Positions 1 to 64,000 of a stretch of DNA of 64,000 nt are shown one piece after another (position 1 is the stretch's first letter; each line of letters starts with the position of its first letter). Position numbers and translations under genes: made by a program. Location of the stretch: positions 18,327 through 82,326 of the IMG/VR virus record IMGVR_UViG_3300032304_001768; one strand, given 5' to 3'. Under the pieces are notes generated by a model. The model saw only the letters and a list, made by a program, of their open reading frames with translations. It did not search any database and was not told the DNA's origin. Origin of the DNA: a virus.

Positions 1-9
1 TAATTTCGT

Positions 10-1455
10 TCATAAAGTTATTTCTAGTTCTTTCCAAGGAAGCTGCTCTTCTTCGTAATATTGCTGTCTCAGAGCGGCGTGTTCCATTGAATAATGGATG
101 TTGTCGGAAATATCAATCACAGCTAATTTTTGCTTGCTGTTGTGTAATCGCAGTCCTCTACCAATTCCTTGTATTATTCGTATGAAGCTTTTGCCTCCAG
201 ATGCGAATACGATATTGTGTAGGTTTTTGATGTTAATACCTGTGGAAAAAATGCTACTCATAGCTACGCAGACAATATCGTCATTTGCTTCAAGTTCTTC
301 GATAACGCTGTTTCTATCGGCTACGTCAACCTCCCCTTTGATAAGGTGGATTTTCTTATTGTCTATTGTCGAAAGCAATGCCTGTAATATTTCAGCATGC
401 TCCAAGTGATTCACCAATACCAATGTATTGTTTGGTAATTTAGCCACAATTTTCTTAATGAAATTGTTTCTTGGCTCGCTGTTGTAAATGTAGGACAATT
501 CAGCCAGATAATCTTCGGTTGGTGTTTTGTCCTTTTTCTTTACCCGTTTTGGAATAAGTTTTTTAGGGTGATTCAATCTAATCATTTTCACCGCTACATC
601 GGTGAGCACCTTTTCGTCTCTTAATTCCTTGCTTGTTTTCACATAAAGCACAGGTCCGAATGTCCCGATGATTTTCCAAGTATCGAATTGATCTTTTGGA
701 AATGTTCCCGTCAATCCAAATCGGTTTGGTGTTTTTATTTTGGAAACAGCCTTTGCCAATTTCGATCCAATTTTAACGCCATGACACTCATCCACGATAA
801 GCAAGTCAACATCTAAAATCCATTTATTGTCATCAAATTTAGAATTGAGATTTTCCGTGTTGCAAATTACAATTTCAGTATCTTGTAATTTGTTCTTTCC
901 AGTCCAGCCCGAATATGCGAAATTAACTTCATATTCGGCAAAATCCTTTTGTAATTGTCCTACCAAACTTGTCCCCGGAACAATGATAAGGCATTTGAAT
1001 GTTTTGGATTTTCTATTTCTCCAAAAGTTCTCGATGATAGAAGCGATACAAAAGCTCTTTCCTGAGCCTGTGGCGCTCTTTAAGGTGCCTCTACCATATT
1101 TTAGAGACAATGATACCATTTCCAATTGAAAATCCCTATGAGGGTATTTAAAGCCGTCAAATACCTCATCAACTGATATCCCACATTTCAGAGCATTTGT
1201 AAATTCTGGTGTGTATTGAATGTTGGTGAACTGACTGTCGATCAAGAATTGAATAATTTCCTTATACAGTCCAAAATCAAAACGACCGATATTGTCAATC
1301 GCATGCTTTCTATCTGGTATCTTTCGATTGAATTTTTTAGCGAACTTAGCGTTCTCATTTTTTACGCTAAATTTGCCACGCACTAACGACAATTGTGCGG
1401 GATCACATATTATCTGACCTTTTCTAGTGTGTGTATCGTAGTGCAGCTTAATCAT
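10..1455 (-). CDS. uvsW: UvsW-like superfamily 2 DNA helicase
   Basis: A 481-residue helicase with a Walker A motif SATGSGKS at about residues 127-134, a DECH box at 222-225, a GLTGTF motif III and a C-terminal QGIGRGLR motif VI. The order and length match T4 UvsW, which unwinds branched DNA and R-loops and drives the switch from origin- to recombination-dependent replication. The ATG overlaps the stop of the upstream uvsY-like gene as TAATG, so the two are translationally coupled, in the same neighbourhood as in T4. The assignment rests on motifs and on the uvsY partner; a generic phage RAD25-type helicase is the alternative. Confidence 0.88.
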   Translation of the reverse strand: MIKLHYDTHTRKGQIICDPAQLSLVRGKFSVKNENAKFAKKFNRKIPDRKHAIDNIGRFDFGLYKEIIQFLIDSQFTNIQYTPEFTNALKCGISVDEVFDGFKYPHRDFQLEMVSLSLKYGRGTLKSATGSGKSFCIASIIENFWRNRKSKTFKCLIIVPGTSLVGQLQKDFAEYEVNFAYSGWTGKNKLQDTEIVICNTENLNSKFDDNKWILDVDLLIVDECHGVKIGSKLAKAVSKIKTPNRFGLTGTFPKDQFDTWKIIGTFGPVLYVKTSKELRDEKVLTDVAVKMIRLNHPKKLIPKRVKKKDKTPTEDYLAELSYIYNSEPRNNFIKKIVAKLPNNTLVLVNHLEHAEILQALLSTIDNKKIHLIKGEVDVADRNSVIEELEANDDIVCVAMSSIFSTGINIKNLHNIVFASGGKSFIRIIQGIGRGLRLHNSKQKLAVIDISDNIHYSMEHAALRQQYYEEEQLPWKELEITL

Positions 1456-1859
1456 TAGTTCATTTCCAATTGATGGAATTTCAAAATATTCTCAAAGTCC
1501 TTGGCACTATATTTAATAGTTTCGTATATACGTTCTAACTGTTTTACAGTTAATTTCATATCCTCAATCTCATCAGTTAATTCTTCGACACTTTCACTCT
1601 CTTCGATTTTATCAAAAGTGGATTTGTTTAATTTGACAGGGCTGTTATCCAGCAACTTCTTGGATAGATTTTTAACCAACTTCTTCTTTTTCATTTCAAG
1701 CCCTCTTAATGATTGCTCTGCTTTACTGAGTTCGTTTGCCCAATATGATTTTTCACCGGGAACCTGATTTAGCTTATCGCCCAATGTCATTACATTGATG
1801 TCGGTAGCGAATAAGGTTAATCGCTGTTCGTATTTTAATCGAATGTTTTGTTGACTCAT
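1455..1859 (-). CDS. uvsY: UvsY-like recombination mediator
   Basis: A 134-residue, mostly helical, Lys/Glu-rich protein. The length (T4 UvsY is 137 residues), the pattern of an N-terminal helix with YWANEL, a Lys-rich stretch LEMKKKKLVKNLSKK and a C-terminal helical region, and the coupling to uvsW all fit UvsY. UvsY loads the UvsX recombinase on gp32-coated single-stranded DNA. Overall identity to T4 looks low, so this is a family-level and context-based call. No TAAATA box lies upstream of this start on the minus strand; the one nearby points the other way. Confidence 0.6.
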   Translation of the reverse strand: MSQQNIRLKYEQRLTLFATDINVMTLGDKLNQVPGEKSYWANELSKAEQSLRGLEMKKKKLVKNLSKKLLDNSPVKLNKSTFDKIEESESVEELTDEIEDMKLTVKQLERIYETIKYSAKDFENILKFHQLEMN

Positions 1860-1874
1860 TTACACTATCCATAA

Positions 1875-1880
1875 TAAATA
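1875..1880 (+). promoter_or_regulatory. Late promoter -10 box TAAATA
   Basis: TAAATA ends 5 nt before the ATG at 1886. It resembles the T4 late box TATAAATA. Confidence 0.7.
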
Positions 1881-1885
1881 ATAAT

Positions 1886-2167
1886 ATGTCAATGTCAAGT
1901 AAAGATAATGAAGAAATAAGAAAATTATACGAATCAATTTATGTTGAAATGACATCAGGTGAAGTTGTTGGGCCTATCACACCAACAATAACCGATTTGG
2001 GTAAACCAAATGCTGATACTTATGCTCCGGGAGACGCCAGAATTGTAAAAGGCGGTAAGAAGAAAAAGAAACCGAGAGTGCAAAGAAGGAATATGGGATA
2101 TGAGGATACATTATTGTATCAATCTGATAATGTCAAGGACATTAATAGGAATATTTCAAATAAGTAA
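1886..2167 (+). CDS. Small late protein with LYESIY N-terminus, unknown function
   Basis: A 93-residue protein of no recognised family. Its start is fixed by a late box 5 nt upstream. Residues about 10-22 read IRKLYESIYVEMT, a short aromatic/acidic helix resembling the N-termini of other late proteins in this window and of T4 capsid-targeted internal proteins. The middle is Gly/Pro/Asp-rich and is followed by a basic patch GGKKKKKPRVQRR. A basic, small, late protein with a targeting-like N-terminus could be a head-internal protein; this is inference. Confidence 0.6.
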   Translation: MSMSSKDNEEIRKLYESIYVEMTSGEVVGPITPTITDLGKPNADTYAPGDARIVKGGKKKKKPRVQRRNMGYEDTLLYQSDNVKDINRNISNK

Positions 2168-2183
2168 AAAAAGTTCTATTTTA

Positions 2184-2280
2184 CCTATTGACAATTACAA
2201 AAAGTGAGGTAGTTATGGGTTGTAGTGGGTGGGCTTGGTATAATATAATATATAATATAGATTATAATAGCTATTGTAAT
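2184..2280 (+). promoter_or_regulatory. AT-rich promoter region upstream of GIY-YIG gene
   Basis: A TTGACA at about 2184 is followed 16 nt later by TAGTTA. Further down are overlapping TATAAT-like strings and small AT hairpins (2240-2280). No gene is visible between 2168 and 2305. The region probably drives the downstream endonuclease gene; the exact -10 is uncertain. Confidence 0.4.
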
Positions 2281-2305
2281 AGGGTTTGAATTTTGTAATT
2301 ACAGT

Positions 2306-2737
2306 ATGAGTAATTGGATTGATTTGCCCGAAGACACCGCCAAATATCATGGGTTTGTCTATATTATCAATAATAATCATCCTGATAGTGATAAGAAATA
2401 TTATATAGGATGTAAGAAATTATTAAAAAGAGTAAAGAAAAAACCATTAAAAGGTAAAAAGAGAGCTAGAATATCCTACGTTGACAATAATGTTGACAGC
2501 TATTGGGGTAGTTCGGAGGAGCTAAAGTCTGATATTGAACAATATGGACTTGATTTTTTCACAAAAAAGGTGTTGCATCTATGTGAAAATCAATGGGAAA
2601 TGAAATTTCTTGAAATGTATGAGCAAATGAAAGCGAATGTTTTATTTGACAATTCATCATACAATGGCATAATCAACGTTAGAATTAATAAAGTTCCTAA
2701 ATCATTGCAGGAAAAATACAAAGATTTTAAATTTTAA
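2306..2737 (+). CDS. GIY-YIG family endonuclease-like protein
   Basis: A 143-residue protein with a GIY-YIG-type core: GFVYIINNN (about 16-24), KYYIGCKKL (about 32-40), then YWGSS (about 65-69), LKSDIEQYG, and a late conserved Glu in the helix LEMYEQMKAN. This spacing is typical of Seg-like free-standing nucleases of T4-type phages. It has its own AT-rich upstream region rather than the late box used by its neighbours, as expected for a mobile gene. No DNA-binding NUMOD modules follow, so it is a minimal nuclease. Confidence 0.7.
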   Translation: MSNWIDLPEDTAKYHGFVYIINNNHPDSDKKYYIGCKKLLKRVKKKPLKGKKRARISYVDNNVDSYWGSSEELKSDIEQYGLDFFTKKVLHLCENQWEMKFLEMYEQMKANVLFDNSSYNGIINVRINKVPKSLQEKYKDFKF

Positions 2738-2740
2738 CAA

Positions 2741-3283
2741 ATGAATATTGAAAAAGAAGTTTTAGAAAGTGTGGTGGTTTCGATAGTTTTTGAAGATTCC
2801 AATAAAGAATTATTGGATATTGATGAAATTTTTAAAAAAACCAATCGAGAATTCCCTGAGATGTTGAAAAATTTAAATCTTGACATTAGTTTTGATTTTT
2901 CAAACAGGGATATCAAAAAACTATACACCACTCAATTTCTTCTAACATTTGTAGAATACATTAAGAATAGAAACCGCACTGAGAAATTGTATCTGTTCAG
3001 CAATCAATTGACCAAAGATGCATTCCGCAACAAATTGATTCATAAATTAAAAACTATTTTTGGATTTACAGTTTTTGAGCAAATTAAGGATCTTAATGAG
3101 ATTTTTGAAAAAATCACAGAATCTGATTGTGAAACGGTATCGCACGTTGAATTGTTTTTGAACACCGAGAGAAAATTGAAATCGTTAAAACAGATCAAAA
3201 AGTATCTGAACAAAAATGGTCTGACTTATCTCAACGATGTTTATTTTAATGAGTTATCAAACAAGCTTTGTCTTTTTGTCTAA
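2741..3283 (+). CDS. Hypothetical helical protein
   Basis: A 180-residue, mostly helical, Lys/Glu/Leu-rich protein that I do not recognise. It starts 3 nt after the GIY-YIG stop and its end overlaps the late promoter of the next gene. It has no signal peptide or membrane segment. Its place next to uvsY/uvsW is where T4 keeps small baseplate genes (25, 26, 51), but I cannot match it to any of them. Confidence 0.6.
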   Translation: MNIEKEVLESVVVSIVFEDSNKELLDIDEIFKKTNREFPEMLKNLNLDISFDFSNRDIKKLYTTQFLLTFVEYIKNRNRTEKLYLFSNQLTKDAFRNKLIHKLKTIFGFTVFEQIKDLNEIFEKITESDCETVSHVELFLNTERKLKSLKQIKKYLNKNGLTYLNDVYFNELSNKLCLFV

Positions 3284-3286
3284 ATA
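3281..3286 (+). promoter_or_regulatory. Late promoter -10 box TAAATA
   Basis: Box overlaps the stop region of the preceding gene and ends 5 nt before the ATG at 3292. Confidence 0.7.
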
Positions 3287-3291
3287 CAGAC

Positions 3292-3684
3292 ATGAGTAAA
3301 TTTCTTTCAAAAATTGAAGCTTATGATCCTACACTTGTTGAAAATTTAGATCAGCGTGATGAGTTCAGACATCTTTTAAAATCCGCTGGTTTGAACAGCG
3401 GAAACGGTTTGGATAACACTTTGTATATCGATGATCCACAAAGCAACAGAACGTTCGTTGTGCGCCTCATGAGCGTGTCTCAAGGTGCTCCGGGAACAGA
3501 ACAGCCAGAAGAAGACAGCGAAGCTGATGACGCTATCGACAGCGCATCCAAGACAAATACATCCGCCGCACAAGCGCGAGCAAATCGGAAAAAAGCAGTT
3601 GATAGTAAACTTCCTGCGATTTTGAAGGATTACAACGCTGGGACCAAGAGAATCGCTAATTACAAGCCACAGCCAAACATATGA
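3292..3684 (+). CDS. Hypothetical late protein
   Basis: A 130-residue protein, MSKFLSKIEAYDPTLVEN at the start, with an acidic Glu/Asp/Ala-rich linker around residues 68-90 and a basic C-terminus. The start at 3292 is preferred over an in-frame one 24 nt upstream because it sits 5 nt after a late box and does not overlap the preceding gene. Its stop overlaps the next ATG as ATGA, so the two are coupled. Function unknown. Confidence 0.6.
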   Translation: MSKFLSKIEAYDPTLVENLDQRDEFRHLLKSAGLNSGNGLDNTLYIDDPQSNRTFVVRLMSVSQGAPGTEQPEEDSEADDAIDSASKTNTSAAQARANRKKAVDSKLPAILKDYNAGTKRIANYKPQPNI

Positions 3685-4061
3685 AAAGTAAGACGCTATC
3701 TTTAATTCAACATCACATCAGGCTTATCAGAGAGCAAGGTGAAGAAATGCAACAAGGTGATGTGCCTATGGATGATGGTTCTCAACAGCAAGTTGCTCCA
3801 GAACAACCACCAGCTGCACCCGCTACTGAAATGCCATTCACAGCAGCTTCGGAAAACATGTATGTCAAATTTATGATCGACATGGGAACCAAGTGGATGT
3901 CTGATACTAAAAATACAGAAGATGCCGCTTTACTCAATGCATTGAGCGATCAATTCTCAGCAGGTAGCAAAGTAAATGCCAAGCAAATGTTTGAAGAATT
4001 CTTGACAATCATCAAACCATATATGGGCGAAGGCATTTCAGAATTGCTCGATCAAATTTAA
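3681..4061 (+). CDS. Hypothetical late protein, Gln/Pro-rich linker
   Basis: A 126-residue protein. The N-terminal 20 residues (MKSKTLSLIQHHIRLIREQ) form an amphipathic helix containing an IRE tripeptide, which fits the T4 gp21 cleavage pattern (I/L)xE. Residues about 25-50 are a Gln/Pro/Ala-rich linker, followed by a helical C-terminal domain. It is coupled to the previous gene through ATGA. Possibly a head-internal protein, by inference from the N-terminus and neighbours. Confidence 0.55.
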   Translation: MKSKTLSLIQHHIRLIREQGEEMQQGDVPMDDGSQQQVAPEQPPAAPATEMPFTAASENMYVKFMIDMGTKWMSDTKNTEDAALLNALSDQFSAGSKVNAKQMFEEFLTIIKPYMGEGISELLDQI

Positions 4062-4072
4062 AATCAAAACAT

Positions 4073-4078
4073 TAAATA
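4073..4078 (+). promoter_or_regulatory. Late promoter -10 box TAAATA
   Basis: TAAATA ends 5 nt before the ATG at 4084. Confidence 0.7.
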
Positions 4079-4083
4079 ACACT

Positions 4084-4548
4084 ATGGACTTTAAACGTAA
4101 AGATAATAATTTGATTTGGGAAAATTATGCCACCGCTGGTTATAACGATGATGAAGAATCTTCGGCGATTGATGATCTAAATTCAATGGGGGATGACGAT
4201 GATTACAATGAGCATGAATATGATGAACATGAATACGACGACGAGCATGGCGACGAGACATCAGTTGTAATGTCATTTGATACCGATTCAGCGGTGCAAC
4301 CATCAATCGAACATGATGCCGATTCTGATGAAAAAAGTGAATTGTGTGAAATGATTTGTTCTGAACTTAAGAAGCTTTCTGAATATGCTAAGCGTTTGGA
4401 GAAAATGGCAAATGAAGCTGATTTCGAAGAATGGATGCTTGCCAAGATTACCAAGGCAGCTGACTACGCCTCTGATGTTTATTATTCCGCAAGTTCCAAG
4501 GCCGACTACGCAAATAGTCCTGATCTTGACGACGAATACGAATTCTAA
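4084..4548 (+). CDS. Highly acidic late protein
   Basis: A 154-residue protein with an extremely acidic segment (about residues 20-60) containing repeated EHEYD units, followed by a helical half. Its N-terminus includes NLIWENYAT, resembling the aromatic-x-Glu targeting-type N-termini nearby. Acidic internal or scaffold-core proteins are common in T4-type heads (for example gp67), but the resemblance here is only compositional. Only 3 nt separate it from the next gene. Confidence 0.55.
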   Translation: MDFKRKDNNLIWENYATAGYNDDEESSAIDDLNSMGDDDDYNEHEYDEHEYDDEHGDETSVVMSFDTDSAVQPSIEHDADSDEKSELCEMICSELKKLSEYAKRLEKMANEADFEEWMLAKITKAADYASDVYYSASSKADYANSPDLDDEYEF

Positions 4549-4551
4549 AAT

Positions 4552-5007
4552 ATGCTAAAATTCAATCAGTTTTTCTATGAAAAATATGTTCTCGGCTTGA
4601 TCGAGAATATTTATCTCTTTGATTTAGAAGGAGTTGGAAAAATCGCGTCTAAATTAGACAGCGGCAACGGAGCTTTTAACGTATTACACGGAGAAAATAT
4701 TGAAATTTCTCCTGATAAGGAATATGTGCGTTTCGTTACCGTAAATAATTTTTCATTGGAAAAACCTGTAATTGGAACCATCAGCATCAACGTGGGCGCT
4801 GGTAACACAGAAGACCGCCCGGTTGTTGAATTCGATGTTGAAATAGGAGGAAAGAGATTTTCTAAAGTTCCATTCAGCATTGGAAATAGAAGCACAAATG
4901 ATCACAAAATTCTTATAGGTAAAAAGTTCATCCAAAATAATTTAAATGCGCTTATTGATGTAAGTCTTATTAATGTGGCTGATAAAAATATTGAAGTTAA
5001 ATACTGA
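4552..5007 (+). CDS. RimK-type (putative ATP-dependent zinc) protease-fold protein with capsid-targeting-like N-terminus
   Basis: A 151-residue protein. After the N-terminal MLKFNQFFYEKYV it follows the retropepsin-like RimK-associated protease family (the family behind Pfam Zn_protease): ASKLDSGNGAFNVLHG supplies the D-S/T-G active-site turn, followed by YVRFV, RPVVEFDVEIGG, VPFSIGNRS and KILIGKKFI, in the family order. In cellular relatives a DTG is usual; here it is DSG. The first ten residues match the pattern of T4 capsid-targeting sequences, so it may be packaged and injected. Substrate unknown. Confidence 0.65.
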   Translation: MLKFNQFFYEKYVLGLIENIYLFDLEGVGKIASKLDSGNGAFNVLHGENIEISPDKEYVRFVTVNNFSLEKPVIGTISINVGAGNTEDRPVVEFDVEIGGKRFSKVPFSIGNRSTNDHKILIGKKFIQNNLNALIDVSLINVADKNIEVKY

Positions 5008-5008
5008 T

Positions 5009-5542
5009 ATGAGAAAATATACCCAACGCGAATTGTTAGAAGAAGGTTTTTGGTCAACGGTTAAAAAAATAGGATCTGGGATTAAAAGAACAGCCAAAAT
5101 AGCCGATAAAGTATTAACCCCAGTTTTACCTGAAGTTACAAGACTTGTAAAAGATCCTGTTAATTATATTAAAGGAATTAAAGATGCTGCAACAGGATAC
5201 GACCCCAAATCCAAAGATTTGTCTGATAAAGCGATACATGAAATGGAAGCTAACTTGGCCAAACAAGGATACACATTAGATCCAAATGATATTCCTAGAT
5301 ATGAAGGAAACTACAACAACATGCCATCATATTCAGTTTATGTAACAGACAGTAATGGAAATGCTACAACACTTACTGTTGATAAAAAAGGAAATAAGAT
5401 TACTACAAGAACAAGAAGTAGGAATACCAGACGACCAGCAGCGACACCTACCGCAACTTCAACAGCGCAAACTACAACCCCAACTACACCTACAGCGCCT
5501 ACAACTCCACCCGGAAACGTTGTTCCATTCACAAGACCGTGA
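5009..5542 (+). CDS. Late protein with RELLEEGFW N-terminus and Thr/Pro-rich tail
   Basis: A 178-residue protein starting MRKYTQRELLEEGFWSTVKK. The LLEEGFW motif is followed by a basic helical region (about 15-60) and a low-complexity Thr/Pro/Ala tail (about 140-178). The ATG at 5009 overlaps the end of the previous gene region in a different frame; an upstream start would overlap more. The N-terminus has an LxE site and resembles other putative head-targeted proteins here. Function unknown. Confidence 0.55.
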   Translation: MRKYTQRELLEEGFWSTVKKIGSGIKRTAKIADKVLTPVLPEVTRLVKDPVNYIKGIKDAATGYDPKSKDLSDKAIHEMEANLAKQGYTLDPNDIPRYEGNYNNMPSYSVYVTDSNGNATTLTVDKKGNKITTRTRSRNTRRPAATPTATSTAQTTTPTTPTAPTTPPGNVVPFTRP

Positions 5543-5549
5543 ATTTAAT

Positions 5550-5577
5550 TTGACAAAGTTTCGTGGTGTGCTATCTT
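5550..5577 (+). promoter_or_regulatory. Sigma70-type promoter, extended -10
   Basis: TTGACA, 16-nt spacer, TATCTT, with TGC directly before the -10. It lies upstream of the small gene at 5584. Confidence 0.65.
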
Positions 5578-5583
5578 CATAAC

Positions 5584-5844
5584 GTGAAGATAGAAATAGT
5601 AACAATCAACGACGAGTCATTCAAGCTTAATGTGGCGCAATTCGGAACACACTTTGTAGCCACAGATGGTGAACGAGTGTGTATAGGTTCTACGGAAACA
5701 GACGCTATTTCAGGCGTTGCTGAAATGATTGAAATTGCAGAAAATGTAGTGGTCAACAATCCACCTGCCGAAAGACAAAAAATCCCGGCCCCTATCGAAA
5801 ACAATAAAGGCGCGGGATGGTTTGCTGGAACTAGCTGGGGTTAA
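5584..5844 (+). CDS. Small hypothetical early protein
   Basis: An 86-residue protein if read from the GTG at 5584 (VKIEIVTIND...). A start at 5563 is possible but lies inside the -10 region of the promoter. Predicted beta-rich first half (FKLNVAQFGTHFVATDGERVCIG), then a helix, and a Trp/Gly C-terminus GAGWFAGTSWG. It converges with phoH with no gap. No family recognised. Confidence 0.5.
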   Translation: MKIEIVTINDESFKLNVAQFGTHFVATDGERVCIGSTETDAISGVAEMIEIAENVVVNNPPAERQKIPAPIENNKGAGWFAGTSWG

Positions 5845-6581
5845 ACTCCCAAGACTTGAGTGATGTGTTTCAGTAGCGGACTACGAACAACGTCATCAGC
5901 GTCAAATTTAACACAATGGATGTTATTTTTTCTGGAATGTTCCGTGTCAAATAAAGAGTGAACCTTTTCAAATCCAGAATCTTTGATATCGGCCTGTCTA
6001 GCATCTCCACAAACGATATACTTGGTGTTTCGTCCGAAGCGGGTAAGAATAGTGGCTAGTTCGCTTTTGCTCATATTTTGAGCTTCGTCAATAATCACAA
6101 AAGAATTGTGGAATGTAAGACCTCTTACGAAGTTTACAGGAACTGCCTTGATGTAATTGTTGTTCATCAATTGACCACACATCGCGTCATCAACGATTTC
6201 ATGCAACTTATCCATCAATGGCATGGTATATGGACCAAATTTCTCGTCCAATTCACCGGGCAAAGCTCCAATACTTCGGGATGAGCTTTCAACAACGGAT
6301 CGAATGTAAATGATTTGGTCAACTTTACCTTCTTTCAAATGCTCCATCGCAGCATAAACAGAGAGATAGGTTTTGTTGGTTCCCGCCAATCCATCAATAA
6401 ATACCATGTTAGTATTTTGATTGTTGATTGTGTAATAACACTGTTTTTGATTTGGTGTCAACGGGAATTGTTTTTTTAATTTCATGTTATCCAAATTGAA
6501 ATTTTTCTTATAGGCATCTATAAAATCAATTTCAATTTCATCAATTTCTTTACGCTTGCGCGTAGAACGTTTTGTGCTCAT
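5841..6581 (-). CDS. phoH: PhoH-like ATPase
   Basis: A 246-residue P-loop protein: GLAGTNKT (64-71) as Walker A, with Asn in place of the usual second Gly, VIIDEAQN as Walker B, and the PhoH-typical segments RSVVESSSRSIGALPG and VNFVRGLTFHNSFVI. PhoH proteins of T4-like phages are putative RNA helicase/ATPases of unclear role. A basic N-terminal tail (about 1-40) precedes the ATPase domain. A TAAATA box sits 7 nt upstream on the minus strand, which points to late or dual expression. Confidence 0.88.
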   Translation of the reverse strand: MSTKRSTRKRKEIDEIEIDFIDAYKKNFNLDNMKLKKQFPLTPNQKQCYYTINNQNTNMVFIDGLAGTNKTYLSVYAAMEHLKEGKVDQIIYIRSVVESSSRSIGALPGELDEKFGPYTMPLMDKLHEIVDDAMCGQLMNNNYIKAVPVNFVRGLTFHNSFVIIDEAQNMSKSELATILTRFGRNTKYIVCGDARQADIKDSGFEKVHSLFDTEHSRKNNIHCVKFDADDVVRSPLLKHITQVLGV

Positions 6582-6588
6582 TCTATAA

Positions 6589-6594
6589 TATTTA
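6589..6594 (-). promoter_or_regulatory. Late promoter -10 box for phoH
   Basis: TAAATA on the minus strand, 7 nt before the phoH ATG. Confidence 0.55.
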
Positions 6595-6656
6595 ATTCAA
6601 AAAGTGGGGGTGGTGGCAGTGTCCAATTTCACTACAAAAATACTAAATAATGAAAC

Positions 6657-6684
6657 TTGACATCCTCGAAACGTCCGTTACAGT
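6657..6684 (+). promoter_or_regulatory. Sigma70-type promoter
   Basis: TTGACA, 16-nt spacer, TACAGT; the start codon of the HNH gene is 6 nt further on, so this transcript also has almost no leader. Confidence 0.65.
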
Positions 6685-6690
6685 CGGTGC

Positions 6691-7356
6691 ATGAATCAGC
6701 GAATTCTAGTTCTGAACAGGTATTATTTCCCTGTTGGCGTTTGCGACGAAAGGAAAACTTTCGGCAACATCTTCTCAGAAGTGGTGTATCCATTGGACAT
6801 CATTTATGAAATTGATGAAAACGGCAATAAAACTGATAATGTTGACTATTTTAACCTTATTAAGGGAAGCAAAGACTGGTTGAATCTTCCTGTGCGAGAA
6901 TACGATGACTTCATACTCACCACAAAAGGTAAGGTGAGAGTTCCTAGTGTTGTTGTGTGTGCGTCTTACGATAGAATACCTCACAAGCAGGTGTATTTCC
7001 CGACAAAGATGAATATCATCAAGAGAGACAGCAATACTTGTTGTTACTCTGGTATAAAGCTTACAAAGGAAACTTCTACCATTGACCACATCATTCCTAG
7101 ATCAAAGCATACTGGCAACGCCAACACTTGGGAGAACCAAGTTTGCTGCCACAGAGAGCTTAATATCTGGAAGAGTGACAGACGACCAGACGAATGTGAT
7201 TTGACGAAATTCACTCCAAAAGATGATGATCTTAAAGCTTGGGTGGCATCACAGGGTAAGAAACTGAAACTCAAGAAATCGCCCACAAAGCCTAAAAATG
7301 GATTTGTTTTTGTTGATTTCTTAGAAGAATGGGATTTGTTCTTGAAAAATGTTTGA
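6691..7356 (+). CDS. HNH endonuclease-like protein
   Basis: A 221-residue protein of the HNH group that begins VLNRYYFPVGVCD and contains CCYSG (first half of a zinc site), then TIDHIIPRSKHTG and TWENQVCCHRELN (H-N-H core, about residues 130-160). This architecture is common in bacterial and phage HNH proteins of unknown target. It has its own early-type promoter and is followed immediately by a nucleotide kinase gene with a separate promoter. It may be a homing nuclease or a host-DNA-directed nuclease; the sequence does not decide. Confidence 0.75.
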   Translation: MNQRILVLNRYYFPVGVCDERKTFGNIFSEVVYPLDIIYEIDENGNKTDNVDYFNLIKGSKDWLNLPVREYDDFILTTKGKVRVPSVVVCASYDRIPHKQVYFPTKMNIIKRDSNTCCYSGIKLTKETSTIDHIIPRSKHTGNANTWENQVCCHRELNIWKSDRRPDECDLTKFTPKDDDLKAWVASQGKKLKLKKSPTKPKNGFVFVDFLEEWDLFLKNV

Positions 7357-7369
7357 TGTGTGCTAAATT
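7342..7369 (+). promoter_or_regulatory. Sigma70-type promoter, extended -10
   Basis: TTGAAA, 16-nt spacer, TAAATT preceded by TGC. It overlaps the end of the HNH gene and lies just before the ATG at 7378. Confidence 0.6.
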
Positions 7370-7377
7370 ATCTCTAT

Positions 7378-8121
7378 ATGAGATTAGCTATAAGCGGAAC
7401 TGCATGTGTGGGAAAGTCAACTTTACTCAAAGCGTTTCTTCAGCGGTGGCCTATGTATGGGACACCGCTGAAGACGTATCGTGATGTCATCACAGAAAAT
7501 GATCTTGAGCATTCGTCCAAAACCACAGAAGAAACCCAATTGTTGATTCTTGATTGGATGATGACAACACAAGAGAAATTCAAGAAAGAAGACAATATCA
7601 TTTTCGATAGATGCTCTTGGGACAATTTGGCCTACACATTGGTTGGAAATGCCAATAACAAGATCAATAATGAAGTCACAGCAGCTTCTATTTCTCTGGT
7701 GCGAGAAAGCCTCAAGAACATTGACATCATATTCTGGCTTCGTCATGACGAAGATATCGCAATTGTTGATGATGGTCTTCGTGATGTCAGTAAGGATCAT
7801 ATCTTGGAAGTTGATGATGTATTTGCTCAATTGTATGAGCAATATGCCGAAGATCTTGAAACCGATATTTTCTATCCAAAAGAGGATTGCCCAGCTATTA
7901 TTGAGGTTTATGGCAAGACCGTTGACGATAGAATCAGTTTCATTTCCAATTTCATTGATGAAAAAGGAGAACTCATCGAACCTGATGAAAACTTTTTCAG
8001 CGAAGAAAATCTTCAAGTGCTGGAACAAATGCTCAAAGAACAAGAAAAGGCGCAAAAGGATGACGAAACTATTGTTAAACTAACCAACGATATCAAAAAT
8101 GGAAAGTCTGGTAAAAGGTAA
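7378..8121 (+). CDS. P-loop nucleoside/nucleotide kinase (AAA_28-like)
   Basis: A 247-residue protein with an N-terminal P-loop SGTACVGKSTLL (about 6-17), a DR-containing motif IIFDRCSWD (about 75-83) and FWLRHD, as in the deoxynucleotide/thymidylate kinase-like AAA_28 group. The start at 7378 is chosen because an upstream in-frame start overlaps the -10 box. A charged coiled-coil tail (about 200-247) is extra to the kinase core. With nrdA/B and thyX elsewhere in the window, a role in dNTP supply is likely, but the substrate is not readable from the sequence. Confidence 0.7.
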   Translation: MRLAISGTACVGKSTLLKAFLQRWPMYGTPLKTYRDVITENDLEHSSKTTEETQLLILDWMMTTQEKFKKEDNIIFDRCSWDNLAYTLVGNANNKINNEVTAASISLVRESLKNIDIIFWLRHDEDIAIVDDGLRDVSKDHILEVDDVFAQLYEQYAEDLETDIFYPKEDCPAIIEVYGKTVDDRISFISNFIDEKGELIEPDENFFSEENLQVLEQMLKEQEKAQKDDETIVKLTNDIKNGKSGKR

Positions 8122-8128
8122 AATGAAA

Positions 8129-8163
8129 TTTGGGTTGGAATATTAGATAAATTCCAACCCAAA
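8129..8163. terminator. 13-bp inverted repeat between convergent genes
   Basis: Arms TTTGGGTTGGAAT and ATTCCAACCCAAA with a 9-nt loop, lying at the convergent ends of the kinase and GIY-YIG genes. No long T-run follows on the + strand, so intrinsic termination is plausible but not certain. Confidence 0.5.
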
Positions 8164-9057
8164 CCCAGCTTCTTTGGCGGTTTTATTTATAAAAGAAAAA
8201 TCTAAATTAGAAAATTTTGCTATGGTTTTAGTTATAATTTTATCTGGATTTTTGCAAAGCCTTTGAATACTTGATTTTTTTATAGCGCCGTGAGCGTTAC
8301 TAGCTTCTTGATAAGTTTCAAACTTGCCCAGTGGAGTAATATAAAAATGCTTAAACATTGGATTATTTTTTCCTTTAACTTTTATTTTCATTTTCTCAGA
8401 ATGTTTTCGCATAACGTCCCAATTATCTTTATTTTTTCCAATTTTCCAGTTGGCGCTCTTCCTAATACCTTCTATCATAGCATCAGTGGGATTTTCCCAT
8501 GTCTTTTTAAGAGAATTTGATTGTTTACGTAATTTTTTGTTAGTTTTTTTAGTATCGCCCCTCCAAGAATTTGGTATAGATTTTCGCCATTTATGTATTT
8601 CAGATACTGATTTATTAGCAATTGTATTACTTCTTTTTTCTTGAATTTTCTGTTGATCTAACTGACCATATGATTCTTTAAATTTTGCAATTCGTTCAAC
8701 TTCTTTCAATTGTCGTTTGGAGTTTATAATTTTAATAGTTTCAGGCGTGTTGAAAATAGAATGCCCGGAATTGCCATTCCAACCGCTCCCATGCGCATAC
8801 AAAGTGTGTTTTGATTCTAATTCCTCTCGTTTTGAAATATATTCAAAATCGCCAGTTTCTACCAACTCAACACGAAATTCAGATTCTCCATATTCCAAAA
8901 TTCCCTTATATAGGTGTTTACCACCCTTGCCTATTTTATGTTCTTCAAATCGGTCCAGATAGGTTTTATTGGCAGCATATACCATACCCCAATAAACCCA
9001 ACCATTAACATCACACGTTATTTTATATAATTGAGCTATAATATGATTATTTGACAT
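8143..9057 (-). CDS. GIY-YIG homing endonuclease with C-terminal DNA-binding modules
   Basis: About 304 residues from the ATG at 9057, which sits 5 nt downstream of a minus-strand TAAATA box. The N-terminal nuclease shows LYKITCDVNGWVYWGMVY with a GIY-YIG-like core, followed by Arg/Glu helices and a conserved Glu. The C-terminal third contains NNPMFKHFYITPLGKFETYQ and a helix-turn-helix-like AIKKSSIQRLCKNP, typical of NUMOD-type modules. It is inserted, facing backward, at the left edge of the glycan cassette, as expected of a mobile element. Confidence 0.8.
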   Translation of the reverse strand: MSNNHIIAQLYKITCDVNGWVYWGMVYAANKTYLDRFEEHKIGKGGKHLYKGILEYGESEFRVELVETGDFEYISKREELESKHTLYAHGSGWNGNSGHSIFNTPETIKIINSKRQLKEVERIAKFKESYGQLDQQKIQEKRSNTIANKSVSEIHKWRKSIPNSWRGDTKKTNKKLRKQSNSLKKTWENPTDAMIEGIRKSANWKIGKNKDNWDVMRKHSEKMKIKVKGKNNPMFKHFYITPLGKFETYQEASNAHGAIKKSSIQRLCKNPDKIITKTIAKFSNLDFSFINKTAKEAGFGLEFI

Positions 9058-9062
9058 AAAAT

Positions 9063-9068
9063 TATTTA
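9063..9068 (-). promoter_or_regulatory. Late promoter -10 box for GIY-YIG gene
   Basis: TAAATA on the minus strand, 5 nt before the ATG at 9057. Confidence 0.65.
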
Positions 9069-9121
9069 GTGTAGTGACACACAATAGACTTGACTTTTGT
9101 AATACATGTTTAATTACTTTT

Positions 9122-9925
9122 ATGAATGATAAAAAATCCATAGGAATTGGAATTTTGACTTGCGACCGTCCTGAATTGTTTGAGAAATGCTATGGATCAG
9201 TTCCTCCTGATGCGGAAACTGAGCTTGTAGTGGTTAATGACGGAGCATCTAAGGATCATTTGAAAGATATCACCAATTTGATATCGCATGATGAACCTTA
9301 TCAGGGTGTTGGTAAAAGTAAAAACGACGCTTTGAAATTTTTGTTTGATAAAGGGTGTGATTACTTCTTCTTGATTGAAGATGATATCTACATTAAAAAT
9401 CCAGAAGTCTTTCAAAAATACATCGAAGCTTCCAAATATACGGGAATTCAACATTTCAATTATTCTCAACACGGATTGATGAATAAGACATTTGATGGCA
9501 CAAGTCAACCAAATCCAACATATATAGCGGAATATGGAACTATGAAACTTCCGTTGTATCCACATTGCGTTGGTGCATTTTCCTTCTACACAAGGCAATG
9601 TATCAATCACGCTGGGTTTTTGGATGAAAGATACTACAATGCATGCGAGCATGTTGATCATACATATGAAATCATCAAATTGGGAATGCATCCTCCGTTT
9701 TGGAATTTTGCAGATATTGAGAATTCGTGGGAATATCTAGGCGATGAACAATGGAGCTTGCAGCAATCCACAATTTCATCAAAGCCAAATCATTCCGAGA
9801 TAATCTCAAAAGCTGACGCGATATTCATATCAAAACATAATTGCTATCCCGGTCAGATACCTACAAGCAATGAATATGATATCATGCGAAAATTAAGAGA
9901 AATCAAAGTCGCTTACGGTAGTTGA
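9122..9925 (+). CDS. Glycosyltransferase, GT2-like (GT-A fold)
   Basis: About 267 residues. The start IGIGILTCDRPELFEKC and the segment FFLIEDDIYIKN (an EDD in place of the DxD metal site) are typical of GT-A family 2-like enzymes that use nucleotide-sugars. A later HVDHTYEIIKLGMHP segment could supply acceptor-site residues. It opens the glycan cassette; a poor promoter-like TTGACT lies about 30 nt upstream. Substrate not predictable. The next gene starts 2 nt after its stop. Confidence 0.75.
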   Translation: MNDKKSIGIGILTCDRPELFEKCYGSVPPDAETELVVVNDGASKDHLKDITNLISHDEPYQGVGKSKNDALKFLFDKGCDYFFLIEDDIYIKNPEVFQKYIEASKYTGIQHFNYSQHGLMNKTFDGTSQPNPTYIAEYGTMKLPLYPHCVGAFSFYTRQCINHAGFLDERYYNACEHVDHTYEIIKLGMHPPFWNFADIENSWEYLGDEQWSLQQSTISSKPNHSEIISKADAIFISKHNCYPGQIPTSNEYDIMRKLREIKVAYGS

Positions 9926-9927
9926 TT

Positions 9928-10635
9928 ATGAATCTGACATTACTCACATGTAATTACAATACTCCGATTTTAATTCAAAATTTATTAAAATCGGTTCGTT
10001 TGCATTGCTCTGAAATGCCTGAAATTCTTGTAATGGATACGGGAACGACTACGGATATATCGGATGTGGTGGAAGGAGCGACGTATCACACTGTGGAGAA
10101 TACGTCACATGGCGATGGCGTCAACAAAGGATTCGAACTTATCGAAACTGACCATGTTTTGCTGATAGATTCCGATGTGATCTTATATCAAGATATCACA
10201 CCCATCTACGAAAAGTTCAAAAGCGGAAATTTCACATTGCTGGGAAATGTATCTGGTGATAGAGGAGGCAAGCAATTGTATCCTAGAGTCGATCCATGGT
10301 TTTGTTTCATAAATTTGAAACATTTAAAAGAACACAATATCAAATTTTTTGATCCTGTGAGAACCAAACAAAGCAGATCAGAAGACAGGATTTATGACAT
10401 AGGATCTACAATGTTTGAGGATGTAATAAATTCAAATTTGCTTATTGCTAATGCAAATTTAGAAAATAAATACTTCAAACATTACGAAGGCATGTCATGG
10501 AGAACCAAAAAATTCGATCCTTCGGCACCGGACACAGATATTGATTTTGGAGGGACTCACAACAATTCAGCGTTGTATGAATATGGTTTAATCATAAATG
10601 AGCAATACCAAAAGGATATGAAATGTTTAGTTTGA
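9928..10635 (+). CDS. Glycosyltransferase, GT2-like
   Basis: About 235 residues. It opens with LTLLTCNYNTPILIQNLLKS and has DHVLLIDSDVILYQD, containing a DSD metal-binding motif at about 70-75, as in GT-A enzymes. The start at 9928 is preferred to a TTG 6 nt upstream. It follows the previous gene almost without gap, so the two are likely co-translated. Sugar and acceptor are unknown. Confidence 0.72.
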   Translation: MNLTLLTCNYNTPILIQNLLKSVRLHCSEMPEILVMDTGTTTDISDVVEGATYHTVENTSHGDGVNKGFELIETDHVLLIDSDVILYQDITPIYEKFKSGNFTLLGNVSGDRGGKQLYPRVDPWFCFINLKHLKEHNIKFFDPVRTKQSRSEDRIYDIGSTMFEDVINSNLLIANANLENKYFKHYEGMSWRTKKFDPSAPDTDIDFGGTHNNSALYEYGLIINEQYQKDMKCLV

Positions 10636-10639
10636 ATTG

Positions 10640-10667
10640 TTGACTTTATTTTGATAAAATGTAATTA
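10640..10667 (+). promoter_or_regulatory. Possible sigma70-type promoter
   Basis: TTGACT, 16-nt spacer, TAATTA, 9 nt before the ATG of the fucosyltransferase-like gene. Confidence 0.45.
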
Positions 10668-10676
10668 AAAAATACA

Positions 10677-11426
10677 ATGAATACGGTATATGTTAAATTA
10701 GCAGGAGGATTGGGAAATCAACTTTTCCAAATCGCAAATGGCTATGCATACTCTAAAAAACATAATAGAGTATTATTATTAGACGATACTGAATGGGCGG
10801 CATCGCAAGGTAAATCTCCTAAAAATTATCAAAATACAATTTTTAAAAATTTCAAATATGTTTCTGAAAAAATTACAAAGGATTCTTATATTGAATTTCA
10901 TGAACCGGAATTTAATTACAATGAAATTCCAAAATTTGATAAAGATATTTGTCTTATTGGATATTTTCAATCTTTGAAATATTTCGAAACTTATAAAGAT
11001 GATTTCATTTCTCAATTAGAGTTACCAGAATGTAACTTATTTAAAGATTCTGTGGCAGTTCATATCCGACGAGGTGATTATTTACAACACGCGCATATTC
11101 ATTATGTTTGCGACACAGAATATTTTTCAAAAAATATCAAAGAATTTTCTGAAAAAAATATTAATGTATTCACCGATTCTTTAGAATTGGTCCAATCAGA
11201 ATTCAATGATCATAATTTCAGAATTATTCAGACTGAATCTGAATTGATGGATTTAATGGCGATGGCAAATCATACCGATATAATTTGTAGCAATAGTTCA
11301 TTTTCTTGGTGGGCGTCTCTCTTAGGAGTTAAAAAAAATAAAATAATAGTGCCCACACGATGGTTTAACAATTTTCAAAATCATGACGACATCTATAGAA
11401 CAGACTTCACCTTATCAAAAATCTGA
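10677..11426 (+). CDS. GT11-family alpha-1,2-fucosyltransferase-like protein
   Basis: A 249-residue protein with the GT11 hallmarks: LAGGLGNQLFQIANGYA at the N-terminus, VAVHIRRGDY (about 123-132, the HxRRxDY-type motif that binds GDP-fucose), NINVFTDSLE, and CSNSSFSWWASLLG near the C-terminus. Its overlap with the next gene (44 nt) suggests a tightly packed operon. In a phage such an enzyme could modify host surface polysaccharide, a virion glycan or modified DNA; context does not choose. Confidence 0.85.
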   Translation: MNTVYVKLAGGLGNQLFQIANGYAYSKKHNRVLLLDDTEWAASQGKSPKNYQNTIFKNFKYVSEKITKDSYIEFHEPEFNYNEIPKFDKDICLIGYFQSLKYFETYKDDFISQLELPECNLFKDSVAVHIRRGDYLQHAHIHYVCDTEYFSKNIKEFSEKNINVFTDSLELVQSEFNDHNFRIIQTESELMDLMAMANHTDIICSNSSFSWWASLLGVKKNKIIVPTRWFNNFQNHDDIYRTDFTLSKI

Positions 11427-12141
11427 TATTTCAGTAATAATTCCATTTTATTTTGATAATCCTGATCGGATTGCAAATTTAAACACTCTTGTTAAATTTT
11501 TAGAATTTATAGGAATATCAGATATATTAATAAGTGAGTATTATAATACTGTTCCAATGGTAAGTAATATCAATGGGCGGTATTTAGGAACATGCATTGG
11601 CGATAGTCCATATAATAGATGTCATTGTATCAATAAAGCTTTTGAGCATTCCAATGGAAAAATAATAGCTATTTGGGATGTTGATGTGATATTTCAAACA
11701 TCTGTCATTGACAAAGCACTTCAATTGTTTAATTCTGGTAGTGATATAATATATCCATATGATGGCAGATTTTATAATTTGCCAAAATCAGAGTTTCATC
11801 AATTAACGACTGGAAATATAGATTTATCTAAATGTGAGTTGTGGAGTTCTAATTCTGTTGGCGGTTGCGTGATGTTTAAACGAGAAACATTTGAACAGGG
11901 AGGCAAATATAATCCTAATTTTTTAGAATGGGGTTACGAAGATAATGAAATTGTCGCAAGGTTCACCACACTAGGATACAATATAAACAGAACAGACGGT
12001 TGTTTAATTCATATGGAACATGATAGAAATAAATACGCCGATGGCCGAGGTGAGTATGTTAATAAAAATCAATTAATATATAATCATATAAAAAATATGA
12101 ATAAAGAACAATTATTATTAGAAATAGATACATGGAAATAA
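11383..12141 (+). CDS. Glycosyltransferase with galactosyltransferase-type C-terminal segment
   Basis: A 252-residue protein: ISVIIPFYFDNPDRIANL start, a DVDVIF metal site (about 105-110), then GGCVMFKRETFEQGG and FLEWGYEDNEIVARF, the pattern of the GT7/GT27 C-terminal domain (Glyco_transf_7C) where Trp-Gly-x-Glu-Asp binds the acceptor. It overlaps the GT11 gene by 44 nt and the next gene by 10 nt. Probably adds a hexose or N-acetylhexosamine; exact specificity is not visible. Confidence 0.75.
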   Translation: MTTSIEQTSPYQKSDISVIIPFYFDNPDRIANLNTLVKFLEFIGISDILISEYYNTVPMVSNINGRYLGTCIGDSPYNRCHCINKAFEHSNGKIIAIWDVDVIFQTSVIDKALQLFNSGSDIIYPYDGRFYNLPKSEFHQLTTGNIDLSKCELWSSNSVGGCVMFKRETFEQGGKYNPNFLEWGYEDNEIVARFTTLGYNINRTDGCLIHMEHDRNKYADGRGEYVNKNQLIYNHIKNMNKEQLLLEIDTWK

Positions 12142-12797
12142 ATTTAATTTTATATAGCAATAATAAATTCATGCGAATCGCACTCGATCATATTGTAAAA
12201 TATAAAAATAATTTTAAAAATATTTATTTATATACTGATGATCATATTGTCGATACTGAATTCTATAAAAACAACATTGACATATTAACATCAGATCGTG
12301 GTGGTGGATATTGGTTATGGAAACCTTATATCTTATTGGATCAATGCTACAAAAATCCAAATGAAAAATTTTTGTATATGGATTGTGGAGATGAGATAGA
12401 TATTGAAAATATTCCAAAACTTTTAGAAATTTTAGGAGATTCATCATTATGTTTGGCTAAAAATTTTCACTCACATTCAGCATACACAAAAAGGGATTGT
12501 TTTTATTTTATGAATTGCGATGACAATAAATATTGGAACGCTTATCAAATTGAAGCTGGTAATATTTTATTCAAAGCTGATGAATATAGCATTAAAATAT
12601 TCGAAGAATGGTTATATTGGTGCAAAGATCCTAGAATATTGACAGATATTCCAAATGAATGTGGCTTTCCAAATCATTCCAATTTTATTCAACACAGATG
12701 GGATCAGAGTGTATTGACAAATTTACAAATCAAATATGATTTGTATTCAACAACTGATTTCACTTTCTTATTCAATCATAACAAATTTATACCATGA
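12132..12797 (+). CDS. Putative glycosyltransferase (sugar-transferase-like)
   Basis: A 221-residue protein with RGGGYWLWKPYILLD (about 57-71) and FLYMDCGDEID, a pattern seen in phage and bacterial capsule-type transferases where DxGD may act as the metal site. Late HRWDQSVLTNL resembles the acceptor-proximal His/Asp of such enzymes. Overlapping ends with both neighbours show operon membership. The family is less certain than for the other transferases here. Confidence 0.6.
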   Translation: MEINLILYSNNKFMRIALDHIVKYKNNFKNIYLYTDDHIVDTEFYKNNIDILTSDRGGGYWLWKPYILLDQCYKNPNEKFLYMDCGDEIDIENIPKLLEILGDSSLCLAKNFHSHSAYTKRDCFYFMNCDDNKYWNAYQIEAGNILFKADEYSIKIFEEWLYWCKDPRILTDIPNECGFPNHSNFIQHRWDQSVLTNLQIKYDLYSTTDFTFLFNHNKFIP

Positions 12798-13567
12798 ACA
12801 ACAGCGTTATATTAACAATACATAATAAAGATTTTTTAATAGCGAATGTTTTGACACATTTGCTTGAAAATTTATCAACATTCAACAATGAACTTATAAT
12901 AGTATTTGATGGATGTCAAGATAATAGTGAAAGTATCACAAAACAAATATTAAGTAATGTCAAAAATAAAAAAATAAAGTACATCTATACTGATGATGTT
13001 TTTGAAACTAAAGCTAATAATGCGGGATTACGAGTAGTTGAAAATGATTATGTTATAATTATACAAGACGATATGGTAATCAAAGAAAAGAATTTTGATT
13101 TAAGAATGGCCCAACCATTCATACATTTTAGCGATGTATTTGCAGTAACATCTTTCATAGCGCATAACAATATATACAATGAAGAGACAAAAGAAATTAA
13201 CTATATTGATATGGCAAATAGATCAAATAGCTCCAGAGATGTATTTTATGGACGGGAATATGCAAATCGAGGCCCTCTAATGTATAACTACAACGATGTA
13301 GTTAAATTAAATTTCTTGGATGAATATTTCGCACCTCAATGTTATGATGATATGGATATCTCCATGAGAGCTTTAAAAGAATTAGGAAAAATATCTGGAT
13401 TATATTGGATAGATTATGAATCTGATTTATCTTGGGGAACTACTAGAAGAGCGCCATCTCCAAAATTGAACAATATACATATTACAAATGCTGCTAAGGT
13501 ATTAGAAAAACATCGAGATTTATTGTATTCAGATAATCGAATCATAGATAATAGAATTTTAAAATAA
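12794..13567 (+). CDS. Glycosyltransferase, GT2
   Basis: A 257-residue GT2 protein: SVILTIHNKDFLIANVL start, ELIIVFDGCQDNSES, VIIIQDDMVIKE (QDD as DxD-like site, about 88-97) and the later CYDDMDISMRAL acceptor-site motif. It is coupled to the preceding gene by an ATGA overlap and followed 2 nt later by a methyltransferase, which suggests synthesis of a methylated glycan. Confidence 0.8.
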   Translation: MNNSVILTIHNKDFLIANVLTHLLENLSTFNNELIIVFDGCQDNSESITKQILSNVKNKKIKYIYTDDVFETKANNAGLRVVENDYVIIIQDDMVIKEKNFDLRMAQPFIHFSDVFAVTSFIAHNNIYNEETKEINYIDMANRSNSSRDVFYGREYANRGPLMYNYNDVVKLNFLDEYFAPQCYDDMDISMRALKELGKISGLYWIDYESDLSWGTTRRAPSPKLNNIHITNAAKVLEKHRDLLYSDNRIIDNRILK

Positions 13568-13569
13568 TT

Positions 13570-14172
13570 ATGAAAATAAAACCTAAAAATTCCGATGAAT
13601 GGTATAGAATTGACGGTGACAATACACTAAGATTGAATTATGAAAATTTAAATAGTAATTCAACAGTTGTGGATATTGGAGCTAGACATGGAGCGTGGGC
13701 ATGCCCTATTAAAGAAATGTATGGATGTGATGTTATATGCTTTGATGTGATTGAAGAATATGTAGAAAATTTAAAGCAACTAGGATTTACATCATATAGA
13801 TACGCTGTTTCCGATACAAATGGAGTGCTTTCTTTAGGAATTGATGGTGATGAAGCTTCAATATATCATGAATATGATATATTTCAAGTTGAATCTATTG
13901 ATACTAATAAACTGTTCAACTTATTAAAAGTTGATAAAATCGATCTTATAAAAATGAATGTTGAAGGTTCTGAATATGATATTATTAAGAATTTAATAGA
14001 TAATAACTTGATAAATAAAATTGATAATTTACAAATTCAATTCCATGAAATGGTTGGATGTGAAGAAAAATATTCTAATTTAGAAGCATCGTTAATGAAA
14101 ACGCACGAATTAACTTGGAGATATCCGTTTATTTGGGAAAACTGGAAACGAAAAATTGATAATATTTCTTAA
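13570..14172 (+). CDS. FkbM-like methyltransferase
   Basis: A 200-residue protein with a Rossmann SAM-binding motif VVDIGARHGAWACPI (about 34-48), CFDVIEEYVENL and the FkbM-typical IDLIKMNVEGSEYDII (about 120-135). FkbM-family enzymes O-methylate sugars or other small groups. It lies between two glycosyltransferases and a second methyltransferase, so methylation of the glycan made by this cassette is a reasonable inference. Confidence 0.78.
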   Translation: MKIKPKNSDEWYRIDGDNTLRLNYENLNSNSTVVDIGARHGAWACPIKEMYGCDVICFDVIEEYVENLKQLGFTSYRYAVSDTNGVLSLGIDGDEASIYHEYDIFQVESIDTNKLFNLLKVDKIDLIKMNVEGSEYDIIKNLIDNNLINKIDNLQIQFHEMVGCEEKYSNLEASLMKTHELTWRYPFIWENWKRKIDNIS

Positions 14173-14176
14173 AAAT

Positions 14177-14842
14177 ATGCATGACACATATAATAATACA
14201 AAGTTAAACAAACTAAAATACCAATTTGAAGATTGTGAAAATATACATCATAACTATTCACAAGCTTATCAAGATATGTTTGTTTTAAGCATGTTGAATG
14301 GTAAACGAAATGGGACGTTCGTTGAGATAGGAACTTTTCACCCAACAGAAATTAGTAATACGTATCTATTAGAAAAACAATACGGTTGGAATGGTATATC
14401 TATTGACATTAATGATATTGTTGATTATAATAATGTTAGAACATCTAAACTAATAATTGAAGATGCTTTGAAAATAGATTATTCTAAATTATTCAAAGAA
14501 CATAATTTACCAAATCATATAGATTATCTACAGTTAGATATCGAACCACCTAATAATACATTAGAATGTTTAAAGCGCATTCCATTTGACGAATATACAT
14601 TTTCAGTTATAACGTTCGAAACAGATTCATATTATTCTGGAAACACCATATCTGATATTTCTAGGAAGATTTTAGATGATAATGGATATGAATTAATAGT
14701 CGCTGACGTTTGCAACCATGATATCATATATCCATTTGAAGATTGGTATGTGAATCCTAAATTTGTAGATCCAAAATTGATAAAACTTTTTAAATCCGAT
14801 ACAACTGATAAATTGACAGCAGAGCAAATTATTTTAATGTAA
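14177..14842 (+). CDS. FkbM-like methyltransferase (second)
   Basis: About 221 residues from the ATG at 14177. It shows NYSQAYQDMFVLSML, then TFVEIGTFHPTEISNTYLLEK (a G-x-x-x-P/E SAM motif), GISIDIND and IDYLQLDIEPPNNT, which match FkbM-like proteins of viral and bacterial glycan clusters. It is distinct in sequence from its neighbour, so not a recent duplicate. Separated by 4 nt from the preceding gene and 1 nt from the next. Confidence 0.7.
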   Translation: MHDTYNNTKLNKLKYQFEDCENIHHNYSQAYQDMFVLSMLNGKRNGTFVEIGTFHPTEISNTYLLEKQYGWNGISIDINDIVDYNNVRTSKLIIEDALKIDYSKLFKEHNLPNHIDYLQLDIEPPNNTLECLKRIPFDEYTFSVITFETDSYYSGNTISDISRKILDDNGYELIVADVCNHDIIYPFEDWYVNPKFVDPKLIKLFKSDTTDKLTAEQIILM

Positions 14843-14843
14843 A

Positions 14844-15611
14844 ATGAAAGCATTATCGATATGTCCCACTTATGCAAGAATACCATTCCTCAACAGAATG
14901 GTCGCTGGTTTCTTAAGTCAAACTTATGACGACAAAGAACTTGTAATCATCAACGATGACAAGAATGTTGAACTTGTATGCGAACAGCCCGGTGTTGTAT
15001 GCATCAATTTGAATAAGAAAATTCTAGTTCCACAGAAAAAGAATCTAGCGATTGGGCTGGGTTATCATGACGTATTTTTAACATGCGATGACGATGATGT
15101 GTATCTTCCAAATCATATAGAATTGCATGTAAAAAAGCATTTGGAAAATCCTGAGATTGGACTTTATCGAAATGAAGCGGCGTATACCATATATGGTGAT
15201 CAATTCTTCATAAAGCATTCACCTCCAAACACCATTTCATGCACAAGAAAGGATTGGTTTTTAAACAATGGATACGCTCACGATCAAAACATCGCAGAAG
15301 ATCAAGAATTCTACAACAAAATAACAAACAAATTGGTGGAGAGAGATGAATTGAATATATCGTATGTATACAATTGGGGCGGCGTCAATTATCATCTTTC
15401 GTATGAAGCTGATGAGTCAATTGAAGAAAAAGCATTCAAACAATTACAGCAACTAAATTTGGTTGGTAAAAAATATTACATAGAACCAGATTTCAAACAA
15501 TATGAAAATTTCAAAACGCTCGACCGCATCCACAAACAAAAAAACGAAAATCTTCTTGTAAAACACACGGAGCTTGCTAAGATCGACATATCCCACTTGA
15601 CCGATGTTTAA
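14844..15611 (+). CDS. Glycosyltransferase, GT2
   Basis: A 255-residue GT2: SICPTYARIPFLNRMVAGFL start, KELVIINDD, VFLTCDDDDVYLPNHI (CDDDD metal site, about 84-99) and RKDWFLNNGYAHDQNIAEDQEF near the acceptor region. The last gene of the glycan cassette; its end overlaps the next gene by 8 nt. Its GC content looks slightly higher than the middle of the cassette (11-14.8 kb), which is very AT-rich. Confidence 0.8.
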   Translation: MKALSICPTYARIPFLNRMVAGFLSQTYDDKELVIINDDKNVELVCEQPGVVCINLNKKILVPQKKNLAIGLGYHDVFLTCDDDDVYLPNHIELHVKKHLENPEIGLYRNEAAYTIYGDQFFIKHSPPNTISCTRKDWFLNNGYAHDQNIAEDQEFYNKITNKLVERDELNISYVYNWGGVNYHLSYEADESIEEKAFKQLQQLNLVGKKYYIEPDFKQYENFKTLDRIHKQKNENLLVKHTELAKIDISHLTDV

Positions 15612-15945
15612 ATCAATCAACCACATTCTCTTTGAAAAACCAGCTAAAGAAATCGATCCTGAAGAATTGGAAAATTTTGCTCCATACATGGTGTGTAGAT
15701 ATTTGTCGTTTTATGGAAATTCTGAGTATGTTGATTACGCTAATAATACCCTGAACAAATATTCAGGATTATTCAAGACAGATGATGAGCTTTTCAGATT
15801 TTATGAACATGTTGTTCCAACTCTAAAAAAGAAGAAAATCAACTATGTTAAAAAGTTGAAAAGGGAAAAGTCTGATATTGTTAAGAATGTTCCAGAATTT
15901 TCATCTAGGCGAGAAATGAAAATGTTGACAAATTTAGATATCTAA
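15604..15945 (+). CDS. Possible gp62-like clamp-loader small subunit
   Basis: A 113-residue protein. The segment APYMVCRYLSFYGNSEYVDY and the later FYEHVVPTLKKKKINYVKK resemble the small clamp-loader subunit of T4-type phages (gp62), where a short helical bundle ends in a basic K/R-rich patch before a trimmed C-terminus. T4 gp62 is longer (187 residues), while distant relatives are shorter. The N-terminus MFKSINHILFE also fits the targeting-like pattern of this window, so a virion protein is the alternative. Moderate to low confidence. Confidence 0.42.
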   Translation: MFKSINHILFEKPAKEIDPEELENFAPYMVCRYLSFYGNSEYVDYANNTLNKYSGLFKTDDELFRFYEHVVPTLKKKKINYVKKLKREKSDIVKNVPEFSSRREMKMLTNLDI

Positions 15946-15957
15946 CTAAATTTGTTA

Positions 15958-16377
15958 ATGACACAATCGATAGATATTCTAGCGCCACAAAAATCACACA
16001 TTAATCTTTCTGATAAGACTCTTCCTACCGATTTCGGAATGGATGATTATGTTTTGTCAGAACTTTTGGATGATGCAATTCTAATTGAATACTGTGACCT
16101 ACATGGTGGTGAAGAAGGCGCAGAATACATCCTACGCGGAGGTATTGCAGTTCCGATTAACCAAGTCCACAACGCATGGCGTAAGGGCACTGTGATTCTC
16201 ACAGGACCAAGCGTGAGGCAAGTTAAAAAAGGACAGATCATCGTGTTCCCAAACAACATGGGAATTCCGATTTCAAATCTTGAAGTTGATGATCACGGCA
16301 AAGTTAAAAACGGTCTGTTGATCAACGAACAGCGCATTTTCGGAATTTGCAAAGTGAATCCAAATATCGATAAATAA
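15958..16377 (+). CDS. gp31/GroES-like co-chaperonin
   Basis: About 139 residues. The segment LRGGIAVPINQVHNAWRKGTV is followed by GPSVRQVKKGQIIVFPNNMG and a C-terminal NEQRIFGICKVNP strand, which matches the GroES-like beta-barrel of phage co-chaperonins (R-G-G-I, then V-K-K-G-x-x-V-x-F-P). T4 gp31 replaces GroES so that the host chaperonin can fold gp23. The mobile-loop region cannot be clearly delimited. The start at 15958 (ATG) is chosen over a TTG 6 nt upstream. Confidence 0.6.
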   Translation: MTQSIDILAPQKSHINLSDKTLPTDFGMDDYVLSELLDDAILIEYCDLHGGEEGAEYILRGGIAVPINQVHNAWRKGTVILTGPSVRQVKKGQIIVFPNNMGIPISNLEVDDHGKVKNGLLINEQRIFGICKVNPNIDK

Positions 16378-16382
16378 TTTAA

Positions 16383-16796
16383 GTGAGGAAGATAAACAGA
16401 GTTGAACTAGAACGTCTTACAATGAATAATGTTTGTGAGATTATGTTCGTTAGGCGCAGACCAGAAAGAGCAAAAGGAAGACCTTTGACGCGCCGTATGT
16501 TATGCACCAACTCTAAAAATATCTTACTCTCTCCAAATGGAAGAATTTCTTTAAATTACGATAACATAACGCCGGGTAAAAGACAAGCAGCTTTTAAAAT
16601 AGATCGAGTAAAACATAATGTTGTTGTTGCCTATGATATCATCATGCAAGAATATCGAAACATTTCAATGGATGCTTGTTTTTTAGTCAATCAATTACCA
16701 GACGACGATACATTTTGGAAATATTTTGACGAAGTTCTTCTACCAGCATCTCCGCAAGATAAGCAACATTTCATGGATAATGAATACAATGACTGA
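16383..16796 (+). CDS. Conserved phage protein, probable SH3-like beta-barrel
   Basis: A 137-residue protein: LERLTMNNVCEIMFVRRRPE, RRMLCTNSKNILLS and a beta-rich middle, followed by an acidic C-terminus. It looks like the small 'SH3 beta-barrel fold' proteins annotated in jumbo and T4-like phages, whose role is unknown. Start codon uncertain: GTG at 16383, or ATG at 16422. It overlaps the next gene by 8 nt. Confidence 0.5.
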   Translation: MRKINRVELERLTMNNVCEIMFVRRRPERAKGRPLTRRMLCTNSKNILLSPNGRISLNYDNITPGKRQAAFKIDRVKHNVVVAYDIIMQEYRNISMDACFLVNQLPDDDTFWKYFDEVLLPASPQDKQHFMDNEYND

Positions 16797-17124
16797 TATT
16801 GAACAAGAATTAAAAAATATAGTGTTAAAAACCGTCAAATTTACAATTGACAATAAAACAATTAGAAGTGGAAGAGTTGATGTTTTCAATACTAAACAAT
16901 TCTTTATAAAATTTAAACTTTCTACTGGTGATGAGCAGCGAGAATACGAAATGCCATATCCATACAAGCTGACCAAGATTCAGAATGGGTATATTTTCGA
17001 TTATTGTCTGAGTTCATTCTGTTCTGTCAAGGACGACAACTACTTCAAAATGCTAGGATTTGACAAAACGAACGCTTCCAAGTTGCACAACAACTACGTT
17101 TACATGGTCGCTCTTTCGTCTTGA
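16789..17124 (+). CDS. Hypothetical protein
   Basis: About 111 residues from the ATG at 16789, which overlaps the preceding stop. Beta-rich (VKFTIDNKTIRSGRVDVFN, FFIKFKLSTG), ending with a small helical segment. No family recognised. It lies just upstream of the helicase promoter. Confidence 0.5.
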   Translation: MTDIEQELKNIVLKTVKFTIDNKTIRSGRVDVFNTKQFFIKFKLSTGDEQREYEMPYPYKLTKIQNGYIFDYCLSSFCSVKDDNYFKMLGFDKTNASKLHNNYVYMVALSS

Positions 17125-17148
17125 CTTTGAGAATGGGTGCGCTACCAT
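17121..17148 (+). promoter_or_regulatory. Sigma70-type promoter
   Basis: TTGACT, 16-nt spacer, TACCAT, 6 nt before the ATG at 17155. Confidence 0.6.
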
Positions 17149-17154
17149 CGGGCG

Positions 17155-18771
17155 ATGGCACAAATGATACTCGACTTCCCGGAAGGCTACACCCCTTCGA
17201 CACATCAGGCAAAAATAATCACCGAGATTGAAAAGGCCATTGCAAACAATGAGAAATTTATTGTTTGCAATGCTGCGACAGGAACGGGAAAATCATTTTT
17301 CGCTCCTACTTTGGCAAATCACTTCGGAGGACCAACAGCAGAATGGAATTCAAAGGTTGATGATTACTCCATTTATGGAGAAGATGGCGCTGAATTTGCT
17401 GAAAACCAACCGTTGTTTGGTGTGTATGCATTAACAATAACAAAATCCCTACAAGATCAATACAAGCAAAGCTTTGATTTCGCTCAGGTCTTGAAAGGAC
17501 AAAGCAATTATCAATGCAATTACGATGATACCCTGACTGTTGACGTTGCTCCATGTTTGTATCTTCCAGCATTGAAAAATGAATGTTGGTCTTGTAATCG
17601 ATGCTCGTATTACAATGATAGAAACACCATGCTGAAAGCTGAATTCGCGGCTTTGAATTACAGCATGTATTTCTCATTGCCTTCTCATTTGAGGAAACGT
17701 AAAGTGTTGGTGCTGGACGAAGCTAGTGAATTGGAAGATCAGCTTGTCAGTCAATTTACATGTGAGATTGATATCCCATTCTTGATGAAAACCCAAACTG
17801 CGGTTACGGCATTTCCAGATGATGAGAAAAGTGTAAAAGTTCTGACATGGTTAGGCAAGCTAATGGGAGCATTGACCAATTCAATTGAGAGTTACAAAGA
17901 ATATTTCAAAACCAAGAAAGGAAAAGATTTGGAGTTTACTAAAAAGAAGTCTGAATACACCAAACTTGCCAACCTTTCAAAAAGTGTCGAACTACTGATC
18001 AGCACTTTTAATGATAGTCAATACATCGTAGAGCATATCGAAAAGAAAATTCGATTCACCCCTCTCAAGATTGATAAATTGAGCCGTTATTTGTTTGACA
18101 ATGCTGATCATGTTGTGTTGTTGAGTGCAACAATCATTGATCCTGTTAATTTCTGTAAGAATTTGGGCATTCCAAAATACAAATACATTGAAATCGACTC
18201 ACCATTTGATGCGGAAAAGGCTCCCATTTATGTGCTGGCTCACCAAAAGATCAACTTTGGCAATTTAAAGACATTGCTGCCTACCTTGTGCAAGCAAATT
18301 GATGGCATTTTGAATGAGCATGCCGATCAAAAAGGCATCATCCACACCCACACTCAATACATAGCAGACTATATTCGAGACCATGTGAAGAGTAATCGAT
18401 TGATATGTCGTGAAGCTGGCGTTACCAATGAAGATATTCTTGAAAAGCACACCGAAGACGCTGGACCTACGGTATTGGTATCGCCATCAATGACTTATGG
18501 AGTTGACTTAAAGGGTAAATTGGCTGAATTCCAAATCATATTGAAGGCTCCGTGGCTTCCTACCAAAGATGTCAGAGTCGAACGAATGATGAAGTTGGAT
18601 AAAGAGTGGTATTCTAATAAAATGCTATGCACTTTGGTTCAAGCGTGTGGTCGTGGAGTTCGCAGCGTCAAGGATGAATGTGTTACATATGTGCTTGATG
18701 GCAGTATTTTCGATGCTGTATCTCGGAACAAAAAGAAACTTCCCAAGTATTTTATTGATAGATTTCAGTAA
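17155..18771 (+). CDS. DinG/XPD-type superfamily 2 helicase
   Basis: About 538 residues from the ATG at 17155. It has Walker A NAATGTGKSFF, a cysteine cluster (C in APCLYLP, then ECWSCNRCSYY) in the position of the XPD/DinG 4Fe-4S domain, VLVLDEASELED as motif II, VVLLSATI as motif III and a C-terminal VQACGRGVRS as motif VI. These enzymes unwind DNA 5'-3'. T4 uses Dda for comparable early work; this may be an analogue. The start is chosen because upstream sequence forms a promoter -10. Confidence 0.78.
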   Translation: MAQMILDFPEGYTPSTHQAKIITEIEKAIANNEKFIVCNAATGTGKSFFAPTLANHFGGPTAEWNSKVDDYSIYGEDGAEFAENQPLFGVYALTITKSLQDQYKQSFDFAQVLKGQSNYQCNYDDTLTVDVAPCLYLPALKNECWSCNRCSYYNDRNTMLKAEFAALNYSMYFSLPSHLRKRKVLVLDEASELEDQLVSQFTCEIDIPFLMKTQTAVTAFPDDEKSVKVLTWLGKLMGALTNSIESYKEYFKTKKGKDLEFTKKKSEYTKLANLSKSVELLISTFNDSQYIVEHIEKKIRFTPLKIDKLSRYLFDNADHVVLLSATIIDPVNFCKNLGIPKYKYIEIDSPFDAEKAPIYVLAHQKINFGNLKTLLPTLCKQIDGILNEHADQKGIIHTHTQYIADYIRDHVKSNRLICREAGVTNEDILEKHTEDAGPTVLVSPSMTYGVDLKGKLAEFQIILKAPWLPTKDVRVERMMKLDKEWYSNKMLCTLVQACGRGVRSVKDECVTYVLDGSIFDAVSRNKKKLPKYFIDRFQ

Positions 18772-18787
18772 TCAGTATTTTCTCTCA

Positions 18788-18793
18788 TAAATA
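18788..18793 (+). promoter_or_regulatory. Late promoter -10 box TAAATA
   Basis: Within ATAAATA; it ends 5 nt before the GTG at 18799 and so supports that start. Confidence 0.65.
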
Positions 18794-18798
18794 AATGA

Positions 18799-19905
18799 GT
18801 GGTAAAATACTCATATCATCATGAACAACTCGATTTGCTGATGCTTTTTACATCAGCATTCGATGATTGTTTGCTTTATCGTTACGATGCAAAAACAAGA
18901 CTTCCAGCGTCTAAAATTGACGTTAGATACATTCATGGACCGAAACAAAAGGTAATTTATGACATTGTTTCGAAGCAGAAGAATTTAACACTGCCTGTCG
19001 TGTCTATCGAACAAACCAATTTGACGAGAGATGCTGACAGAGTGATGCATAAAAACCAGAATATTTATAGACCAACATCTAATAATTCTGGTAAAATTCC
19101 AATGCCTGTTCCTGTAACAATGAATTTGAAAATTTCAATCATTGCAAAATACAAGGAAGATATTGATCAAATCGTTCAAAACTTTGTAACAGTAGCAAAT
19201 CCATATTTCGTGGTGTCTTGGAAAGTTCCAAGTGCATTTAAGTTGGATTTTATTGATGAGTTAAGAACTCAAATAGAATGGGATGGTAGTATCAGTTACT
19301 CGACTCCGAGTAATATGGCGGCTGAAGACAAATATCGTATCACGGGCGATACATCATTCACAATCAAAGGTTGGCTATTTCAATCTACAGAAAATTCAGA
19401 AGGATTGATTTATGAAGTCGATACAAATTTCATAGCCTCTGATTTGACAAAACGAATTTTGACATATGACGATTATCCAGCATTGTCTGGTGCATATGAG
19501 GAAAATGAAATGATATCAGTATCAGCATACCCACAATTCACCAATTTGTATTTCAATTCAACTGGTGATATTGTTCCGATAAGAGAAAATATTGAAATCA
19601 AAACGATGAACGAAAACAAGTTCACCATTTTGGGTAAGCGATTCTCATTCAACAACAACTGGTATCTGAGCAGCGGAAATCCATCGTTGTTTTCTGGATA
19701 TGAAAAAATCACAACAGCCAAATTTCCAACCATTTCGGCCTATCGACTTCCATACGAATATGTATCAGTTGCGGATGACAATATGGCTGTTATTACCTTG
19801 CCGCCAAATTCATTGTCGGCATCCGGTAGATTCACTTTTGTAACTTCCAATAGTGCGGGGTGGACTTCTTGGAATACTGTGATAAATACAGATATCACAC
19901 ATTAA
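18799..19905 (+). CDS. gp15-like tail terminator / sheath stabiliser
   Basis: A 368-residue protein that begins with GTG (MVKYSYHHEQLDLLMLF). Two segments align with T4 gp15: PVPVTMNLKISIIAKYKED followed by IDQIVQNF, and GWLFQSTENSEGLI. In T4, gp15 caps the tail and joins it to the neck. The protein is longer than T4 gp15 (272 residues) at the C-terminus. It is read from its own late promoter and is followed directly by the portal gene. Confidence 0.72.
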   Translation: MVKYSYHHEQLDLLMLFTSAFDDCLLYRYDAKTRLPASKIDVRYIHGPKQKVIYDIVSKQKNLTLPVVSIEQTNLTRDADRVMHKNQNIYRPTSNNSGKIPMPVPVTMNLKISIIAKYKEDIDQIVQNFVTVANPYFVVSWKVPSAFKLDFIDELRTQIEWDGSISYSTPSNMAAEDKYRITGDTSFTIKGWLFQSTENSEGLIYEVDTNFIASDLTKRILTYDDYPALSGAYEENEMISVSAYPQFTNLYFNSTGDIVPIRENIEIKTMNENKFTILGKRFSFNNNWYLSSGNPSLFSGYEKITTAKFPTISAYRLPYEYVSVADDNMAVITLPPNSLSASGRFTFVTSNSAGWTSWNTVINTDITH

Positions 19906-19931
19906 TAATCAATGATTATTTTTCAAATTCC

Positions 19932-19937
19932 TAAATA
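19932..19937 (+). promoter_or_regulatory. Late promoter -10 box TAAATA
   Basis: Ends 6 nt before the portal ATG at 19944. Confidence 0.65.
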
Positions 19938-19943
19938 AAAGAT

Positions 19944-21782
19944 ATGGCAGGTTCTGATAGTTCATCCACTCCAAATGGAAATAAAAATTACGTAGCAAGC
20001 GACGGTAGAGGATCGACGTTCGATAGATCGATGCAATCCTTTATTAAAAGTCGTTCTCCGTATGCATATAAGGAAGCAGAGACCGACGAAAACACCAATA
20101 CAAAATACAAGTATTTCAAAAACGTCGGCATGCGCCGTTCTGAAGCGATTGCCAAAAATTCAGTAGCTCTAAGCAACGAATACAACAACACTCCATATGG
20201 AACCATCCATCAGGATAAAACATTCGGGGATGTTATGTATGCAAAGGTTTCCGAGGACAAGCCGGGACGTTTGCGTGATTATAGAACTATTGCGGCGTTC
20301 TCCGAAGTGTCTGATGCATTGGATGAAATTTGTGATGCGTGTATCAATACAGATGATAAGGGAAATATTGTAACCATCGATTTTGTAAATGATTCATTGA
20401 AATCCGAAGAGAAGACAAAAATTCAAGATGAATTCAATAAATTCATTTACTTCTTCGACCTCAAGAACAAAGGATGGAGATATTTCAGACAATTGCTTAC
20501 CGAAGGTGAGTTGTTCTTTGAAAACATCATTCACGAAGATTATACAAAACAAGGCATTTTAGCAGTTCAAAATCTACCTGCCGATAATATCGATCCGATT
20601 TATTCCAACATTCAGAACATGTTGATCAAAGGATTCTTGTATAACAAGCCGATTTTCGATAGATACAATACGAAAAAAGTAGATAAGTTTGAACACATTC
20701 CATTTGAAGAAAATCAAATCATCTATGTAAACAGCGAACAATACAATGAAACCAAGGATTTCGTAATTCCGTTTGTTGAAAATTGCCGCCGTGCTTATCG
20801 TCAGTTGAGCATGATCGAAGATAGCGTTGTCATTCACAGAATGGTTCACGCTCCATTGCGTTTTGTTTTCAACGTTGACGTTGGCAGAATGGCAGTTCCA
20901 CAAGCTGAATCATATCTTAAGCGTCTTCAGCAACAATACTGGTCAAGCAAAACATTTGATGTTGATCAAAATGATATTGTCAAAAAATACAATCCACAGT
21001 CCATGTTGGATAGTTATTGGTTTGCCAAGCGCCAAGGTCAAGAAGCAACTTCTGTTCAAACTATCGGTGGACAACCAAGTGATGGCAATTTGGATGTATT
21101 GGATTGGTTCTTAAAGAAATTGTATAGATCTCTCAAGGTTCCTACAAACAGACTCAAAGAAGATTCAGCTAATAGTGATGGTGCTCAAATGCTCAATGAG
21201 GAATTGAAGTTTGCAGATATGGTGATTCGCCATCAACAAAAATTTGCAGTTGGTATTAAAAAAGGATTTATAACTCACTTGAAACTTCGTGGAGTTTTTG
21301 ACGATCTTGATATTGAAGAGCAAGAAATCGAAATTGATTTCGTAAGACCGGGAACGTTCTTCGAAATGCGAGACAATCAGAAGAAGCAACTAAAAGTTGA
21401 TATGTATCACAGCGTCATGGGAACTTCTCATGTTTCTGATACATTTGCCAAGAAGAAGTATCTAGGATGGGACGACAAAGACATTCTTGCAGACCGTGAA
21501 TTTAGACGTAAAGACGCTGAATTTGAATGGGAAATGCAACAAATCGCTACAATGGGTCCAGATTGGAAAGCTCAAGTTATTGCTCAAGCAAATGCTGGTG
21601 CAGAAGGCACACCTGCGGAAGCTCCGATTGGCGGCGGTGGCGGTGGAATAACACCACCTCCAGCGTTTGGTGGTGGTCCTACTGGCGCGGGCGAAGAAGC
21701 TGGGGGTGGAGAAACACCACCACCTTTTGGAGGCGAGCCAAATCAGACTCCACCTCCGGGTGAAGGTCAACCAACTGAATAA
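19944..21782 (+). CDS. Portal vertex protein, gp20-like
   Basis: A 612-residue protein of the T4 gp20 family: YRTIAAFSEVSDALDEICDA, RMVHAPLRFVFNVDVG, YLKRLQQQYWSSK, QSMLDSYWFAKRQG and DWFLKKLYRSLKVPTNRL are in the family order. The portal forms the 12-mer through which DNA is packaged and on which prohead assembly starts. The C-terminal 60 residues are a Gly/Pro-rich low-complexity tail not present in T4. The start is fixed by the late box. Confidence 0.93.
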   Translation: MAGSDSSSTPNGNKNYVASDGRGSTFDRSMQSFIKSRSPYAYKEAETDENTNTKYKYFKNVGMRRSEAIAKNSVALSNEYNNTPYGTIHQDKTFGDVMYAKVSEDKPGRLRDYRTIAAFSEVSDALDEICDACINTDDKGNIVTIDFVNDSLKSEEKTKIQDEFNKFIYFFDLKNKGWRYFRQLLTEGELFFENIIHEDYTKQGILAVQNLPADNIDPIYSNIQNMLIKGFLYNKPIFDRYNTKKVDKFEHIPFEENQIIYVNSEQYNETKDFVIPFVENCRRAYRQLSMIEDSVVIHRMVHAPLRFVFNVDVGRMAVPQAESYLKRLQQQYWSSKTFDVDQNDIVKKYNPQSMLDSYWFAKRQGQEATSVQTIGGQPSDGNLDVLDWFLKKLYRSLKVPTNRLKEDSANSDGAQMLNEELKFADMVIRHQQKFAVGIKKGFITHLKLRGVFDDLDIEEQEIEIDFVRPGTFFEMRDNQKKQLKVDMYHSVMGTSHVSDTFAKKKYLGWDDKDILADREFRRKDAEFEWEMQQIATMGPDWKAQVIAQANAGAEGTPAEAPIGGGGGGITPPPAFGGGPTGAGEEAGGGETPPPFGGEPNQTPPPGEGQPTE

Positions 21783-21817
21783 TAACAATTGGTTGCAATA
21801 ATATTCTGTTAACTTCA

Positions 21818-21823
21818 TAAATA
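21818..21823 (+). promoter_or_regulatory. Late promoter -10 box TAAATA
   Basis: Within ATAAATA; ends 6 nt before the GTG at 21830. Confidence 0.65.
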
Positions 21824-21829
21824 ATAATT

Positions 21830-22972
21830 GTGAGTGAACTTTGCCAGATTACGCCTATTAGCGCATTTATGTCTACTAACCTCAATTCTAAAATTGAGTG
21901 TTATCAACAATTAGGAGAGCGCATAATGAGAATGTTGGGATACCCTATGATAAACGTAGAGTTGCATCCTGACCAACTTTATGATGCAATTTCCATGTCA
22001 GTTGAATTTTTCACAAAATACGCGGGATACACCCAAGAATTTTTGATTTTTGATAGTAACTTATATGAACCTAATAAGGGATTGCGTTTGGATAATCTAT
22101 TCACAGTTGCCAATACAGGATTTAACTTAACTCAAAAGTTGGCAGAACCACAAAGAGCAAATCCTGATTTTACTGCCGATATTCCAGATGCTTTGTATGT
22201 TTCCCTCACAGCAATTCCGCAAAGTTATTTTGCATCCAGCAGTTCTTTGAGCGGTGCCGTCGCTAGTGATGGCATCACAGAACTTCAGATTATTGATCAG
22301 GCGATATTCTCAGAATTGACTGCGTTTAGACCATCTCTTAGCGCATCATTTAAGAAATCTCCTCAGAAAACTCTTTCAGTTCAATGTCAACCAGTTCAAA
22401 ATGCTACCACATTCAACAACATGTTTGACTATGATGTGATGGATTACCGTAAAGTCATGGCTGTAACTGATTTTGAAGAAGGTTCTACAAACGGTATCAA
22501 CACGCTGTTTACTCTTGAGCAGACTATGGCCCAGCAGACATATTTTAGTTATGCTATGGGTAACTATGGATTTGACTTGCTTTCATGGCACACAATGAAA
22601 GATTGGATTGAAACTAGAGAAAAAATGCTTGCAATACGTAAAGATTTTTATTTTGATGAAAGAACCCAATATTTCAGATTAATCCCACAGCCTAAAAATA
22701 CCAGATTCTATGGAGTTATATCATGCTATGTTGAACGTCCATTAAGAGATCTAATCAAAGAAAAGTGGGTATTGGAATACGCAGTCGCACTATCCAAAAT
22801 TATGTGGGGTAGAATTTTAACTAAAATTACAGGAGTGTCTTTGTTGGGTGGTGGATCATTAAATGGTGGTGAAGTATTATCCGAAGGCGTTAATGAAAAG
22901 GAACGTCTTGAAACCTTCTTGATCGAAGGTGGATATGGTGATTTCCAGCCTATCAGCTTATTCGTTGGATAA
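21830..22972 (+). CDS. gp13-like neck / head completion protein
   Basis: A 380-residue protein. The region IMRMLGYPMINVELHPDQLYDAI and the C-terminal LEYAVALSKIMWGRILTK followed by GVSLLGGGSLNGGEVL match the plan of T4-type gp13 neck proteins. T4 gp13 (309 residues) joins head and tail with gp14. GTG at 21830 is placed correctly after a late box; an in-frame ATG at 21869 would give a start closer to T4 and is the alternative. Confidence 0.68.
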   Translation: MSELCQITPISAFMSTNLNSKIECYQQLGERIMRMLGYPMINVELHPDQLYDAISMSVEFFTKYAGYTQEFLIFDSNLYEPNKGLRLDNLFTVANTGFNLTQKLAEPQRANPDFTADIPDALYVSLTAIPQSYFASSSSLSGAVASDGITELQIIDQAIFSELTAFRPSLSASFKKSPQKTLSVQCQPVQNATTFNNMFDYDVMDYRKVMAVTDFEEGSTNGINTLFTLEQTMAQQTYFSYAMGNYGFDLLSWHTMKDWIETREKMLAIRKDFYFDERTQYFRLIPQPKNTRFYGVISCYVERPLRDLIKEKWVLEYAVALSKIMWGRILTKITGVSLLGGGSLNGGEVLSEGVNEKERLETFLIEGGYGDFQPISLFVG

Positions 22973-22975
22973 TTT

Positions 22976-23434
22976 ATGGCATTACCTCTTAAAAGGGACA
23001 AGCGATTCCGACAAGGATATTACACTCCAAAAAATCCCGGTAAATACATGGGATCTGGACAAGCCATTTACAGAAGTGGGCTGGAGTGTAAATTCTTTGT
23101 ATTTTGTGATAACAATCCAAATGTAGTTCGTTGGGGAAGTGAAAATATAATCATTCCCTACAAATCCAAAATCGACGGAAATTGGCATAAGTATTATGTT
23201 GATAATTATGTCGAGATTATGGAAGGAAATACATTAGTTCGATATTTGATAGAAATCAAACCTCATAAGCAAACTCAAAAACCCGTTAGTAAACAGGGTA
23301 AGAAAAAAAGTAGTTTGTTGTATGAACAAACTCAATGGGTTATAAATGCCGAGGGTAAATGGCCCGCTGCTGAAAAATACTGTAAAGACAGAGGTTGGAA
23401 ATTTTTGATTATTACAGAAAAGCAATTGCAATAA
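22976..23434 (+). CDS. gp4-like head completion protein (PD-(D/E)XK nuclease fold)
   Basis: A 152-residue protein: YTPKNPGKYMGSGQAIYRSG, FCDNNPNVVRWGSENIIIPY, YYVDNYVEIM and RYLIEIKPHKQT (E-x-K active-site strand), ending KYCKDRGWKFLIITEKQL. This matches T4 gp4 (gp50.65), which completes filled heads and trims DNA ends. It starts 3 nt after the gp13-like gene. Confidence 0.88.
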   Translation: MALPLKRDKRFRQGYYTPKNPGKYMGSGQAIYRSGLECKFFVFCDNNPNVVRWGSENIIIPYKSKIDGNWHKYYVDNYVEIMEGNTLVRYLIEIKPHKQTQKPVSKQGKKKSSLLYEQTQWVINAEGKWPAAEKYCKDRGWKFLIITEKQLQ

Positions 23435-23447
23435 ATACAGTTCGATC

Positions 23448-23453
23448 TAAATA
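23448..23453 (+). promoter_or_regulatory. Late promoter -10 box TAAATA
   Basis: Ends 6 nt before the ATG at 23460. A second TAAATA lies at about 23433. Confidence 0.6.
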
Positions 23454-23459
23454 TTGTAA

Positions 23460-25991
23460 ATGAAATTGTTTAGCGAAAAGGTTAACAGCACCTTTACTAA
23501 CTCTTCTTTTAACGTCTTACAGGTTGAAAACTTCTCGGAAATTTTCTTCGATGTTTATGAGATTGAGCTTAACAAGATCAAATATCCAGCTGAAAAGATC
23601 GATGAGCATGACGGTCATCCTGTGGTATCTGTTCCTGTAGTAATTGGTGAGCAGGAATATAAATATCCATTTGTCCTATTAAAAGGACCATTTGAGGTAT
23701 TGTTCAATGAAAAGAACAATAGTGTAATTGAAATTCCAGAAGCTCCTGAACTTATCGAAGAATCTATCGAAGAAGTTGAAGATGTCGCGGAAACTACTAA
23801 TTTTGAAGTTCAGCCGAATTATGATGATTTGCTTAGAGAAAATTCCAAAAAGGAAATTCTGAACCAAATTAAAATAGCGAAACAACAAGCTGCTACAAAA
23901 ATCAAAAAACTCAAAGAGTCTGCTCTTTCAGAAGCTACTTTTGATATCAAACTCAAGAAAAAAGAATTTGATAAGACTCTACAAGACGCAAAAGACACCC
24001 TTGTAAATGAGTTTGTTCAAATTTCCAACAGCATCAAATCTGAATTGTTAGACGTTAATAACGATAGATATTCAGAAATTAAGGATACAGTATCTGCAAA
24101 AATTGGTTTACTTGCTGAAAATCTTCAAAGAAATATAACTGAAGATTTTAAATCTGCTTCTAAATCATTCGACGCCAATATCAGAGCGTTGGTAATGGAA
24201 TTGCATACATCATCGGTTTTGCCAAAATTGAAAGATGAGTTGACTGTTATCGCATCTGATGTTGTTGAAAAGGTTTCAAAAATTGAAGAATCTTTAAATG
24301 ACAAGCTTTCGAACAAAGTTGACGTTTCCATGCTGGAGGGTGTCAACAATGAAATTAATGCAATTCAAATAGCTAATATTGAATTGAACAATAACATCAA
24401 CAAAGGCGTTAATAAAGCGTTGTCGCGTCTTGGGAATGTCAATAACAAAATTGACGATGCGATTGTCGATTTGTCGGAAAGTGTTGATATTAAAATAAAA
24501 TCAGCTACTGATAACATCACAAATTACTATTCTTCTAAAATAAAAGAATTAGAAGATCAAACATTTGAGATTAATGAGAGTAGTAGGAGATATTTCATCG
24601 ACTTGATTCAGGAATCTAAAAATAACCTGATTCAAGAAATTAGAAATATCAAAAAAGATGCTCCGATTGAATATGTAATTGAATCCAAGGCAGGCAGAAC
24701 TTCTAAGAGTTTTGATTCAATCACAAGCGAACTTGATAAAAAAATATCTGATAAAATTTCAGATGAAGTTATACGTCTTCGTAAATACATATCGCTTTAT
24801 TCGGGTGGTGGAACAGTTGCCCAGCAATTCGCCGCTGGTGGTATAATGAATGGAGATTTAACTGTTGTTGGTTCGATATCCGCTTCAAACTATCTCGGTT
24901 TGGTTGTCCCTAATCCAGATCTATCACAGTATCTACCAATATCAGGTGGAACCATCACAGGAAATTTAATTGTAAATAATACACTCTCAGCATACTCTCT
25001 GTCAGCTGATCGTATTTTCGCATCTCAGTTAGACGCACTATCTGCTAACATCACAGTCATTGACATCAAGCAATACGAATTATCTGGATTCAATGTAACT
25101 GGCAACTGCACAATTCAAGGTAGTGTTAGTTCAAACAATGCTGTGTATGGTTCTAATTTAGTTTATCTTGGTGGTAACGCAGCAGGATCTAACCTTATTA
25201 TCGGAACCAATGATAGTTATAACTTAGCTCTTGAAACCGATGGTGTAAATAGAATGACCATTTTAAGTTCTGGTAACACTGGTATTGGGACATCTACACC
25301 AAATGAAAGACTGACAGTAGTTGGTAATATAAGTTCGAGTGGAGCTATGATTGCTTCAAATTATAACCCCGGAACAAACGTTGCTGCATTTTTACAAACA
25401 CCGACAAGTAATAATTTAAGAGCAGCATTATCGGATGAAACTGGAACTGGGGCAAATGTATTCGCTGATAATGCTACGCTGTCAAATCCAACAATCAATA
25501 ATGCACTAACATTAAATGCTACAACATACACATACACAAGTGCAGCTGCTATTAGTCACCTAGCAGGACTCGGAACTCGTAGAGCTAGACTATCTTCAGA
25601 TTTGGTAGTTCCTACTGGTAATGTCACTGTTAATGCACTAACACTACCAGTAGTATCAGGCAAGACCTACAAACTTCACCTCCATTTGTTTAACTCAGGC
25701 ACTGCGGGTTGCACAGTAAATAGTCAAATCGTTTGTAGTTTTAACATTACTAATGCAAATTTATTTTATAGAAGACCTGGTGTTGAGGGAACGAACACTG
25801 TGTTAGTAGCCTCCCCTTGGACTGGGTTCTCTTACTTTAACAATACAGGTGCCACCACTCAAGCTGCCATTATGGAGGGTTATTTTACTGCTGCTTCTAG
25901 TGGAAACTTTGGCTTTTCATTTGGATCAACAGGTGGGACGGGAGCTACTCTCTTTGCAAATAGTTTTGTTGAACTAACAGAAATTTTTTAA
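23460..25991 (+). CDS. Large fibrous structural protein (tail fibre or head fibre)
   Basis: An 843-residue protein. Residues 1-85 form a small globular head, 120-430 are a long charged coiled coil, and the rest is a repetitive beta-rich shaft with tail-fibre features: GGTITGNLIVNNTLSA, repeated LSA units, and GNTGIGTSTPNERLTVVGNI, a motif widespread in phage fibre shafts. The C-terminal 160 residues look like a globular tip (SGTAGCTVNSQIVCSF, ASSGNFGFSFGSTGG). It lies among neck genes, so it may be a fibritin-like whisker or a head fibre rather than the main tail fibre. Confidence 0.75.
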   Translation: MKLFSEKVNSTFTNSSFNVLQVENFSEIFFDVYEIELNKIKYPAEKIDEHDGHPVVSVPVVIGEQEYKYPFVLLKGPFEVLFNEKNNSVIEIPEAPELIEESIEEVEDVAETTNFEVQPNYDDLLRENSKKEILNQIKIAKQQAATKIKKLKESALSEATFDIKLKKKEFDKTLQDAKDTLVNEFVQISNSIKSELLDVNNDRYSEIKDTVSAKIGLLAENLQRNITEDFKSASKSFDANIRALVMELHTSSVLPKLKDELTVIASDVVEKVSKIEESLNDKLSNKVDVSMLEGVNNEINAIQIANIELNNNINKGVNKALSRLGNVNNKIDDAIVDLSESVDIKIKSATDNITNYYSSKIKELEDQTFEINESSRRYFIDLIQESKNNLIQEIRNIKKDAPIEYVIESKAGRTSKSFDSITSELDKKISDKISDEVIRLRKYISLYSGGGTVAQQFAAGGIMNGDLTVVGSISASNYLGLVVPNPDLSQYLPISGGTITGNLIVNNTLSAYSLSADRIFASQLDALSANITVIDIKQYELSGFNVTGNCTIQGSVSSNNAVYGSNLVYLGGNAAGSNLIIGTNDSYNLALETDGVNRMTILSSGNTGIGTSTPNERLTVVGNISSSGAMIASNYNPGTNVAAFLQTPTSNNLRAALSDETGTGANVFADNATLSNPTINNALTLNATTYTYTSAAAISHLAGLGTRRARLSSDLVVPTGNVTVNALTLPVVSGKTYKLHLHLFNSGTAGCTVNSQIVCSFNITNANLFYRRPGVEGTNTVLVASPWTGFSYFNNTGATTQAAIMEGYFTAASSGNFGFSFGSTGGTGATLFANSFVELTEIF

Positions 25992-25996
25992 TCTAT

Positions 25997-26068
25997 GAAT
26001 ACACAACTAATAACCAAAGAATTTGAAAAGATATTACCTCACAAAGTAGTCGAGGTTGTAAGATAGAC
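25997..26068 (+). CDS. 23-residue open frame, probable gene remnant
   Basis: The frame encodes MNTQLITKEFEKILPHKVVE and three more residues. The start resembles the N-terminus of a small phage protein family (MxLITKE...), and the rest is missing, so it is probably a truncated remnant next to the fibre gene. No promoter box is visible. Confidence 0.3.
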
Positions 26069-26100
26069 TGCTATTCACCAAGAAATTCTATGCTAAAAAT

Positions 26101-26475
26101 ATGATCGAATCATTAACACCAACACAATACAATAGAGAGCTTGCTAAAATTCAAACTAAGGCAGCTCGTCATTATGCAATCACACAGAACGAATGCTATC
26201 AAAAGTTCTGGAATCGTGATCCTCAAGTCATTCTTGATAGTATCAATAGCAACATACCTTTGACACTCGAACGATTCGAAGGTAACACCGATTTGGGAAT
26301 AGCCGTAAACAAGCAGTTAGAAAAGACTGATGTAGGTGAACGCTGCATAGTTACTATGCCGCAAGGCTATTCATTCAATGGCTCGGTATTTGAGTATGCA
26401 GTTCCAGTCATTATTACAGAAGATATAGACATAACAGAAACTATCACAGTTCAGACGGATGATACTCTTTATTGA
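26101..26475 (+). CDS. Hypothetical virion-region protein
   Basis: A 124-residue protein with helical first half (YNRELAKIQTKAARHYAITQ) and beta-rich second half. Unrecognised. It lies between the fibre gene and the head-assembly operon. Segment TERCIVTMPQGYSF-like regions suggest a small folded domain, not low complexity. Confidence 0.5.
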   Translation: MIESLTPTQYNRELAKIQTKAARHYAITQNECYQKFWNRDPQVILDSINSNIPLTLERFEGNTDLGIAVNKQLEKTDVGERCIVTMPQGYSFNGSVFEYAVPVIITEDIDITETITVQTDDTLY

Positions 26476-26544
26476 ATTTTATCTACTGCTAGTAGATTGG
26501 TGTTAATTGACTATATTGGTTAGAGAAATGAATACAAGGCTAAT

Positions 26545-26550
26545 TAAATA
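26545..26550 (+). promoter_or_regulatory. Late promoter -10 box TAAATA
   Basis: Ends 5 nt before the ATG at 26556. Confidence 0.7.
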
Positions 26551-26555
26551 ACTTT

Positions 26556-26870
26556 ATGGCATCAGACGCACAATACATTCCATATTTCAATAACAATATC
26601 TGTAAATCTTTCAGACAATCAATATCAACTTCTTTGGTAGCGTTATCTGCACAGGTTTGCTCGGAAGTTATAATCTACAATAAGACTGGTGGGGATATTA
26701 CAATTTATGATAATAACAACTTCTCAGTTCTTAATAGTTTGTTATTATCAAACAATGACAATGTTGTGATACGAGGAATTACAAATACCAATCAAGTAAG
26801 CGCATCTGCATCATCAGCAGGCGCAATGTATTACAGAACTCAATATTATTCTTATACTCCAAGTAGATAA
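26556..26870 (+). CDS. Small virion-type protein
   Basis: A 104-residue, Ser/Asn-rich, beta-predicted protein (VIIYNKTGGDITIYDNNNFS). Its composition and size resemble small structural or head-decoration proteins of marine T4-like phages. It is read from its own late promoter directly before the prohead protease gene. Function not assignable. Confidence 0.55.
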   Translation: MASDAQYIPYFNNNICKSFRQSISTSLVALSAQVCSEVIIYNKTGGDITIYDNNNFSVLNSLLLSNNDNVVIRGITNTNQVSASASSAGAMYYRTQYYSYTPSR

Positions 26871-26898
26871 TATCAGTAGATTTAAAGCTTTACTTAGA

Positions 26899-26904
26899 TA
26901 AATA
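26899..26904 (+). promoter_or_regulatory. Late promoter -10 box TAAATA
   Basis: Ends 5 nt before the gp21-like ATG. Confidence 0.7.
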
Positions 26905-26909
26905 CAACT

Positions 26910-27578
26910 ATGGCATTAAAACTAAAACTAATCTCCGAGAATCCAGATCTGTTAGAAGATTTCGAAATTGTTGAAGAACAAGACAATCTAAAGGCTGGTA
27001 ACTCCTTGTATGTTAAAGGTCCGTTTATTGGATGTAACCAAGTTAATAAAAATAAACGTTACTACGATCTTTTGGACACAAGAGACGAGGTTAACAGATA
27101 CATTCAAGAGATGGTTCTTCCCGGTAGAGCAATGGGTGAATTAAATCACCCGTCTAGTGCTGATGTCAATCTTGAAAGAGCATGTCACTTGGTTACTGAA
27201 CTCAAGGAAGTTGACAATGCATTTTATGGAAAAGCTAAAGTTCTCACAACTCCAATGGGTCAAATCCTTAGAGCTTTGATCAACGATGGTGTTAAGGTTG
27301 GTATGTCAACTCGCGCTTTAGGTTCTTTGCAAGAAGAATCTTCATACAGCAGAGTTAAGAATATGCGTTTGGTTGCAGTTGATGCAGTTGCCGATCCATC
27401 TTTCCCAAAAGCTTTTGTTAATGGTATTCTTGAAAGCAAGACTTATGTGCTTGAACAAGATGGTTCATTTGAAGAAGTTTACGAAAACTTCCAAGCTTCC
27501 ATATCTAAATTACCTAAAAAGGATATGGATGGTTATCTCAAGGAACAAATTTTGAAATTTATTAACGCCTTGAATTAA
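26910..27578 (+). CDS. Prohead core protease, gp21-like
   Basis: A 222-residue protein of the T4 gp21 family: GRAMGELNHPSSADVN holds the catalytic His (about 78), GVKVGMSTRALGSL the catalytic Ser (about 133), and RLVAVDAVADPSFPKAF the family-typical DAVADPS segment. In T4 it cleaves gp23, scaffold and internal proteins after Glu at (I/L)xE sites. A complete protease here supports the interpretation of LxE/IxE sites in the short N-terminal tags of other proteins. Confidence 0.92.
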   Translation: MALKLKLISENPDLLEDFEIVEEQDNLKAGNSLYVKGPFIGCNQVNKNKRYYDLLDTRDEVNRYIQEMVLPGRAMGELNHPSSADVNLERACHLVTELKEVDNAFYGKAKVLTTPMGQILRALINDGVKVGMSTRALGSLQEESSYSRVKNMRLVAVDAVADPSFPKAFVNGILESKTYVLEQDGSFEEVYENFQASISKLPKKDMDGYLKEQILKFINALN

Positions 27579-27581
27579 ATA
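27576..27581 (+). promoter_or_regulatory. Late promoter -10 box TAAATA
   Basis: Overlaps the end of the protease gene, 5 nt before the ATG at 27587. Confidence 0.65.
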
Positions 27582-27586
27582 AACTT

Positions 27587-28105
27587 ATGCCACTCAAAAA
27601 AGGAAAAGACCAAGAAACTATCTCTTCTAATATTGGGGAATTGATGAACACTTACGAGAAAAAAGGTAAGATCGGAACTTCAAAGCCCAAGAATAAGAAG
27701 AAAGCTGCTGAACAAGCAGCCGCAATTGCATACAGCAAAGCTGGAAAAAGCAAGAACTCTAAGAAAAAGAAGCCAGAAGAGGATAACGAATCCGTTGCCA
27801 AGAAAATGAAAAAAGGTAATGGTAAAGCTACATTCAAAGTCAAGGCTGCTAAAACCAGAAAGAAATCCGCTCCACCTACACAGGTTCATCGTAAGAAAAA
27901 AGGCAAAGGAAGCTATAATCGCAAAACTTCCGTTGAACAATTAAACAATGACAAAGGTGTTTTCAGTGAAAATCAAGAAATTTCTCTGTTTATTAAATGT
28001 ATTTTGGAGAAAAAATACAACGATGCGAATAAATATTTAACAGGTATTCTTAACGCCAAGATGCAAGCTCGCATCGAGGACGAACTTAACACCCCTTTAT
28101 TCTAA
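27587..28105 (+). CDS. Lys-rich prohead-core-type protein
   Basis: A 172-residue protein. The N-terminus MPLKKGKDQETISSNIGEL followed by KKAAEQAAAIAYSKAGKS is a widespread phage motif (DUF6496-like). The middle is extremely basic (KNSKKKKPEE, THKKK-like patches), and the C-terminal 45 residues form a helical domain (LFIKCILEKKYNDANKYL). It sits between protease and scaffold genes, where T4 has gp67/gp68 core proteins. Confidence 0.6.
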   Translation: MPLKKGKDQETISSNIGELMNTYEKKGKIGTSKPKNKKKAAEQAAAIAYSKAGKSKNSKKKKPEEDNESVAKKMKKGNGKATFKVKAAKTRKKSAPPTQVHRKKKGKGSYNRKTSVEQLNNDKGVFSENQEISLFIKCILEKKYNDANKYLTGILNAKMQARIEDELNTPLF

Positions 28106-28108
28106 ACT

Positions 28109-28984
28109 ATGAAAATTAAAGATTTACTCAACGAAGATGTTGTAAAGATCATGAGCGAAGATACGCTAGTGGCCATTCAGGAAGCTTTCGATAAGAAAGT
28201 TGAATTGACAACCGAAGCAGCCCTCGTTGCACAAGATGAACTTTATGCCGAGAAGTTAGATCAACTTATCAAGACGATTGATAGAGACCACAGTGTCAAA
28301 ATGAAGCGTATTGTAGGTGCTATCGATCAAGACAGAACTCAAAAGCTCTTGAAGGTTGTTAAGAAGTATGAAACCGCTCTTAATGAAGGAAGCCAAGGAA
28401 CAGTTGCCCACGTTGTAGGTGCAGTTAGTTCATATCTTGATTCTTTCTTGGAAGAAAGCTTCTCCAGAGAAGATTTCTCCAAGGCAGTTAAGAACACCTC
28501 TGCTATGAACGTTCTTGAAAGACTTCGCAACACACTCGCTGTTGACAGCGTGATGATGAAGGAATCCGTTCAAGAAGCAGTTCTTGATGGCAAGGGTAAG
28601 ATTGATAATCTTCAGAGCGAAAACGTTCAACTTAAAAAGCAATTGAAAGTTCTCGAAGAAAACTTCAACACTGTTCGTGTCAACGCTCTCATCGAAGAAA
28701 AGATTTCTAAGATGTCTGATGACAAGAAGAGCTTCGTTCGTAAGACCCTCAAGGATAAGTCATTCGATTTCATCTCAGAGAATTTCGACTATGTTTCCCG
28801 TCTCTTTGACAAAAAGGAGAAGGAAAAGATCAAAAGCATCACAGAAGACGCGAAAAAGCGTAAGATTGATGTAGATTTTATTCCAGAACAACAAAAAGTT
28901 GTAACGGAAAGCATAAATAATAACAACGACGATGCATATGATCCATATGTTTCCGAGTTGGATAAAGTTTTCGGAAAACGATAA
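28109..28984 (+). CDS. Prohead scaffolding core protein, gp22-like
   Basis: A 291-residue, almost entirely helical, charged protein located between the core protease and the major capsid gene, exactly the gp22 position. It starts MKIKDLLNEDVVKIMSED, has a coiled coil around 170-200 (IDNLQSENVQLKKQL) and ends YVSELDKVFGKR. The C-terminal end of gp22-type scaffolds contacts gp23 in T4. Assigned by position, composition and length (T4 gp22 is 269). Confidence 0.82.
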   Translation: MKIKDLLNEDVVKIMSEDTLVAIQEAFDKKVELTTEAALVAQDELYAEKLDQLIKTIDRDHSVKMKRIVGAIDQDRTQKLLKVVKKYETALNEGSQGTVAHVVGAVSSYLDSFLEESFSREDFSKAVKNTSAMNVLERLRNTLAVDSVMMKESVQEAVLDGKGKIDNLQSENVQLKKQLKVLEENFNTVRVNALIEEKISKMSDDKKSFVRKTLKDKSFDFISENFDYVSRLFDKKEKEKIKSITEDAKKRKIDVDFIPEQQKVVTESINNNNDDAYDPYVSELDKVFGKR

Positions 28985-29050
28985 ATTTTTTCACCAAGAG
29001 TCATGAGGTCGCAAGACCTGAATATATAGAAACAGAGAATACGTCAAAAT

Positions 29051-30517
29051 ATGAAACCAAACTCACAAGTTAATGAAAGCAGAACTGATGCACTCGTAAG
29101 AAAGTGGTCTAAGGTCTTGGATTACTCCTCAAAGGGAGTTGCTCCAATCCGTGATGAACACACTTACAGAACAACAGCTATGCTTCTTGAAAACCAAGAG
29201 CAATGGTGTATCCAAGAATCCAATGCAGCAGCTACTGGCGGTGTTTTCGGTGCTTTGCAACCTACTGGCACTCCCGGTATTGCTAACTCCGACAGCTACG
29301 CAACAGGCGATGCTAGACTTCCTAAGATCCTCATTCCTATGATTCGACGCACTTTCCCTGAGTTGATTTCCAACGAACTTGTTGGTGTTCAGCCTATGGG
29401 TGGACCAGTTGGTCTTGCTTTCGCCCTTCGTTATGCTTATCAAGCAGATACCCTTAGTGATTTCGGTGTCGATGGTAAGAACACTGAGGGTGGAACAGGA
29501 ACCCGCATTAAAACACTCAATCCACAATTAAGTGGTGCAGGCGGTCTACCATATTCCGAACTTGGTTATCAACTTCTTGATACACGTTTCACCGGAGCTT
29601 CTTCCGCATTTCTTTCTGGCAATACAGACGCTGGTTGGACATTCGCTGATCAGGACCGTGGTGTTGCTGAACTTCTCGCTAATTACGAACTGACAGGTAA
29701 AATCCCTCAGATCGAAATGAAGTTTGAGAAGACTGCTGTTGAAGCAGGAACTCGTAGACTTGCTACCCGCTGGTCTGTCGAGCTTGAGCAAGACCTTAAG
29801 AACATGCAAGGTATCGATATCGATGGAGAACTTACGAACGCAATGTCGTATGAAATCCAAGCCGAAATCGACCGTGAAGTTGTGATGCGTATGATTCAAT
29901 CCGCCATGAATGGTGGAGCAGGTGCTGGTTACTCCATTTGGAGCCCAGTTAGTGCCGATGGTCGTTGGACTGCGGAGCGTAACATCACTTTCTATCAGAA
30001 GCTACTTATCGAGTCCGGTCGTATGGCCGCTCGTAACCGCCGTGGAGCCGCTAACTTTGTTATCGCAACTCCTCGCGTTTGCACTATCCTTGAAATGCTT
30101 CCAGACTTCAAAACATTTGAAATCGCTGGAACTGTTGCAACAGGTGGTGTTGGTGTAGCTAAGGTAGGAACTGTTGGAAATCGCTTCACCGTTTATCGTG
30201 ACACCAGAACAGAAGTTCAGAACTCCTCTTACTACAACCCAAATTACTATTCAGGCAGATCCCCATCTACTGTTGAGTATGCGTTGCTTGGTTACAAGGG
30301 TGCTGAATACTATGATACTGGTATCATCTACTGTCCTTACATCCCGATCATGGTTCAAAGAACTATTGGTCCAAATGATTTCGCCCCTCGCGTTGGTCTC
30401 ATGACCCGCTATGGTATCGTGAACAATATCTTTGGAGCAAATCTTTATTACCACTTGATCCTTGTCAAGAACCTTGGTGATGCGTTTACGCCCGGAACAG
30501 TTAGCACATATTTATAA
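29051..30517 (+). CDS. Major capsid protein, gp23-like
   Basis: A 488-residue T4-type major capsid protein (HK97 fold): LLENQEQW near residue 45, then IRRTFPELISNELVGVQPM, ATRWSVELEQDLKNMQGID, INREVVMRM-like helix and LMTRYGIVNNIFGANLYYH at the end. CIQE at residues 53-56 followed by SNAAATGG is a good gp21 processing site, predicting removal of 56 residues. No TAAATA box lies close to the ATG; it is probably read with gp22 from upstream boxes. Confidence 0.95.
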   Translation: MKPNSQVNESRTDALVRKWSKVLDYSSKGVAPIRDEHTYRTTAMLLENQEQWCIQESNAAATGGVFGALQPTGTPGIANSDSYATGDARLPKILIPMIRRTFPELISNELVGVQPMGGPVGLAFALRYAYQADTLSDFGVDGKNTEGGTGTRIKTLNPQLSGAGGLPYSELGYQLLDTRFTGASSAFLSGNTDAGWTFADQDRGVAELLANYELTGKIPQIEMKFEKTAVEAGTRRLATRWSVELEQDLKNMQGIDIDGELTNAMSYEIQAEIDREVVMRMIQSAMNGGAGAGYSIWSPVSADGRWTAERNITFYQKLLIESGRMAARNRRGAANFVIATPRVCTILEMLPDFKTFEIAGTVATGGVGVAKVGTVGNRFTVYRDTRTEVQNSSYYNPNYYSGRSPSTVEYALLGYKGAEYYDTGIIYCPYIPIMVQRTIGPNDFAPRVGLMTRYGIVNNIFGANLYYHLILVKNLGDAFTPGTVSTYL

Positions 30518-30527
30518 TTCGTTATAA

Positions 30528-30535
30528 ATACGCGA
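30528..30535 (+). promoter_or_regulatory. Perfect T4-type late box TATAAATA
   Basis: TATAAATA lies 10 nt after the capsid gene, but no start codon follows. An intrinsic terminator begins 33 nt later. See the small RNA candidate at 30541-30606. Confidence 0.6.
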
Positions 30536-30540
30536 CTTAC

Positions 30541-30606
30541 CGAAGTAAATCGACAAAGAATCAAACCGAAGCCAGAGGAACCGAAGATCCTCTGGCTTCT
30601 TCTTTT
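30541..30606 (+). ncRNA. Candidate short late RNA ending in a terminator hairpin
   Basis: If transcription starts 5-6 nt after the TATAAATA box, it would yield an RNA of about 65 nt with no ATG, ending in the hairpin at 30569-30598 and a T-rich tract. This could be a small non-coding late RNA or simply a promoter left in front of a terminator. Inferred only from promoter and terminator spacing. Confidence 0.4.
30569..30606 (+). terminator. Intrinsic terminator after the major capsid gene
   Basis: Stem AAGCCAGAGGA / TCCTCTGGCTT (11 bp), loop of 8 nt, then CTTCTTTT. Confidence 0.85.
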
Positions 30607-30621
30607 AATAAATTGAATTAG

Positions 30622-30650
30622 TTGACATTGGACCGACAGTGCGTTAAATA
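30622..30650 (+). promoter_or_regulatory. Hybrid early/late promoter
   Basis: TTGACA, 17-nt spacer, TAAATA, then 5 nt to the ATG at 30656. It fits both the host-type -35/-10 layout and the late-box spacing. Confidence 0.65.
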
Positions 30651-30655
30651 TATAC

Positions 30656-32098
30656 ATGCCATCGAAATTGACAACCGCTGATGTAATCAAAAGATTTAAA
30701 TTTATTCATGGTGACAAGTATGATTATTGTAATTTTGAATATGGCGGAACTAAACTGATAAAAGGAACTGTTATATGTAAATTGCATGGAGATTTTAATA
30801 TCAGCAGAATGCATCATGAAAGAGGTATTGGATGTCCAACATGTGCAAATGTCCCAATAGGTGGACATAAAAAGAAAACCAAAACTGAATTTCTTAATCA
30901 ATTAGAATTATCTATTTTAAAAAGCTACGATTTTTCTAAATTTGAATATATAAATAATCACACAAAAGGCATTGTCATATGCAATTTACATGGGGAATTT
31001 TTAAAAAGTCCTAAAAAACTCTTATTAAATCAAGGATGCCCCAAATGTAGTGGTAAACATAAATCATCAGCTTTTTCTTTACAAGAGCAATTACCACAAT
31101 ATGATTTATCTAAATTTGAATATGTAAATAATAAAACATCCAGTATTGTATCATGTCCTATTCATGGCGATTGGACAGCAAGACCGGATAATCTATTGTT
31201 TGGAAAAACGAGATGTCCATCATGCGCAGGCACCGTATCAAAAATAGAAGAAGAACTTAGAGAATATATAATGTCCCTTGGCGTAGAATGCCAATACAAT
31301 GATAAATCTATAATCCCATCTAAATTAGAATTGGATATTTACATACCAACACATTCTCTCGCAATAGAACTCAATGGGTTATATTTTCATTCTGAACTAT
31401 CTGGGAATAAATCAAAATTTTATCATTTAAACAAAACAGAAGAATGCGAAAAATTAGGAATACAATTATTGCATATTTTTGAAGATGAATGGAGAGATAA
31501 AAAAAATATCTGGAAAAGTGTGATACGCCAAAAACTAAAAATGACACCTGTGCGAATTTTTGCTAGAAAATGCGCAATACGCGAAGTCTCATTAGCAGAG
31601 GCTTCTAAATTTCTCAATGAGAATCATTTGCAGGGATACGGAGTTTCTAAAAATAGATATGGTTTGTATTACAATGATGAATTGGTTTCTATTTTGACTA
31701 TTTGTAAAAGTAGATTTGATAAATCTATTGATTATGAAATATCAAGATTTGCTAATAAGCTAAATCATATCGTAGTTGGTGGATTTAGTAAATTATTAAC
31801 TTATTTTATCAGAAATTTACATCCCACTACTATTGTGACTTATGCCGACAGAAGGATTTCTACTGGTGATGTATATAGAAAATTTGGAATGGTTGAATAT
31901 CCAACAACCGCCCCCAATTACACATATTTTAAAAAACAATCACCTAAGCGATTCTCGCGAATGGAATTTCAAAAACATAAATTGTCTAAAAAACTTTCAA
32001 TCTTCGATTCCAATAAGACAGAATGGGATAATATGATTGCTAATGGATATGATCGTATATGGGATTGTGGAAATAGAAAATTTGTTTGGCGATCATAA
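30656..32098 (+). CDS. EDxHD-type (Vsr-like) homing endonuclease with zinc-ribbon repeats
   Basis: A 480-residue protein. Three Cys-His repeats precede the nuclease, each of the form C-x-x-H-G-D/E-x6-12-C-P-x-C (for example CKLHGDFNIS ... GCPTCA). The nuclease core has ELDIYIPTHSLAIELNGLYF followed by HSE and later LLHIFEDEW, matching EDxHD/Vsr-like phage homing nucleases (family of I-Bth0305I). The C-terminal half is an additional domain ending WDCGNRKFVW. It sits directly behind the major capsid gene, a classic insertion site for a free-standing homing gene. Confidence 0.82.
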   Translation: MPSKLTTADVIKRFKFIHGDKYDYCNFEYGGTKLIKGTVICKLHGDFNISRMHHERGIGCPTCANVPIGGHKKKTKTEFLNQLELSILKSYDFSKFEYINNHTKGIVICNLHGEFLKSPKKLLLNQGCPKCSGKHKSSAFSLQEQLPQYDLSKFEYVNNKTSSIVSCPIHGDWTARPDNLLFGKTRCPSCAGTVSKIEEELREYIMSLGVECQYNDKSIIPSKLELDIYIPTHSLAIELNGLYFHSELSGNKSKFYHLNKTEECEKLGIQLLHIFEDEWRDKKNIWKSVIRQKLKMTPVRIFARKCAIREVSLAEASKFLNENHLQGYGVSKNRYGLYYNDELVSILTICKSRFDKSIDYEISRFANKLNHIVVGGFSKLLTYFIRNLHPTTIVTYADRRISTGDVYRKFGMVEYPTTAPNYTYFKKQSPKRFSRMEFQKHKLSKKLSIFDSNKTEWDNMIANGYDRIWDCGNRKFVWRS

Positions 32099-32123
32099 AT
32101 GTATTTTTGTATGAATAAATAAC

Positions 32124-32129
32124 TAAATA
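32124..32129 (+). promoter_or_regulatory. Late promoter -10 box TAAATA
   Basis: Ends 5 nt before the ATG at 32135. Confidence 0.7.
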
Positions 32130-32134
32130 AGAAT

Positions 32135-32509
32135 ATGGCACTTTACTCATTTACATCAGCCCTACTATCCTCATCTGCATCTAACCCTGCTCCAATAAAT
32201 GCTTCACTATCTGCAAACGGAGTGAATGTTATTTCATTATCCGCTCCTGTTGATGCTATCGTATTCAATCCAGTAAGCACTCTTAATTCAAGATTAAGCA
32301 GCTGCACAATCAACGGTTGTGTATTTGCCATTGATACTGCATACAGCGGTTCTGTAATGGCATTGGCAGACGTTCCATCAAGAACATATACTGTATTCAC
32401 ATACAACTCTGCATTCGCTACTGTTCCATTGTCCGCTGTTGCATACGCTTCAACCACAGAAGTTTCTACTAGCGATCAACGTAGATTGCGTCTATTAGGT
32501 TACTGTTGA
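32135..32509 (+). CDS. Small Ser/Ala-rich virion-type protein
   Basis: A 124-residue, Ser/Ala/Val-rich, beta-predicted protein (ISLSAPVDAIVFNPVSTLNS) with two Cys in SSCTINGCVF. Its composition is typical of small structural proteins in T4-like marine phages. It lies between the capsid-associated homing gene and the spike genes and has its own late promoter. Confidence 0.55.
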   Translation: MALYSFTSALLSSSASNPAPINASLSANGVNVISLSAPVDAIVFNPVSTLNSRLSSCTINGCVFAIDTAYSGSVMALADVPSRTYTVFTYNSAFATVPLSAVAYASTTEVSTSDQRRLRLLGYC

Positions 32510-32511
32510 TC

Positions 32512-32517
32512 TAAATA
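32512..32517 (+). promoter_or_regulatory. Late promoter -10 box TAAATA
   Basis: Ends 6 nt before the ATG at 32524. Confidence 0.65.
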
Positions 32518-32523
32518 TTCTTG

Positions 32524-33243
32524 ATGTTTATCCGAGGATCAGGAAGCGGTCAAGAATTTAAACGAAATGATCAATCATTTTACAGGGGGATCGTTGTCAA
32601 GAACAACGATCCTCTTCGTTTAAACAGAGTTAAAGTTTATATTTCAGAAATATCAAATCAGCCATATGATGAATGGTTTGAAGCTTATGATGAAATCAAT
32701 GTAAAAACACCGGGCGTCAACAATATCGGAGACAACTGGATGGATACTGCTGTGTTTGAGGAAATTACAAATACAATTCCTTGGGCAGAACCATGCTTTC
32801 CATTGTTTGGAGAAGGAGGTGGCAGTCGATATTTCAAAGATGAAAAGATCGCAACCATTTCAGATTCTAATTATGTGGAGGGTTTTAATGTATTAGATAC
32901 AAAGCCACCTACATTAGAAACAGGAGGATTTGCTCCTGCATTTCTTTATGAAAATACGGATACCGCTGTGAATGATTCATTTAGTGATCCGATTGGAAAC
33001 CTCACAGCTGAATGCAATCCATATAGTTATGCATACAAACCTTCTAAGCATGTCAACAAAGCGAAGGGCATGTTCTCAATTCCAGAAGTTGGAACAAAGG
33101 TTTGGGTATTTCATTGGCAAGGTGATTTGAATTATCCAGTATATTTTGGAATCATGCACGATTCAAGAGAGTTGTCATTGATAAACAATACAGATAATAC
33201 AATAAAATCAAGTCCGACATATCCAGTTGATTTTGAAAATTAA
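32524..33243 (+). CDS. Baseplate spike OB-fold protein (gp5 N-terminal-like)
   Basis: About 239 residues. The segment FYRGIVVKNNDPLRLNRVKV and the late GMFSIPEVGTKVWVFHWQGD followed by PVYFG are the strands of the OB-fold that opens T4 gp5 and VgrG-type spikes. No lysozyme domain follows: the protein ends after the OB-fold and the next gene supplies the beta-helix. So the cell-puncturing device seems divided between two genes and lacks an obvious muramidase. Confidence 0.72.
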   Translation: MFIRGSGSGQEFKRNDQSFYRGIVVKNNDPLRLNRVKVYISEISNQPYDEWFEAYDEINVKTPGVNNIGDNWMDTAVFEEITNTIPWAEPCFPLFGEGGGSRYFKDEKIATISDSNYVEGFNVLDTKPPTLETGGFAPAFLYENTDTAVNDSFSDPIGNLTAECNPYSYAYKPSKHVNKAKGMFSIPEVGTKVWVFHWQGDLNYPVYFGIMHDSRELSLINNTDNTIKSSPTYPVDFEN

Positions 33244-33247
33244 CATC

Positions 33248-33253
33248 TAAATA
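33248..33253 (+). promoter_or_regulatory. Late promoter -10 box TAAATA
   Basis: Ends 7 nt before the ATG at 33261. Confidence 0.55.
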
Positions 33254-33260
33254 CTTTTTA

Positions 33261-34853
33261 ATGTCAGCGATTTACAAAAACCGAACTATTATCAATCAAA
33301 GAGCGGCGTCTATTGATATTGATAACACTACAAACAATGAAAAGATACAAATCTCTCATAGAAGTGGTAGTAACATAAATTTGTCAAATGAGACAAATTC
33401 GGAATTGGCTACGAACAACAAACAGACCAAAGTTATCAATGACAATTTCCATACTGTTAATAAAAACAGTGTAGAGTTCGTAGGTAAAGATAAGACAGAG
33501 CGAATTGGAGAAAACCATTATATTCTAAAGGGATTCACAAAGCAAAGCGAATTGGACGCTTTCAATCAATGGAAAGATGCATTTAGACCGATTGCGTTGA
33601 ACAACAGTCAGTTTAAAATTCAACGAGGAGGTTACAGCTATCCAAATGGTGTCGCTACTCCACAGGCAGGATCAAGAGCATCCAACCCAGTGTTAAATTC
33701 TATATCCACATCAGTAAAGAATTCATTTAGTGGTTATACAAAAACACCAATCAGAGACTCTACCAGAGATGATGTCACCAATTACACTCCAGTAGCAGTT
33801 AGACAAGGAACTGGAGCCACTCAACACAGTGTAGCTGGCGTTTTGATAGATAAAAGCGCAGGAGCGTCAGGTTCAAATGCTCCGGGAGTTGCTACAGTTG
33901 GATCTGCTCAAAGTGCCGCAACTGAAAGTGGTAGCTGGGCAACCAACACAGCATCAACGACAATTGCATCACAATTGGAACAAATTCAGTCCGCGTTGTT
34001 ACCTATTGAACAATCAATGGGTAATGGAGGAGATGATATTCAGTTCACAAAGAAAAATAAAGTGAGCACAATCGGTGCTGCATTCAATGATTTTCCATCT
34101 GTTCGAATTGATGAATTAGGCAGAAGTCAGCCGTTTGAAATGCTTGTGAGTGATGTAGGAGCTTTTAAAAATCACGATACAGTTCCTGTTGTGGAAGAAG
34201 TTGACAACGCTTCGATGTTTCCATGTGGAGAAGAAACAAACGTTGTTGGTAACAGATATAATTTACTCGCTGGTTCTGGCGGTATAAACTTAAAAACCAC
34301 GGGCGGTATTGAATTGGGCGGAACCGTTTTAAAAACAGGCTTTAAGAAAATCCATTTGAATTCATCTCATGGATTGCATTTAATGTCTGAAAACGTGGTC
34401 GAATTGACCAGTTTAAAATCAATTGTATTGAGAACTCCTCGACAAGTATTTGTCGAGGGCTCTTTAGGTGTCAATGGAGATGTAGTTATTGGAGGAGGCG
34501 CTTATGTGGAAGGAGAAACTTATGTTCAGCACATAACAGCCCCTGTTGAAATTCAACAGACAGAAGATACTATTTTGTATAGTAAATTTAAAACTAACGC
34601 ACCCCGCTCCTTGATAATTGGAGAGGTGCAGTTTGATATTAACGATTGGCGTCCAGTTTATGCATCATCCGAACAGGATTTGATTGTGTCTCCCGCACAC
34701 AGCCACCACTTCAAGAACATTCCATTGAGATTAACTAAATCTAATTCAGATGTTCGTAAATTTGCGCAGAGTGAAGGAGTTAACAATCACTTGGCGGTGT
34801 CTAAGTCACTTCCTCAGACACACACCAAGAAAACAGTTGATGTATCAAATTAA
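33261..34853 (+). CDS. Spike beta-helix protein (gp5 C-terminal-like)
   Basis: A 530-residue protein. The beginning contains TTNNEKIQISHRSGSNINLS, the EKIxIxHRSGS element found in gp5/VgrG beta-helical needles, followed by NFHTVNKNSVEFVGKDKTERI. After a Ser/Ala/Gly-rich insertion (about 130-240) comes GGINLKTTGGIELGGTVLKT and VELTSLKSIVLRTPRQ, further beta-helix turns. Together with the preceding OB-fold protein it makes up the central spike. It ends 4 nt into the convergent ClpP-like gene. Confidence 0.7.
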   Translation: MSAIYKNRTIINQRAASIDIDNTTNNEKIQISHRSGSNINLSNETNSELATNNKQTKVINDNFHTVNKNSVEFVGKDKTERIGENHYILKGFTKQSELDAFNQWKDAFRPIALNNSQFKIQRGGYSYPNGVATPQAGSRASNPVLNSISTSVKNSFSGYTKTPIRDSTRDDVTNYTPVAVRQGTGATQHSVAGVLIDKSAGASGSNAPGVATVGSAQSAATESGSWATNTASTTIASQLEQIQSALLPIEQSMGNGGDDIQFTKKNKVSTIGAAFNDFPSVRIDELGRSQPFEMLVSDVGAFKNHDTVPVVEEVDNASMFPCGEETNVVGNRYNLLAGSGGINLKTTGGIELGGTVLKTGFKKIHLNSSHGLHLMSENVVELTSLKSIVLRTPRQVFVEGSLGVNGDVVIGGGAYVEGETYVQHITAPVEIQQTEDTILYSKFKTNAPRSLIIGEVQFDINDWRPVYASSEQDLIVSPAHSHHFKNIPLRLTKSNSDVRKFAQSEGVNNHLAVSKSLPQTHTKKTVDVSN

Positions 34854-35521
34854 ATGATTTCGTCAACCAATCCATATTGAAGACACTCTTCAGCAGTAAG
34901 CCAAATATCTTTCTTCAATAGTTCATCAATCTTCTTAACAGGAAGCTTTGTGTGTTCCTTGTAGAAGCTTTTCAGAATGCTCATGAGATTGGTTACATTG
35001 TATATTTCATCTTCCAACTCACTAAATTTGCCATACATGCCACCTGAGATTTGGTGAATTAGAATGTGGGAATATTTTCCGATAACTCTGTGGTCTCCCA
35101 TTAGAGCTATGAAAGTCGCTGCACTAGCAGCATAGCCATCTACATAAGTATAGACTTTTGATTTCATAGTTCTAATTGTATCAACAATTGCAAATGCTGG
35201 ATAAACTTCTCCTCCATCACTTGCAATGTGCAAATGACAAACAGGTTCAAAATCATCACCCAATGTATTCTTGATATTTTGAAGCTTTACATCAAGATCC
35301 AGCAATGTTCTGTTGAGATCCAATGCTGCTGTTTGATCGATGCTTCCGTAAAAAAATATCTTATTGTCCAATACTCTGATAGATCCTTGGGGATTCCAAG
35401 TTTCATTTGATGTCGGAGCTTGCATATTCAGATAAATGGGAACTTGTTGTAAAACTTGTTCGTCTTCTTCGCTTGCTTTATATTTCCATCGTTTCATAAG
35501 AATGTTTTTGTTAGGCTTCAC
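34850..35521 (-). CDS. ClpP-like serine protease
   Basis: A 223-residue protein of the ClpP fold: HIASDGGEVYPAFAIVD, then GYAASAATFIALMG (nucleophile Ser in the G-x-A-S-A-A turn), HILIHQISGG (catalytic His) and a C-terminal WLTAEECLQYGLVDEI. An N-terminal extension of about 45 residues is not seen in cellular ClpP. Phage ClpP-like enzymes often act in prohead maturation, but gp21 already covers that here, so a role in host takeover or in injected-protein processing is possible. The start overlaps the nrdA stop. Confidence 0.82.
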   Translation of the reverse strand: MKPNKNILMKRWKYKASEEDEQVLQQVPIYLNMQAPTSNETWNPQGSIRVLDNKIFFYGSIDQTAALDLNRTLLDLDVKLQNIKNTLGDDFEPVCHLHIASDGGEVYPAFAIVDTIRTMKSKVYTYVDGYAASAATFIALMGDHRVIGKYSHILIHQISGGMYGKFSELEDEIYNVTNLMSILKSFYKEHTKLPVKKIDELLKKDIWLTAEECLQYGLVDEII

Positions 35522-38336
35522 ACGTTGTGCAATTCAAGATATTTCTGGCCAACTCTTGAGCAGGGTTGCTGCTTCTTTGATAGTAGAAGCTCTTGATTCC
35601 ATTTTCCCATCCAAAAATCATAAGTTCATTAACTTCTTTTGGTTTGGTATTTGGTGGAATCATAAGATTCAGACTTTGGCCTTGATCTATGAATTTCTGG
35701 CGTTGAATTGCTTGAATGACAATTTCCTTTTGGGAAATTTCTCCGAATGTTTTGAACACATCCTTTTCCTCTTGTGTAAGGAATTTAAGATGCTGAACAC
35801 TTCCACCACGAACAAGAATACTCTTCCAAGTAACTTGATTGTTTTTATCTTTGGATTCGAGCAGTTTGATTAGATAAGGATTCTTAAAGGTGAATTTACC
35901 TTTAGCAAGATCCTTTGTGTAATAGTTGCTATTCAAAGGTTCAATACTTGGAGAGACCTGACCAAGAATAAATGAGCTTGATGTTGTAGGAGCAACTGCG
36001 AGAGTTGTTACATTTCTACGACATTGATCGCTACCAATATAAATTGGAGCGCATCCAAACAACTTAGCAAGTTCTTCGGTTGCCTTGTCAGCTTTCTCTC
36101 GGATCTTACTCCAAACAGACATATTCAGAAGTTTAGCATCCATTGATTCAAATGCAATCATTTTATCTTGAAGAAGGCTATGCCATCCCAAAACACCAAC
36201 ACCCAATGCGCGTTGATTAACTGCAAAGTTTCTTGGAGCTTCCATGAATTTAACATTGGTGGTTTTAGTAATGAATTCTGACATAACAGCATCCAAGAAG
36301 TAAACCAAAGTCTCAACAGCGTCTGTATCTTTCCACTCTTCCCATTTTTCAAGATTTAAAGATGAAAGATCACAAACAAACGATTCATTTTCATCATTTG
36401 AAAGGAAAATCTCAGAACAAAGATTTGAATTGTGAATTTTTCTTCCTGTTGCTTTATAAATTTCAGGAGCCTGATCGTTGGCATTGTCGCTGAAGAAAAT
36501 GTAAGGATAACCGCTTTCAAAACGTTTTTGAATAACCTTACCCCAAATCTTACGCTTTGTCGCGTCTCCTGCAATCATGGAAGACATCCAATCATTGGAA
36601 ACACAAACGCCAATACTCATATCCTGAATTTCATGACCATCAGAACGTATCTTTAGGAATTCTTCAATATCAGGATGATCAATTGGTAGATAACCTGCGA
36701 ATGATCCACGACGAACATTACCTTGCGATACGACGTTCATAAGCTTGTTATAAAGCTCCATGAAGTGAACTGCGCCAGTAGATGACCCACCTGATGATAT
36801 AGACGCTCCACGACCTCGTAGTGCGCCAAAATAGCCACTTGTGCCGCCTCCAGCCTTGGTCATTTGACCAACCTCTGCCAAAGTGTTTAGAATGCCTTCC
36901 ATGGTATCTGGAATGTAAGATCCAAAACAATTATGCAATACTACACCAGATGCGCTAAAAGAATGATCTTCATCTACTGTGAAGTCATAAACATCCTCAA
37001 CCTTTTCAGTAAGATGCAATTCTTTAATTTTGGCATATCGCAACCCATCGTAAAATTTAATAGCTGAATTGCTGTTATTTTTTGAATACTTGTCATTATA
37101 TTTTCTAAAATTGCATGTATACGTGTGTGGTGTGGTTGATAAAACAGAAGATTTTTCTTGCATTTGTAATGACATTCCCAGACCTAGCTTCAAACCGATT
37201 TGATATATTTGAAGAAGCATTTTAGGATTTGCCACCGTTATTCTACAATCTTGGCACTTAGTTATAGTCCCATCACCAGCCAACAAGCCATCTAAGAAAT
37301 ATTTTAATTTCTGTTTGGGTAATTCCATAATCCATTCTGGAATCAATTTATTCTTACATCCATCACCAAATGAATGAAACAAATTTCCAATTATTTGAGA
37401 ATTAACATCGGTAGTTAGCCAAGTATAGATAACATCACCTCTTTTAGTAGAGCCTGTATAAGTATTACCATTTAAATTCAATTTAGACTTCATAATATTC
37501 AACCATTTATGTGTCAATTCAGCTTCGTCTTTATCATTTGTTGTTATTCGTATCCCGACAGGTTCTTTTTTGTTATTTTTGGAAACGCTACCTTCAGCAA
37601 ACCAAAGTCCAAACGCCCACGCCAAATCTTCATCAATTTCTATAAATTCGAATGGGTTTGAAAAATACTCTACTGTTTTTCCATTTTTGGTAGTTTTTGA
37701 TTTGGTATTTTTTGAAATTTCTTTGTAAATCTTTCCATCGATAACATGTGGGTTGTAACTATTACAAAACGATTTCATATCTATTGTGTAGTCCTTCTCA
37801 ACACTCTCAATATCACCGTTGATCGCAACGAGATGCAGATCAGGATTAAGTTCGTCGGTTCGCACCCATCCCACGTTAGTTAAAACTAAATGATTGCCTG
37901 TTAGATAAAGAGGAGTCATTCTATTAGAAACTTTTAATTTAAAAATATTATTTTTATTTTTAGTTGGTATAATATCAATAACTTTTCTATAACGTCCCCG
38001 GTGGGTGAGAACTTCGTCTCCAATTTCTATATCCTTTGCCATTTTACCTCCACCGCTCTTTGTATTAATCCAAGTGTCACCAACGACACAACTAATAGGC
38101 AATCCACGAAGTCTTCCAAAGTTTGAAATTATAGGACTTGAAATTGAATAAAAACCTCTACTTAAGTAGTCTTCAAACTTATTCGCAAATCCATCAATTC
38201 CCAAATAACGCTCTGCTGTTTTTGCTATATCTTTAAACCTTTCTTCTGGTGTTTCACCTTCTAAAAGATATCCTCTTTCCAGAAATTTTCTGGAATCCTC
38301 ATTAAGCCAATAGTATTTTGTGTTTATCATATTCAT
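35511..38336 (-). CDS. nrdA: Ribonucleotide reductase large subunit with intein
   Basis: A 941-residue precursor from the ATG at 38336. Removal of the 387-residue intein leaves 554 residues, short for NrdA and without the N-terminal ATP-cone. Class Ia hallmarks remain: GLPIS/CFGSYIPDT around the splice point, HNSNLCSEIF (Asn-Cys-Glu active site), FVCDLSSLNL (second redox Cys), KSFYYQRSS (radical-transfer Tyr pair) and a C-terminal CTTCEA thiol pair. It follows nrdB and a small gene in the same transcript and reduces NDPs to dNDPs for phage DNA synthesis. Confidence 0.93.
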   Translation of the reverse strand: MNMINTKYYWLNEDSRKFLERGYLLEGETPEERFKDIAKTAERYLGIDGFANKFEDYLSRGFYSISSPIISNFGRLRGLPISCVVGDTWINTKSGGGKMAKDIEIGDEVLTHRGRYRKVIDIIPTKNKNNIFKLKVSNRMTPLYLTGNHLVLTNVGWVRTDELNPDLHLVAINGDIESVEKDYTIDMKSFCNSYNPHVIDGKIYKEISKNTKSKTTKNGKTVEYFSNPFEFIEIDEDLAWAFGLWFAEGSVSKNNKKEPVGIRITTNDKDEAELTHKWLNIMKSKLNLNGNTYTGSTKRGDVIYTWLTTDVNSQIIGNLFHSFGDGCKNKLIPEWIMELPKQKLKYFLDGLLAGDGTITKCQDCRITVANPKMLLQIYQIGLKLGLGMSLQMQEKSSVLSTTPHTYTCNFRKYNDKYSKNNSNSAIKFYDGLRYAKIKELHLTEKVEDVYDFTVDEDHSFSASGVVLHNCFGSYIPDTMEGILNTLAEVGQMTKAGGGTSGYFGALRGRGASISSGGSSTGAVHFMELYNKLMNVVSQGNVRRGSFAGYLPIDHPDIEEFLKIRSDGHEIQDMSIGVCVSNDWMSSMIAGDATKRKIWGKVIQKRFESGYPYIFFSDNANDQAPEIYKATGRKIHNSNLCSEIFLSNDENESFVCDLSSLNLEKWEEWKDTDAVETLVYFLDAVMSEFITKTTNVKFMEAPRNFAVNQRALGVGVLGWHSLLQDKMIAFESMDAKLLNMSVWSKIREKADKATEELAKLFGCAPIYIGSDQCRRNVTTLAVAPTTSSSFILGQVSPSIEPLNSNYYTKDLAKGKFTFKNPYLIKLLESKDKNNQVTWKSILVRGGSVQHLKFLTQEEKDVFKTFGEISQKEIVIQAIQRQKFIDQGQSLNLMIPPNTKPKEVNELMIFGWENGIKSFYYQRSSNPAQELARNILNCTTCEA
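36930..38090 (-). mobile_element. Intein (LAGLIDADG type) in nrdA
   Basis: 387 residues from Cys (CVVGDTWINTKSGGGK, block A) to the terminal HN in SASGVVLHN, followed by Cys+1 of the extein CFGSYIPD. Block B is TGNHLVLTNVG; two LAGLIDADG-like helices are LAWAFGLWFAEGS and YFLDGLLAGDGT. The splice point lies immediately before the active-site Cys equivalent to E. coli NrdA Cys225, a classic conserved insertion site. Confidence 0.95.
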
Positions 38337-38343
38337 TAAATTT

Positions 38344-38772
38344 TTAGTTTGGAATAGATTCCAATAATTTTTTAGCGACTTCAATCGCTTCATCTTCCGA
38401 AACTGTCGTGTCGAATGGACCATCTGGGTCGTTTATAATTTGCTCCAACCCTTCAGAAGCAATATCATAACTGTTCAAATAATCAACTCCAAAATATTCG
38501 GATAAAGCTTTATTTGTCATTAAACCATTGACATCCAAATATTTCCCACTTGGATGTTCTACGACAACGTGAGAATATTCTATATCATTATCGCCATCAT
38601 CTTCATCATACCATCCCTCACCATCAGGATCTGATAAGATATAAATTCGCCATCCAGTTAACTTGTTCAATGCCAATGCTAAAATTGCACAATTCCCTTG
38701 CATATATGAATCAATATCAAATTGATTGTTTAAATTTTCATACAATGCCCTTAATTTATTATAATCGTTCAT
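38344..38772 (-). CDS. Putative papain/transglutaminase-fold cysteine peptidase-like protein
   Basis: A 142-residue protein between nrdB and nrdA. MQGNCAILALALNKLTG places a Cys (28) at the start of a helix, YSHVVVEHPSGKYLDVNG supplies His 68 and Asp 80, giving a C-H-D order as in transglutaminase/papain-like folds. The N-terminus NDYNKLRALYENLNNQ resembles the targeting-like N-termini of other proteins here. It has no counterpart in T4 nrd operons. Activity not proven. Confidence 0.55.
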   Translation of the reverse strand: MNDYNKLRALYENLNNQFDIDSYMQGNCAILALALNKLTGWRIYILSDPDGEGWYDEDDGDNDIEYSHVVVEHPSGKYLDVNGLMTNKALSEYFGVDYLNSYDIASEGLEQIINDPDGPFDTTVSEDEAIEVAKKLLESIPN

Positions 38773-38775
38773 AAA

Positions 38776-39750
38776 TTAAAATAATTCACTTTCGTCAAAA
38801 CATTGGGCCTTTTTTGTGTAACCCGTGTCTTTGCTATGGAAAAAGTCGGTCATGTTGTTTCCTAGAAGTTCCTCATCAAACCACACAGTTTTGGAAAGTA
38901 AATCCTGATCGACATCAAAAACTGGCAAAAATCCAATTTGCTCCAAAGATTCGTTGATTCTGTTCTTGATGAATTCTTTTAGAATAGGAGCGGACAAGCC
39001 ATCTTCTTCCAAACCATTGATCATCCAATCGATGATTTTACTTTCTGCTTTGAAAGCTTCTTGTGCTTCTTGTGCAATTTTAACAGAAAGTTCACCATCA
39101 AATAATTCAGGAAGTTCTTCTCTGATGGTATTGATTATTTTAATACCCACCAATGCATGGATATTTTCTTCGTTGCGTGTATACTTGACCTGTTGATCAG
39201 TATCTTTCAAAACATTTTTGAAACGAGCAAACCAATTAATAATGTAGAATTGGGAGAACAATGAAACGTTCTCAACGAACAAAGTAAACAAGATCAAAGC
39301 ATACAAATATTGTTTCTTGGAATCTTTGTAGAATTTGTGAGTGTATTTTTTCAAATACTTGACTCGCCCTTGAATGAAGTCTAATTTCAGGTTTTCTTCA
39401 AAAATGTCTTCAAGCTCCAACACGGTAAGCAATCTTTCGTAAGCATTGTTGTGAATCACTTCAATGTTTGCCATTACATACCCCAGATCTTGAAGAGCGG
39501 GATGTGGAAGGTTGTCGCCCAGCTTGGCCCAAAAGGTTTTGACTGCAACTTCGATCTGCCCAACAGCAGAAAGGGTGCGGACGATGATTTCTCTCAATTG
39601 ATCGTCCAGATCAACTTTGAACTGCTGTAGATCGCTTTTAAAGTTGAATTCTTTGTCGGTCCAGAAGCCGTTGTGCATGGCTTCGATGAACTGCTCTGTC
39701 CAAGGGTATCTGTTCGGTTTTCTGCTGATTTGCTCGTCAAAAATTGTCAT
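38776..39750 (-). CDS. nrdB: Ribonucleotide reductase small subunit
   Basis: About 324 residues from the ATG at 39750 (MTIFDEQISRKPNRYPW). Diiron-site ligands are visible: NIEVIHNNAY (Glu, His and the radical Tyr at the E. coli spacing), LFVENVSLFSQF and TRNEENIHALVG. The C-terminus KAQCFDESELF is the tail that docks on NrdA. The start is chosen because an early-type promoter lies just upstream and includes the in-frame codons further 5'. Confidence 0.9.
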   Translation of the reverse strand: MTIFDEQISRKPNRYPWTEQFIEAMHNGFWTDKEFNFKSDLQQFKVDLDDQLREIIVRTLSAVGQIEVAVKTFWAKLGDNLPHPALQDLGYVMANIEVIHNNAYERLLTVLELEDIFEENLKLDFIQGRVKYLKKYTHKFYKDSKKQYLYALILFTLFVENVSLFSQFYIINWFARFKNVLKDTDQQVKYTRNEENIHALVGIKIINTIREELPELFDGELSVKIAQEAQEAFKAESKIIDWMINGLEEDGLSAPILKEFIKNRINESLEQIGFLPVFDVDQDLLSKTVWFDEELLGNNMTDFFHSKDTGYTKKAQCFDESELF

Positions 39751-39769
39751 GGTAGTCGTCGGTTCGTGT

Positions 39770-39797
39770 ATTGTATCTGATGTCATCGGTTTGTCAA
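39770..39797 (-). promoter_or_regulatory. Sigma70-type promoter of the nrd operon
   Basis: TTGACA, 16-nt spacer, TACAAT on the minus strand, about 20 nt before the nrdB ATG at 39750. Confidence 0.7.
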
Positions 39798-39883
39798 ATT
39801 GGTTTCGTTCGATTATTTAGCGCGTGTTTTTGATGATGCTGGGTTCTTCTAAAAAATAGATTTTTGATTAAATAGTGTTACGC

Positions 39884-40231
39884 ATGCACAAAAATTGGAT
39901 CTCAGAAATTGACTTGATGTTGGAGGGATATCCTGCTTATATGCAACCTCCTCAGACTACGGGCGGTATGCAAAGAGCGCAGATTTCAAACGTTTCGTAT
40001 CCCAAAGGTGTGCTTGGTATGCCTGACAATTCAATGTTTAACACAAGTCTGGCAAACTCTAATACGTCAGTAAGATCAGACGAGCAAGAAGAAACTCCTG
40101 TAATGGTGGATTGCAATAAAATCCTACAGCATATCAATGAGTTAGAATCCGACTTGGATCACAATTCAAATTCCGATAGAACTGCTTTGATGTGCTTGAA
40201 AAAACTTTCCAGATATATTAGTAAATTATGA
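39884..40231 (+). CDS. Hypothetical protein with targeting-like N-terminus
   Basis: A 115-residue protein starting MHKNWISEIDLMLEGYPAY. The middle is Gln/Gly/Ser-rich and the C-terminal third is a Cys/Asp-containing helical region. A late box (TAAATA) lies 9 nt upstream of this ATG. The stop overlaps the next ATG (ATGA), so both are coupled. Function unknown; the first twenty residues fit the head-targeting-like pattern loosely. Confidence 0.5.
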   Translation: MHKNWISEIDLMLEGYPAYMQPPQTTGGMQRAQISNVSYPKGVLGMPDNSMFNTSLANSNTSVRSDEQEETPVMVDCNKILQHINELESDLDHNSNSDRTALMCLKKLSRYISKL

Positions 40232-41154
40232 AAAAGGACGAAAATAACGATATTGGTAAACTTTATGAAAATTTCATTTTGAATGAAAATTATAATTATT
40301 TGGTTCAACATTTTCAATCACTTCTTGATAAAGAAGTTGAAATAGTAGGTAAAAAAAATATAAATAATGAACTACAAGACTACTTAGTCAAAGGAGAATT
40401 AGTAGAAATTAAACCAAATGGTTTGAGTATTTTATATACTTCGATACGTCCATCAGACGCATTTAAAAATTTAGGAAAATTTGATGATGAAATCTTCATA
40501 CCTTTTAGTCATATAGCAGCAGCAGCCAATGACCCAATGTTATATGTGCCAGATATACCACACTCTAAGTCTGGAAAAAAGAAATTTGGAAAGGCGATGG
40601 GTTCATTTGATGAGTATGAAAAAATGGAAACAGAAACAGAATATGAAAAAAATCAAAGATTAATGTCTAAAAAATTTCCGTGGATTGCTAATTTAATGGC
40701 AGATAATGATCTGATGAGTAATTTTGTATATGATGCAAAAAGTGATACTTTGGTATATAGTGTTGCCTTTATGCCAGATTATGTAAAAAAACATAAAGCT
40801 ATAGAAATAGCAAAACAAGTATTCCCAAGATTAAAAGAAGGAATGGATTTTTATAGTCATAAAAAAACAGCAATATTTATAAATAATGTTAAGTTTTATA
40901 ATATTGCACGTGCTATCGGAGATGAGTTAAAATCCTATGATGTTTCAATTGATAATGTGCAAACTGGTTATTGGGATTTGGTGTTAACTATTCATAAAGC
41001 ATCATCAGAACCACCAAATAAATTAATCAAAGCATCTGATTTATTTTATAAAAGTGTTGAATATTTATCAGGTGAAGAACCAGAAGAGCTAGACGAATCG
41101 TTTTTAAACTATGATTTATCAGATTACACAAAATTAATTTATGAAAAGCTTTGA
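40228..41154 (+). CDS. Large hypothetical protein with LYENFILNE N-terminus
   Basis: A 308-residue protein. Residues about 10-22 (IGKLYENFILNENYNYL) resemble the putative head-targeting N-termini of the window; residues 30-95 look beta-rich (VKGELVEIKPNGLSILYTS), the rest helical. No enzyme motif seen. It overlaps the following gene by 14 nt, so both are probably made together. Confidence 0.55.
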   Translation: MKKDENNDIGKLYENFILNENYNYLVQHFQSLLDKEVEIVGKKNINNELQDYLVKGELVEIKPNGLSILYTSIRPSDAFKNLGKFDDEIFIPFSHIAAAANDPMLYVPDIPHSKSGKKKFGKAMGSFDEYEKMETETEYEKNQRLMSKKFPWIANLMADNDLMSNFVYDAKSDTLVYSVAFMPDYVKKHKAIEIAKQVFPRLKEGMDFYSHKKTAIFINNVKFYNIARAIGDELKSYDVSIDNVQTGYWDLVLTIHKASSEPPNKLIKASDLFYKSVEYLSGEEPEELDESFLNYDLSDYTKLIYEKL

Positions 41155-42007
41155 AGAATATTTCATGACAGAAATGGCACTTACTGATTTTAAAAAAATT
41201 GGTAAGTGGAATGATCCTAAAAATAGACACGGTTACGATAAGCAAAGTGTCGCTATATTGAATTCTGATGCTGGTGTTAAAAAAATACAAGATAAATTCA
41301 ATAATATCAATATTGCTGATTTTAATTTATATTTTGTCAAAAAACCAAATGCATCCAAAGCTAGAGAACTTGGTAAGGTTAGCGAGGAGTCTTTGAAAGA
41401 TTATACCGGAGTTGAAATTGGTAAGGATATTCCAGTTCCATCAGAAGATTCTATTACTATTGTATTTACAAATAATGCAGCTGCTGAAAAAGTCCCCTTG
41501 ACATATTGGACCATCGCCCATAGAATAGGTCATGCCTTTGATGCTACTGAACGTAGAAATTATAGAAGTGGTAATTACAGAGCCACTTTCATGAATAGAT
41601 TAGATAAATTATTGGATAATATTTTAAAAGAATGTTATAATTATAATATTTCTAAATCTTCTTATAATAGAGAATTGATATTTGCAGCAATACCAGAAAT
41701 TAGAAATTTCTTTGAATCTATTGGTAAATTTAGAAGTGCTAGAATGAAAAAACTTTTTAGATCTAGTGAATTTGTATATGAATGTTTTGCTCAGTATCTA
41801 TTGTCGAATGGTAATTTAACATTTAATGATTTTCCTAAGTATATAAAGACTTCTAATAAAAAGGCGTGGGGTCGTGATATTGGAGGCACTTTAAAATTAC
41901 AAGATGAATATGCTGCTGAAAATTTCAAAACTGAATTGATTGATCTTATGTCTGATTATTTTGATTATTTGATTGGTAGCCACATCAATTCAATCAACAT
42001 AATGTGA
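41141..42007 (+). CDS. Zincin-like protein with altered HRxGH motif and capsid-targeting-like N-terminus
   Basis: A 288-residue protein. Its first 11 residues, MKSFEEYFMTE, closely resemble the T4 internal-protein tag MKTYQEFIAE, with a possible cleavage after Glu 11. WTIAHRIGHAFDATE (about 123-137) looks like a metallopeptidase HExGH helix in which the general-base Glu is replaced by Arg; a downstream FVYECFAQYLLSNG could give the third ligand. The protein may bind metal without peptidase activity, or use another base. Injected effector is the favoured role, by inference. Confidence 0.6.
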   Translation: MKSFEEYFMTEMALTDFKKIGKWNDPKNRHGYDKQSVAILNSDAGVKKIQDKFNNINIADFNLYFVKKPNASKARELGKVSEESLKDYTGVEIGKDIPVPSEDSITIVFTNNAAAEKVPLTYWTIAHRIGHAFDATERRNYRSGNYRATFMNRLDKLLDNILKECYNYNISKSSYNRELIFAAIPEIRNFFESIGKFRSARMKKLFRSSEFVYECFAQYLLSNGNLTFNDFPKYIKTSNKKAWGRDIGGTLKLQDEYAAENFKTELIDLMSDYFDYLIGSHINSINIM

Positions 42008-42008
42008 C

Positions 42009-42036
42009 TTGACAATCGAAAACGGTGTGGTAAATT
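42009..42036 (+). promoter_or_regulatory. Sigma70-type promoter, extended -10
   Basis: TTGACA, 16-nt spacer, TAAATT preceded by TGG; the vWA gene starts 8 nt later. Confidence 0.65.
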
Positions 42037-42044
42037 GGCGTTGT

Positions 42045-42701
42045 ATGGACACAAATTACACCCACATCACATTCGTTTTGGATCAATCTGGAAGCATGGC
42101 ATCTTGTTGGAAGGACGCTATTGGTGGTCTAGCATCGACCATCAGCGATCAAAAGCAGCTGGATTCTAAATGCACCTTCAGCCTTTTCAGCTTTGACAAC
42201 GCCGTCGAGACTCATTTGGATTTTGCCGATATCAAGCTTGTGAGCGAAGCTGTCGAAGAATTTGGAATTCACCCAAGAGGAAGCACCGCATTGTATGATG
42301 CAATTGGACGCGCTGTTGTTCAAACTGGAGCGACTTTGAATGCTCTCGCAGAGAACGACCGTCCGGGAAGAGTCTTGGTGGTTATTCAAACAGACGGAGA
42401 GGAAAATTCATCAAGAGAATATACTGCTGCCAAAGTCAAAGCTCTGATTGAAGAACAAACCAATAAGTATTCTTGGGACTTTATGTTTGTCGGAGCCGAT
42501 CAAAATAGTGTTTTGACAGCTACACGCACTCTCGGGGTTGCTGCTGCTAACACTTCGTTCTACAGCACGACCGATACCTTGGAAACATTCAACGTTCTTT
42601 CTTCTAAAATGAAGAACATGCGCAGCGCATCACAGGATACCTATAAGACCTACGCAGCGTTTACTCAAGAAGAAAAAACGCTAATGGCAGGAAAAGAGTA
42701 A
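42045..42701 (+). CDS. von Willebrand factor A-domain protein
   Basis: A 218-residue protein almost entirely made of a vWA fold. The MIDAS metal site is complete: FVLDQSGSMAS (D-x-S-x-S), GSTALYDAIG (Thr) and VVIQTDGEENSS (Asp). Cytosolic vWA proteins commonly act as scaffolds with AAA ATPases or in phage/tellurite-type stress systems. In this phage it is transcribed alone from an early-type promoter; its partner is not evident. Confidence 0.78.
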   Translation: MDTNYTHITFVLDQSGSMASCWKDAIGGLASTISDQKQLDSKCTFSLFSFDNAVETHLDFADIKLVSEAVEEFGIHPRGSTALYDAIGRAVVQTGATLNALAENDRPGRVLVVIQTDGEENSSREYTAAKVKALIEEQTNKYSWDFMFVGADQNSVLTATRTLGVAAANTSFYSTTDTLETFNVLSSKMKNMRSASQDTYKTYAAFTQEEKTLMAGKE

Positions 42702-42730
42702 AAATAATCAAAAAATAAATTCAATCAGAC

Positions 42731-42736
42731 TAAATA
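42731..42736 (+). promoter_or_regulatory. Late promoter -10 box TAAATA
   Basis: Directs transcription into a 150-nt unit with a hairpin, a 23-codon frame and a terminator. Confidence 0.5.
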
Positions 42737-42748
42737 CCTTTACAGCAA

Positions 42749-42820
42749 ATGAAACCATCGTCAGATCAACGCTATCTCACAGTAGCCGGATTTAATCTAA
42801 ATCCGATTGATGGGGTGTAA
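42749..42820 (+). CDS. 23-codon open frame in a short late transcript
   Basis: Encodes MKPSSDQRYLTVAGFNLNPI plus three residues. It begins 12 nt after a late box, unlike the usual 5, and its second half overlaps a perfect 8-bp hairpin (42787-42805, CGGATTTA/TAAATCCG). Either a real micropeptide or a chance frame inside a non-coding RNA. Confidence 0.35.
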   Translation: MKPSSDQRYLTVAGFNLNPIDGV

Positions 42821-42851
42821 TTTGTTGGATCGTAAAATAATCTGATGAATG

Positions 42852-42887
42852 CAAGCCCTCTCCAAAAAAGAGGGCTTGATTTTTTTG
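42852..42887 (+). terminator. Intrinsic terminator
   Basis: Stem CAAGCCCTCT / AGAGGGCTTG, 7-nt loop, then a run of seven T. Confidence 0.9.
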
Positions 42888-42889
42888 GA

Positions 42890-43018
42890 TATTATGGTTT
42901 TATAGAAGATATCGTTGACCAAAAACGTGAGTCAACTGAAAAGGCAGAGAGTGTGCTAAAAACATTTCGACACCGCGAAGCGGGAGCTTAAAAGGCTTGC
43001 AAACAACGAAAATAAATT
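42890..43018. other. Non-coding stretch before the HNH gene
   Basis: No gene visible. It contains a TTGACC, a GTGTGCTAAAAA -10-like string and two small hairpins (CCGCGAAGCGG; GCTTAAAAGGC) around 42970-43005. Possibly leader sequence of the HNH gene. Confidence 0.3.
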
Positions 43019-43618
43019 ATGAAAAATCATAGAGTAAAATACACAAGGCAAGAGTATCGAGAAGAATACTTAAAAAGTAAAGAATGGCAAAATTTGCGTT
43101 CTTTGGTTATATCAGCGAAATGCGCTTGTCAATGTTGTAAAGAATCAGATGCTACAGATGTGCATCATTTGGTATACAGAAATTTAGTGGATGTAACAAT
43201 TAATGATTTAATTCCTGTATGTAGGACTTGTCATAATCTTATACATGAAGCCATAGACAATTCTTACATATCACAAGATGTTAAAGATTTTGAAAATATT
43301 AAAATCAAAACAATCAATCTATTTGATGATCCAGTATATAAAGAATGGAAAACTTGGATAACGTCCAAGCATTTCTTATCAGTTGAAGATATTCAGTTAA
43401 TAACTGAGTTGCAGCCTTTTGTAATAAAAAGAATTGCTGGTATCATAAAGAAAAATATTTGGTATAATGATTTACCGAATGTAAAATTCACAGGTCGTCA
43501 AATATTAAAAATACAAAAAATTGTAAAATTGGGCGTTCGAAGAAAAAAAGACGGATTGGATCGACCACGAAAACTTTCAGAATATCAAATCGACAAAATC
43601 ATCAGAAAAAAGAATTGA
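43019..43618 (+). CDS. HNH endonuclease
   Basis: A 199-residue protein: KCACQCCKESDATDVHHLVYRN and IPVCRTCHNLIHEAI form a zinc-bound HNH site (C-x-x-C, H-H, C-x-x-C-H). The C-terminal half is a helical DNA-binding region (ITELQPFVIKRIAGIIKK, then basic LSEYQIDKIIRKKN). It immediately precedes the promoter of the tRNA cluster and is probably a free-standing homing endonuclease. Confidence 0.78.
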   Translation: MKNHRVKYTRQEYREEYLKSKEWQNLRSLVISAKCACQCCKESDATDVHHLVYRNLVDVTINDLIPVCRTCHNLIHEAIDNSYISQDVKDFENIKIKTINLFDDPVYKEWKTWITSKHFLSVEDIQLITELQPFVIKRIAGIIKKNIWYNDLPNVKFTGRQILKIQKIVKLGVRRKKDGLDRPRKLSEYQIDKIIRKKN

Positions 43619-43643
43619 CATTCATTAAACACTGTGCTAAGGT
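43615..43643 (+). promoter_or_regulatory. Promoter of the tRNA cluster
   Basis: TTGACA, 17-nt spacer, TAAGGT preceded by TGC. It overlaps the end of the HNH gene. Confidence 0.65.
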
Positions 43644-43684
43644 GCTTACATCACTCGCCGCTGGCAACGCCGACAGCGACTGAT

Positions 43685-43723
43685 ACCAACCCGAAAGCGA
43701 GGTTGGTAAGATTGCTCTTTGAA
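43685..43723 (+). promoter_or_regulatory. Antiterminator-like leader: hairpin plus boxA-like sequence
   Basis: Hairpin ACCAACC / GGTTGGT (43685-43707) followed by TGCTCTTTGAA (43713-43723). Bacterial rRNA leaders carry boxB (hairpin) then boxA (TGCTCTTTAACA) in the same order. This may let RNA polymerase read through the tRNA cluster. Inference from sequence pattern. Confidence 0.5.
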
Positions 43724-43739
43724 ATTTCAAAAATTAAAT

Positions 43740-43814
43740 GGTCTCATCGTCTATCGGTTAGGACAAAAGATTTTCAATCTTTAGAGGCGGGTTCGATTCC
43801 CGCTGGGACTACCA
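43740..43814 (+). tRNA. tRNA-Glu (UUC)
   Basis: Acceptor GGTCTCA / TGGGACT with G1-U72, anticodon loop TTTTCAA, T-loop TTCGATT, encoded CCA. Confidence 0.88.
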
Positions 43815-43828
43815 TTTAAAAATTAATA

Positions 43829-43864
43829 GCGGATAGAACAAGATGGTTAGTTGTCAGTTTCTGC
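43829..43864 (+). pseudogene. tRNA 5' fragment before the GIY-YIG gene
   Basis: GCGGATA followed by a D-arm-like ACAA-loop-TTGT and part of an anticodon stem; no T-arm or matching acceptor (TATCCGC) follows. Probably the 5' half of a tRNA cut off by insertion of the adjacent endonuclease gene. Confidence 0.4.
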
Positions 43865-43886
43865 TGCTAGTGTAAATAACATCAGA

Positions 43887-44429
43887 ATGAAATACACAAT
43901 TTATAAGATTACTAATAATCTCAATGGTAAGTTTTACATCGGTAAACACCAAACAACAAATCCAAATGATACGTATTTTGGATCAGGAAAAGCGATTATC
44001 AATGCTATTAAATTTTACGGTAAGTCAAACTTCACGAAAGAGGTGTTGTTCATTTTCGATTCTGAGTTTGAGATGAACGCTAAAGAAAAAGAACTCATTA
44101 CTGAGGAATTTGTGGCAATGCCAGATACTTACAATCTTGGAATTGGTGGTGAAGGTGGTGCGCATTTTAAAGGTAGACGACATTCTTTAAAAACTAAAGA
44201 GAAAATTTCTGTATCGAATACAGGAAAGTCTCTTTCAGAAGAAAGTAGGCAAAAATCTATTGGGAGAAAACATTCAATAATCACAAAACAAAAAATTTCA
44301 CTTGCTGCAAAATCAAGGAAAGTTTCTGACGAAACAAAACAGAAGATTTCCAAAGCTTTGAAAGGTAGAAAAGTCTCAACAGAGACTAAAGAAAAAATTT
44401 CCAATACGATGAAAGCTCGTAATAAATAA
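43887..44429 (+). CDS. GIY-YIG homing endonuclease with NUMOD3 repeats
   Basis: About 180 residues. Nuclease core YTIYKITNNLNGKFYIGKHQ with DTYFGSG and a helix KEKELITEEFV (catalytic Glu). The C-terminus holds four NUMOD3-type repeats (HSLKTKEKISVSNTG, HSIITKQKISLAAK, VSDETKQKISKALKG, VSTETKEKISNTMK), which bind DNA in a modular way. Start at 43887 chosen over an earlier frame start. It lies inside the tRNA cluster. Confidence 0.85.
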   Translation: MKYTIYKITNNLNGKFYIGKHQTTNPNDTYFGSGKAIINAIKFYGKSNFTKEVLFIFDSEFEMNAKEKELITEEFVAMPDTYNLGIGGEGGAHFKGRRHSLKTKEKISVSNTGKSLSEESRQKSIGRKHSIITKQKISLAAKSRKVSDETKQKISKALKGRKVSTETKEKISNTMKARNK

Positions 44430-44435
44430 TTCAAA

Positions 44436-44529
44436 AGCAGGGTAGAGAAGATCGGTCGATCTCGCTTGGCTCATAACCAAGAGGCTACTCAAACGCGCAT
44501 AAGTGGTTCGAATCCCGCCCCTGCAACCA
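44436..44529 (+). tRNA. tRNA-Met (CAU), initiator-like, degenerate T-arm
   Basis: Anticodon arm CTTGG CTCATAA CCAAG. The 3' end GCAACCA and the A1-A72 mismatch recall initiator tRNAs. The variable region is long and the T-stem pairs badly (AGTGG / CCCGC), so function is doubtful. Confidence 0.55.
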
Positions 44530-44534
44530 TTCAA

Positions 44535-44658
44535 GTGCTGTAGAATAGAGATACTTCTAAAAGGAAAATCGGTATCGAAAGATGTGTGGGTTCGAATCCC
44601 ACTCAGGCTCAATAAGTGGTCTGATGGCGGAATGGTAGACGCGCTGATAATAAAAAGC
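44535..44658 (+). tRNA. Possible circularly permuted class II tRNA (3' half before 5' half)
   Basis: A 3' half (about 44569-44609: ATCGG, variable hairpin ATC-GAAA-GAT, T-arm GTGGG TTCGAAT CCCAC, acceptor TCAGGCT) is followed after 8 nt by a 5' half (44618 onward: acceptor GGTCTGA, D-arm GCG-loop-CGC, CTGAT). The halves pair with each other over 7 acceptor and 5 anticodon-stem positions. No T33 is identifiable, so activity is uncertain; tandem duplication with deletions is an alternative. Confidence 0.4.
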
Positions 44659-44684
44659 CTCTGTTCGTTTGTTGCCTTGTTAAT

Positions 44685-44759
44685 GGGAGAGTAGCCAAGA
44701 GGTAAGGCAAGAATTTCATAAGTTCTGTATCGCAGGTTCGAATCCTGCCTCTCCTACCA
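44685..44759 (+). tRNA. tRNA-Met or -Ile2 (CAU)
   Basis: Acceptor GGGAGAG / CTCTCCT (G1-U72), anticodon arm AGAAT TTCATAA GTTCT, T-arm GCAGG TTCGAAT CCTGC, encoded CCA. Confidence 0.88.
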
Positions 44760-44763
44760 TTAA

Positions 44764-44835
44764 TGCTTGTTGGATCTTCTTCATGTCGCGATAAGAAGGT
44801 GCCTACCATCGGTGTGAACCCGAAAGCAAGCAACC
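44764..44835 (+). tRNA. tRNA-like element, anticodon not clear
   Basis: Acceptor-type ends TGCTTGT / GCAAGCA plus ACCA, an 11-nt loop between CTTCTT and AAGAAG, and an atypical T-arm TCGG TGTGAAC CCGA. Shares the string AACCCGAAAGC with the cluster leader at 43689-43699. Either a decayed tRNA or another structured RNA. Confidence 0.35.
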
Positions 44836-44856
44836 ATTTCTTGATAACGTTTCTAT

Positions 44857-44941
44857 GGGTAGATGGGTGAACGGTTAAACCAGCTGATTGTAAATCAGCC
44901 CCTTTATTGGATTGTAGGTTCGAATCCTACTCTGCCCACCA
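44857..44941 (+). tRNA. tRNA-Tyr (GUA)
   Basis: Acceptor GGGTAGA / TCTGCCC, anticodon arm GCTGA TTGTAAA TCAGC, long variable arm, T-loop TTCGAAT, encoded CCA. Confidence 0.92.
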
Positions 44942-44944
44942 AAT

Positions 44945-45035
44945 AGTTGCATGGAACTAAACAATAAGGCCAATGGTAGATCTGGACTCTAATATAGATC
45001 CGTGTTCTTTGTAGGTTCGAGTCCTACTGTGACTA
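44945..45035 (+). tRNA. tRNA-like element, anticodon uncertain, no CCA
   Basis: Acceptor AGTTGCA / TGTGACT and a good T-arm GTAGG TTCGAGT CCTAC, but the D and anticodon regions (44952-45005) do not fold normally: GATCT...AGATC encloses 12 nt. Followed by A-TGA rather than CCA. Probably decaying. Confidence 0.4.
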
Positions 45036-45063
45036 TGATATTGTCGCGTTGATCGGTGACTGA

Positions 45064-45111
45064 TTTGGAATAAGCAGGAGTAAGTCCAAAGAGAATGATG
45101 ATAAATCCTGC
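45064..45111 (+). ncRNA. Pseudoknot-like structured element
   Basis: Intercalated complementary pairs: TTTGGA (45064) with TCCAAA (45085), and GCAGGA (45074) with TCCTGC (45106). Order A-B-A'-B' fits an H-type pseudoknot. Function unknown. Confidence 0.35.
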
Positions 45112-45121
45112 ACAATTTATT

Positions 45122-45213
45122 GGAAGTATGGCAGAGCGGTCTATTGCACTATCTTGGAAAGATAGAGGTCGCCAAATGGTGGCCCATAGGTTCAAATCCT
45201 ATTACTTCCGCCA
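45122..45213 (+). tRNA. tRNA-Ser (GGA)
   Basis: Acceptor GGAAGTA / TACTTCC, anticodon arm CTATC TTGGAAA GATAG, long variable arm, discriminator G, encoded CCA. Confidence 0.92.
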
Positions 45214-45221
45214 GTTTTAAT

Positions 45222-45299
45222 GGGGCTGTATCGGAACTGCCTTCTAAGCAGTGGCACCGTAAAGGATCGATGCAGGTTCGAATCCTGCCAGCCCTGCCA
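45222..45299 (+). tRNA. tRNA-Arg (UCU) without D-arm
   Basis: Acceptor GGGGCTG / CAGCCCT (G1-U72), then only 7 nt (TATCGGA) before the anticodon arm ACTGC CTTCTAA GCAGT, a 19-nt variable region and a normal T-arm GCAGG TTCGAAT CCTGC with CCA. Same plan as tRNA-Arg(ACG) at 51612. Confidence 0.7.
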
Positions 45300-45463
45300 T
45301 TTTTCTCGTTTGGGCGCGTAACGACAAGATACGTTGGAGATGGCTCATGCCAGAGTCTCTGCAAGAGAGAATAATCAATAGAATAGGCGCGGGCATTAAG
45401 CGCAATAAAAATAATTATTAATCAAAGCAGCGTAGCAAAGCTTGTTAACGAGAATCATTTTAT
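45300..45463. other. Non-coding stretch with several hairpins
   Basis: No gene or complete tRNA. Short stems AACG/CGTT, TGGC/GCCA, CTCT/AGAG and GCGC/GCGC lie between 45310 and 45410. Possibly decayed tRNA or structured RNA. Confidence 0.3.
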
Positions 45464-45555
45464 GGGTGTGTGGTCGAGTCTGGTTTATGGCGTCGCACTT
45501 GAAATGCGAAGGTGGTGAAAGCTGCCCGTGGGTTCAAATCCTACCGCACCCGCCA
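45464..45555 (+). tRNA. tRNA-Ser (UGA)
   Basis: Acceptor GGGTGTG / CGCACCC, anticodon arm TCGCA CTTGAAA TGCGA, long variable arm, discriminator G, encoded CCA. Confidence 0.92.
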
Positions 45556-45563
45556 AATTTAAT

Positions 45564-45640
45564 CCCTGTCTGGTGTAAGTGGTCTGCACGATTCGCTGAA
45601 GACGAGTAGGATACCTGATCGAAACGGGTGACAGGGGCCA
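45564..45640 (+). tRNA. tRNA-Phe (GAA)
   Basis: Acceptor CCCTGTC / GACAGGG, anticodon arm ATTCG CTGAAGA CGAGT, T-arm ACCTG ATCGAAA CGGGT, discriminator G, CCA. Confidence 0.85.
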
Positions 45641-45647
45641 TTTTAAT

Positions 45648-45735
45648 TGGGGTGAAGTCTAATGGTTTGACACCAGCCTTTGAAGCTGGCAGTAGCGAAA
45701 GCTCAATGTGGGTTCGAATCCCACTACCCCTGCCA
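45648..45735 (+). tRNA. tRNA-Gln (UUG)
   Basis: Anticodon arm CCAGC CTTTGAA GCTGG, extra variable hairpin AGC-GAAA-GCT, T-arm GTGGG TTCGAAT CCCAC, CCA. Acceptor TGGGGTG / TACCCCT has a U1-U72 mismatch where E. coli tRNA-Gln has U1-A72. Confidence 0.85.
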
Positions 45736-45740
45736 ATTTT

Positions 45741-45814
45741 GGATCTGAAACATTAAGGTGATGTAACGGTCTTTTAAACCGTAGAATTGGGATCATTCCC
45801 CAACAGGTCCACCA
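45741..45814 (+). tRNA. tRNA-Lys (UUU)
   Basis: Acceptor GGATCTG / CAGGTCC, anticodon arm ACGGT CTTTTAA ACCGT, T-arm TTGGG ATCATTC CCCAA, encoded CCA. Confidence 0.9.
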
Positions 45815-45822
45815 ATTTCAAC

Positions 45823-45850
45823 TTGACAAATCAAAACCCTCTGATACAAT
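45823..45850 (+). promoter_or_regulatory. Sigma70-type promoter, extended -10
   Basis: TTGACA, 16-nt spacer, TACAAT preceded by TGA, inside the tRNA cluster, upstream of the gene at 45877. Confidence 0.7.
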
Positions 45851-45876
45851 CAACACATATCAAAAAGTCATAAAAA

Positions 45877-46071
45877 ATGATAACCCAATTAAATCCAACA
45901 ATCCCATTGAAAACACCGAAAGGTAAAGGATTCGCTCATTTAGTCATAGACTATTCCCAAGAGCATGATTTAATGTGGGTGGTATTTCTTGATGAAACTG
46001 GAGAATGTTGGACCTTTAAAAATAGTGAAGTGAGAATGGTAGAGAATGTATCTTTAGATAGAATGAAATAA
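45877..46071 (+). CDS. Small conserved phage protein
   Basis: A 64-residue protein (IPLKTPKGKGFAHLVIDYSQ, then WVVFLDETGECWTFKNSEVR). This pattern recurs in many phages next to tRNA or metabolic genes; its function is not known to me. Single-domain, beta-rich. It has its own early-type promoter and so can be made independently of the surrounding tRNA transcript. Confidence 0.7.
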   Translation: MITQLNPTIPLKTPKGKGFAHLVIDYSQEHDLMWVVFLDETGECWTFKNSEVRMVENVSLDRMK

Positions 46072-46074
46072 CTT

Positions 46075-46164
46075 ATGAAAGTTAGGATTTTGCAAAAATC
46101 CAATAGATTCTTCTATGTAGAAGAATTTAGAGATCTTTCAAATTCCCAAGTAGCACAGCGGTAG
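46075..46164 (+). CDS. 29-codon open frame running into tRNA-Asn
   Basis: Encodes MKVRILQKSNRFFYVEEFRD and nine more residues, the last seven codons within tRNA-Asn. The start resembles small phage proteins of the MKVxIL..xFYVE type. Perhaps truncated by a tRNA rearrangement. Confidence 0.4.
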   Translation: MKVRILQKSNRFFYVEEFRDLSNSQVAQR

Positions 46165-46219
46165 TTGCGACTGGCTGTTAACCAGTATGTCGGTGGTTCG
46201 ATCCCACCCTTGGGAGCCA
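46143..46219 (+). tRNA. tRNA-Asn (GUU)
   Basis: Acceptor TCCCAAG / CTTGGGA, anticodon arm ACTGG CTGTTAA CCAGT, T-loop TTCGATC, discriminator G, CCA. Confidence 0.92.
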
Positions 46220-46227
46220 AATATAAA

Positions 46228-46301
46228 GGCCCGGTAGTTTAATGGCAAAACAGTAGATTTGTAACCTTCAGACGAGAGTTCGATTCTCTCTCGGGCCTCC
46301 A
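46228..46301 (+). tRNA. tRNA-Thr (UGU)
   Basis: Acceptor GGCCCGG / TCGGGCC, loop TTTGTAA, T-arm GAGAG TTCGATT CTCTC, CCA. The anticodon stem GTAGA / CCTTC has two mismatches. Confidence 0.78.
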
Positions 46302-46311
46302 TTATTTATAT

Positions 46312-46390
46312 CCTCCTATAGCTCAGTTTTGGTTAGAGCACTCGTTTGATAAATGAGAGGTCGTTGGTTCAAGTCCAACTGGGAGGACCA
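46312..46390 (+). tRNA. tRNA-Ile (GAU)
   Basis: Acceptor CCTCCTA / TGGGAGG, anticodon arm CTCGT TTGATAA ATGAG, T-arm GTTGG TTCAAGT CCAAC, encoded CCA. Confidence 0.92.
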
Positions 46391-46393
46391 CTT

Positions 46394-46720
46394 ATGACAT
46401 TAAATGAATATCAAGAAGCTGCGATTGAAACTGCCATATATGGCGAAGGCCAATTAATAATTTATCCAACTTTGGGTTTGACTGGTGAAGCTGGTGAAGT
46501 TGCGGATAAAGTTAAAAAGGTTTTGAGAGATTATGATGGTGTTTTTACCGATGCCATTAAGCTAGAAATTGCTAAAGAAGTCAGTGACGTATTGTGGTAT
46601 TTGGCGGCTCTGAGTAGAGATTTGGGTTATTCTTTGGAAGATATTGGTCAAATCAATCTCAATAAATTAGCAGATCGACAACAACGTGGAGTTATTTCTG
46701 GTTCTGGTGATAATAGGTAA
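46394..46720 (+). CDS. MazG-like nucleotide pyrophosphohydrolase
   Basis: A 108-residue protein starting 4 nt after the CCA of tRNA-Ile. TLGLTGEAGEVADKVKKVLR and IAKEVSDVLWYLAALSRDLG carry the MazG E-x-x-E and E-x-x-D metal-binding helices. MazG-type enzymes hydrolyse NTPs or (p)ppGpp-like alarmones. It has no promoter of its own and would be translated from the tRNA transcript. Neighbouring tRNA genes must be processed around it. Confidence 0.8.
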   Translation: MTLNEYQEAAIETAIYGEGQLIIYPTLGLTGEAGEVADKVKKVLRDYDGVFTDAIKLEIAKEVSDVLWYLAALSRDLGYSLEDIGQINLNKLADRQQRGVISGSGDNR

Positions 46721-46750
46721 AATAATTGGAGATTTTATTTGGTATCCAAC

Positions 46751-46756
46751 TAAATA
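46751..46756 (+). promoter_or_regulatory. Late promoter -10 box TAAATA
   Basis: Ends 5 nt before the HNH gene ATG at 46762. Confidence 0.65.
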
Positions 46757-46761
46757 ATAGT

Positions 46762-47424
46762 ATGGATACCTTAGAAAAAATATCAAAAGAAGATGCGAAG
46801 ATATTAAAGCAAAAATGGTATTTTACTGGATTGGAATGTTCAAATGGCCACTTAGATAAAAGATATACAAACACAGGCATATGTTATGGGTGTAAGCGTT
46901 CACAGAATAACAGATCTAATGCAAAAAATCCAGAAACTTTAAAAGTTATAAGCTCAAGAACTTATCAAAAAAATAAAGAATCTAAATTGGAACAATCTAA
47001 AAGATGGGCACAACGGAACAGAGAAAAATCTAATGCTATTAAATCTAAATGGAAACAAGTTCATAGAGAGCAACATTTGGAACAAGCAAAGAAATATTCC
47101 AAAAATCAAAGAAAAGATCCGTTCAAACGAATTAGTAAAAATATGAGTAAAGCTATATGGCAATCTTTAAAAGGAAAAAAAGGAGGTTCCCATTGGCTAT
47201 CATTTGTGGATTTTACAATTGAAGAATTAACAATTCATTTAGAAAGTAAATTCAAAGAAGGTATGACTTGGGAAAACTATGGCAAATATTGGCATGTTGA
47301 CCATATCAGACCGCTTAGTTGGTTTAATTTAGAACTTGAATTTAAAGATGCATGGTGTTTGGGAAATCTTCAACCATTAGAAGCAGTTTTAAATTTGAGA
47401 AAAAATAATAGATACGAAGGTTGA
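46762..47424 (+). CDS. HNH homing endonuclease
   Basis: About 220 residues. A Cys pair SNGH ... CYGCKR near the N-terminus, a long Lys/Arg/Gln-rich helical linker (about 45-130), then the HNH core KYWHVDHIRPLSWFNLE and CLGNLQPLEAVLNLRKNNR at the C-terminus. This type is common among phage homing nucleases. It is read from a late box and lies between tRNA-Ile/mazG and tRNA-Gly. Confidence 0.82.
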   Translation: MDTLEKISKEDAKILKQKWYFTGLECSNGHLDKRYTNTGICYGCKRSQNNRSNAKNPETLKVISSRTYQKNKESKLEQSKRWAQRNREKSNAIKSKWKQVHREQHLEQAKKYSKNQRKDPFKRISKNMSKAIWQSLKGKKGGSHWLSFVDFTIEELTIHLESKFKEGMTWENYGKYWHVDHIRPLSWFNLELEFKDAWCLGNLQPLEAVLNLRKNNRYEG

Positions 47425-47431
47425 TATTTAA

Positions 47432-47506
47432 GCAGGCATCGTATAATGGTTATTACATAACATTGCCAATGTTAATATGCGGATTCGATTTCCGCTGCCT
47501 GCTCCA
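47432..47506 (+). tRNA. tRNA-Gly (GCC)
   Basis: Acceptor GCAGGCA / TGCCTGC, anticodon arm TAACA TTGCCAA TGTTA, discriminator T, CCA. Confidence 0.9.
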
Positions 47507-47517
47507 TTTGATTTAAT

Positions 47518-47593
47518 CAGGGTATAGCGTAATGGCATCGCGCTTGGTTTGGGACCAAGAGATCTGTAGGTTCGAGTCCTACTATCCTGACCA
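47518..47593 (+). tRNA. tRNA-Pro (UGG), copy 1
   Basis: Acceptor CAGGGTA / TATCCTG, anticodon arm CTTGG TTTGGGA CCAAG, T-loop TTCGAGT, CCA. Confidence 0.9.
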
Positions 47594-47598
47594 TTTAT

Positions 47599-47676
47599 CT
47601 ACTGCTGGCATTGATATGGTAAGGCGCTTGATTTGGGATCAAGAGTATGTCGGTTCGAATCCGACGCAGTAGACCA
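47599..47676 (+). tRNA. tRNA-Pro (UGG), copy 2
   Basis: Acceptor CTACTGC / GCAGTAG, anticodon arm CTTGA TTTGGGA TCAAG, CCA. Nearly identical to copy 4 (one base in the T-stem). Confidence 0.9.
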
Positions 47677-47681
47677 TTTAT

Positions 47682-47927
47682 ATGAAAATTGCATTTAGAA
47701 GTTCATTATCAAGACTGGACATGGAATATGATTCAGATAATTTTGACAATTTTGAAGAGAAGTGTTTCTGGCAAGCATTAAAAGTGGAGTATTGGAAGGA
47801 GTTGTTTGAAAATTGCGGTAATGTTCATCCATTTCGATCCGCGTTTGCTCAACGGTTTTCTTTGGAAAAAAGAAAGTTTGAAACATTAATTCAAGCGAAT
47901 AAGTATTTTAATACTAAACTGAAATAA
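47682..47927 (+). CDS. Hypothetical protein in the tRNA cluster
   Basis: An 81-residue, helical, Phe/Lys/Glu-rich protein (FEEKCFWQALKVEYWKELFE). It starts 5 nt after the CCA of tRNA-Pro copy 2 and separates the two tRNA-Pro pairs. Unrecognised; no promoter of its own is evident. Confidence 0.5.
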   Translation: MKIAFRSSLSRLDMEYDSDNFDNFEEKCFWQALKVEYWKELFENCGNVHPFRSAFAQRFSLEKRKFETLIQANKYFNTKLK

Positions 47928-47960
47928 GAATTTATATACCTAGCGTTAACTTAAAACGAT

Positions 47961-47999
47961 ACTGATGAAAGCCGTGCTTCGACATCAGAGAGTGACGGC
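47961..47999 (+). ncRNA. Second pseudoknot-like structured element
   Basis: CTGATG pairs with CATCAG and, interleaved, GCCGT with ACGGC (A-B-A'-B'). A short hairpin CGTT/AACG lies just upstream. Same architecture as the element at 45064, different sequence. Confidence 0.35.
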
Positions 48000-48024
48000 G
48001 GGAGAGAACGCGCCAATTTCATAA

Positions 48025-48099
48025 CAGGGTGTGGCTTGACAGGGAAGCGCTTAGTTTGGGGCTAAGATCATGGAGGTTCGAATCCTCTCATCCTGACCA
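48025..48099 (+). tRNA. tRNA-Pro (UGG), copy 3
   Basis: Acceptor CAGGGTG / CATCCTG, anticodon arm CTTAG TTTGGGG CTAAG, T-arm GGAGG TTCGAAT CCTCT, CCA. Diverged relative of copy 1. Confidence 0.88.
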
Positions 48100-48104
48100 T
48101 TTAT

Positions 48105-48182
48105 CTACTGCTGGCATTGATATGGTAAGGCGCTTGATTTGGGATCAAGAGTATGTTGGTTCGAATCCGACGCAGTAGACCA
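48105..48182 (+). tRNA. tRNA-Pro (UGG), copy 4
   Basis: Differs from copy 2 by one base (T-stem GTTGG instead of GTCGG), showing a recent duplication of a two-tRNA unit. Confidence 0.9.
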
Positions 48183-48187
48183 CTAAC

Positions 48188-48263
48188 AGAGGCGTAGCTC
48201 AATCGGGAGAGCGGAAGATTGTCAATCTTCAGGCAGCGGGATCGAAACCCGTCGTCTCTGCCA
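48188..48263 (+). tRNA. tRNA-Asp (GUC)
   Basis: Acceptor AGAGGCG / CGTCTCT, anticodon arm GAAGA TTGTCAA TCTTC, discriminator G, CCA. Confidence 0.92.
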
Positions 48264-48269
48264 TTTTAT

Positions 48270-48349
48270 GGGGCATGGGACTGCATGGCGTGGTCGTCTC
48301 ACTTGCAATGAGAAAATGCAGATCGGTTCGATTCCGATATGCTCCACCA
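48270..48349 (+). tRNA. tRNA-Ala (UGC)
   Basis: Acceptor GGGGCAT / ATGCTCC, anticodon arm TCTCA CTTGCAA TGAGA, T-loop TTCGATT, CCA. Confidence 0.88.
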
Positions 48350-48358
48350 TTTAATAAC

Positions 48359-48418
48359 ACAGTATTCGTCTAATGGCTTAAGACTACTCCCTCCAAAAGA
48401 GAAAACGTGGGTTCGAAT
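48359..48418 (+). pseudogene. tRNA-Trp-like 5' fragment, cut in the T-loop
   Basis: ACAGTAT start, D-arm-like region, loop CTCCAAA (CCA anticodon) on a weak stem, then GTGGG TTCGAAT and an abrupt end. The 3' T-stem and acceptor are absent; an HNH gene follows. Confidence 0.5.
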
Positions 48419-48428
48419 ATCATTTATG

Positions 48429-48434
48429 TAAATA
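48429..48434 (+). promoter_or_regulatory. Late promoter -10 box TAAATA
   Basis: Ends 5 nt before the HNH gene ATG at 48440. Confidence 0.65.
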
Positions 48435-48439
48435 CTTTC

Positions 48440-49138
48440 ATGGACTACAAAACTATATATGACAATTTAATTAAACATAGACAGGAACATCCAGCTGAAG
48501 GATATACCGAACAGCATCATATAGTCATGCGCAGTATGGGCGGAAGTAATGAATCATCAAATCTTGTTTCTTTAACTGGTCGCGAACATTGGATTGCTCA
48601 TTTACTCTTATACAAGATTCATCGAAATAAGTTATCAGCCTATGCTTGCCATATGATGGCAATGAAATGTGAAAAACGTGGCATACCACATGTTCGTAAT
48701 TCTCGAATGTATGAAAAAATAAGAATATTATGTTCTAAACATATTGGTATAAATAATACACATACTCAAACAGGGGTGAAAAATTCTCAATACGGAACGC
48801 GGTGGATATGCAATATTCTTTTGCAGCAAAATCAAAAAATTTCTAAAGATGTGGAATTACCTGATGGATGGATCGTCGGTCGAAATAAATGGATAGATCA
48901 TAGCGTAACGCTTAGTTGTGTGACATGTAAATCAACATTCAAAACGTTGAATGTGAGATCTAAATATTGTTCGCGAACGTGTTATCCACCTCGCAAGCCC
49001 ATGAAAGTCTCTTACGAGACCAGACAAAAAATGTCTATCATTAAGAAAGAATTATATAAAGATCCAACACGTAATCCAAATTACGGAAAATTTAAAAATA
49101 AAAAAACACAGTTGCAGCAAGTGGCGGTTGCAGAATGA
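48440..49138 (+). CDS. HNH homing endonuclease whose end overlaps tRNA-Trp
   Basis: About 232 residues: YTEQHHIVMRSMGGSNESSN and LTGREHWIAHLLLYKIHRNK form the HNH core (H-H, N, H), followed by a zinc-ribbon-like CVTCKSTFKTLN ... YCSRTCY and a NUMOD-like C-terminal helix ETRQKMSIIKKEL. The last ten codons (TQLQQVAVAE) lie inside the 5' half of the tRNA-Trp gene at 49108, so gene and tRNA share sequence. Confidence 0.82.
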   Translation: MDYKTIYDNLIKHRQEHPAEGYTEQHHIVMRSMGGSNESSNLVSLTGREHWIAHLLLYKIHRNKLSAYACHMMAMKCEKRGIPHVRNSRMYEKIRILCSKHIGINNTHTQTGVKNSQYGTRWICNILLQQNQKISKDVELPDGWIVGRNKWIDHSVTLSCVTCKSTFKTLNVRSKYCSRTCYPPRKPMKVSYETRQKMSIIKKELYKDPTRNPNYGKFKNKKTQLQQVAVAE

Positions 49139-49185
49139 CTCCAAATCATTTGTTTTAGCGAGTTCGATCCTCGCCAACTGTGCCA
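49108..49185 (+). tRNA. tRNA-Trp (CCA)
   Basis: Acceptor ACAGTTG / CAACTGT, anticodon arm AATGA CTCCAAA TCATT, T-arm GCGAG TTCGATC CTCGC, discriminator G, CCA. Overlaps the 3' end of the HNH gene by 31 nt. Confidence 0.92.
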
Positions 49186-49198
49186 CTTTTTTAATAAT

Positions 49199-49272
49199 GG
49201 CGTGTTGTCAGATCGGTTATGTAGGGCACTGCAAATGCTCGTAGGTAGGTTCGACTCCTACACATGCCTCCA
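49199..49272 (+). tRNA. tRNA-Cys (GCA)
   Basis: Acceptor GGCGTGT / ACATGCC, anticodon arm GGGCA CTGCAAA TGCTC, T-arm GTAGG TTCGACT CCTAC, CCA. Confidence 0.9.
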
Positions 49273-49282
49273 TTTTAAAAAC

Positions 49283-49357
49283 GGGGAATTAGCTGAGTGG
49301 TAAAGCGGCTCTTTTACACGGAGTAGATCGGGGGTTCGATTCCCTCATTCCCTACCA
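49283..49357 (+). tRNA. tRNA-Val (UAC)
   Basis: Acceptor GGGGAAT / ATTCCCT (G1-U72), anticodon loop TTTACAC on stem GCTCT / GGAGT, T-loop TTCGATT, CCA. Confidence 0.85.
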
Positions 49358-49447
49358 TTTAAGTTTATATCGGCATGTGGAGAAATTGGCAGTCTCGGCA
49401 GACTTTAAAGTTTAAATTTATCCTCATGTAGCAATCTAGTTGAGGGG

Positions 49448-49476
49448 TTGACAAACAATTCCTATGCTACTAAATA
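49448..49476 (+). promoter_or_regulatory. Hybrid early/late promoter inside the split tRNA
   Basis: TTGACA, 17-nt spacer, TAAATA, 5 nt to the HNH gene ATG at 49482. The spacer region can also pair as GTAGCA / TGCTAC. Confidence 0.6.
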
Positions 49477-49481
49477 ATAAC

Positions 49482-50276
49482 ATGTCTGCAAAATTAAGAA
49501 AGTATACCAAAGAATTTTTAGAACCTAAAGTTAAAGAAGTCACATCAATGACTGCTTTAATAGAAAGCATAGGGCTTAAACTTACTGGAGGCAGTTATCG
49601 ACTGTTAAAACAAAGAATAAATCAACATGGAATATCCATAGATCATTTTATTGGACATGGTTGGTCGAAAGGATTAACTAAAGAAACATCAGATACATTA
49701 AATAAAAATTCTCTTAAAACGAGGACGCCCCATGAAAAAGTTTTTTGTATAAATTCCGGGTTTAATTCTAGTAAATTAAAATATAGATTATTAGATCTTG
49801 GTTGGGAAGACAAATGCAATATTTGTGGATTGAAGGACTGGCTAGGTAATCCTATTACTTTACATGTTGATCATATAAATGGAATATCCGGAGATAATAG
49901 ATTGGAAAATTTGCAAATAATTTGTCCCAACTGCCATCAACAAACAGAAACATGGGGTAATAAAAAAGACAAGGGGAGTATGGTGAAATTGCTAAACACG
50001 CCAGACTTAGGATCTGGTGCCGAAGGGCTTGTCGGTTGGAGTCTGACTACTCCCACCAAAAAATGTATAGACTGTGATAAAAAATGCTCTTGTAATGCTA
50101 CAAGATGTAAATCTTGCGAAGCTATTAGAAAAAACAATAATATAAAAAAAAGAGTTTCTAAAGAACAATTAATTTTAGATTTAAAAGATTTAAAAACATA
50201 TGTTGAAATATCTAAAAAATATAATGTATCTGATGTATCCATTAAAAAATGGTGTAAATTTTATAATCTAGTTTAA
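49482..50276 (+). CDS. HNH endonuclease containing a tRNA-Leu gene in frame
   Basis: About 264 residues. The HNH core is CNICGLKDWLGNPITLHVDH, then INGISGDNRLENLQIICPNC. A helical domain precedes it, and a C-terminal zinc ribbon (KKCIDCDKKCSC, RCKSCEA) plus a helix-turn-helix-like YVEISKKYNVSDVSIKKWC follows. Codons for about residues 165-193 coincide with the complete tRNA-Leu(UAG) gene at 49974-50058, read without a stop. The protein is therefore presumably interrupted by about 29 tRNA-derived residues between nuclease and zinc ribbon. Confidence 0.78.
   Translation: MSAKLRKYTKEFLEPKVKEVTSMTALIESIGLKLTGGSYRLLKQRINQHGISIDHFIGHGWSKGLTKETSDTLNKNSLKTRTPHEKVFCINSGFNSSKLKYRLLDLGWEDKCNICGLKDWLGNPITLHVDHINGISGDNRLENLQIICPNCHQQTETWGNKKDKGSMVKLLNTPDLGSGAEGLVGWSLTTPTKKCIDCDKKCSCNATRCKSCEAIRKNNNIKKRVSKEQLILDLKDLKTYVEISKKYNVSDVSIKKWCKFYNLV
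49974..50058 (+). tRNA. tRNA-Leu (UAG), nested in the HNH gene
   Basis: Acceptor GGGAGTA / TACTCCC, anticodon arm CCAGA CTTAGGA TCTGG, class II variable arm, T-arm GTCGG TTGGAGT CTGAC, A73, encoded CCA. A well-formed tRNA entirely within protein-coding sequence. Confidence 0.9.
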
Positions 50277-50338
50277 ACAAAAGAATCTGTTGCTTAATCG
50301 CGTGTGGGTTCGAGTCCCACCATGCCGACCATTTAGAT

Positions 50339-50344
50339 TAAATA
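50339..50344 (+). promoter_or_regulatory. Late promoter -10 box TAAATA
   Basis: Ends 5 nt before the ATG at 50350. Confidence 0.7.
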
Positions 50345-50349
50345 GTTTT

Positions 50350-51155
50350 ATGTTAAACTTTAAACAATTCTTCTTCGAACGTGCATTCCACGGTTCACCA
50401 AACGAGGTGGCTGGAGATTTCAATCTGGATTATATTGGAACTGGCGAAGGTGGACAAGCTTTTGGTTGGGGATTGTATTTTGCAGAAAACCCTAAAGTTG
50501 CTGAAACGTATAAAAATTTACATCCATACTCTCAGAGAGAAGTTCGATACAAAGGAAAAACTCCGAGAGAATGGGAAGATGTTAGTGATGGAACGAGCAA
50601 TATGTTTGGGAGAAGATTAGACTGAATGTTTCAAAAGAAGATTTATTAAATTATCCATTGTCCAAACAACAGCTTGATTTGGTGAAATCACTTCCTGATG
50701 AATTGTTTCATAAAGGTAATATGTATGAAGTTAACATTGATGCATCCATAGATGATTTCATTCATTACGATGGATCAGAATCTGAATATGATCCAATCTT
50801 AAAAAAGATCAATGATGGAATCAAAAGATTCTATCATTATGATGAAGGTAATTATTTTCAAGGAACATACGATGGAAAATCCATTTATCCAAAGGTGTGT
50901 AAAGTGGTTGCAGATTTTGAAAATAATTTAGAACAGTTTGGATCACAACCCACCAAAAATGAACAGATATTAGGAAGTAAATTCCTAGCAAAAGTGGGAG
51001 TCAAAGGAATTCGATATTTAGATGAGCTATCCAGATCATCTGGACAAGGCACTTATAACTATGTTATATTTGATCCATCTATTATTAAAATAGTGAAAAC
51101 GAACGGTCAGTTTGTGATGCCTTCCAAGAAACCAGAATCTGTCGAAATCGATTGA
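50350..51155 (+). pseudogene. ADP-ribosyltransferase-like effector (ART-PolyVal type), frameshifted
   Basis: The first frame (50350-50625, 91 residues) starts with a capsid-targeting-like MLNFKQFFFERAFHGS and continues IGTGEGGQAFGWGLYFAENP, the H-G-S and G-x-G-x-Y-F signature of ADP-ribosyltransferases found in phage polyvalent proteins. The second frame, open from 50589 and best joined near 50620, carries RLNVSKEDLL, LPDELFHKGNMYEVNID and the C-terminal KGIRYLDELSRSSGQGTYNY, which completes that family. A -1 shift between 50589 and 50625 restores one protein of about 265 residues. Programmed shift, mutation or sequencing error are all possible. Confidence 0.65.
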
Positions 51156-51179
51156 CAAATCGAAATCGTGTGTTACTCT
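51152..51179 (+). promoter_or_regulatory. Sigma70-type promoter, extended -10
   Basis: TTGACA, 16-nt spacer, TACTCT preceded by TGT; drives the second part of the tRNA cluster. Confidence 0.65.
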
Positions 51180-51228
51180 AAACACGTAATTGGCCATGTG
51201 GCGGATGAAAATTGAAAAATCAAGAAAA

Positions 51229-51306
51229 GGTTGCGTAGTCCAACGGGTAGGAGACAAGAAACTTAAAATTTCTACAGTATGGGTTCGAATCCCATCGCAA
51301 CTACCA
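51229..51306 (+). tRNA. tRNA with UAA anticodon (Leu codon UUA), class I shape
   Basis: Acceptor GGTTGCG / CGCAACT (G1-U72), anticodon arm AGAAA CTTAAAA TTTCT, variable loop only about 5 nt, T-arm ATGGG TTCGAAT CCCAT, CCA. Leu tRNAs are normally class II, so the charging identity is uncertain. Confidence 0.78.
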
Positions 51307-51309
51307 AAT

Positions 51310-51385
51310 GGTGATATAGCTCAATGGTTAGAGCGTCCACCTCATAAGTGGAGGGTTATGGGTTCGAGTCCCATTATTACCACCA
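51310..51385 (+). tRNA. tRNA-Met or -Ile2 (CAU), second
   Basis: Acceptor GGTGATA / TATTACC, anticodon arm TCCAC CTCATAA GTGGA, T-arm ATGGG TTCGAGT CCCAT, CCA. Confidence 0.92.
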
Positions 51386-51397
51386 TTTTTTAATACC

Positions 51398-51604
51398 ATG
51401 AAAAACATACAATATTATTATGTTGCTTGCGAAGCAACAGATGAACAGAAAGTAAATGCAGAATTTAAACATTATTTCAGATTGTATAAATTTGATGGTG
51501 TTGCTCCTATCCTTGTGGAGCAGGGTGTTGATTTAGTTCCTGTATGGGAAACTAAGTATAATGCTACATTTAATCAAATTAATCCTTATCCACATCTTGA
51601 TTGA
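51398..51604 (+). CDS. Small hypothetical protein in the tRNA cluster
   Basis: A 68-residue protein (NIQYYYVACEATDEQKVNAE, then FDGVAPILVEQGVDLVPVWE). It starts 13 nt after the CCA of tRNA-Met and is followed 8 nt later by tRNA-Arg. Beta-strand rich; no family recognised. Confidence 0.5.
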   Translation: MKNIQYYYVACEATDEQKVNAEFKHYFRLYKFDGVAPILVEQGVDLVPVWETKYNATFNQINPYPHLD

Positions 51605-51611
51605 TAAAAAC

Positions 51612-51691
51612 GCAGTTGTATACCCTTGCGCTACGAACGCATAGAAAGGTTAATCGGATACATGTAGGTTCAATTCCTATCAACTGTGCCA
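51612..51691 (+). tRNA. tRNA-Arg (ACG) without D-arm
   Basis: Acceptor GCAGTTG / CAACTGT (G1-U72), then 7 nt (TATACCC) before anticodon arm TTGCG CTACGAA CGCAT, a 21-nt variable region and T-arm GTAGG TTCAATT CCTAT with CCA. Same layout as tRNA-Arg(UCU) at 45222. Confidence 0.7.
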
Positions 51692-51696
51692 TTTAT

Positions 51697-51780
51697 GGGG
51701 AAATGGTGGAATGGTATACACGGTAATCTCAAAAATTGTTGCTTAACAGCATGCGGGTTCGAGTCCCGCTTTCCCCACCA
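51697..51780 (+). tRNA. tRNA-Leu (CAA)
   Basis: Acceptor GGGGAAA / TTTCCCC, anticodon loop CTCAAAA on stem GTAAT / ATTGT, variable arm TGCT-TAAC-AGCA, T-arm GCGGG TTCGAGT CCCGC, CCA. Confidence 0.9.
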
Positions 51781-51897
51781 ATGGGCATGACATGGAGTAG
51801 ATGAGGGTTCGATTCCCTCACGGTCCACACTCTAAAAACGGGCCGATTGGTAGTGGCGCGACGGCACTCTTCGGGTTCGAGTCCCGACATGTCCACA
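51781..51897 (+). pseudogene. Two tRNA 3' remnants
   Basis: GAGGG TTCGATT CCCTC (about 51803-51819) and TCGGG TTCGAGT CCCGA (about 51873-51889) are intact T-arms ending in GGTCCACA and TGTCCACA. Each lacks an anticodon arm and a matching 5' acceptor. Confidence 0.5.
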
Positions 51898-51913
51898 AAC
51901 TTTAAAAAAGACC

Positions 51914-51941
51914 TTGACTTCCTCGAAAGAGGTGTTACAAT
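51914..51941 (+). promoter_or_regulatory. Sigma70-type promoter, extended -10
   Basis: TTGACT, 16-nt spacer, TACAAT preceded by TGT; about 80 nt upstream of tRNA-Gly(UCC). Confidence 0.65.
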
Positions 51942-52020
51942 CAAGGCATCAAAACAACTTGAGTTTGAAAGAACCAAGGATCGCTAAATAAAAACAGGAG
52001 GGTGAAAGTCCCTCTGCAAC

Positions 52021-52095
52021 GCGCTTATGATGTCAACGGTAGCATGGCAGATTTCCAATCTGAGTGTCAGGATTCGAATTCCTGTGGGCGCACCA
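52021..52095 (+). tRNA. tRNA-Gly (UCC)
   Basis: Acceptor GCGCTTA / TGGGCGC, anticodon loop TTTCCAA on stem CAGA / TCTG, T-arm CAGGA TTCGAAT TCCTG, CCA. Just upstream (51997-52018) is an isolated T-arm-like GAGGG-TGAAAGT-CCCTC. Confidence 0.85.
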
Positions 52096-52100
52096 AAATC

Positions 52101-52173
52101 CCGAGAGTAGCCTAATTGGTTAAGGCCCTACACTGTGAATGTAGCTATTCGAGTTCGATCCTCGGCTCGCGGA
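52101..52173 (+). tRNA. tRNA-His (GUG), no encoded CCA
   Basis: Anticodon arm CTACA CTGTGAA TGTAG. Acceptor CCGAGAG / CTCGCGG with one A4-G69 mismatch; the base before position 1 is C, not G, so the usual G-1 of tRNA-His is not encoded. 3' flank is AGAGG instead of CCA. Confidence 0.82.
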
Positions 52174-52175
52174 GA

Positions 52176-52212
52176 GGCAGGTATCACACTACTTCCACGT
52201 AGTCTGCCTTGG
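52176..52212 (+). terminator. Hairpin after the tRNA cluster
   Basis: GGCAG ... CTGCC enclosing ACTAC / GTAGT. No T-run, so its role as a terminator or as a tRNA remnant is open. Confidence 0.35.
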
Positions 52213-52266
52213 ATGATTCCAATTTGGAATTAACTAAACGTGTGATGAACATACTGGAAATTTCCA

Positions 52267-53694
52267 TTATCTGGATACTTCTTCCCAATCCATTGAAGCA
52301 TAAACATCATCGCCATTATCCTTAGAAGCAACAGCCAATGTAAGTTCGTAAGCTGTATTAGTAAATGAATTTCTTTCCAACTGAAATTTAAACAAGGCTT
52401 CTTTCAAGATATCTGTAGTTATGGTCGTTGAATTGCTAGAAGTTAAAAAGCCAGAAGCTAATACGCGACCTCCTGATAAGCTAGTCCCGGTAAGGTTATA
52501 TTCAACACTTGAATTATCAGCAGCAGATAACCAACTACCACCACTCGTTACACCGCTTGTAATAACCCTCCAATTGTAAACACCTGTCCCAACACCCATT
52601 ATTGATAGGGCTGTTAAGATAACAATAGCATCTAACCTAATGGATCTTAAACGAATTGAAACAACAGGTATATATGCACTAGCATTACCAAGATCTTTCG
52701 GAGTTTCAATATCTGTGCCAACTGCTTGTTGCAATCCTCTTAGCTCATAACCACCTTCGGATATAACAGTGCTACAAACTTGCTTCAATAAGCTAGGACT
52801 AGATGTAGCTGCTTTGTTCTCTATTTCATATCTCAATGGCAAAGATGCTGTTGTAATATACGTTGATGCTATTATATTTGCGTGATGAAAATAATGACAT
52901 GGCACAAATTGTCCGTTGATAACAAAACCTGTTCTAACGGTGCCAAGGCCAAGCCATTCAATATCCATGAAAAATATCTGAGCTTTTGTAATATCTAGCA
53001 CCAAACCAGACGGTCCAGAACCATCAAGAGGATCAACATTCCAATTGGCCTGCGCTATACGAGTCGAAGAGAGTGATCCTGACGTTATGCTACGCTCAAC
53101 CATATATAGTGTTGAATCATCAAGCTCCAAGTAAATACCATTGTCATTTCCAAAATATCCAACACGCTGTCTGAGATTTGTTTTAGCTGCGTTGAATGTG
53201 AAAGTGCTCATAATTTGAAGAGACTTACCGGGCTGATATGAAAATACCTTTGTGGTCTCTCTATACACCTTAGAACCACTCAATGCGTCAACTCTCAAAT
53301 CTACCAATCCTTGCGTCTGATTAAATGAAGCAGAAGCGGATGCTGCAACCGTGCCGCCAGTTAGAGTTGCCCACAAGTTATTGTCTGAGTATCTGTGAGA
53401 TGAATCAAATAGAGTCAGGGGTGCAGACATACGAACGCGACCAAATGCATCACTCGCCATATTAAAGTTACCATTAAAACGTGTGGGATCTACAATTACA
53501 ATAGGTTGCGGCTCGCTGTTATCAGATGTATTTACATTATAAGTCAACGTCGCATATTTCGGAAATTCACTCAGAGTCGAAGGCGTTCCATTATATGAAC
53601 TAATATTCGGAAATCTCGCATCGTCAACGATCTGCACATATTTACCATAATCAACAATAGCGGGATTTGCGTTGATATTAGAATTGATAGCCAT
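52267..53694 (-). CDS. Virion structural protein of marine T4-like type
   Basis: About 475 residues from the ATG at 53694, which sits 5 nt after a minus-strand late box. Motifs ASDAFGRVRMSAPLTLFDSS, YSDNNLWATLTGGT and the later QRVGYFGNDNGIYLELDD are shared by large structural proteins of cyanophages and related T4-like phages. Beta-rich throughout, with an Ile/Ala-rich stretch (AIVILTALSIMGVG) near residue 390. Probably a fibre, baseplate or head-associated adhesin. Confidence 0.68.
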   Translation of the reverse strand: MAINSNINANPAIVDYGKYVQIVDDARFPNISSYNGTPSTLSEFPKYATLTYNVNTSDNSEPQPIVIVDPTRFNGNFNMASDAFGRVRMSAPLTLFDSSHRYSDNNLWATLTGGTVAASASASFNQTQGLVDLRVDALSGSKVYRETTKVFSYQPGKSLQIMSTFTFNAAKTNLRQRVGYFGNDNGIYLELDDSTLYMVERSITSGSLSSTRIAQANWNVDPLDGSGPSGLVLDITKAQIFFMDIEWLGLGTVRTGFVINGQFVPCHYFHHANIIASTYITTASLPLRYEIENKAATSSPSLLKQVCSTVISEGGYELRGLQQAVGTDIETPKDLGNASAYIPVVSIRLRSIRLDAIVILTALSIMGVGTGVYNWRVITSGVTSGGSWLSAADNSSVEYNLTGTSLSGGRVLASGFLTSSNSTTITTDILKEALFKFQLERNSFTNTAYELTLAVASKDNGDDVYASMDWEEVSR

Positions 53695-53699
53695 ATGTT

Positions 53700-53705
53700 T
53701 ATTTA
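53700..53705 (-). promoter_or_regulatory. Late promoter -10 box on the minus strand
   Basis: TAAATA, 5 nt before the ATG at 53694. Confidence 0.65.
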
Positions 53706-53738
53706 CCAAAACTTTCTGAAATTTTCCAAAAATCGAAC

Positions 53739-53767
53739 TTGACATTCAGTTTGAGCCGTGATACAAT
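53739..53767 (+). promoter_or_regulatory. Sigma70-type promoter, extended -10
   Basis: TTGACA, 17-nt spacer, TACAAT preceded by TGA; divergent from the late gene to its left. Confidence 0.7.
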
Positions 53768-53793
53768 CTGATATAACTCAACCATCTGAATTG

Positions 53794-54198
53794 ATGAAAC
53801 TGTTTGAAAAAGTAAAAGAAATACGATCTAAAAATGGAGAACTTTATTTTGAACGCTGGGCTATTATCGAGATATCCAACTTTGCTGCTCTCTATATTCA
53901 TAGAATACATAAAGCAGACAAGGATAAACATCTACACACGCATCCTTGGAACTTTGCCAGTGTTATTCTTAAGGGCAGCTACATTGAATTGTGTGATGAT
54001 GGTAAGATTGTAAAAGAACCCGGATCAATTGCATTTGCTGGTAGGCATTTTTGTCATAGAATTGAAGAAATTATTTCTGGTCCTGTGTGGAGTTTGTTCT
54101 TCGTCTATGGTAAATATAAACCATGGTATTACAGTCTTGGGAAAATAGAATCCCAAGAATACAGAAAGATGAAGAACGAAAATAATCTTCCTGTATGA
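53794..54198 (+). CDS. Cupin-fold protein
   Basis: About 134 residues. Cupin motif 1 is HTHPWNFASVILKGSY and motif 2 is GSIAFAGRHFCHRIE, giving two or three His metal ligands in a small double-stranded beta-helix. Such phage proteins are often annotated as cupins of unknown role; dioxygenase or isomerase activity is possible. Preceded by an early-type promoter and followed 5 nt later by tRNA-Ser(GCU). Confidence 0.7.
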   Translation: MKLFEKVKEIRSKNGELYFERWAIIEISNFAALYIHRIHKADKDKHLHTHPWNFASVILKGSYIELCDDGKIVKEPGSIAFAGRHFCHRIEEIISGPVWSLFFVYGKYKPWYYSLGKIESQEYRKMKNENNLPV

Positions 54199-54203
54199 TT
54201 TAT

Positions 54204-54298
54204 GGAGAGTAATGCAGCCTCGGTGGCTGTCGCTGTTTGCTAAACAGAGGGAGGTCGTGAACAACGGCCTTTCGGTTCGATCCCGATGCTCTCCTCCA
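54204..54298 (+). tRNA. tRNA-Ser (GCU)
   Basis: Acceptor GGAGAGT / GCTCTCC, anticodon loop TTGCTAA on stem CTGT / ACAG, long variable arm, T-loop TTCGATC, CCA. Confidence 0.9.
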
Positions 54299-54307
54299 TT
54301 TTCAGGG

Positions 54308-54336
54308 TTGACAAACTGGATTCATGTGGTTAAATA
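54308..54336 (+). promoter_or_regulatory. Hybrid early/late promoter
   Basis: TTGACA, 17-nt spacer, TAAATA; the RlpA-like gene starts 8 nt downstream. Confidence 0.6.
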
Positions 54337-54344
54337 GACCCGAT

Positions 54345-54734
54345 ATGAAGACATTACTGACAACAGCGCTACTTCTTATTTTCTCGGTCAGCTGCTCCGC
54401 TGTAAAGCCAATCAGCGTTCCGATGAAATCAAGCAAACCAACTCAAGTTCAAACCGGAAAAGCGTCGTGGTATTCCACTCTCTGCAACAGAGGAAGCAAG
54501 ACAGCGAGCGGTGAACGTTTGAACAACAATAGCTCAACAGCTGCCCACAAAACACTTCCAATGGGAACAAAGGTAAAAGTTACCAATGTTCGTAATGGTA
54601 AAAGTGAGATTGTTAAAATCTCTGACAGAGGACCGTATGTTAAGGGTCGTGTCATTGATGTGACAGTCGGTGTTGCATCTCGCCTCGGATTCAAATCTCA
54701 AGGCGTTACTGAGGTTAGAGTAGAAGTTCTATAA
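54345..54734 (+). CDS. RlpA-like lipoprotein (double-psi beta-barrel)
   Basis: A 129-residue protein with a type II signal peptide, MKTLLTTALLLIFSVSC, whose lipobox SVSC puts a lipidated Cys at about 17. The rest is the RlpA double-psi barrel: QTGKASWYSTLCNRGSKTASG, AAHKTLPMGTKVKVTNVRNG and ISDRGPYVKGRVIDVT (catalytic Asp region). RlpA-type proteins bind or cleave denuded peptidoglycan glycans. In a phage this may aid lysis or lysis control. Confidence 0.82.
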   Translation: MKTLLTTALLLIFSVSCSAVKPISVPMKSSKPTQVQTGKASWYSTLCNRGSKTASGERLNNNSSTAAHKTLPMGTKVKVTNVRNGKSEIVKISDRGPYVKGRVIDVTVGVASRLGFKSQGVTEVRVEVL

Positions 54735-54742
54735 TAAAACAT

Positions 54743-55432
54743 ATGGCAACACAAGATAATCTAGGTGATAGATGTAAAAAATACGAAAGCACATTCGAGA
54801 ATTATTTTCTCCGCAAGACTCCGATCATTGTTCGGGTGGATGGAAAAGGCTTTAGTAAATGGACAAAGGGTTGCGCCCGTCCATACGATCAATCACTCAT
54901 CGATACCATGTTCAAATCAGCGAAAGAAGTTGCTGCCGAAATGCAAGGATGTAAAGCTTTGTATGCACAGAGCGATGAAGTCACATTCCTACTTCTTGAT
55001 GATGGGGATGAAACCACCCAGCAATGGTTTGGTGGTCGCCAGAATAAAATCGAAAGCATCACATCAGCTATGATGACTGCATTCTTTAATAAGAATTGGA
55101 TTGCTGAAAATCCAACTTCCAATAAGAAGCCAGCTATCTTTGATGCCAGATCATTTCAATGTCCTCGGGAAGATGTAAGCAATGTTTTCTTGTGGCGAGC
55201 TAAAGATTGGCAACGAAACAGTCTCAATATGTATTGCATGCAACACTTCTCTCATAAAGAACTGCAAGGCAAGAATCGTTTTGACAGAGTTGACATGCTC
55301 GCGAAACTTGGAAAGAATTGGGAAGCGGATGTGACTCCGCAGCAACGATTCGGATCTTTCTGGACATTAACAGGTGATCACTTGAATGTTGATCCTACTT
55401 ATGACAATATCAATTTTATAATTTTCTCATGA
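54743..55432 (+). CDS. Thg1-family tRNA-His guanylyltransferase / 3'-5' polymerase
   Basis: A 229-residue protein with the Thg1/TLP core: LGDRCKKYE at the start, PIIVRVDGKGFSKWTKG with Asp 33, KALYAQSDEVTFLLLDD with Asp 78 (metal-binding pair), RQNKIESITSAMMTAFF, and FQCPREDVSNVFLWRAKD. Thg1 adds G-1 to tRNA-His; Thg1-like proteins (TLPs) repair 5'-truncated tRNAs using the 3' strand as template. It follows the tRNA cluster, whose tRNA-His lacks G-1, so tRNA maturation is the likely job. Confidence 0.86.
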   Translation: MATQDNLGDRCKKYESTFENYFLRKTPIIVRVDGKGFSKWTKGCARPYDQSLIDTMFKSAKEVAAEMQGCKALYAQSDEVTFLLLDDGDETTQQWFGGRQNKIESITSAMMTAFFNKNWIAENPTSNKKPAIFDARSFQCPREDVSNVFLWRAKDWQRNSLNMYCMQHFSHKELQGKNRFDRVDMLAKLGKNWEADVTPQQRFGSFWTLTGDHLNVDPTYDNINFIIFS

Positions 55433-55440
55433 CTAATAAA

Positions 55441-55480
55441 TTAACACATATGCATTGACAATCTAATGCATATGTGTTAA
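55441..55480 (+). promoter_or_regulatory. Perfect 16-bp inverted repeat overlapping a promoter
   Basis: Arms at 55441-55456 and 55465-55480 (TTAACACATATGCATT and its complement), 8-nt spacer. A promoter lies within: TTGACA 55455-55460, 17-nt spacer, TAAAAT 55478-55483. Looks like an operator for a dimeric repressor, or an RNA hairpin. Confidence 0.65.
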
Positions 55481-55492
55481 AATTAAAAGGTA

Positions 55493-56009
55493 ATGGCTAA
55501 TATAAAAAGAATAACATACACATGTCCCTTGTGTGAAAAATTACAAGAAACCACGCAATATCGCTTCGATAGAAAAAAAAACTGCGTTTTGTAAAAACTG
55601 TGTAACTATAGGGACTCAAAAAGGAATTAAAAAACCTTTTATAACAGGTGAAAAAAGTGGAAGATGGAAAGGCTGCGAATATATTTCATCTGATGGATAT
55701 AAAATGGTTAAGTGTGATAATCAATTTCATCCATCTGGAAGATTAAAATATAAAAAAGAACACATTCTTATTTTAGAAAATGAATTAGGCCGAGAAATAA
55801 AAACTCAACAGGGAAATATGGGAGAACAAGTCCATCATGTTGACGGTGATAAATTAAATAATAACTTAGAAAATTTAGTTTTATGCTCCGATACAAGAGA
55901 GCATAGGCTCATTCATTGCCAATTAGAAGAAGTTTCTTTTGAATTGGTAAGGTTGGGGGTTATTTCCTTCGATAAAGAAACAAAACAATATAAAATAAAT
56001 GCAAGTTGA
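55493..56009 (+). CDS. HNH endonuclease, frame interrupted at an A9 run
   Basis: The first frame from ATG 55493 reads MANIKRITYTCPLCEKLQET and stops at 55594. The second frame continues with TAFCKNCVTIGTQKG, SGRWKGCEYISSDGYKM and the HNH core QVHHVDGDKLNNNLENLVLC. CPLC and CKNC together make one zinc ribbon, so a +1 shift (or loss of one A) in the nine-A run near 55571-55579 joins them. Its start lies 10 nt after the palindromic promoter. Overlaps thyX by 11 nt. Confidence 0.7.
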
Positions 56010-56643
56010 ACTATTAAATCATTTTGGAAGCGATCTAACCATCGCTAATATCGCCCGCGTGTCTTATGACAAAGAATCATCAGAATTTGGAGACAAAGAT
56101 GCGAAACTGTTAAAATTTCTGGCCGAACATAAACATACATCACCTTTTAGACACGCTCAATTACAATTTAGAATAGAATGTCCTGTTTTTGTAGAACGTC
56201 AACTATTCACTCATCAAATTGGATGGGCAAGAAATTCTATTTCTGGAAGATATGTTGATTTCTCAGACTCTTATTGGCTTCCCAATCAATTACGTTATCA
56301 GTCAAAAGACAGCAAACAAGGAAGTTCAGGCGATGTCGAATCAATATTAAATGATGAGTTATTAGAAGAAATGCGAGCCGTTGTGTCTCATGCACAAGAA
56401 GTTTATTCCAAAATGTGTAATGCTGGAGTGTCTAAAGAACAATGTCGTATTATTTTACCATTGGCATTAGAAACAAAATTCATTTGGACTGGTAGTATGC
56501 ATGCTTTTATGCATTTATGTCAACTTCGTTTGAAAGCAGATACTCAAAAAGAAACAAGAGATATTGTATCTGAAATGTTGGAATTGGTAAAGAACATCGA
56601 AGGCAATCCTTTCGAACACACTTTAAAAGCTTGGGGATACTAA
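55999..56643 (+). CDS. thyX: Flavin-dependent thymidylate synthase
   Basis: A 214-residue ThyX. Key segments: KHTSPFRHAQLQFRIECPVF, then VERQLFTHQIGWARNSISGRYV, which carries the R-x7-x-x-S-x-R-type ThyX signature (RQ-H-N-S-R), and QLRLKADTQKETRDIV near the C-terminus. It converts dUMP to dTMP using FAD and methylene-tetrahydrofolate. With nrdA/nrdB and the P-loop kinase it forms the dNTP-supply set. Confidence 0.93.
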   Translation: MQVELLNHFGSDLTIANIARVSYDKESSEFGDKDAKLLKFLAEHKHTSPFRHAQLQFRIECPVFVERQLFTHQIGWARNSISGRYVDFSDSYWLPNQLRYQSKDSKQGSSGDVESILNDELLEEMRAVVSHAQEVYSKMCNAGVSKEQCRIILPLALETKFIWTGSMHAFMHLCQLRLKADTQKETRDIVSEMLELVKNIEGNPFEHTLKAWGY

Positions 56644-56647
56644 TAAA

Positions 56648-57232
56648 ATGAAAAAATATCTAATCACTCTAAATGGTCATGGAGTAGAAACAGCAATTCT
56701 GAAGCTCACTCCCAAACAATATTCTTATTGGTTTAAGAAAAATGACGATGAGGAATTTGAAATCACGGATTACATTTGGTCCCCTGAAGATTTTCAGGGT
56801 GACATTCCAGATGACATGAATCTGCTGATTGAAGATGATGAAATTTATAGTTGGGATGAAAATCCACTTATTGAATTCCATTCTAGCACTCCCGACTTTG
56901 ATAATTGCGATATCTGTATTGAAGAAGATGGTGTTGAGATTTTGAATAAGTCCTTCATCGAATTCAATGATGAATACGAATGTTTGGAATCTACTGAAAC
57001 ATTACGAGGCCCAGATCGAATGATGGAAATCAATTCTTATGAAAAGGGAACAGTCTTTGGAGGATACATTGAAACTGATAATTTCGACCCATCTAAATTA
57101 AGGTTCCTTACAATCGAAGGACCAAACGATATGGATTATCTTGTATCTGTTGTTTATGGTGAAGAAGATATCATCGACACACAATCCGCGACCAGAGGAA
57201 AAGGTATGACAGTATCAGTTTGGGAGCAGTAA
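56648..57232 (+). CDS. Acidic hypothetical protein
   Basis: A 194-residue, strongly acidic protein starting MKKYLITLNGHGVETAILKL. It has an acidic D/E-rich middle and several aromatic residues; no enzyme motif is visible. It follows thyX by 4 nt and is likely co-transcribed. Comparable proteins occur next to ThyX or in early regions of T4-like phages with unknown function. Confidence 0.55.
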   Translation: MKKYLITLNGHGVETAILKLTPKQYSYWFKKNDDEEFEITDYIWSPEDFQGDIPDDMNLLIEDDEIYSWDENPLIEFHSSTPDFDNCDICIEEDGVEILNKSFIEFNDEYECLESTETLRGPDRMMEINSYEKGTVFGGYIETDNFDPSKLRFLTIEGPNDMDYLVSVVYGEEDIIDTQSATRGKGMTVSVWEQ

Positions 57233-57282
57233 ATATCTACATTAGATGATACTTCTTTGTTGATTTTTTACTAACACTTAGA

Positions 57283-57288
57283 TAAATA
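57283..57288 (+). promoter_or_regulatory. Late promoter -10 box TAAATA
   Basis: Ends 8 nt before the ATG at 57297. Confidence 0.5.
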
Positions 57289-57296
57289 CATTTGCT

Positions 57297-57497
57297 ATGA
57301 GCGTAATTAGATTGAATGATAACTCCGTTAAGCTTTGCTGTAACGGTAAGGGATGCCCTGTTGTGACTGATCTTGGAGACGGAACAGTTGAAATTATTGA
57401 TGACAATGGAAACCGCATTGTTGTCAAGAAGGAAGAAGCTGCTTTAATTTCTGATGGTGTCAAGACACTCACAGGAGAAAAGCTAATTCTTGGATGA
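57297..57497 (+). CDS. Small beta-rich protein
   Basis: A 66-residue protein with a CCNGKGCPVVTD segment and an alternating strand pattern (GTVEIIDDNGNRIVVKKEEA). The two Cys pairs (CC and C) might bind metal. It overlaps the next gene by 4 nt (ATGA). Unrecognised. Confidence 0.55.
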   Translation: MSVIRLNDNSVKLCCNGKGCPVVTDLGDGTVEIIDDNGNRIVVKKEEAALISDGVKTLTGEKLILG

Positions 57498-57766
57498 ATA
57501 TCTGGTTTGACAGTTTAACCCTATTGGGGATGTGCTTCATATTAAAATATGGAGCCATCCTCAATTTTTTGCGTATACCTTTAACGACAAAATTTAAGTT
57601 CTTCAAAGAACTATTCTCATGCGCTTTATGCATGGGATTTTGGCTAGGTTTCTTTTTCTACCTATGCACAAATAAATACCCTATTGGAATGGTATTTTAC
57701 TCAGCTGCAATTTGCTGGATTGGTGATTATGCAATTCAAATCATTCAGAAGCATCTGTATGATTGA
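57494..57766 (+). CDS. Small membrane protein (DUF1360-like)
   Basis: A 90-residue protein with about three hydrophobic segments (LTLLGMCFILKYGAILNFL, GFWLGFFFYLC, IGMVFYSAAICWIGDYAI) and a central FSCALCMGFW Cys pair typical of DUF1360 proteins. Such small membrane proteins occur in many phages and may act in lysis or membrane takeover. It converges with the spanin genes. Confidence 0.6.
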   Translation: MNIWFDSLTLLGMCFILKYGAILNFLRIPLTTKFKFFKELFSCALCMGFWLGFFFYLCTNKYPIGMVFYSAAICWIGDYAIQIIQKHLYD

Positions 57767-58006
57767 TTATTGATGAATCACTTCTTGTTCTAAAAGTCTG
57801 AAACGTTTATCGGAATGCCACAACTCATCAGTCTGTGGCGTATAAACACCTTCAGTAGTCTCGATAGCTTTACCTGCCTCCAGAGAGAGTGTAGAAGGTT
57901 GATAAATGTTCAGCAAATTCTTTTTCTTTGGCCAATTCACGCCGCAAGATGTCAGCCCTGTCATGATCAGAATCAAGCTTAGAATTACGTAGTTTTTCAA
58001 TTTCAT
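57767..58006 (-). CDS. Putative outer-membrane spanin lipoprotein (Rz1-like)
   Basis: A 79-residue protein with a lipoprotein signal LILIMTGLTSCGV (lipobox LTSC) followed by a Pro/Lys-containing short tail. It overlaps the upstream 86-residue gene by 137 nt in a different frame, the typical Rz/Rz1 arrangement. Spanins join inner and outer membranes and finish lysis of diderm hosts. Confidence 0.62.
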   Translation of the reverse strand: MKLKNYVILSLILIMTGLTSCGVNWPKKKNLLNIYQPSTLSLEAGKAIETTEGVYTPQTDELWHSDKRFRLLEQEVIHQ

Positions 58007-58130
58007 TGATAATTTCGGTTTGTTTTGTTTTGGATTTTATTTGAATATCATAATAAAATGTCTTGCTCTTTAACTCCAGATATGAAGTTAAAGCGAGCAA
58101 GACATTTTTGAGTAGACCGATTAAGTCCAT
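57870..58130 (-). CDS. Putative inner-membrane spanin (Rz-like)
   Basis: An 86-residue protein with a weak N-terminal hydrophobic segment (LIGLLKNVLLALTSYLEL) and a long charged coiled coil (INEIEKLRNSKLDSDHDRAD). The overlap with the lipoprotein gene and position in a lysis cassette suggest Rz; the membrane segment is weaker than usual. Its ATG overlaps the stop of the holin-like gene (TAATG). Confidence 0.55.
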   Translation of the reverse strand: MDLIGLLKNVLLALTSYLELKSKTFYYDIQIKSKTKQTEIINEIEKLRNSKLDSDHDRADILRRELAKEKEFAEHLSTFYTLSGGR

Positions 58131-58318
58131 TATTTTCCTTTGTCCTTTGCCTTGCCGATATTAAGAGCAAGGAAATCGATCACGGCGTAAACCTTAGCAA
58201 GTGGAGTTCCTGCCTTTGGTGTTGGTGTAATTGCAGCGATAGCAGATGCCAAAGCAACTGTAGCAGCGACAACAGCAAACCATGGTTGTGCTTGTAGTAG
58301 TTGTATGATTGTTTCCAT
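58130..58318 (-). CDS. Small membrane protein, holin-like
   Basis: A 62-residue protein: one clear hydrophobic helix (FAVVAATVALASAIAAI), a turn with TPTPKAGTP, and a second, weaker helix (VYAVIDFLALNIG) with a basic C-terminus. The shape and neighbours fit a small holin or a holin regulator. A minus-strand late box lies 8 nt upstream. Confidence 0.5.
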   Translation of the reverse strand: METIIQLLQAQPWFAVVAATVALASAIAAITPTPKAGTPLAKVYAVIDFLALNIGKAKDKGK

Positions 58319-58326
58319 AACACTAT

Positions 58327-58332
58327 TATTTA
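58327..58332 (-). promoter_or_regulatory. Late promoter -10 box on the minus strand
   Basis: TAAATA, 8 nt before the ATG at 58318; faces away from the endolysin gene. Confidence 0.5.
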
Positions 58333-58350
58333 GTCGATTTCTTAGACAGA

Positions 58351-59139
58351 ATGAATAAATATTTTTGTATGAACTTCAATGGAAAATTAGAAATCATCAA
58401 GAATGTCCAAACCGCTCTGAATTTAACTGCTGACGGAATCGACGGTCCCAACACATGGAAAGCAATATCAGATAAAATAATAGGAAAAAGTGTTCCTGTA
58501 ACAACGACACCCGAAGTTGTGGGGCCTGTAGTTAAAAACATTTCAGACAAAGCGTTTGATTTGATTATCAAATATGAAGTTGGAGGAGGCGCAGCATATT
58601 ATAACAAAGCTCTTAAGAAGCCTTGTTATCCCGGAGGTGCATCAGGAGTTACAATTGGTATTGGATATGACTTGGGTTACAACACAGCTGCTCAATTTGA
58701 AAAGGATTGGAAAGCTATTTTACCAGAATCTGATTATAACAGACTGTTTAAATGTTTGGGACTGACATCATCCAAAGCAAAAAACGCGATTGCCAGTGTT
58801 CGAGACATTGAAATACCATGGGATAGTGCAATGGTGGTATTTAGAGGAAATACAATACCTCGTTTCATGAAAGAGACGCTACAAGCGTTTCCAAAGGCCG
58901 ATCAGCTGCATCCTGATGCGTTTGGTGCCTTAGTTTCTCTGGTGTTCAACAGAGGCGGCAGCGTGTCAGGAGAACGGCGTTCTGAGATGCTAAACATTCG
59001 CAATTTGGTTCCATCCAAAAATTACAAAGCGATTGCTCAAGAAATCATAGACATGAAAAGACTATGGTATGGCAAAGGACTTGATGGTTTGCTGAAAAGA
59101 AGAGACGAGGAAGCAGCTTTGATCAAATCTTGTGCTTAA
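58351..59139 (+). CDS. Endolysin (GH24-type muramidase)
   Basis: A 262-residue protein. Residues 10-45 form a small peptidoglycan-binding domain (VQTALNLTADGIDGPNTWKA). The catalytic domain begins DLIIKYEVGGGAAYYNKAL (Glu) and continues GVTIGIGYDLGYNTAAQF (Asp/Thr region), as in T4-type lysozymes, though the loop between the two is longer. The C-terminal part has FGALVSLVFNRGG. It degrades cell-wall glycans at lysis. Confidence 0.82.
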   Translation: MNKYFCMNFNGKLEIIKNVQTALNLTADGIDGPNTWKAISDKIIGKSVPVTTTPEVVGPVVKNISDKAFDLIIKYEVGGGAAYYNKALKKPCYPGGASGVTIGIGYDLGYNTAAQFEKDWKAILPESDYNRLFKCLGLTSSKAKNAIASVRDIEIPWDSAMVVFRGNTIPRFMKETLQAFPKADQLHPDAFGALVSLVFNRGGSVSGERRSEMLNIRNLVPSKNYKAIAQEIIDMKRLWYGKGLDGLLKRRDEEAALIKSCA

Positions 59140-59474
59140 TTTTTCTTGATAAACTTCTCAGGAGAACGTTCAAACTTTTTAGCTAAGTTGACAAATCCTC
59201 CAATAACTTCAGGAGATATCACACCTATTATACCGTAAATCATGGCTTTATATAGTGAGTTGGTATCTCCTGCTTGAAGGATTGCACCTGAATCTATAAT
59301 GATCCATGCGATACTAGATGAGATGGCAGCGACAAAGATTTTTTTAAATTGTTCAGCTATTGAAAGTTTGTTCTTGGAAGATAGCAATCGAGCTACCATA
59401 GCAGCCGCACCAATAACTGGTATTACCCAACCACCCTCTACGAAAGCTTTGATTATTGTTTTTTCAGAGTCCAT
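59136..59474 (-). CDS. Putative holin
   Basis: A 112-residue protein with three hydrophobic segments: GGWVIPVIGAAAMVARLL, IFVAAISSSIAWIIIDSG and AMIYGIIGVISPEVIGGFV, and a basic C-terminal tail. This three-helix layout matches class I phage holins (for example LydA/phage_holin_3). It overlaps the endolysin end by 4 nt in convergent orientation. A minus-strand late box lies 8 nt upstream of its ATG. Confidence 0.68.
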   Translation of the reverse strand: MDSEKTIIKAFVEGGWVIPVIGAAAMVARLLSSKNKLSIAEQFKKIFVAAISSSIAWIIIDSGAILQAGDTNSLYKAMIYGIIGVISPEVIGGFVNLAKKFERSPEKFIKKN

Positions 59475-59482
59475 TATGTAGT

Positions 59483-59488
59483 TATTTA
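59483..59488 (-). promoter_or_regulatory. Late promoter -10 box on the minus strand
   Basis: TAAATA, 8 nt before the holin ATG at 59474. Confidence 0.5.
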
Positions 59489-59546
59489 ATATCTAAAGTG
59501 GGTCTTTATGTTAGAAAATAACGATAGTTAAGTTTTAATGAAATAG

Positions 59547-59552
59547 TAAATA
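59547..59552 (+). promoter_or_regulatory. Late promoter -10 box TAAATA
   Basis: Ends 5 nt before the ATG at 59558. Confidence 0.65.
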
Positions 59553-59557
59553 ACTAC

Positions 59558-60190
59558 ATGGAAACCTTTGAAGTGTATTACGAAAAATTCTCTTTTAACC
59601 CGCTTAAGTGGAACAAAAAAATTGCAGATATGTTCTTTCAAAAGCAAATTAAAAAAAGAGAAAACGCTCGTAAAAATACGCATAAATACATGAGAGAGTT
59701 GAGTGCTGTTTTAAAACAACGAGGATATTCTATACACAAACATGATTTTTCTTATACTGTCAGAAAAGATCGTAAAGTGGGTCTCGAAAATGCTAAATCC
59801 GAAGATACAAAATATATAGTAGGTCCGTTTTCCAAGATACCATATGTGCGTGTGTTGTTTACAAAGGCTCATGAAGTTGGACATGTTCTGCAATGGAACG
59901 AGGACACCAATGAAACTCATGATTTTGAAAAGCAATACAATAGCATAATGAATGCCAAAACGCCAGAGGAAGCATTAAAGATTGAAGATATCAATTCACT
60001 TTGGCGTGAACTGAATGCGTGGGCAAGAGGATTAGCGTTTATTCCAGACGAATTCAAGGTTGAGTATAAAAAATACGCGAAAAAATGCTACGGAACTTAT
60101 CAAGACCACCACATTAGCTATTACAATAAAGAGTCCAAAGAAATATCAATTTTACTATTCATGCTAGATCCTGCGAATACTCAATACTAA
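59558..60190 (+). CDS. Zincin metallopeptidase-like protein, possible injected effector
   Basis: A 210-residue protein. N-terminus METFEVYYEKFSF fits the capsid-targeting-like pattern. The zinc motif is complete: FTKAHEVGHVLQWNED with H105-E106-x-x-H109, and a later WRELNAWARGLAFIP Glu could be the third ligand. Basic helices (20-50) precede the catalytic part. Probably a peptidase acting on a host protein after injection, or a virion maturation enzyme. Confidence 0.68.
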   Translation: METFEVYYEKFSFNPLKWNKKIADMFFQKQIKKRENARKNTHKYMRELSAVLKQRGYSIHKHDFSYTVRKDRKVGLENAKSEDTKYIVGPFSKIPYVRVLFTKAHEVGHVLQWNEDTNETHDFEKQYNSIMNAKTPEEALKIEDINSLWRELNAWARGLAFIPDEFKVEYKKYAKKCYGTYQDHHISYYNKESKEISILLFMLDPANTQY

Positions 60191-60196
60191 GCAATA

Positions 60197-62368
60197 TCAC
60201 ATAGGTTGCATGTATTGTCCATACACGTGCTTTAATCTATTCAAATATCCTTCTTCGACGTAACCGCCCTTATCAAGAAGTAATTGATAAACAATAATTG
60301 CTCCAACATTTTGAATATCTTTAAAATTTTTGTCTAAGAATTGCATTAAGTTTATAACACCGAGATTCAATCCAAGAACATCCAGATTTATTGACAATTC
60401 AATATATGAACCTGCTATCATATCATTGGATTCTAAAGTTCCATCAACGTCATAAATTCCAAACTTTTTAAGGCTAGGAGAATCAAAGCTTTCATATAGT
60501 TTTGAAAATTCCAATTGCTCTGGTTTATTAACACTCTGTTTATATTCTTTTGTCAGATAATTTACTAAGAAGTTGCCCATCGCTTCTGATACTTCATCAT
60601 CAAATCCTTTTAATGTTATTACATTTCGTCTATCAATCGGTATCGACATTCCAATTTGGATAACGTTATTTTTAAATCCGATATGTTCTAATTCATCAAG
60701 AAGCTCCTGTGCATTCTTATATTCGGTATAATCAACGCCGCTGCTCTCATTTTCAATGTATCCAGAAACCGCTAAAGCTTTCTGAACTGCTTTTTTAATA
60801 TCGTCATAGTTTTCATCCAGCATGTTAACAACATCTTCGATAAAGTCTTTGTAATCGGATGGATCAGATGAACTGCCGTTTCCGTAGTTAAACTTCAAAA
60901 CAAATACAAGTTCATCAGAACTATGATTTTGTATTTGGTCGGTAAGATCCAATAACTCTCCCGTAGGATCATATTGATCAAGTGCTTGAATGAATTTTTT
61001 AAGTTTACGAAGTTCTTCTCCCTTTACACCATATCTTGCAATTTCCGAATCGTCTGTATTTTTTAATCGAAGTTTCCGAATACCCCAAGAATCGATTTCA
61101 TCTTGGAAATCAGAATCAGTTTCGTAATCGGAATCCAAAGAAATTGTAAGCTTTCCATGGGCGTCATAATAAACATACGCTTCTTCATCATCAATAATAT
61201 CAGTATAGTATCCAACGCTGGAGTGATTACCAGAGAAATAACGGTTCTCGATATAACTTAATTCATTTTCAAGTTGATCTCTTTCTTCTTCTGCAAGAGC
61301 TTCCCGATCAACCTCATCATCAATATCATCAATATCTAAATCTCCCTCACTAGACATATCAGATTTGTTGTGATAAATGTTTGGATTAAACTCGTATTTA
61401 TTGTCGTATAATTTATTCAACAGCGTATCCATGTTGTTGTCTTTTTGGGTTCCGCCTCGGATAGAAATGCGGCTCGGACCCCCCTCACCAATTGCATTCA
61501 TCAACTCATCTGCTGAATATGGCTGAACTTTTCGAATATAATTTTTTACAGTTCTGTAAAAGTTTGGAATCACAGAATTGCCATAGATTCTTGTTTCAGG
61601 AACGGCGATCTGTTGAATATTGTCCTCGTCTGTTTCGTTTGGCATGTGGACATCTAACATACGAATACGTAATCTAGCCGTTGCTTCTGGTCCTGTAATA
61701 CCTCTATCGGGATCTTTAAACAAATCAGATTCTTGAAAACGATCATTGTCAATTGCATCTTGAATATCTTCTTTTTTAACCAAAAATGCAATAGCTCCTC
61801 CGCTAATAGCTTCTTGCAAAGCACATTCAAAAAAACTACCCATTCTATTGTGGCAGGATCTTTCGCGTGTGCCGGGAGAAAATCCCCAATCTCCATCTGA
61901 CATTCTGACAATATCAACAGGAGCGCGAGAAAGAACAATAACATATTTATTAAGAATATCTACATCATAATCAGCATATTGCAATTCAAATAAAGAATCT
62001 TTGTGAAGGGCATACCAATCGAGATATTTTGATTTCAAATCATTGGGTATTTTCAAACTCTGAATTGCTTTGCCGACAGCAATAAGTTGAACTTTGTAAT
62101 CACCTTTGCCATATTTTGGATCTAATTTAATTTTACGAGAAACTTCATTTTCGCGTGTTATTTTTTCATATCCTTCAATTTTAGAAAGAGCGTTTATAAT
62201 TTCCAATCCAATTTCATCAGGTGATAACGGAATCACAATTCTTAATTTATCTCCAAAGATATCATGAAAAGGTAATTGTTCTTTATGATTCTCGATATAA
62301 TCAATAACCGACTGATTCATCTCAGAGATCAACACTTGAGAATACAGATTTTCCAAAGCTTTATACAT
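60197..62368 (-). CDS. Large late protein with targeting-like N-terminus
   Basis: A 723-residue protein starting MYKALENLYSQVLISEMNQS, with an ISE site near residue 16. The central part contains GTRERSCHNRMGSFFECALQ, then AISGGAIAFLVKKED, resembling a PcfJ-like / polyvalent-protein domain. An acidic Asp/Glu segment (about 345-380) follows, with a C-terminal helical region. A late box lies 5 nt upstream. Its partner at 62669 has a comparable central domain. Confidence 0.55.
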   Translation of the reverse strand: MYKALENLYSQVLISEMNQSVIDYIENHKEQLPFHDIFGDKLRIVIPLSPDEIGLEIINALSKIEGYEKITRENEVSRKIKLDPKYGKGDYKVQLIAVGKAIQSLKIPNDLKSKYLDWYALHKDSLFELQYADYDVDILNKYVIVLSRAPVDIVRMSDGDWGFSPGTRERSCHNRMGSFFECALQEAISGGAIAFLVKKEDIQDAIDNDRFQESDLFKDPDRGITGPEATARLRIRMLDVHMPNETDEDNIQQIAVPETRIYGNSVIPNFYRTVKNYIRKVQPYSADELMNAIGEGGPSRISIRGGTQKDNNMDTLLNKLYDNKYEFNPNIYHNKSDMSSEGDLDIDDIDDEVDREALAEEERDQLENELSYIENRYFSGNHSSVGYYTDIIDDEEAYVYYDAHGKLTISLDSDYETDSDFQDEIDSWGIRKLRLKNTDDSEIARYGVKGEELRKLKKFIQALDQYDPTGELLDLTDQIQNHSSDELVFVLKFNYGNGSSSDPSDYKDFIEDVVNMLDENYDDIKKAVQKALAVSGYIENESSGVDYTEYKNAQELLDELEHIGFKNNVIQIGMSIPIDRRNVITLKGFDDEVSEAMGNFLVNYLTKEYKQSVNKPEQLEFSKLYESFDSPSLKKFGIYDVDGTLESNDMIAGSYIELSINLDVLGLNLGVINLMQFLDKNFKDIQNVGAIIVYQLLLDKGGYVEEGYLNRLKHVYGQYMQPM

Positions 62369-62373
62369 AACAG

Positions 62374-62379
62374 TATTTA
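62374..62379 (-). promoter_or_regulatory. Late promoter -10 box on the minus strand
   Basis: TAAATA, 5 nt before the ATG at 62368. Confidence 0.65.
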
Positions 62380-62402
62380 GAAAAATTAGAAGATATTACA
62401 AC

Positions 62403-62642
62403 TCAACGCTTGCGTTTTTCCATACGAGCAAGACGATCATAATAATCCAACATTTCATCGATGTGATGGGACGCAATCGTGCGAGCCGTCTTGATATCTG
62501 TAGTGTGTTCCTTTTCAACTTTGATACCTTTAGCCAACGCTCGTTTGATGACAGACAGCTTAACGTTGTGCTTCTTCGCAAGCGCATCTGCTGTTATCTC
62601 AGGCTTGAACTTCTCTGTAATGAATTGAACGAATGATATCAT
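62403..62642 (-). CDS. DUF5661-like small protein with targeting-like N-terminus
   Basis: A 79-residue protein. It begins MISFVQFITEKFKPEIT, very close in form to T4 MKTYQEFIAE, with ITE as a possible gp21 site. The remainder (HNVKLSVIKRALAKGIKVEK followed by EHTTDIKTARTIASHHIDE) matches a small widespread family with helix-turn-helix-like start (DUF5661). A TAAATA box lies 10 nt upstream of its ATG. Confidence 0.65.
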   Translation of the reverse strand: MISFVQFITEKFKPEITADALAKKHNVKLSVIKRALAKGIKVEKEHTTDIKTARTIASHHIDEMLDYYDRLARMEKRKR

Positions 62643-62668
62643 GATGTTTTGATATTTAATGAAATTTA

Positions 62669-64000
62669 TTAAATGTTTGATTTGAAATATTCAAGAGCAG
62701 CGTCTCTGTCATATTTATCGAAACCGTAATACGGCAATTCCATATCGCCGTCTACGCTATCAATACGTTCAAAAACGTCAGTTGCAAGAACTCCAGAATT
62801 GTTAAGCAAATAATTCAAGTTCATAACAGCGCCAATCTCGCTGTCCATCCAGCTTTCAAGATTTTCAAAATAAATGGAAACCGTAATATCATCTTCTAAA
62901 TTAAGCTCTAACTCGGTAATACCATCTTTGAAATATTCAAACATCTGATTATAACCACCGCTTTCGTATCCTGCAACGACGGCAGACCGCAAAGCATCAA
63001 TCATTTCATCATTTTCACGCAGAAGAATTTCAAATACCTCTTGAGCGTTGTGGTCGAATATATCAAAATCCTCATCGTAGTTTTCCCTGATATGATTGGC
63101 TATATTTTTCTCGAAAATAATGTCATTCTCTATAGCTCTAGCAAGTAAGCGAACCATATCGTCGTTGTCCACACCCATCGTGTAAAAATCCAAAGAATCG
63201 GTTCCCTCTACATAATCCACATATTGTTCTAGGTTTTTAGGAACATTAATCATACGAAACAGGGATTCCCAATCTTCCCAAACATTATGAAAATGTAAGT
63301 TAGCAGCGCCATTATTCCACTTGGACGGAACAACTTGAACATTATTGTCAGGAAATTGTGATGATAATCTCGATTCAACCACCTGATAAAAAGCTGCATC
63401 ATCGTTCAATTCTTCGCGAATTTGCTTCAAGCTTTTCAATTCTGGCCTGACATCATACAATTGCTTTTTAAGAGCAGGAGATAAATCGGATATCTGAAAG
63501 TTGTTTTCTGGCTTGTATCCCCCACCAACAACATGCTTCACCATATATTCAGTTTCATTACCGCTACTGGACGTATTAACTTTATGAAACAGCAACTTTA
63601 AAATGTATGGATGATACACAGCCTTTGGCTTTTCGTTGGCGCGTCCTTTCATTTCCCCCAGAGCGCCGTTTGAAGTATCGTAAATGAACGTCAACGATGG
63701 TCTTGCGAAAATACGATTGCCACGCTTCTGTGTCTTTCTCAAAGACAACACCGTATCATTTGATGATGGAGAACCAGCATTACCACAATGACCCATAGCA
63801 TCTCCTTCAGCCCTGCAATAGCGTCTATTCAGGTCATACCAAGCAAAATCATTGCCAACATCCATTATCTTGTCAATGCTGCCGTTTCTCAATTCATCAG
63901 TAATATCAACCCACTCTTTTCTATCACCAATCCATTTCTTTTCCAATGCATCGAAATGATCTATAATCTCATTGTAAGTCGCATTCTTGGGCCAATTGAA
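62669..64000 (-). CDS. PcfJ-like late protein, partial at the window edge
   Basis: The frame is open to base 64000, so the N-terminus lies beyond the window. Visible part: NGSIDKIMDVGNDFAWYDLN, RRYCRAEGDAMGHCGNAG (Cys/His-containing core), NRIFARPSLTFIYDTSNGALG, and an acidic helical C-terminal third. The core resembles PcfJ-like domains and the middle of the 60197 protein. It may be another virion-internal protein. Confidence 0.55.
   Translation of the reverse strand, partial: FNWPKNATYNEIIDHFDALEKKWIGDRKEWVDITDELRNGSIDKIMDVGNDFAWYDLNRRYCRAEGDAMGHCGNAGSPSSNDTVLSLRKTQKRGNRIFARPSLTFIYDTSNGALGEMKGRANEKPKAVYHPYILKLLFHKVNTSSSGNETEYMVKHVVGGGYKPENNFQISDLSPALKKQLYDVRPELKSLKQIREELNDDAAFYQVVESRLSSQFPDNNVQVVPSKWNNGAANLHFHNVWEDWESLFRMINVPKNLEQYVDYVEGTDSLDFYTMGVDNDDMVRLLARAIENDIIFEKNIANHIRENYDEDFDIFDHNAQEVFEILLRENDEMIDALRSAVVAGYESGGYNQMFEYFKDGITELELNLEDDITVSIYFENLESWMDSEIGAVMNLNYLLNNSGVLATDVFERIDSVDGDMELPYYGFDKYDRDAALEYFKSNI

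What the first reader, a model, noticed from the sequence alone, without database searches (positions are those of the whole stretch)
49371..50331. tRNA-Leu split by an HNH gene
The two halves keep a perfect 7-bp acceptor and a 5-bp anticodon stem, with the break in the anticodon loop, the usual place for tRNA introns. The insert is 876 nt, with HNH gene and its own promoter. I do not find a full group I core, so it is either a new intron type, a recent insertion, or trans-assembled halves.
Basis: partly seen in the sequence, partly recalled or inferred. Interest (0 to 1): 0.75.

Follow-up and report, generated by a model that had tools for sequence, protein, structure and literature searches.

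The report
Phage tRNA-Leu interrupted by HNH gene
In a phage genome, a DNA-cutting (HNH) gene has inserted into the anticodon loop of a leucine tRNA gene at the spot where related phages carry a self-splicing intron, but here no intron is present and an intact replacement leucine tRNA sits inside the inserted gene, so the broken tRNA probably needs no repair.

Summary
The split tRNA is real. Halves 49371-49405 and 50282-50331 join into a complete tRNA-Leu(UAG), broken after U34 by an 876-nt insert. There is no group I core: neither Rfam nor a model built from related introns finds one, though both find it in relatives. Those relatives carry HNH genes of the same family inside group I introns at the same base of tRNA-Leu(UAA). 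Nine others have a tRNA 5' half (eight of them Leu-type), then HNH, then a complete tRNA, without an intron, and this arrangement is scattered on the HNH tree. A close relative of the window phage (L194) shows an HNH abutting a tRNA-Leu(CAA) that lost its 5' half, and a clean empty site for a second HNH insertion (at tRNA-Trp) in this window. Best reading: a tRNA-Leu-targeting homing endonuclease gene inserted without an intron; the split tRNA is probably dead and the internal tRNA supplies the function. Splicing and trans-assembly are not supported. It is a new variant of a known kind; cleavage and RNA processing are untested.

The parts
49371..49405 (+). A5': 5' half of the interrupted tRNA-Leu(UAG), ending ...GGCAGACTT after U34
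   Evidence: the 10-mer CGGCAGACTT| at the break is identical to the 5' exon end of the group I intron in L043
49406..50281 (+). 876-nt insert
   Evidence: no group I/II match at E<=10, no match to the relatives' intron core
49406..49481 (+). leader between the break and the HNH start codon at 49482; no significant promoter or ribozyme
49464..50276 (+). HNH homing-endonuclease-like ORF (270 aa; more likely start 49482, 264 aa), phrog_10822 over its whole length
   Evidence: alignment with relatives starts at about residue 7-12
49974..50058 (+). B: complete tRNA-Leu(UAG) nested in frame in the HNH ORF, in the linker between the nuclease domain and the C-terminal domain; carries a C19-G56 swap of the usual G19-C56 pair
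50059..50276 (+). C-terminal zinc-ribbon/HTH part of the HNH ORF, still open and homologous to the C-termini of full-length relatives
50282..50331 (+). A3': 3' half of the interrupted tRNA-Leu(UAG), CCA encoded
48355..48420 (+). truncated tRNA-Trp-like fragment upstream of a second, unrelated HNH gene (parallel case)
48407..49138 (+). second HNH gene (phrog_655 homing endonuclease) inserted at the 5' end of tRNA-Trp; the empty site is seen in L194
49108..49185 (+). intact tRNA-Trp preserved downstream of the second HNH gene, 100% identical to L194

Best explanation
An HNH gene of a family that targets tRNA-Leu genes has inserted, without an intron, into the anticodon loop (U34|A35) of a phage tRNA-Leu(UAG) gene. 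Proposed mechanism: the nuclease cuts or nicks the anticodon region of tRNA-Leu; break repair copies in an HNH-tRNA-Leu stretch from a donor; recombination or end joining at tRNA sequence leaves the old 5' half upstream and, in this case, the old 3' half downstream. The interrupted tRNA is not spliced and is dead or dying. Translation is not harmed because the insert itself carries an intact tRNA-Leu(UAG). Maturation of that internal tRNA would also cut the HNH mRNA after the nuclease domain. Shown by sequence: the anatomy, the position, the absence of a ribozyme, the recurrence. Inferred: cleavage specificity, repair route, the fate of the halves.
For: Joined halves make tRNA-Leu(UAG), and the nested tRNA has the same anticodon. 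B looks functional: its stems pair, and its unusual G56 (the only non-C among 122 tRNA-Leu scanned) is matched by C19. Same HNH family in group I introns after the same base of tRNA-Leu(UAA) in seven phage loci. Intron-less 5' half / HNH / complete tRNA in L013, L015, L029, L054, L061, L071, L075, L076, L104. L104 repeats the full order: 5' half, HNH, complete tRNA-Leu, 3' remnant with 7/7 acceptor match. In L054 the upstream 5' half, not the adjacent one, fits the 3' half (sequences; pairing counted by eye). The half-architecture is scattered on the HNH tree (10 rows, 9 changes, at least 4 forced). Orphan Leu 5' halves lie within 150 nt upstream of HNH in 13 of 26 cases against 2.8% expected. 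Relative L194 has an HNH on the other strand just upstream of a tRNA-Leu(CAA) that has lost its 5' half and is intact in the window. HNH2 has a clean empty site in L194.
Against: No relative with an uninterrupted copy of tRNA A at this very locus was found; L194 lacks the whole block 49361-51185, so the empty site is shown only for the sister cases. Both halves of A are undecayed, which is expected of a recent insertion but also of halves under selection. Why the HNH ORF stays open through an 85-nt tRNA and keeps its C-terminal domain is not explained by a simple one-step insertion. Some freestanding relatives sit next to non-Leu tRNAs, and the enrichment of Leu neighbours is modest (p 0.005-0.02). 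The loci searched were chosen by HNH similarity.
Confidence: 0.74

Rival explanations
1. Degenerate group I intron: the insert descends from an HNH-bearing group I intron of tRNA-Leu; the ribozyme core 3' of the ORF was replaced by tRNA B and an HNH C-terminus, so splicing was lost and only the position is inherited.
For: Break after the same base and an identical 10-mer 5' flank as the intron in L043; the leader starts TAAAGTTT, like some intron starts (L066 TAAGGTAG, L080 TGAGAAAGTTT).
Against: No core remnant even with filters off (best 9.7 bits, against 10.5 bits for a chance match elsewhere). The window HNH groups with freestanding members (L004, L026, L021), not with the intron clade. 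The leader likeness is short and AT-rich.
Confidence: 0.12
2. Functional intron of a new type: the 876-nt insert is removed from the tRNA precursor by an unknown ribozyme or protein.
For: Undecayed exon halves and a break inside the anticodon, a site used by known tRNA introns.
Against: No Rfam match at E<=10 with working positive controls. The join that restores UAG makes the insert end in A, not the terminal G of group I. End complementarity is at chance. A complete tRNA of the same anticodon makes splicing unnecessary, and its processing would cut the precursor in two.
Confidence: 0.05
3. Trans-assembled tRNA: the halves are transcribed or released separately and joined in trans, as in Nanoarchaeum.
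For: Complementary halves with a break in the anticodon loop.
Against: No significant intervening complementarity at the insert ends; both halves are on the same strand in one array; no joining machinery is known to me in bacteria or phages for this; redundant intact tRNA.
Confidence: 0.03
4. Array shuffling without homing: recombination between tRNA repeats carried an HNH-tRNA fragment into tRNA A by chance, and the HNH played no part.
For: tRNA arrays recombine readily; the window array has duplicated and broken tRNAs, and HNH2 is flanked by an 8-bp tRNA-derived repeat.
Against: Orphan 5' halves concentrate just upstream of HNH genes (p 5e-14), and intron-borne relatives have the same target base.
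Confidence: 0.06

Closest known systems
Phage T4 SegB (GIY-YIG freestanding homing endonuclease in the tRNA cluster)
   Same: Freestanding homing endonuclease gene between phage tRNA genes; intronless homing that spreads the tRNA region (PMC2988022); SegB also amplifies a segment with an intact tRNA-Tyr (PMC13096335).
   Different: GIY-YIG, not HNH; listed as lying between tRNA-Arg and tRNA-Ile with an intergenic target, not inside a tRNA anticodon loop; not nested with a tRNA in its ORF.
Group I introns of tRNA-Leu(UAA) with endonuclease genes (here: L016, L043, L045, L060, L066, L080, L093)
   Same: Same HNH family, same break after U34 of a tRNA-Leu.
   Different: They keep a group I core and end in G; the window has neither. 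A 2014 review (PMC3984707) states that all phage introns known then lay in protein-coding genes, so these phage tRNA introns are themselves notable.
MobE split nrdA of Aeromonas phage Aeh1 / MobA split of T4 topoisomerase
   Same: HNH gene inserted in and splitting a phage gene without an intron (PMC2988022).
   Different: There the two protein pieces are thought or shown to assemble and work; here the gene is a tRNA and an intact substitute tRNA sits in the insert.
tRNA-Leu as integration site of Cluster J mycobacteriophages
   Same: An element whose attB core begins in the anticodon loop of a tRNA-Leu gene (PMC3706429).
   Different: Integrase-based; no integrase here, and an old half is left behind upstream.

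Membership tests
Group I intron | conserved P3-P7-P8 catalytic core | tested here: not met
   No RF00028 match at E<=10, while the same search finds it in L066 (7.6e-10) and L043 (5e-7); custom core model 9.7 bits, background level
Group I intron | 5' exon ends in U, intron ends in G | tested here: not met
   The 5' exon ends in U, but the join that restores the Leu(UAG) anticodon makes the insert end ...CAAA
Group I intron of tRNA-Leu | insertion between U34 and A35 of the anticodon | tested here: met
   CTT|AG join at 49405|50282; same break in seven intron-bearing relatives
Freestanding (intronless) HNH homing endonuclease | HNH nuclease domain with catalytic motif | tested here: met
   Pfam HNH 26.6 bits, cutoff 21.4; phrog_10822 E 6e-50; HNH fold in the model, Z about 4-5 to HNH structures
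Freestanding (intronless) HNH homing endonuclease | insertion polymorphism: an empty allele in a relative | tested here: inconclusive
   For this gene L194 lacks the whole block; for the sister gene HNH2 the empty site is clean
Freestanding (intronless) HNH homing endonuclease | cleavage of DNA in or near the insertion site | not testable with these tools
   needs protein
Split (trans) tRNA gene | complementary intervening sequences next to the break | tested here: not met
   7-bp AT stem at the ends, reached in 7% of shuffles; 28% of random 25-mer pairs of the insert bind as strongly
Archaeal-type bulge-helix-bulge tRNA intron | BHB motif at the exon junctions and a splicing endonuclease | not tested
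   no dedicated BHB search or endonuclease search was run

The most novel reading that the evidence does not exclude
HNH-tRNA-Leu is a mobile cassette that uses tRNA restoration instead of splicing: the endonuclease targets the same anticodon base as intron-borne relatives and travels with a 5' half or a whole tRNA-Leu, so that each insertion replaces the tRNA it destroys, with the tRNA even nested inside the endonuclease ORF so that tRNA processing limits nuclease expression.
Probability: 0.3. Interest if true: 0.75.

Novelty: new variant of a known kind. Interest (0 to 1): 0.55.

Why it matters
It shows a second way for a selfish endonuclease gene to sit harmlessly in an essential spot: carry a spare copy of the gene it breaks, instead of an intron that splices out. 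Intron-borne and intron-less members of one HNH family at the same tRNA base let the step between intron homing and intronless homing be tested directly. It would also help explain why phage tRNA arrays are full of broken, duplicated and chimeric tRNAs, and it warns annotators that tRNA finders see only the nested tRNA.

Tried and rejected
Group I/II ribozyme: none at E<=10, with positive controls and a custom core model. Own promoter: at chance. End complementarity for trans assembly: at chance. Exact copy of the A 3' half in viral contigs: none. Empty site in isolates: the nearest intact tRNA-Leu(UAG) to A is in Aeromonas phage Aswh_1 (81-82%), not syntenic as far as looked. L194, the nearest relative with the array, lacks the whole block, so it gives no empty site for A. 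A structural gene 95% alike (L197) has an unrelated small array. Search of the downstream ORF 50658-51152 in 45 relatives: nothing. Solved structures by sequence: none; by fold only generic HNH and HTH matches, Z about 5 or less. Literature searches found no description of this arrangement; only openly licensed papers were searched. A wrongly typed MazG reference failed and was not repeated.

Full report
What is there. The window is part of an 82-kb virus record of a T4-like phage (its major capsid protein matches T4-type gp23 proteins of cyanophages at about 32%) with a long tRNA array (28 genes by ARAGORN). At 49371-50331 two tRNA halves flank an HNH gene. Joined at 49405|50282 they make an 85-nt tRNA-Leu with anticodon UAG, 7/7 acceptor pairs and loop CTTAGAA. 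Mispaired halves from the same array are called tRNA in only 56 of 812 cases.

The insert contains a complete tRNA-Leu(UAG), here called B, at 49974-50058. It lies inside the HNH ORF 49464-50276, which stays open through it. In full-length relatives (Agrobacterium phage Atu_ph07, L006, L024) the nuclease domain and the C-terminal zinc-ribbon/HTH domain are joined by a short linker; in the window B occupies that linker. The whole ORF matches one family, phrog_10822, residues 8-265 against positions 2-243 of 245. AlphaFold2 gives high confidence for the nuclease part (mostly over 90) and the C-terminal part (77-94) and low confidence (about 46-55) for the tRNA-encoded stretch. B has G56 instead of C56, the only such case among 122 tRNA-Leu scanned, and by inspection C19 instead of G19 (sequence), which looks like a compensated pair and suggests that B works.

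Not a group I intron. Rfam shows nothing at E<=10 in the insert. The same search finds the group I core in HNH-bearing inserts of relatives L066 and L043. A model built from seven such cores finds its seven training sequences and one more intron (L034), but only background in the window. The insert also does not end in G at the join that restores the anticodon.

Relatives explain the position. Among HNH relatives in viral contigs, seven loci (L016, L043, L045, L060, L066, L080, L093) have tRNA-Leu(UAA) split after ...GACTT, that is between U34 and A35, by a group I intron that encodes the HNH. For L093 the automatic 3' end picked an internal site; the 3' half seen is the right one. The window break is after the same base, and its last ten bases before the break are identical to those of L043. 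So this HNH family is linked to that site with and without an intron.

The intron-less arrangement recurs. L013, L015, L029, L054, L061, L071, L075, L076 and L104 have a tRNA 5' half, then HNH, then a complete tRNA. The half is Leu-like except in L061 (Lys-like). Some of these halves are weak matches, L029, L061, L071 and L076 most of all. L104 has the window's full order, ending in a 3' remnant whose acceptor strand matches the upstream half 7/7. In L054 the 3' half fits the far upstream 5' half (counted by eye on the sequences), so the nearby 5' half came with the HNH. On a tree of 89 HNH domains this state is scattered (10 rows, 9 changes, at least 4 forced), whereas intron-borne members cluster. 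Orphan Leu 5' halves fall within 150 nt upstream of HNH genes in 13 of 26 cases against 2.8% expected. HNH genes also sit directly upstream of an intact tRNA-Leu(UAG) in cultured phages mistaenkt, PPSC2, phiPsa347 and Vibrio phage D69.

A close relative as comparator. L194 (a 30-kb contig, capsid protein 89%) has the same array at 83-99% identity. It lacks the whole block 49361-51185, so it cannot show the empty site of this insertion. It does show two things. Its tRNA-Leu(CAA), intact in the window, has lost its 5' half and is abutted by an HNH gene on the other strand. And at the window's second HNH gene, L194 reads straight through, AATAACACAGTTGCAGC, while the window has AATAACACAGT, a truncated Trp-like tRNA, HNH2, AAACACAGT and an intact tRNA-Trp identical to L194. 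This is a clean insertion that kept the target tRNA whole.

Mechanism. The best reading is intronless homing at tRNA-Leu. The nuclease cuts the anticodon region; repair from a donor brings in HNH with a tRNA-Leu; the old tRNA is left as halves, and B with the same anticodon replaces it. Processing of B would cut the transcript between the halves of A and also cut the HNH message after the nuclease domain; this is inference. Cleavage, homing and the RNA outcome are untested. An origin from a degenerate intron cannot be excluded (about 12%): the break is shared, but no core remnant is left and the window HNH groups with freestanding members.

Novelty. Freestanding homing endonucleases in phage tRNA clusters are known (T4 SegB; PMC2988022, PMC13096335), and so are HNH genes that split phage genes (MobE, MobA; PMC2988022). 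I found no report of HNH genes in the anticodon loop of phage tRNA-Leu with a substitute tRNA inside, nor of HNH-bearing group I introns in phage tRNA-Leu; a 2014 review states that phage introns known then were all in protein-coding genes (PMC3984707). The searches covered only openly licensed papers. I rate it a new variant of a known kind.

Noticed in passing
L016, L043, L045, L060, L066, L080, L093 and L034:877-1700: Group I introns in tRNA-Leu(UAA) genes of uncultured phages; a 2014 review (PMC3984707) says none were known in phage tRNA genes. Seven carry the HNH of this family; the L034 intron carries a different ORF.
   Followed up: partly
window 48355-49185: Second HNH gene (phrog_655) inserted at tRNA-Trp with a truncated Trp-like tRNA upstream, an intact tRNA-Trp downstream and an 8-bp AACACAGT repeat at both ends; clean empty site in L194.
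   Followed up: yes
L022, L023, L052, L075, L078, L085, L091, L092: HNH ORFs whose stop codon falls at positions 8-10 of the downstream tRNA (tRNA start 9 nt before the ORF end), seen as TAG in GodonK: the conserved tRNA bases may serve as stop codon.
   Followed up: no
window 49974-50058: tRNA-Leu(UAG) with the G19-C56 tertiary pair swapped to C19-G56; G56 is unique among 122 tRNA-Leu scanned.
   Followed up: partly
window 46726-47424: Third HNH-type gene (endonuclease VII-like, phrog_1035) inserted between a MazG-like gene and tRNA-Gly; absent from L194.
   Followed up: partly
L005 and L015 (HNH ORF 2986-3585 in L015): HNH ORF reads right through a complete tRNA-Leu(GAG), a second case of a tRNA nested in such an ORF.
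   Followed up: no
window 44557-44660, 44989-45040, 51798-51906: Further orphan tRNA pieces in the array, including a Leu-like 5' piece near 44622.
   Followed up: no
window 35511-38423 (minus): Ribonucleotide reductase large subunit (NrdA-like) ORF of 970 aa that appears to contain an intein (CVVGDTWINT... ending VVLHNC), judged from the translation only.
   Followed up: no
L004:2392-2849: GOLLD RNA directly upstream of the HNH/tRNA-Leu(TAG) pair in the nearest HNH relative.
   Followed up: no

What the first reader, a model, noticed from the sequence alone, without database searches (positions are those of the whole stretch)
49974..50058. Complete tRNA-Leu(UAG) nested in frame inside a protein gene
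A well-formed tRNA lies on the coding strand of the HNH gene between nuclease core and zinc ribbon, read through as about 29 codons without a stop. The same DNA thus encodes a tRNA and part of a protein. tRNA processing would destroy the mRNA, so expression of the two must compete.
Basis: seen in the sequence. Interest (0 to 1): 0.8.

Follow-up and report, generated by a model that had tools for sequence, protein, structure and literature searches.

The report
Homing gene carrying a replacement tRNA
A selfish DNA-cutting gene sits inside, and so breaks, a phage's leucine tRNA gene, but carries a complete spare copy of that same tRNA in the middle of its own protein-coding sequence, so one stretch of DNA appears to serve both as part of a protein and as a tRNA.

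Summary
A complete tRNA-Leu(UAG) (49974-50058) lies in frame inside an HNH endonuclease gene, between nuclease core and zinc-ribbon/HTH domain. So it is a tRNA inside an HNH gene inside a tRNA. The 876-nt insert shows no group I intron. This HNH family usually lies in phage tRNA arrays: 40 of 94 distinct homologues end within 10 nt of, or inside, a tRNA gene, tRNA-Leu enriched about threefold, starting at the same point just after the HNH core. Some lie in group I introns at the same anticodon-loop site. Enterococcus phages show the process: EFDG1 has the 5' half of one tRNA-Leu(UAG) allele, then HNH, then a complete tRNA-Leu(UAG) of another allele; relatives carry either allele intact without HNH. 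Best explanation: an intron-less homing cassette that destroys tRNA-Leu(UAG) and brings its own replacement. The window is the only one of 58 full-length HNH-HTH genes with the tRNA between the domains. Activity, tRNA maturation and the proposed expression conflict are untested.

The parts
49371..49405 (+). 5' half of the interrupted outer tRNA-Leu(UAG), up to U34
   Evidence: ARAGORN with introns; best join reading UAG scores 121.4; joined anticodon arm found intact in 17 contigs
49406..50281 (+). 876-nt insert between U34 and A35 of the outer tRNA
   Evidence: join analysis; no intron family matches at E<=5
49470..49476 (+). CTAAATA, T4-like late promoter motif of this phage, 5 nt before the probable HNH start
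   Evidence: 11 of 19 copies in the window lie 5-8 nt before an ATG of an ORF >=60 aa, permuted motifs mean 6%
49482..50276 (+). HNH endonuclease gene (264 aa + stop; longest ORF starts at 49464): N-terminal part, HNH core, tRNA-coded linker, zinc ribbon, HTH
49974..50058 (+). Complete inner tRNA-Leu(UAG) with CCA, in frame, coding residues 165-192 of the HNH protein
50061..50273 (+). Zinc ribbon (four Cys) and HTH domain of the HNH protein, after the tRNA
   Evidence: alignment, conservation, AlphaFold
50282..50331 (+). 3' half of the interrupted outer tRNA-Leu(UAG), from A35 to CCA

Best explanation
It is an intron-less homing cassette aimed at tRNA-Leu. An HNH endonuclease of a family that recognises the tRNA-Leu anticodon region (inferred) inserted between U34 and A35 of a phage tRNA-Leu(UAG) gene. 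With no self-splicing intron, the insertion destroys that tRNA. The cassette carries a complete, sequence-divergent tRNA-Leu(UAG) directly behind the nuclease core, which takes over the lost function and may escape cutting. In this phage the replacement tRNA lies inside a full-length HNH gene, in frame, and serves as a flexible linker between nuclease and DNA-binding domains. Shown by sequence: both tRNAs, the exact anticodon-loop insertion, the open frame, the intact domains, the recurrence of HNH-core/tRNA-Leu junctions, and allele replacement in Enterococcus phages. Inferred: cleavage of tRNA-Leu DNA, function of the inner tRNA, resistance of the inner tRNA gene to cutting, late expression of the HNH.
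For: Outer tRNA-Leu(UAG) rejoins exactly; its anticodon arm is found intact in 17 of 17 matching contigs. Inner tRNA is well formed and is the only intact tRNA-Leu(UAG) found in the 82-kb record. 40 of 94 homologues end at or in a tRNA; Leu 19/40 against 93/581, p 1e-6. tRNA-Leu starts 26-42 nt after CPNC in twelve loci including the window. Broken tRNA 5' halves precede HNH genes in at least six other loci. Related HNH genes lie in tRNA-Leu introns at the same site. EFDG1/EFGrKN against Bop and ZJGS3 show a broken resident allele, HNH, and a complete second allele. Close relative L105 lacks the whole block.
Against: No cleavage, expression or tRNA data. No intact version of the window's outer tRNA was found in a close relative, as L105 lacks tRNA-Leu(UAG) at this place. 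The inner and outer anticodon arms share their central bases, so resistance of the inner gene to cutting is not evident from sequence. The nested form is a single case from one metagenomic contig.
Confidence: 0.66

Rival explanations
1. The insert is a group I (or other) intron: the outer tRNA-Leu(UAG) is spliced and functional, the HNH is its homing enzyme and the inner tRNA is a passenger.
For: Exact insertion at U34|A35, the site of group I introns in tRNA-Leu; related HNH genes lie in such introns in L020, L120 and L135.
Against: No intron family matches at E<=5, while ORF-free introns in L140 and L166 give 64 and 71 bits. Only 5 nt lie between HNH stop and 3' half, 76 nt before the ATG, and the insert ends in A, not the terminal G of group I introns. 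Rfam also missed the ORF-bearing introns of L020, L120 and L135, so its silence alone is not decisive.
Confidence: 0.08
2. A tRNA gene was pasted by chance recombination into an HNH gene that happened to stay open; neither the HNH nor the outer tRNA works any more, and no replacement logic is involved.
For: Single case of internal nesting among 58 full-length genes; recombination in this array is frequent; about 37% of tRNA-Leu frames are open anyway.
Against: The tRNA begins at the same point after the HNH core as in eleven other HNH/tRNA-Leu loci; it is the same isoacceptor as the broken outer tRNA; zinc ribbon and HTH are intact.
Confidence: 0.2
3. The outer tRNA halves are transcribed and joined by a phage RNA repair system (T4 Rnl1/Pnkp type), so both tRNAs work.
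For: A relative (G001) encodes a T4 Rnl1-type RNA ligase; the break is in the anticodon loop, where such enzymes act (established knowledge).
Against: No ligase found in the 82-kb record, which is a fragment; no known activity would trim 876 nt exactly at U34/A35.
Confidence: 0.03
4. Assembly error: the contig joins pieces of different tRNA-Leu loci.
For: One metagenomic contig; many similar tRNA sequences in the array; no reads available.
Against: The flanks match L105 at high identity up to the block; the boundaries lie exactly in the anticodon loop; the two outer halves pair with each other and not with the inner tRNA.
Confidence: 0.03

Closest known systems
Mobile endonuclease ORFs that carry a replacement part of their target gene (Allomyces macrogynus atp6; Glomus atp6, atp9, cox2, nad3; PMC3630166)
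   Same: An endonuclease gene inserts in a needed gene and brings a foreign copy of the displaced part, leaving the native part as a remnant
   Different: Protein genes of fungal mitochondria with LAGLIDADG or GIY-YIG enzymes; here a phage tRNA gene, an HNH enzyme, a whole replacement tRNA, and the replacement lies inside the enzyme's own reading frame
SegB of phages T4/T6 (GIY-YIG; PMC13096335)
   Same: Homing endonuclease in a phage tRNA array that cuts within tRNA genes and drives inheritance or amplification of tRNA genes
   Different: Free-standing next to tRNA genes, another enzyme family, does not interrupt a tRNA or carry a tRNA in its frame
HNH genes overlapping tRNA-Leu(UAG) in Enterococcus phage EFDG1 and Pseudomonas phage PPSC2
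   Same: Same HNH family, ending inside a complete tRNA-Leu(UAG); EFDG1 has the broken 5' half upstream
   Different: HNH stops within the tRNA and lacks the zinc-ribbon/HTH domain and the 3' half
Group I introns with HNH genes in phage tRNA-Leu (L020, L120, L135)
   Same: Related HNH, same insertion site in the anticodon loop
   Different: These carry a group I core; the window's insert does not

Membership tests
HNH homing endonuclease | HNH motif with conserved catalytic residues | tested here: met
   PF01844 above cut-off, PHROG 10822 over the whole length, invariant H, N, H and Cys columns
HNH homing endonuclease | Site-specific cleavage of an uninterrupted allele | not testable with these tools
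   Needs a biochemical assay
HNH homing endonuclease | Presence/absence between close relatives (mobility) | tested here: met
   Block absent in L105; Enterococcus phages with and without the HNH gene
Group I intron | Conserved catalytic core | tested here: not met
   No match at E<=5; controls L140 and L166 match; almost no non-coding room. Rfam misses ORF-split introns, a caveat
Group I intron | Last intron base is G | tested here: not met
   Insert ends ...ACAAA before AGAATCTG at the join reading UAG
Functional tRNA-Leu(UAG) (inner) | Cloverleaf, Leu variable arm, A73, CCA | tested here: met
Functional tRNA-Leu(UAG) (inner) | Processed and charged in the cell | not testable with these tools
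   Needs RNA from infected cells
Mobile ORF with replacement gene part (Allomyces/Glomus type) | Endonuclease ORF plus second, divergent copy of the target, with the native part left as remnant | tested here: met
   Outer halves and inner tRNA in the window; broken resident allele, HNH and complete second allele in EFDG1
Mobile ORF with replacement gene part (Allomyces/Glomus type) | The replacement is expressed, the remnant is not | not testable with these tools
   Needs RNA data

The most novel reading that the evidence does not exclude
The homing gene has made itself hard to delete: the phage's only intact tRNA-Leu(UAG) lies inside its reading frame, so losing the gene loses the tRNA. Processing of the tRNA cuts the HNH message and so limits the nuclease: an addiction and self-limiting module encoded twice in the same bases.
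Probability: 0.3. Interest if true: 0.78.

Novelty: new variant of a known kind. Interest (0 to 1): 0.62.

Why it matters
Homing genes are thought to need an intron, an intein or an intergenic site to be harmless. This suggests another way: break a tRNA gene and bring a spare. It would explain tRNA halves and HNH/tRNA overlaps in phage tRNA arrays, gives a testable route by which phage tRNA alleles are replaced, and shows one DNA segment read both as a structured tRNA and as a protein linker.

Tried and rejected
Chance ORF over a tRNA: rejected, because both flanks belong to one conserved family. Group I intron: not supported (see rivals). Assembly chimera: not excluded without reads, but unlikely. 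Megablast of the array against phage records: no match. Exact-pattern search for the inner tRNA in other viral contigs: none. Apparent circularly permuted tRNAs in the same array looked like a possible splicing context; they turned out to be Y-RNA-like elements and do not bear on the finding. A first scan for HTH-bearing ORFs failed through a wrong motif and was repeated. The secondary structure before the HNH start is not significant (z -1.1).

Full report
Observation. ARAGORN calls tRNA-Leu(UAG) at 49974-50058 and Rfam scores it 51 bits. It lies in phase with ORF 49464-50276, an HNH endonuclease (PF01844; PHROG 10822 over its whole length, E 5.7e-50). The start is probably ATG 49482, since CTAAATA at 49470-49476 looks like this phage's T4-like late promoter: 11 of 19 copies lie 5-8 nt before an ATG of an ORF of 60 aa or more, against a mean of 6% for permuted motifs. 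The same motif precedes another HNH gene (46750) and structural genes such as the portal gene.

A second tRNA around the gene. ARAGORN with introns allowed finds a tRNA split by 876 nt around the HNH gene. Trying the joins, CTT|AGAA gives a tRNA-Leu(UAG) with the top score, 121.4; a few other joins reach the same score but do not read UAG. The joined anticodon arm GGCAGACTTAGAATCTGTTG occurs exactly in 17 other viral contigs, and all 17 are intact tRNA-Leu(UAG) genes. So the insertion is exact, between U34 and A35, with nothing lost. The inner tRNA is the only intact tRNA-Leu(UAG) found in the 82-kb record.

Not an intron, as far as can be told. No intron family matches even at E 5, whereas ORF-free tRNA introns in L140 and L166 give 64 and 71 bits. 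Related HNH genes do lie in group I introns of tRNA-Leu at the same position in L020, L120 and L135 (cores read by eye); Rfam missed those three because the ORF splits them, so the negative is not decisive alone. In the window, however, only 5 nt separate the HNH stop from the 3' half, the non-coding 5' part is 76 nt, and the last base is A.

A recurrent arrangement. Of 94 distinct homologous loci, 40 HNH genes end within 10 nt of, or inside, a same-strand tRNA, and 22 overlap it. tRNA-Leu makes up 19 of the 40, against 93 of 581 in the same loci (p 1e-6). The tRNA-Leu starts 26-42 nt after the CPNC motif in twelve loci, the window included: the HNH core ends and the tRNA begins at the same place. 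A tRNA wholly inside the HNH frame, but at its end, also occurs in L009/L019, L145 and L180. Broken tRNA 5' halves precede HNH genes in EFDG1, L009/L019, L017, L122, L164 and L167.

Allele replacement seen in isolates. Enterococcus phage ZJGS3 carries one tRNA-Leu(UAG) allele, Bop another, both without HNH here. EFDG1 has the 5' half of the ZJGS3-type allele broken in the anticodon loop, then HNH, then the complete Bop-type allele; EFGrKN is similar, with the break in the variable arm and a degraded HNH end. This is what homing with a replacement tRNA would leave. In the window's own close relative L105 the block 49361-51185 is absent, and a different, HNH-like gene on the other strand has replaced the 5' half of tRNA-Leu(CAA).

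What is unusual in the window. Among 58 full-length HNH-HTH genes only the window has a tRNA between the domains. Natural linkers are 17-46 aa; the window's is 43 aa, or 14 without the tRNA. The domain after the tRNA keeps its four cysteines and HTH and is about as similar to homologues (34%) as they are to each other (38%). AlphaFold gives a confident core and HTH and a low-confidence stretch at residues 159-189, which is essentially the tRNA-coded part (165-192).

Mechanism. Best supported: an intron-less homing cassette that breaks tRNA-Leu(UAG) and supplies a substitute, here nested in the HNH frame. Shown: anatomy, recurrence, allele replacement. Inferred: cleavage, tRNA function, timing. 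Because HNH stop codons often lie inside the following tRNA, RNase P cutting would leave HNH messages without a stop; tRNA maturation may therefore limit HNH expression in the whole family (inference).

Known relatives. The closest parallel is the mitochondrial mobile ORFs that carry a replacement part of their target gene (PMC3630166); SegB cuts within tRNA genes in T4/T6 arrays (PMC13096335); intronless and collaborative homing are reviewed in PMC3984707. A description of phage HNH cassettes with a replacement tRNA was not found in nine searches of the open library, which lacks most subscription papers.

Noticed in passing
window 44541-44682; L105 18201-18265, 18291-18410, 18435-18571, 19128-19261; L292-L299: RNA elements that look like circularly permuted tRNAs (T arm and acceptor 3' strand, short loop, acceptor 5' strand and D arm) inside a flanking helix with TTACTTC ... 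AGCTTGTTC. Rfam hints at YrlA (Y RNA, E 0.01), and 7 of 9 contigs that bear the element also encode a TROVE (Ro60) protein, so they are most likely phage Y RNAs.
   Followed up: yes
window 48359-49138: Second HNH-type homing gene: it follows a tRNA-Gly(UCC)-like gene cut off in its T loop, and its end overlaps tRNA-Trp (49108). L105 has the site without the insert, joined at a short ACACAGT repeat.
   Followed up: partly
window 46724-47421: Endonuclease VII/HNH-like gene with its own CTAAATA motif, inserted directly before tRNA-Gly(GCC) and absent at that place in L105.
   Followed up: partly
window-wide, e.g. 19931, 33247, 46750, 49470: CTAAATA lies 5-8 nt before start codons; if it is the T4-type late promoter, late mRNAs would be leaderless or nearly so.
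   Followed up: partly
L002, L004, L134, L139, L167: HNH genes end exactly 10 nt inside the following tRNA: the stop codon is formed by tRNA positions 8-10.
   Followed up: partly
L105 17415-17855, 17898-17943: HNH-like gene on the minus strand has replaced the 5' half of tRNA-Leu(CAA), which is intact in the window at 51697-51780.
   Followed up: partly
window 50350-51155: Gene downstream of the outer 3' tRNA half looks frameshifted (two overlapping ORFs, 50290-50625 and 50658-51155) and by eye resembles an ADP-ribosyltransferase-like phage protein; absent in L105 with the rest of the block.
   Followed up: no
window 47518-48182: A pair of tRNA-Pro(UGG) genes is present twice, about 0.5 kb apart; L105 has a single tRNA-Pro(UGG) there.
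   Followed up: no
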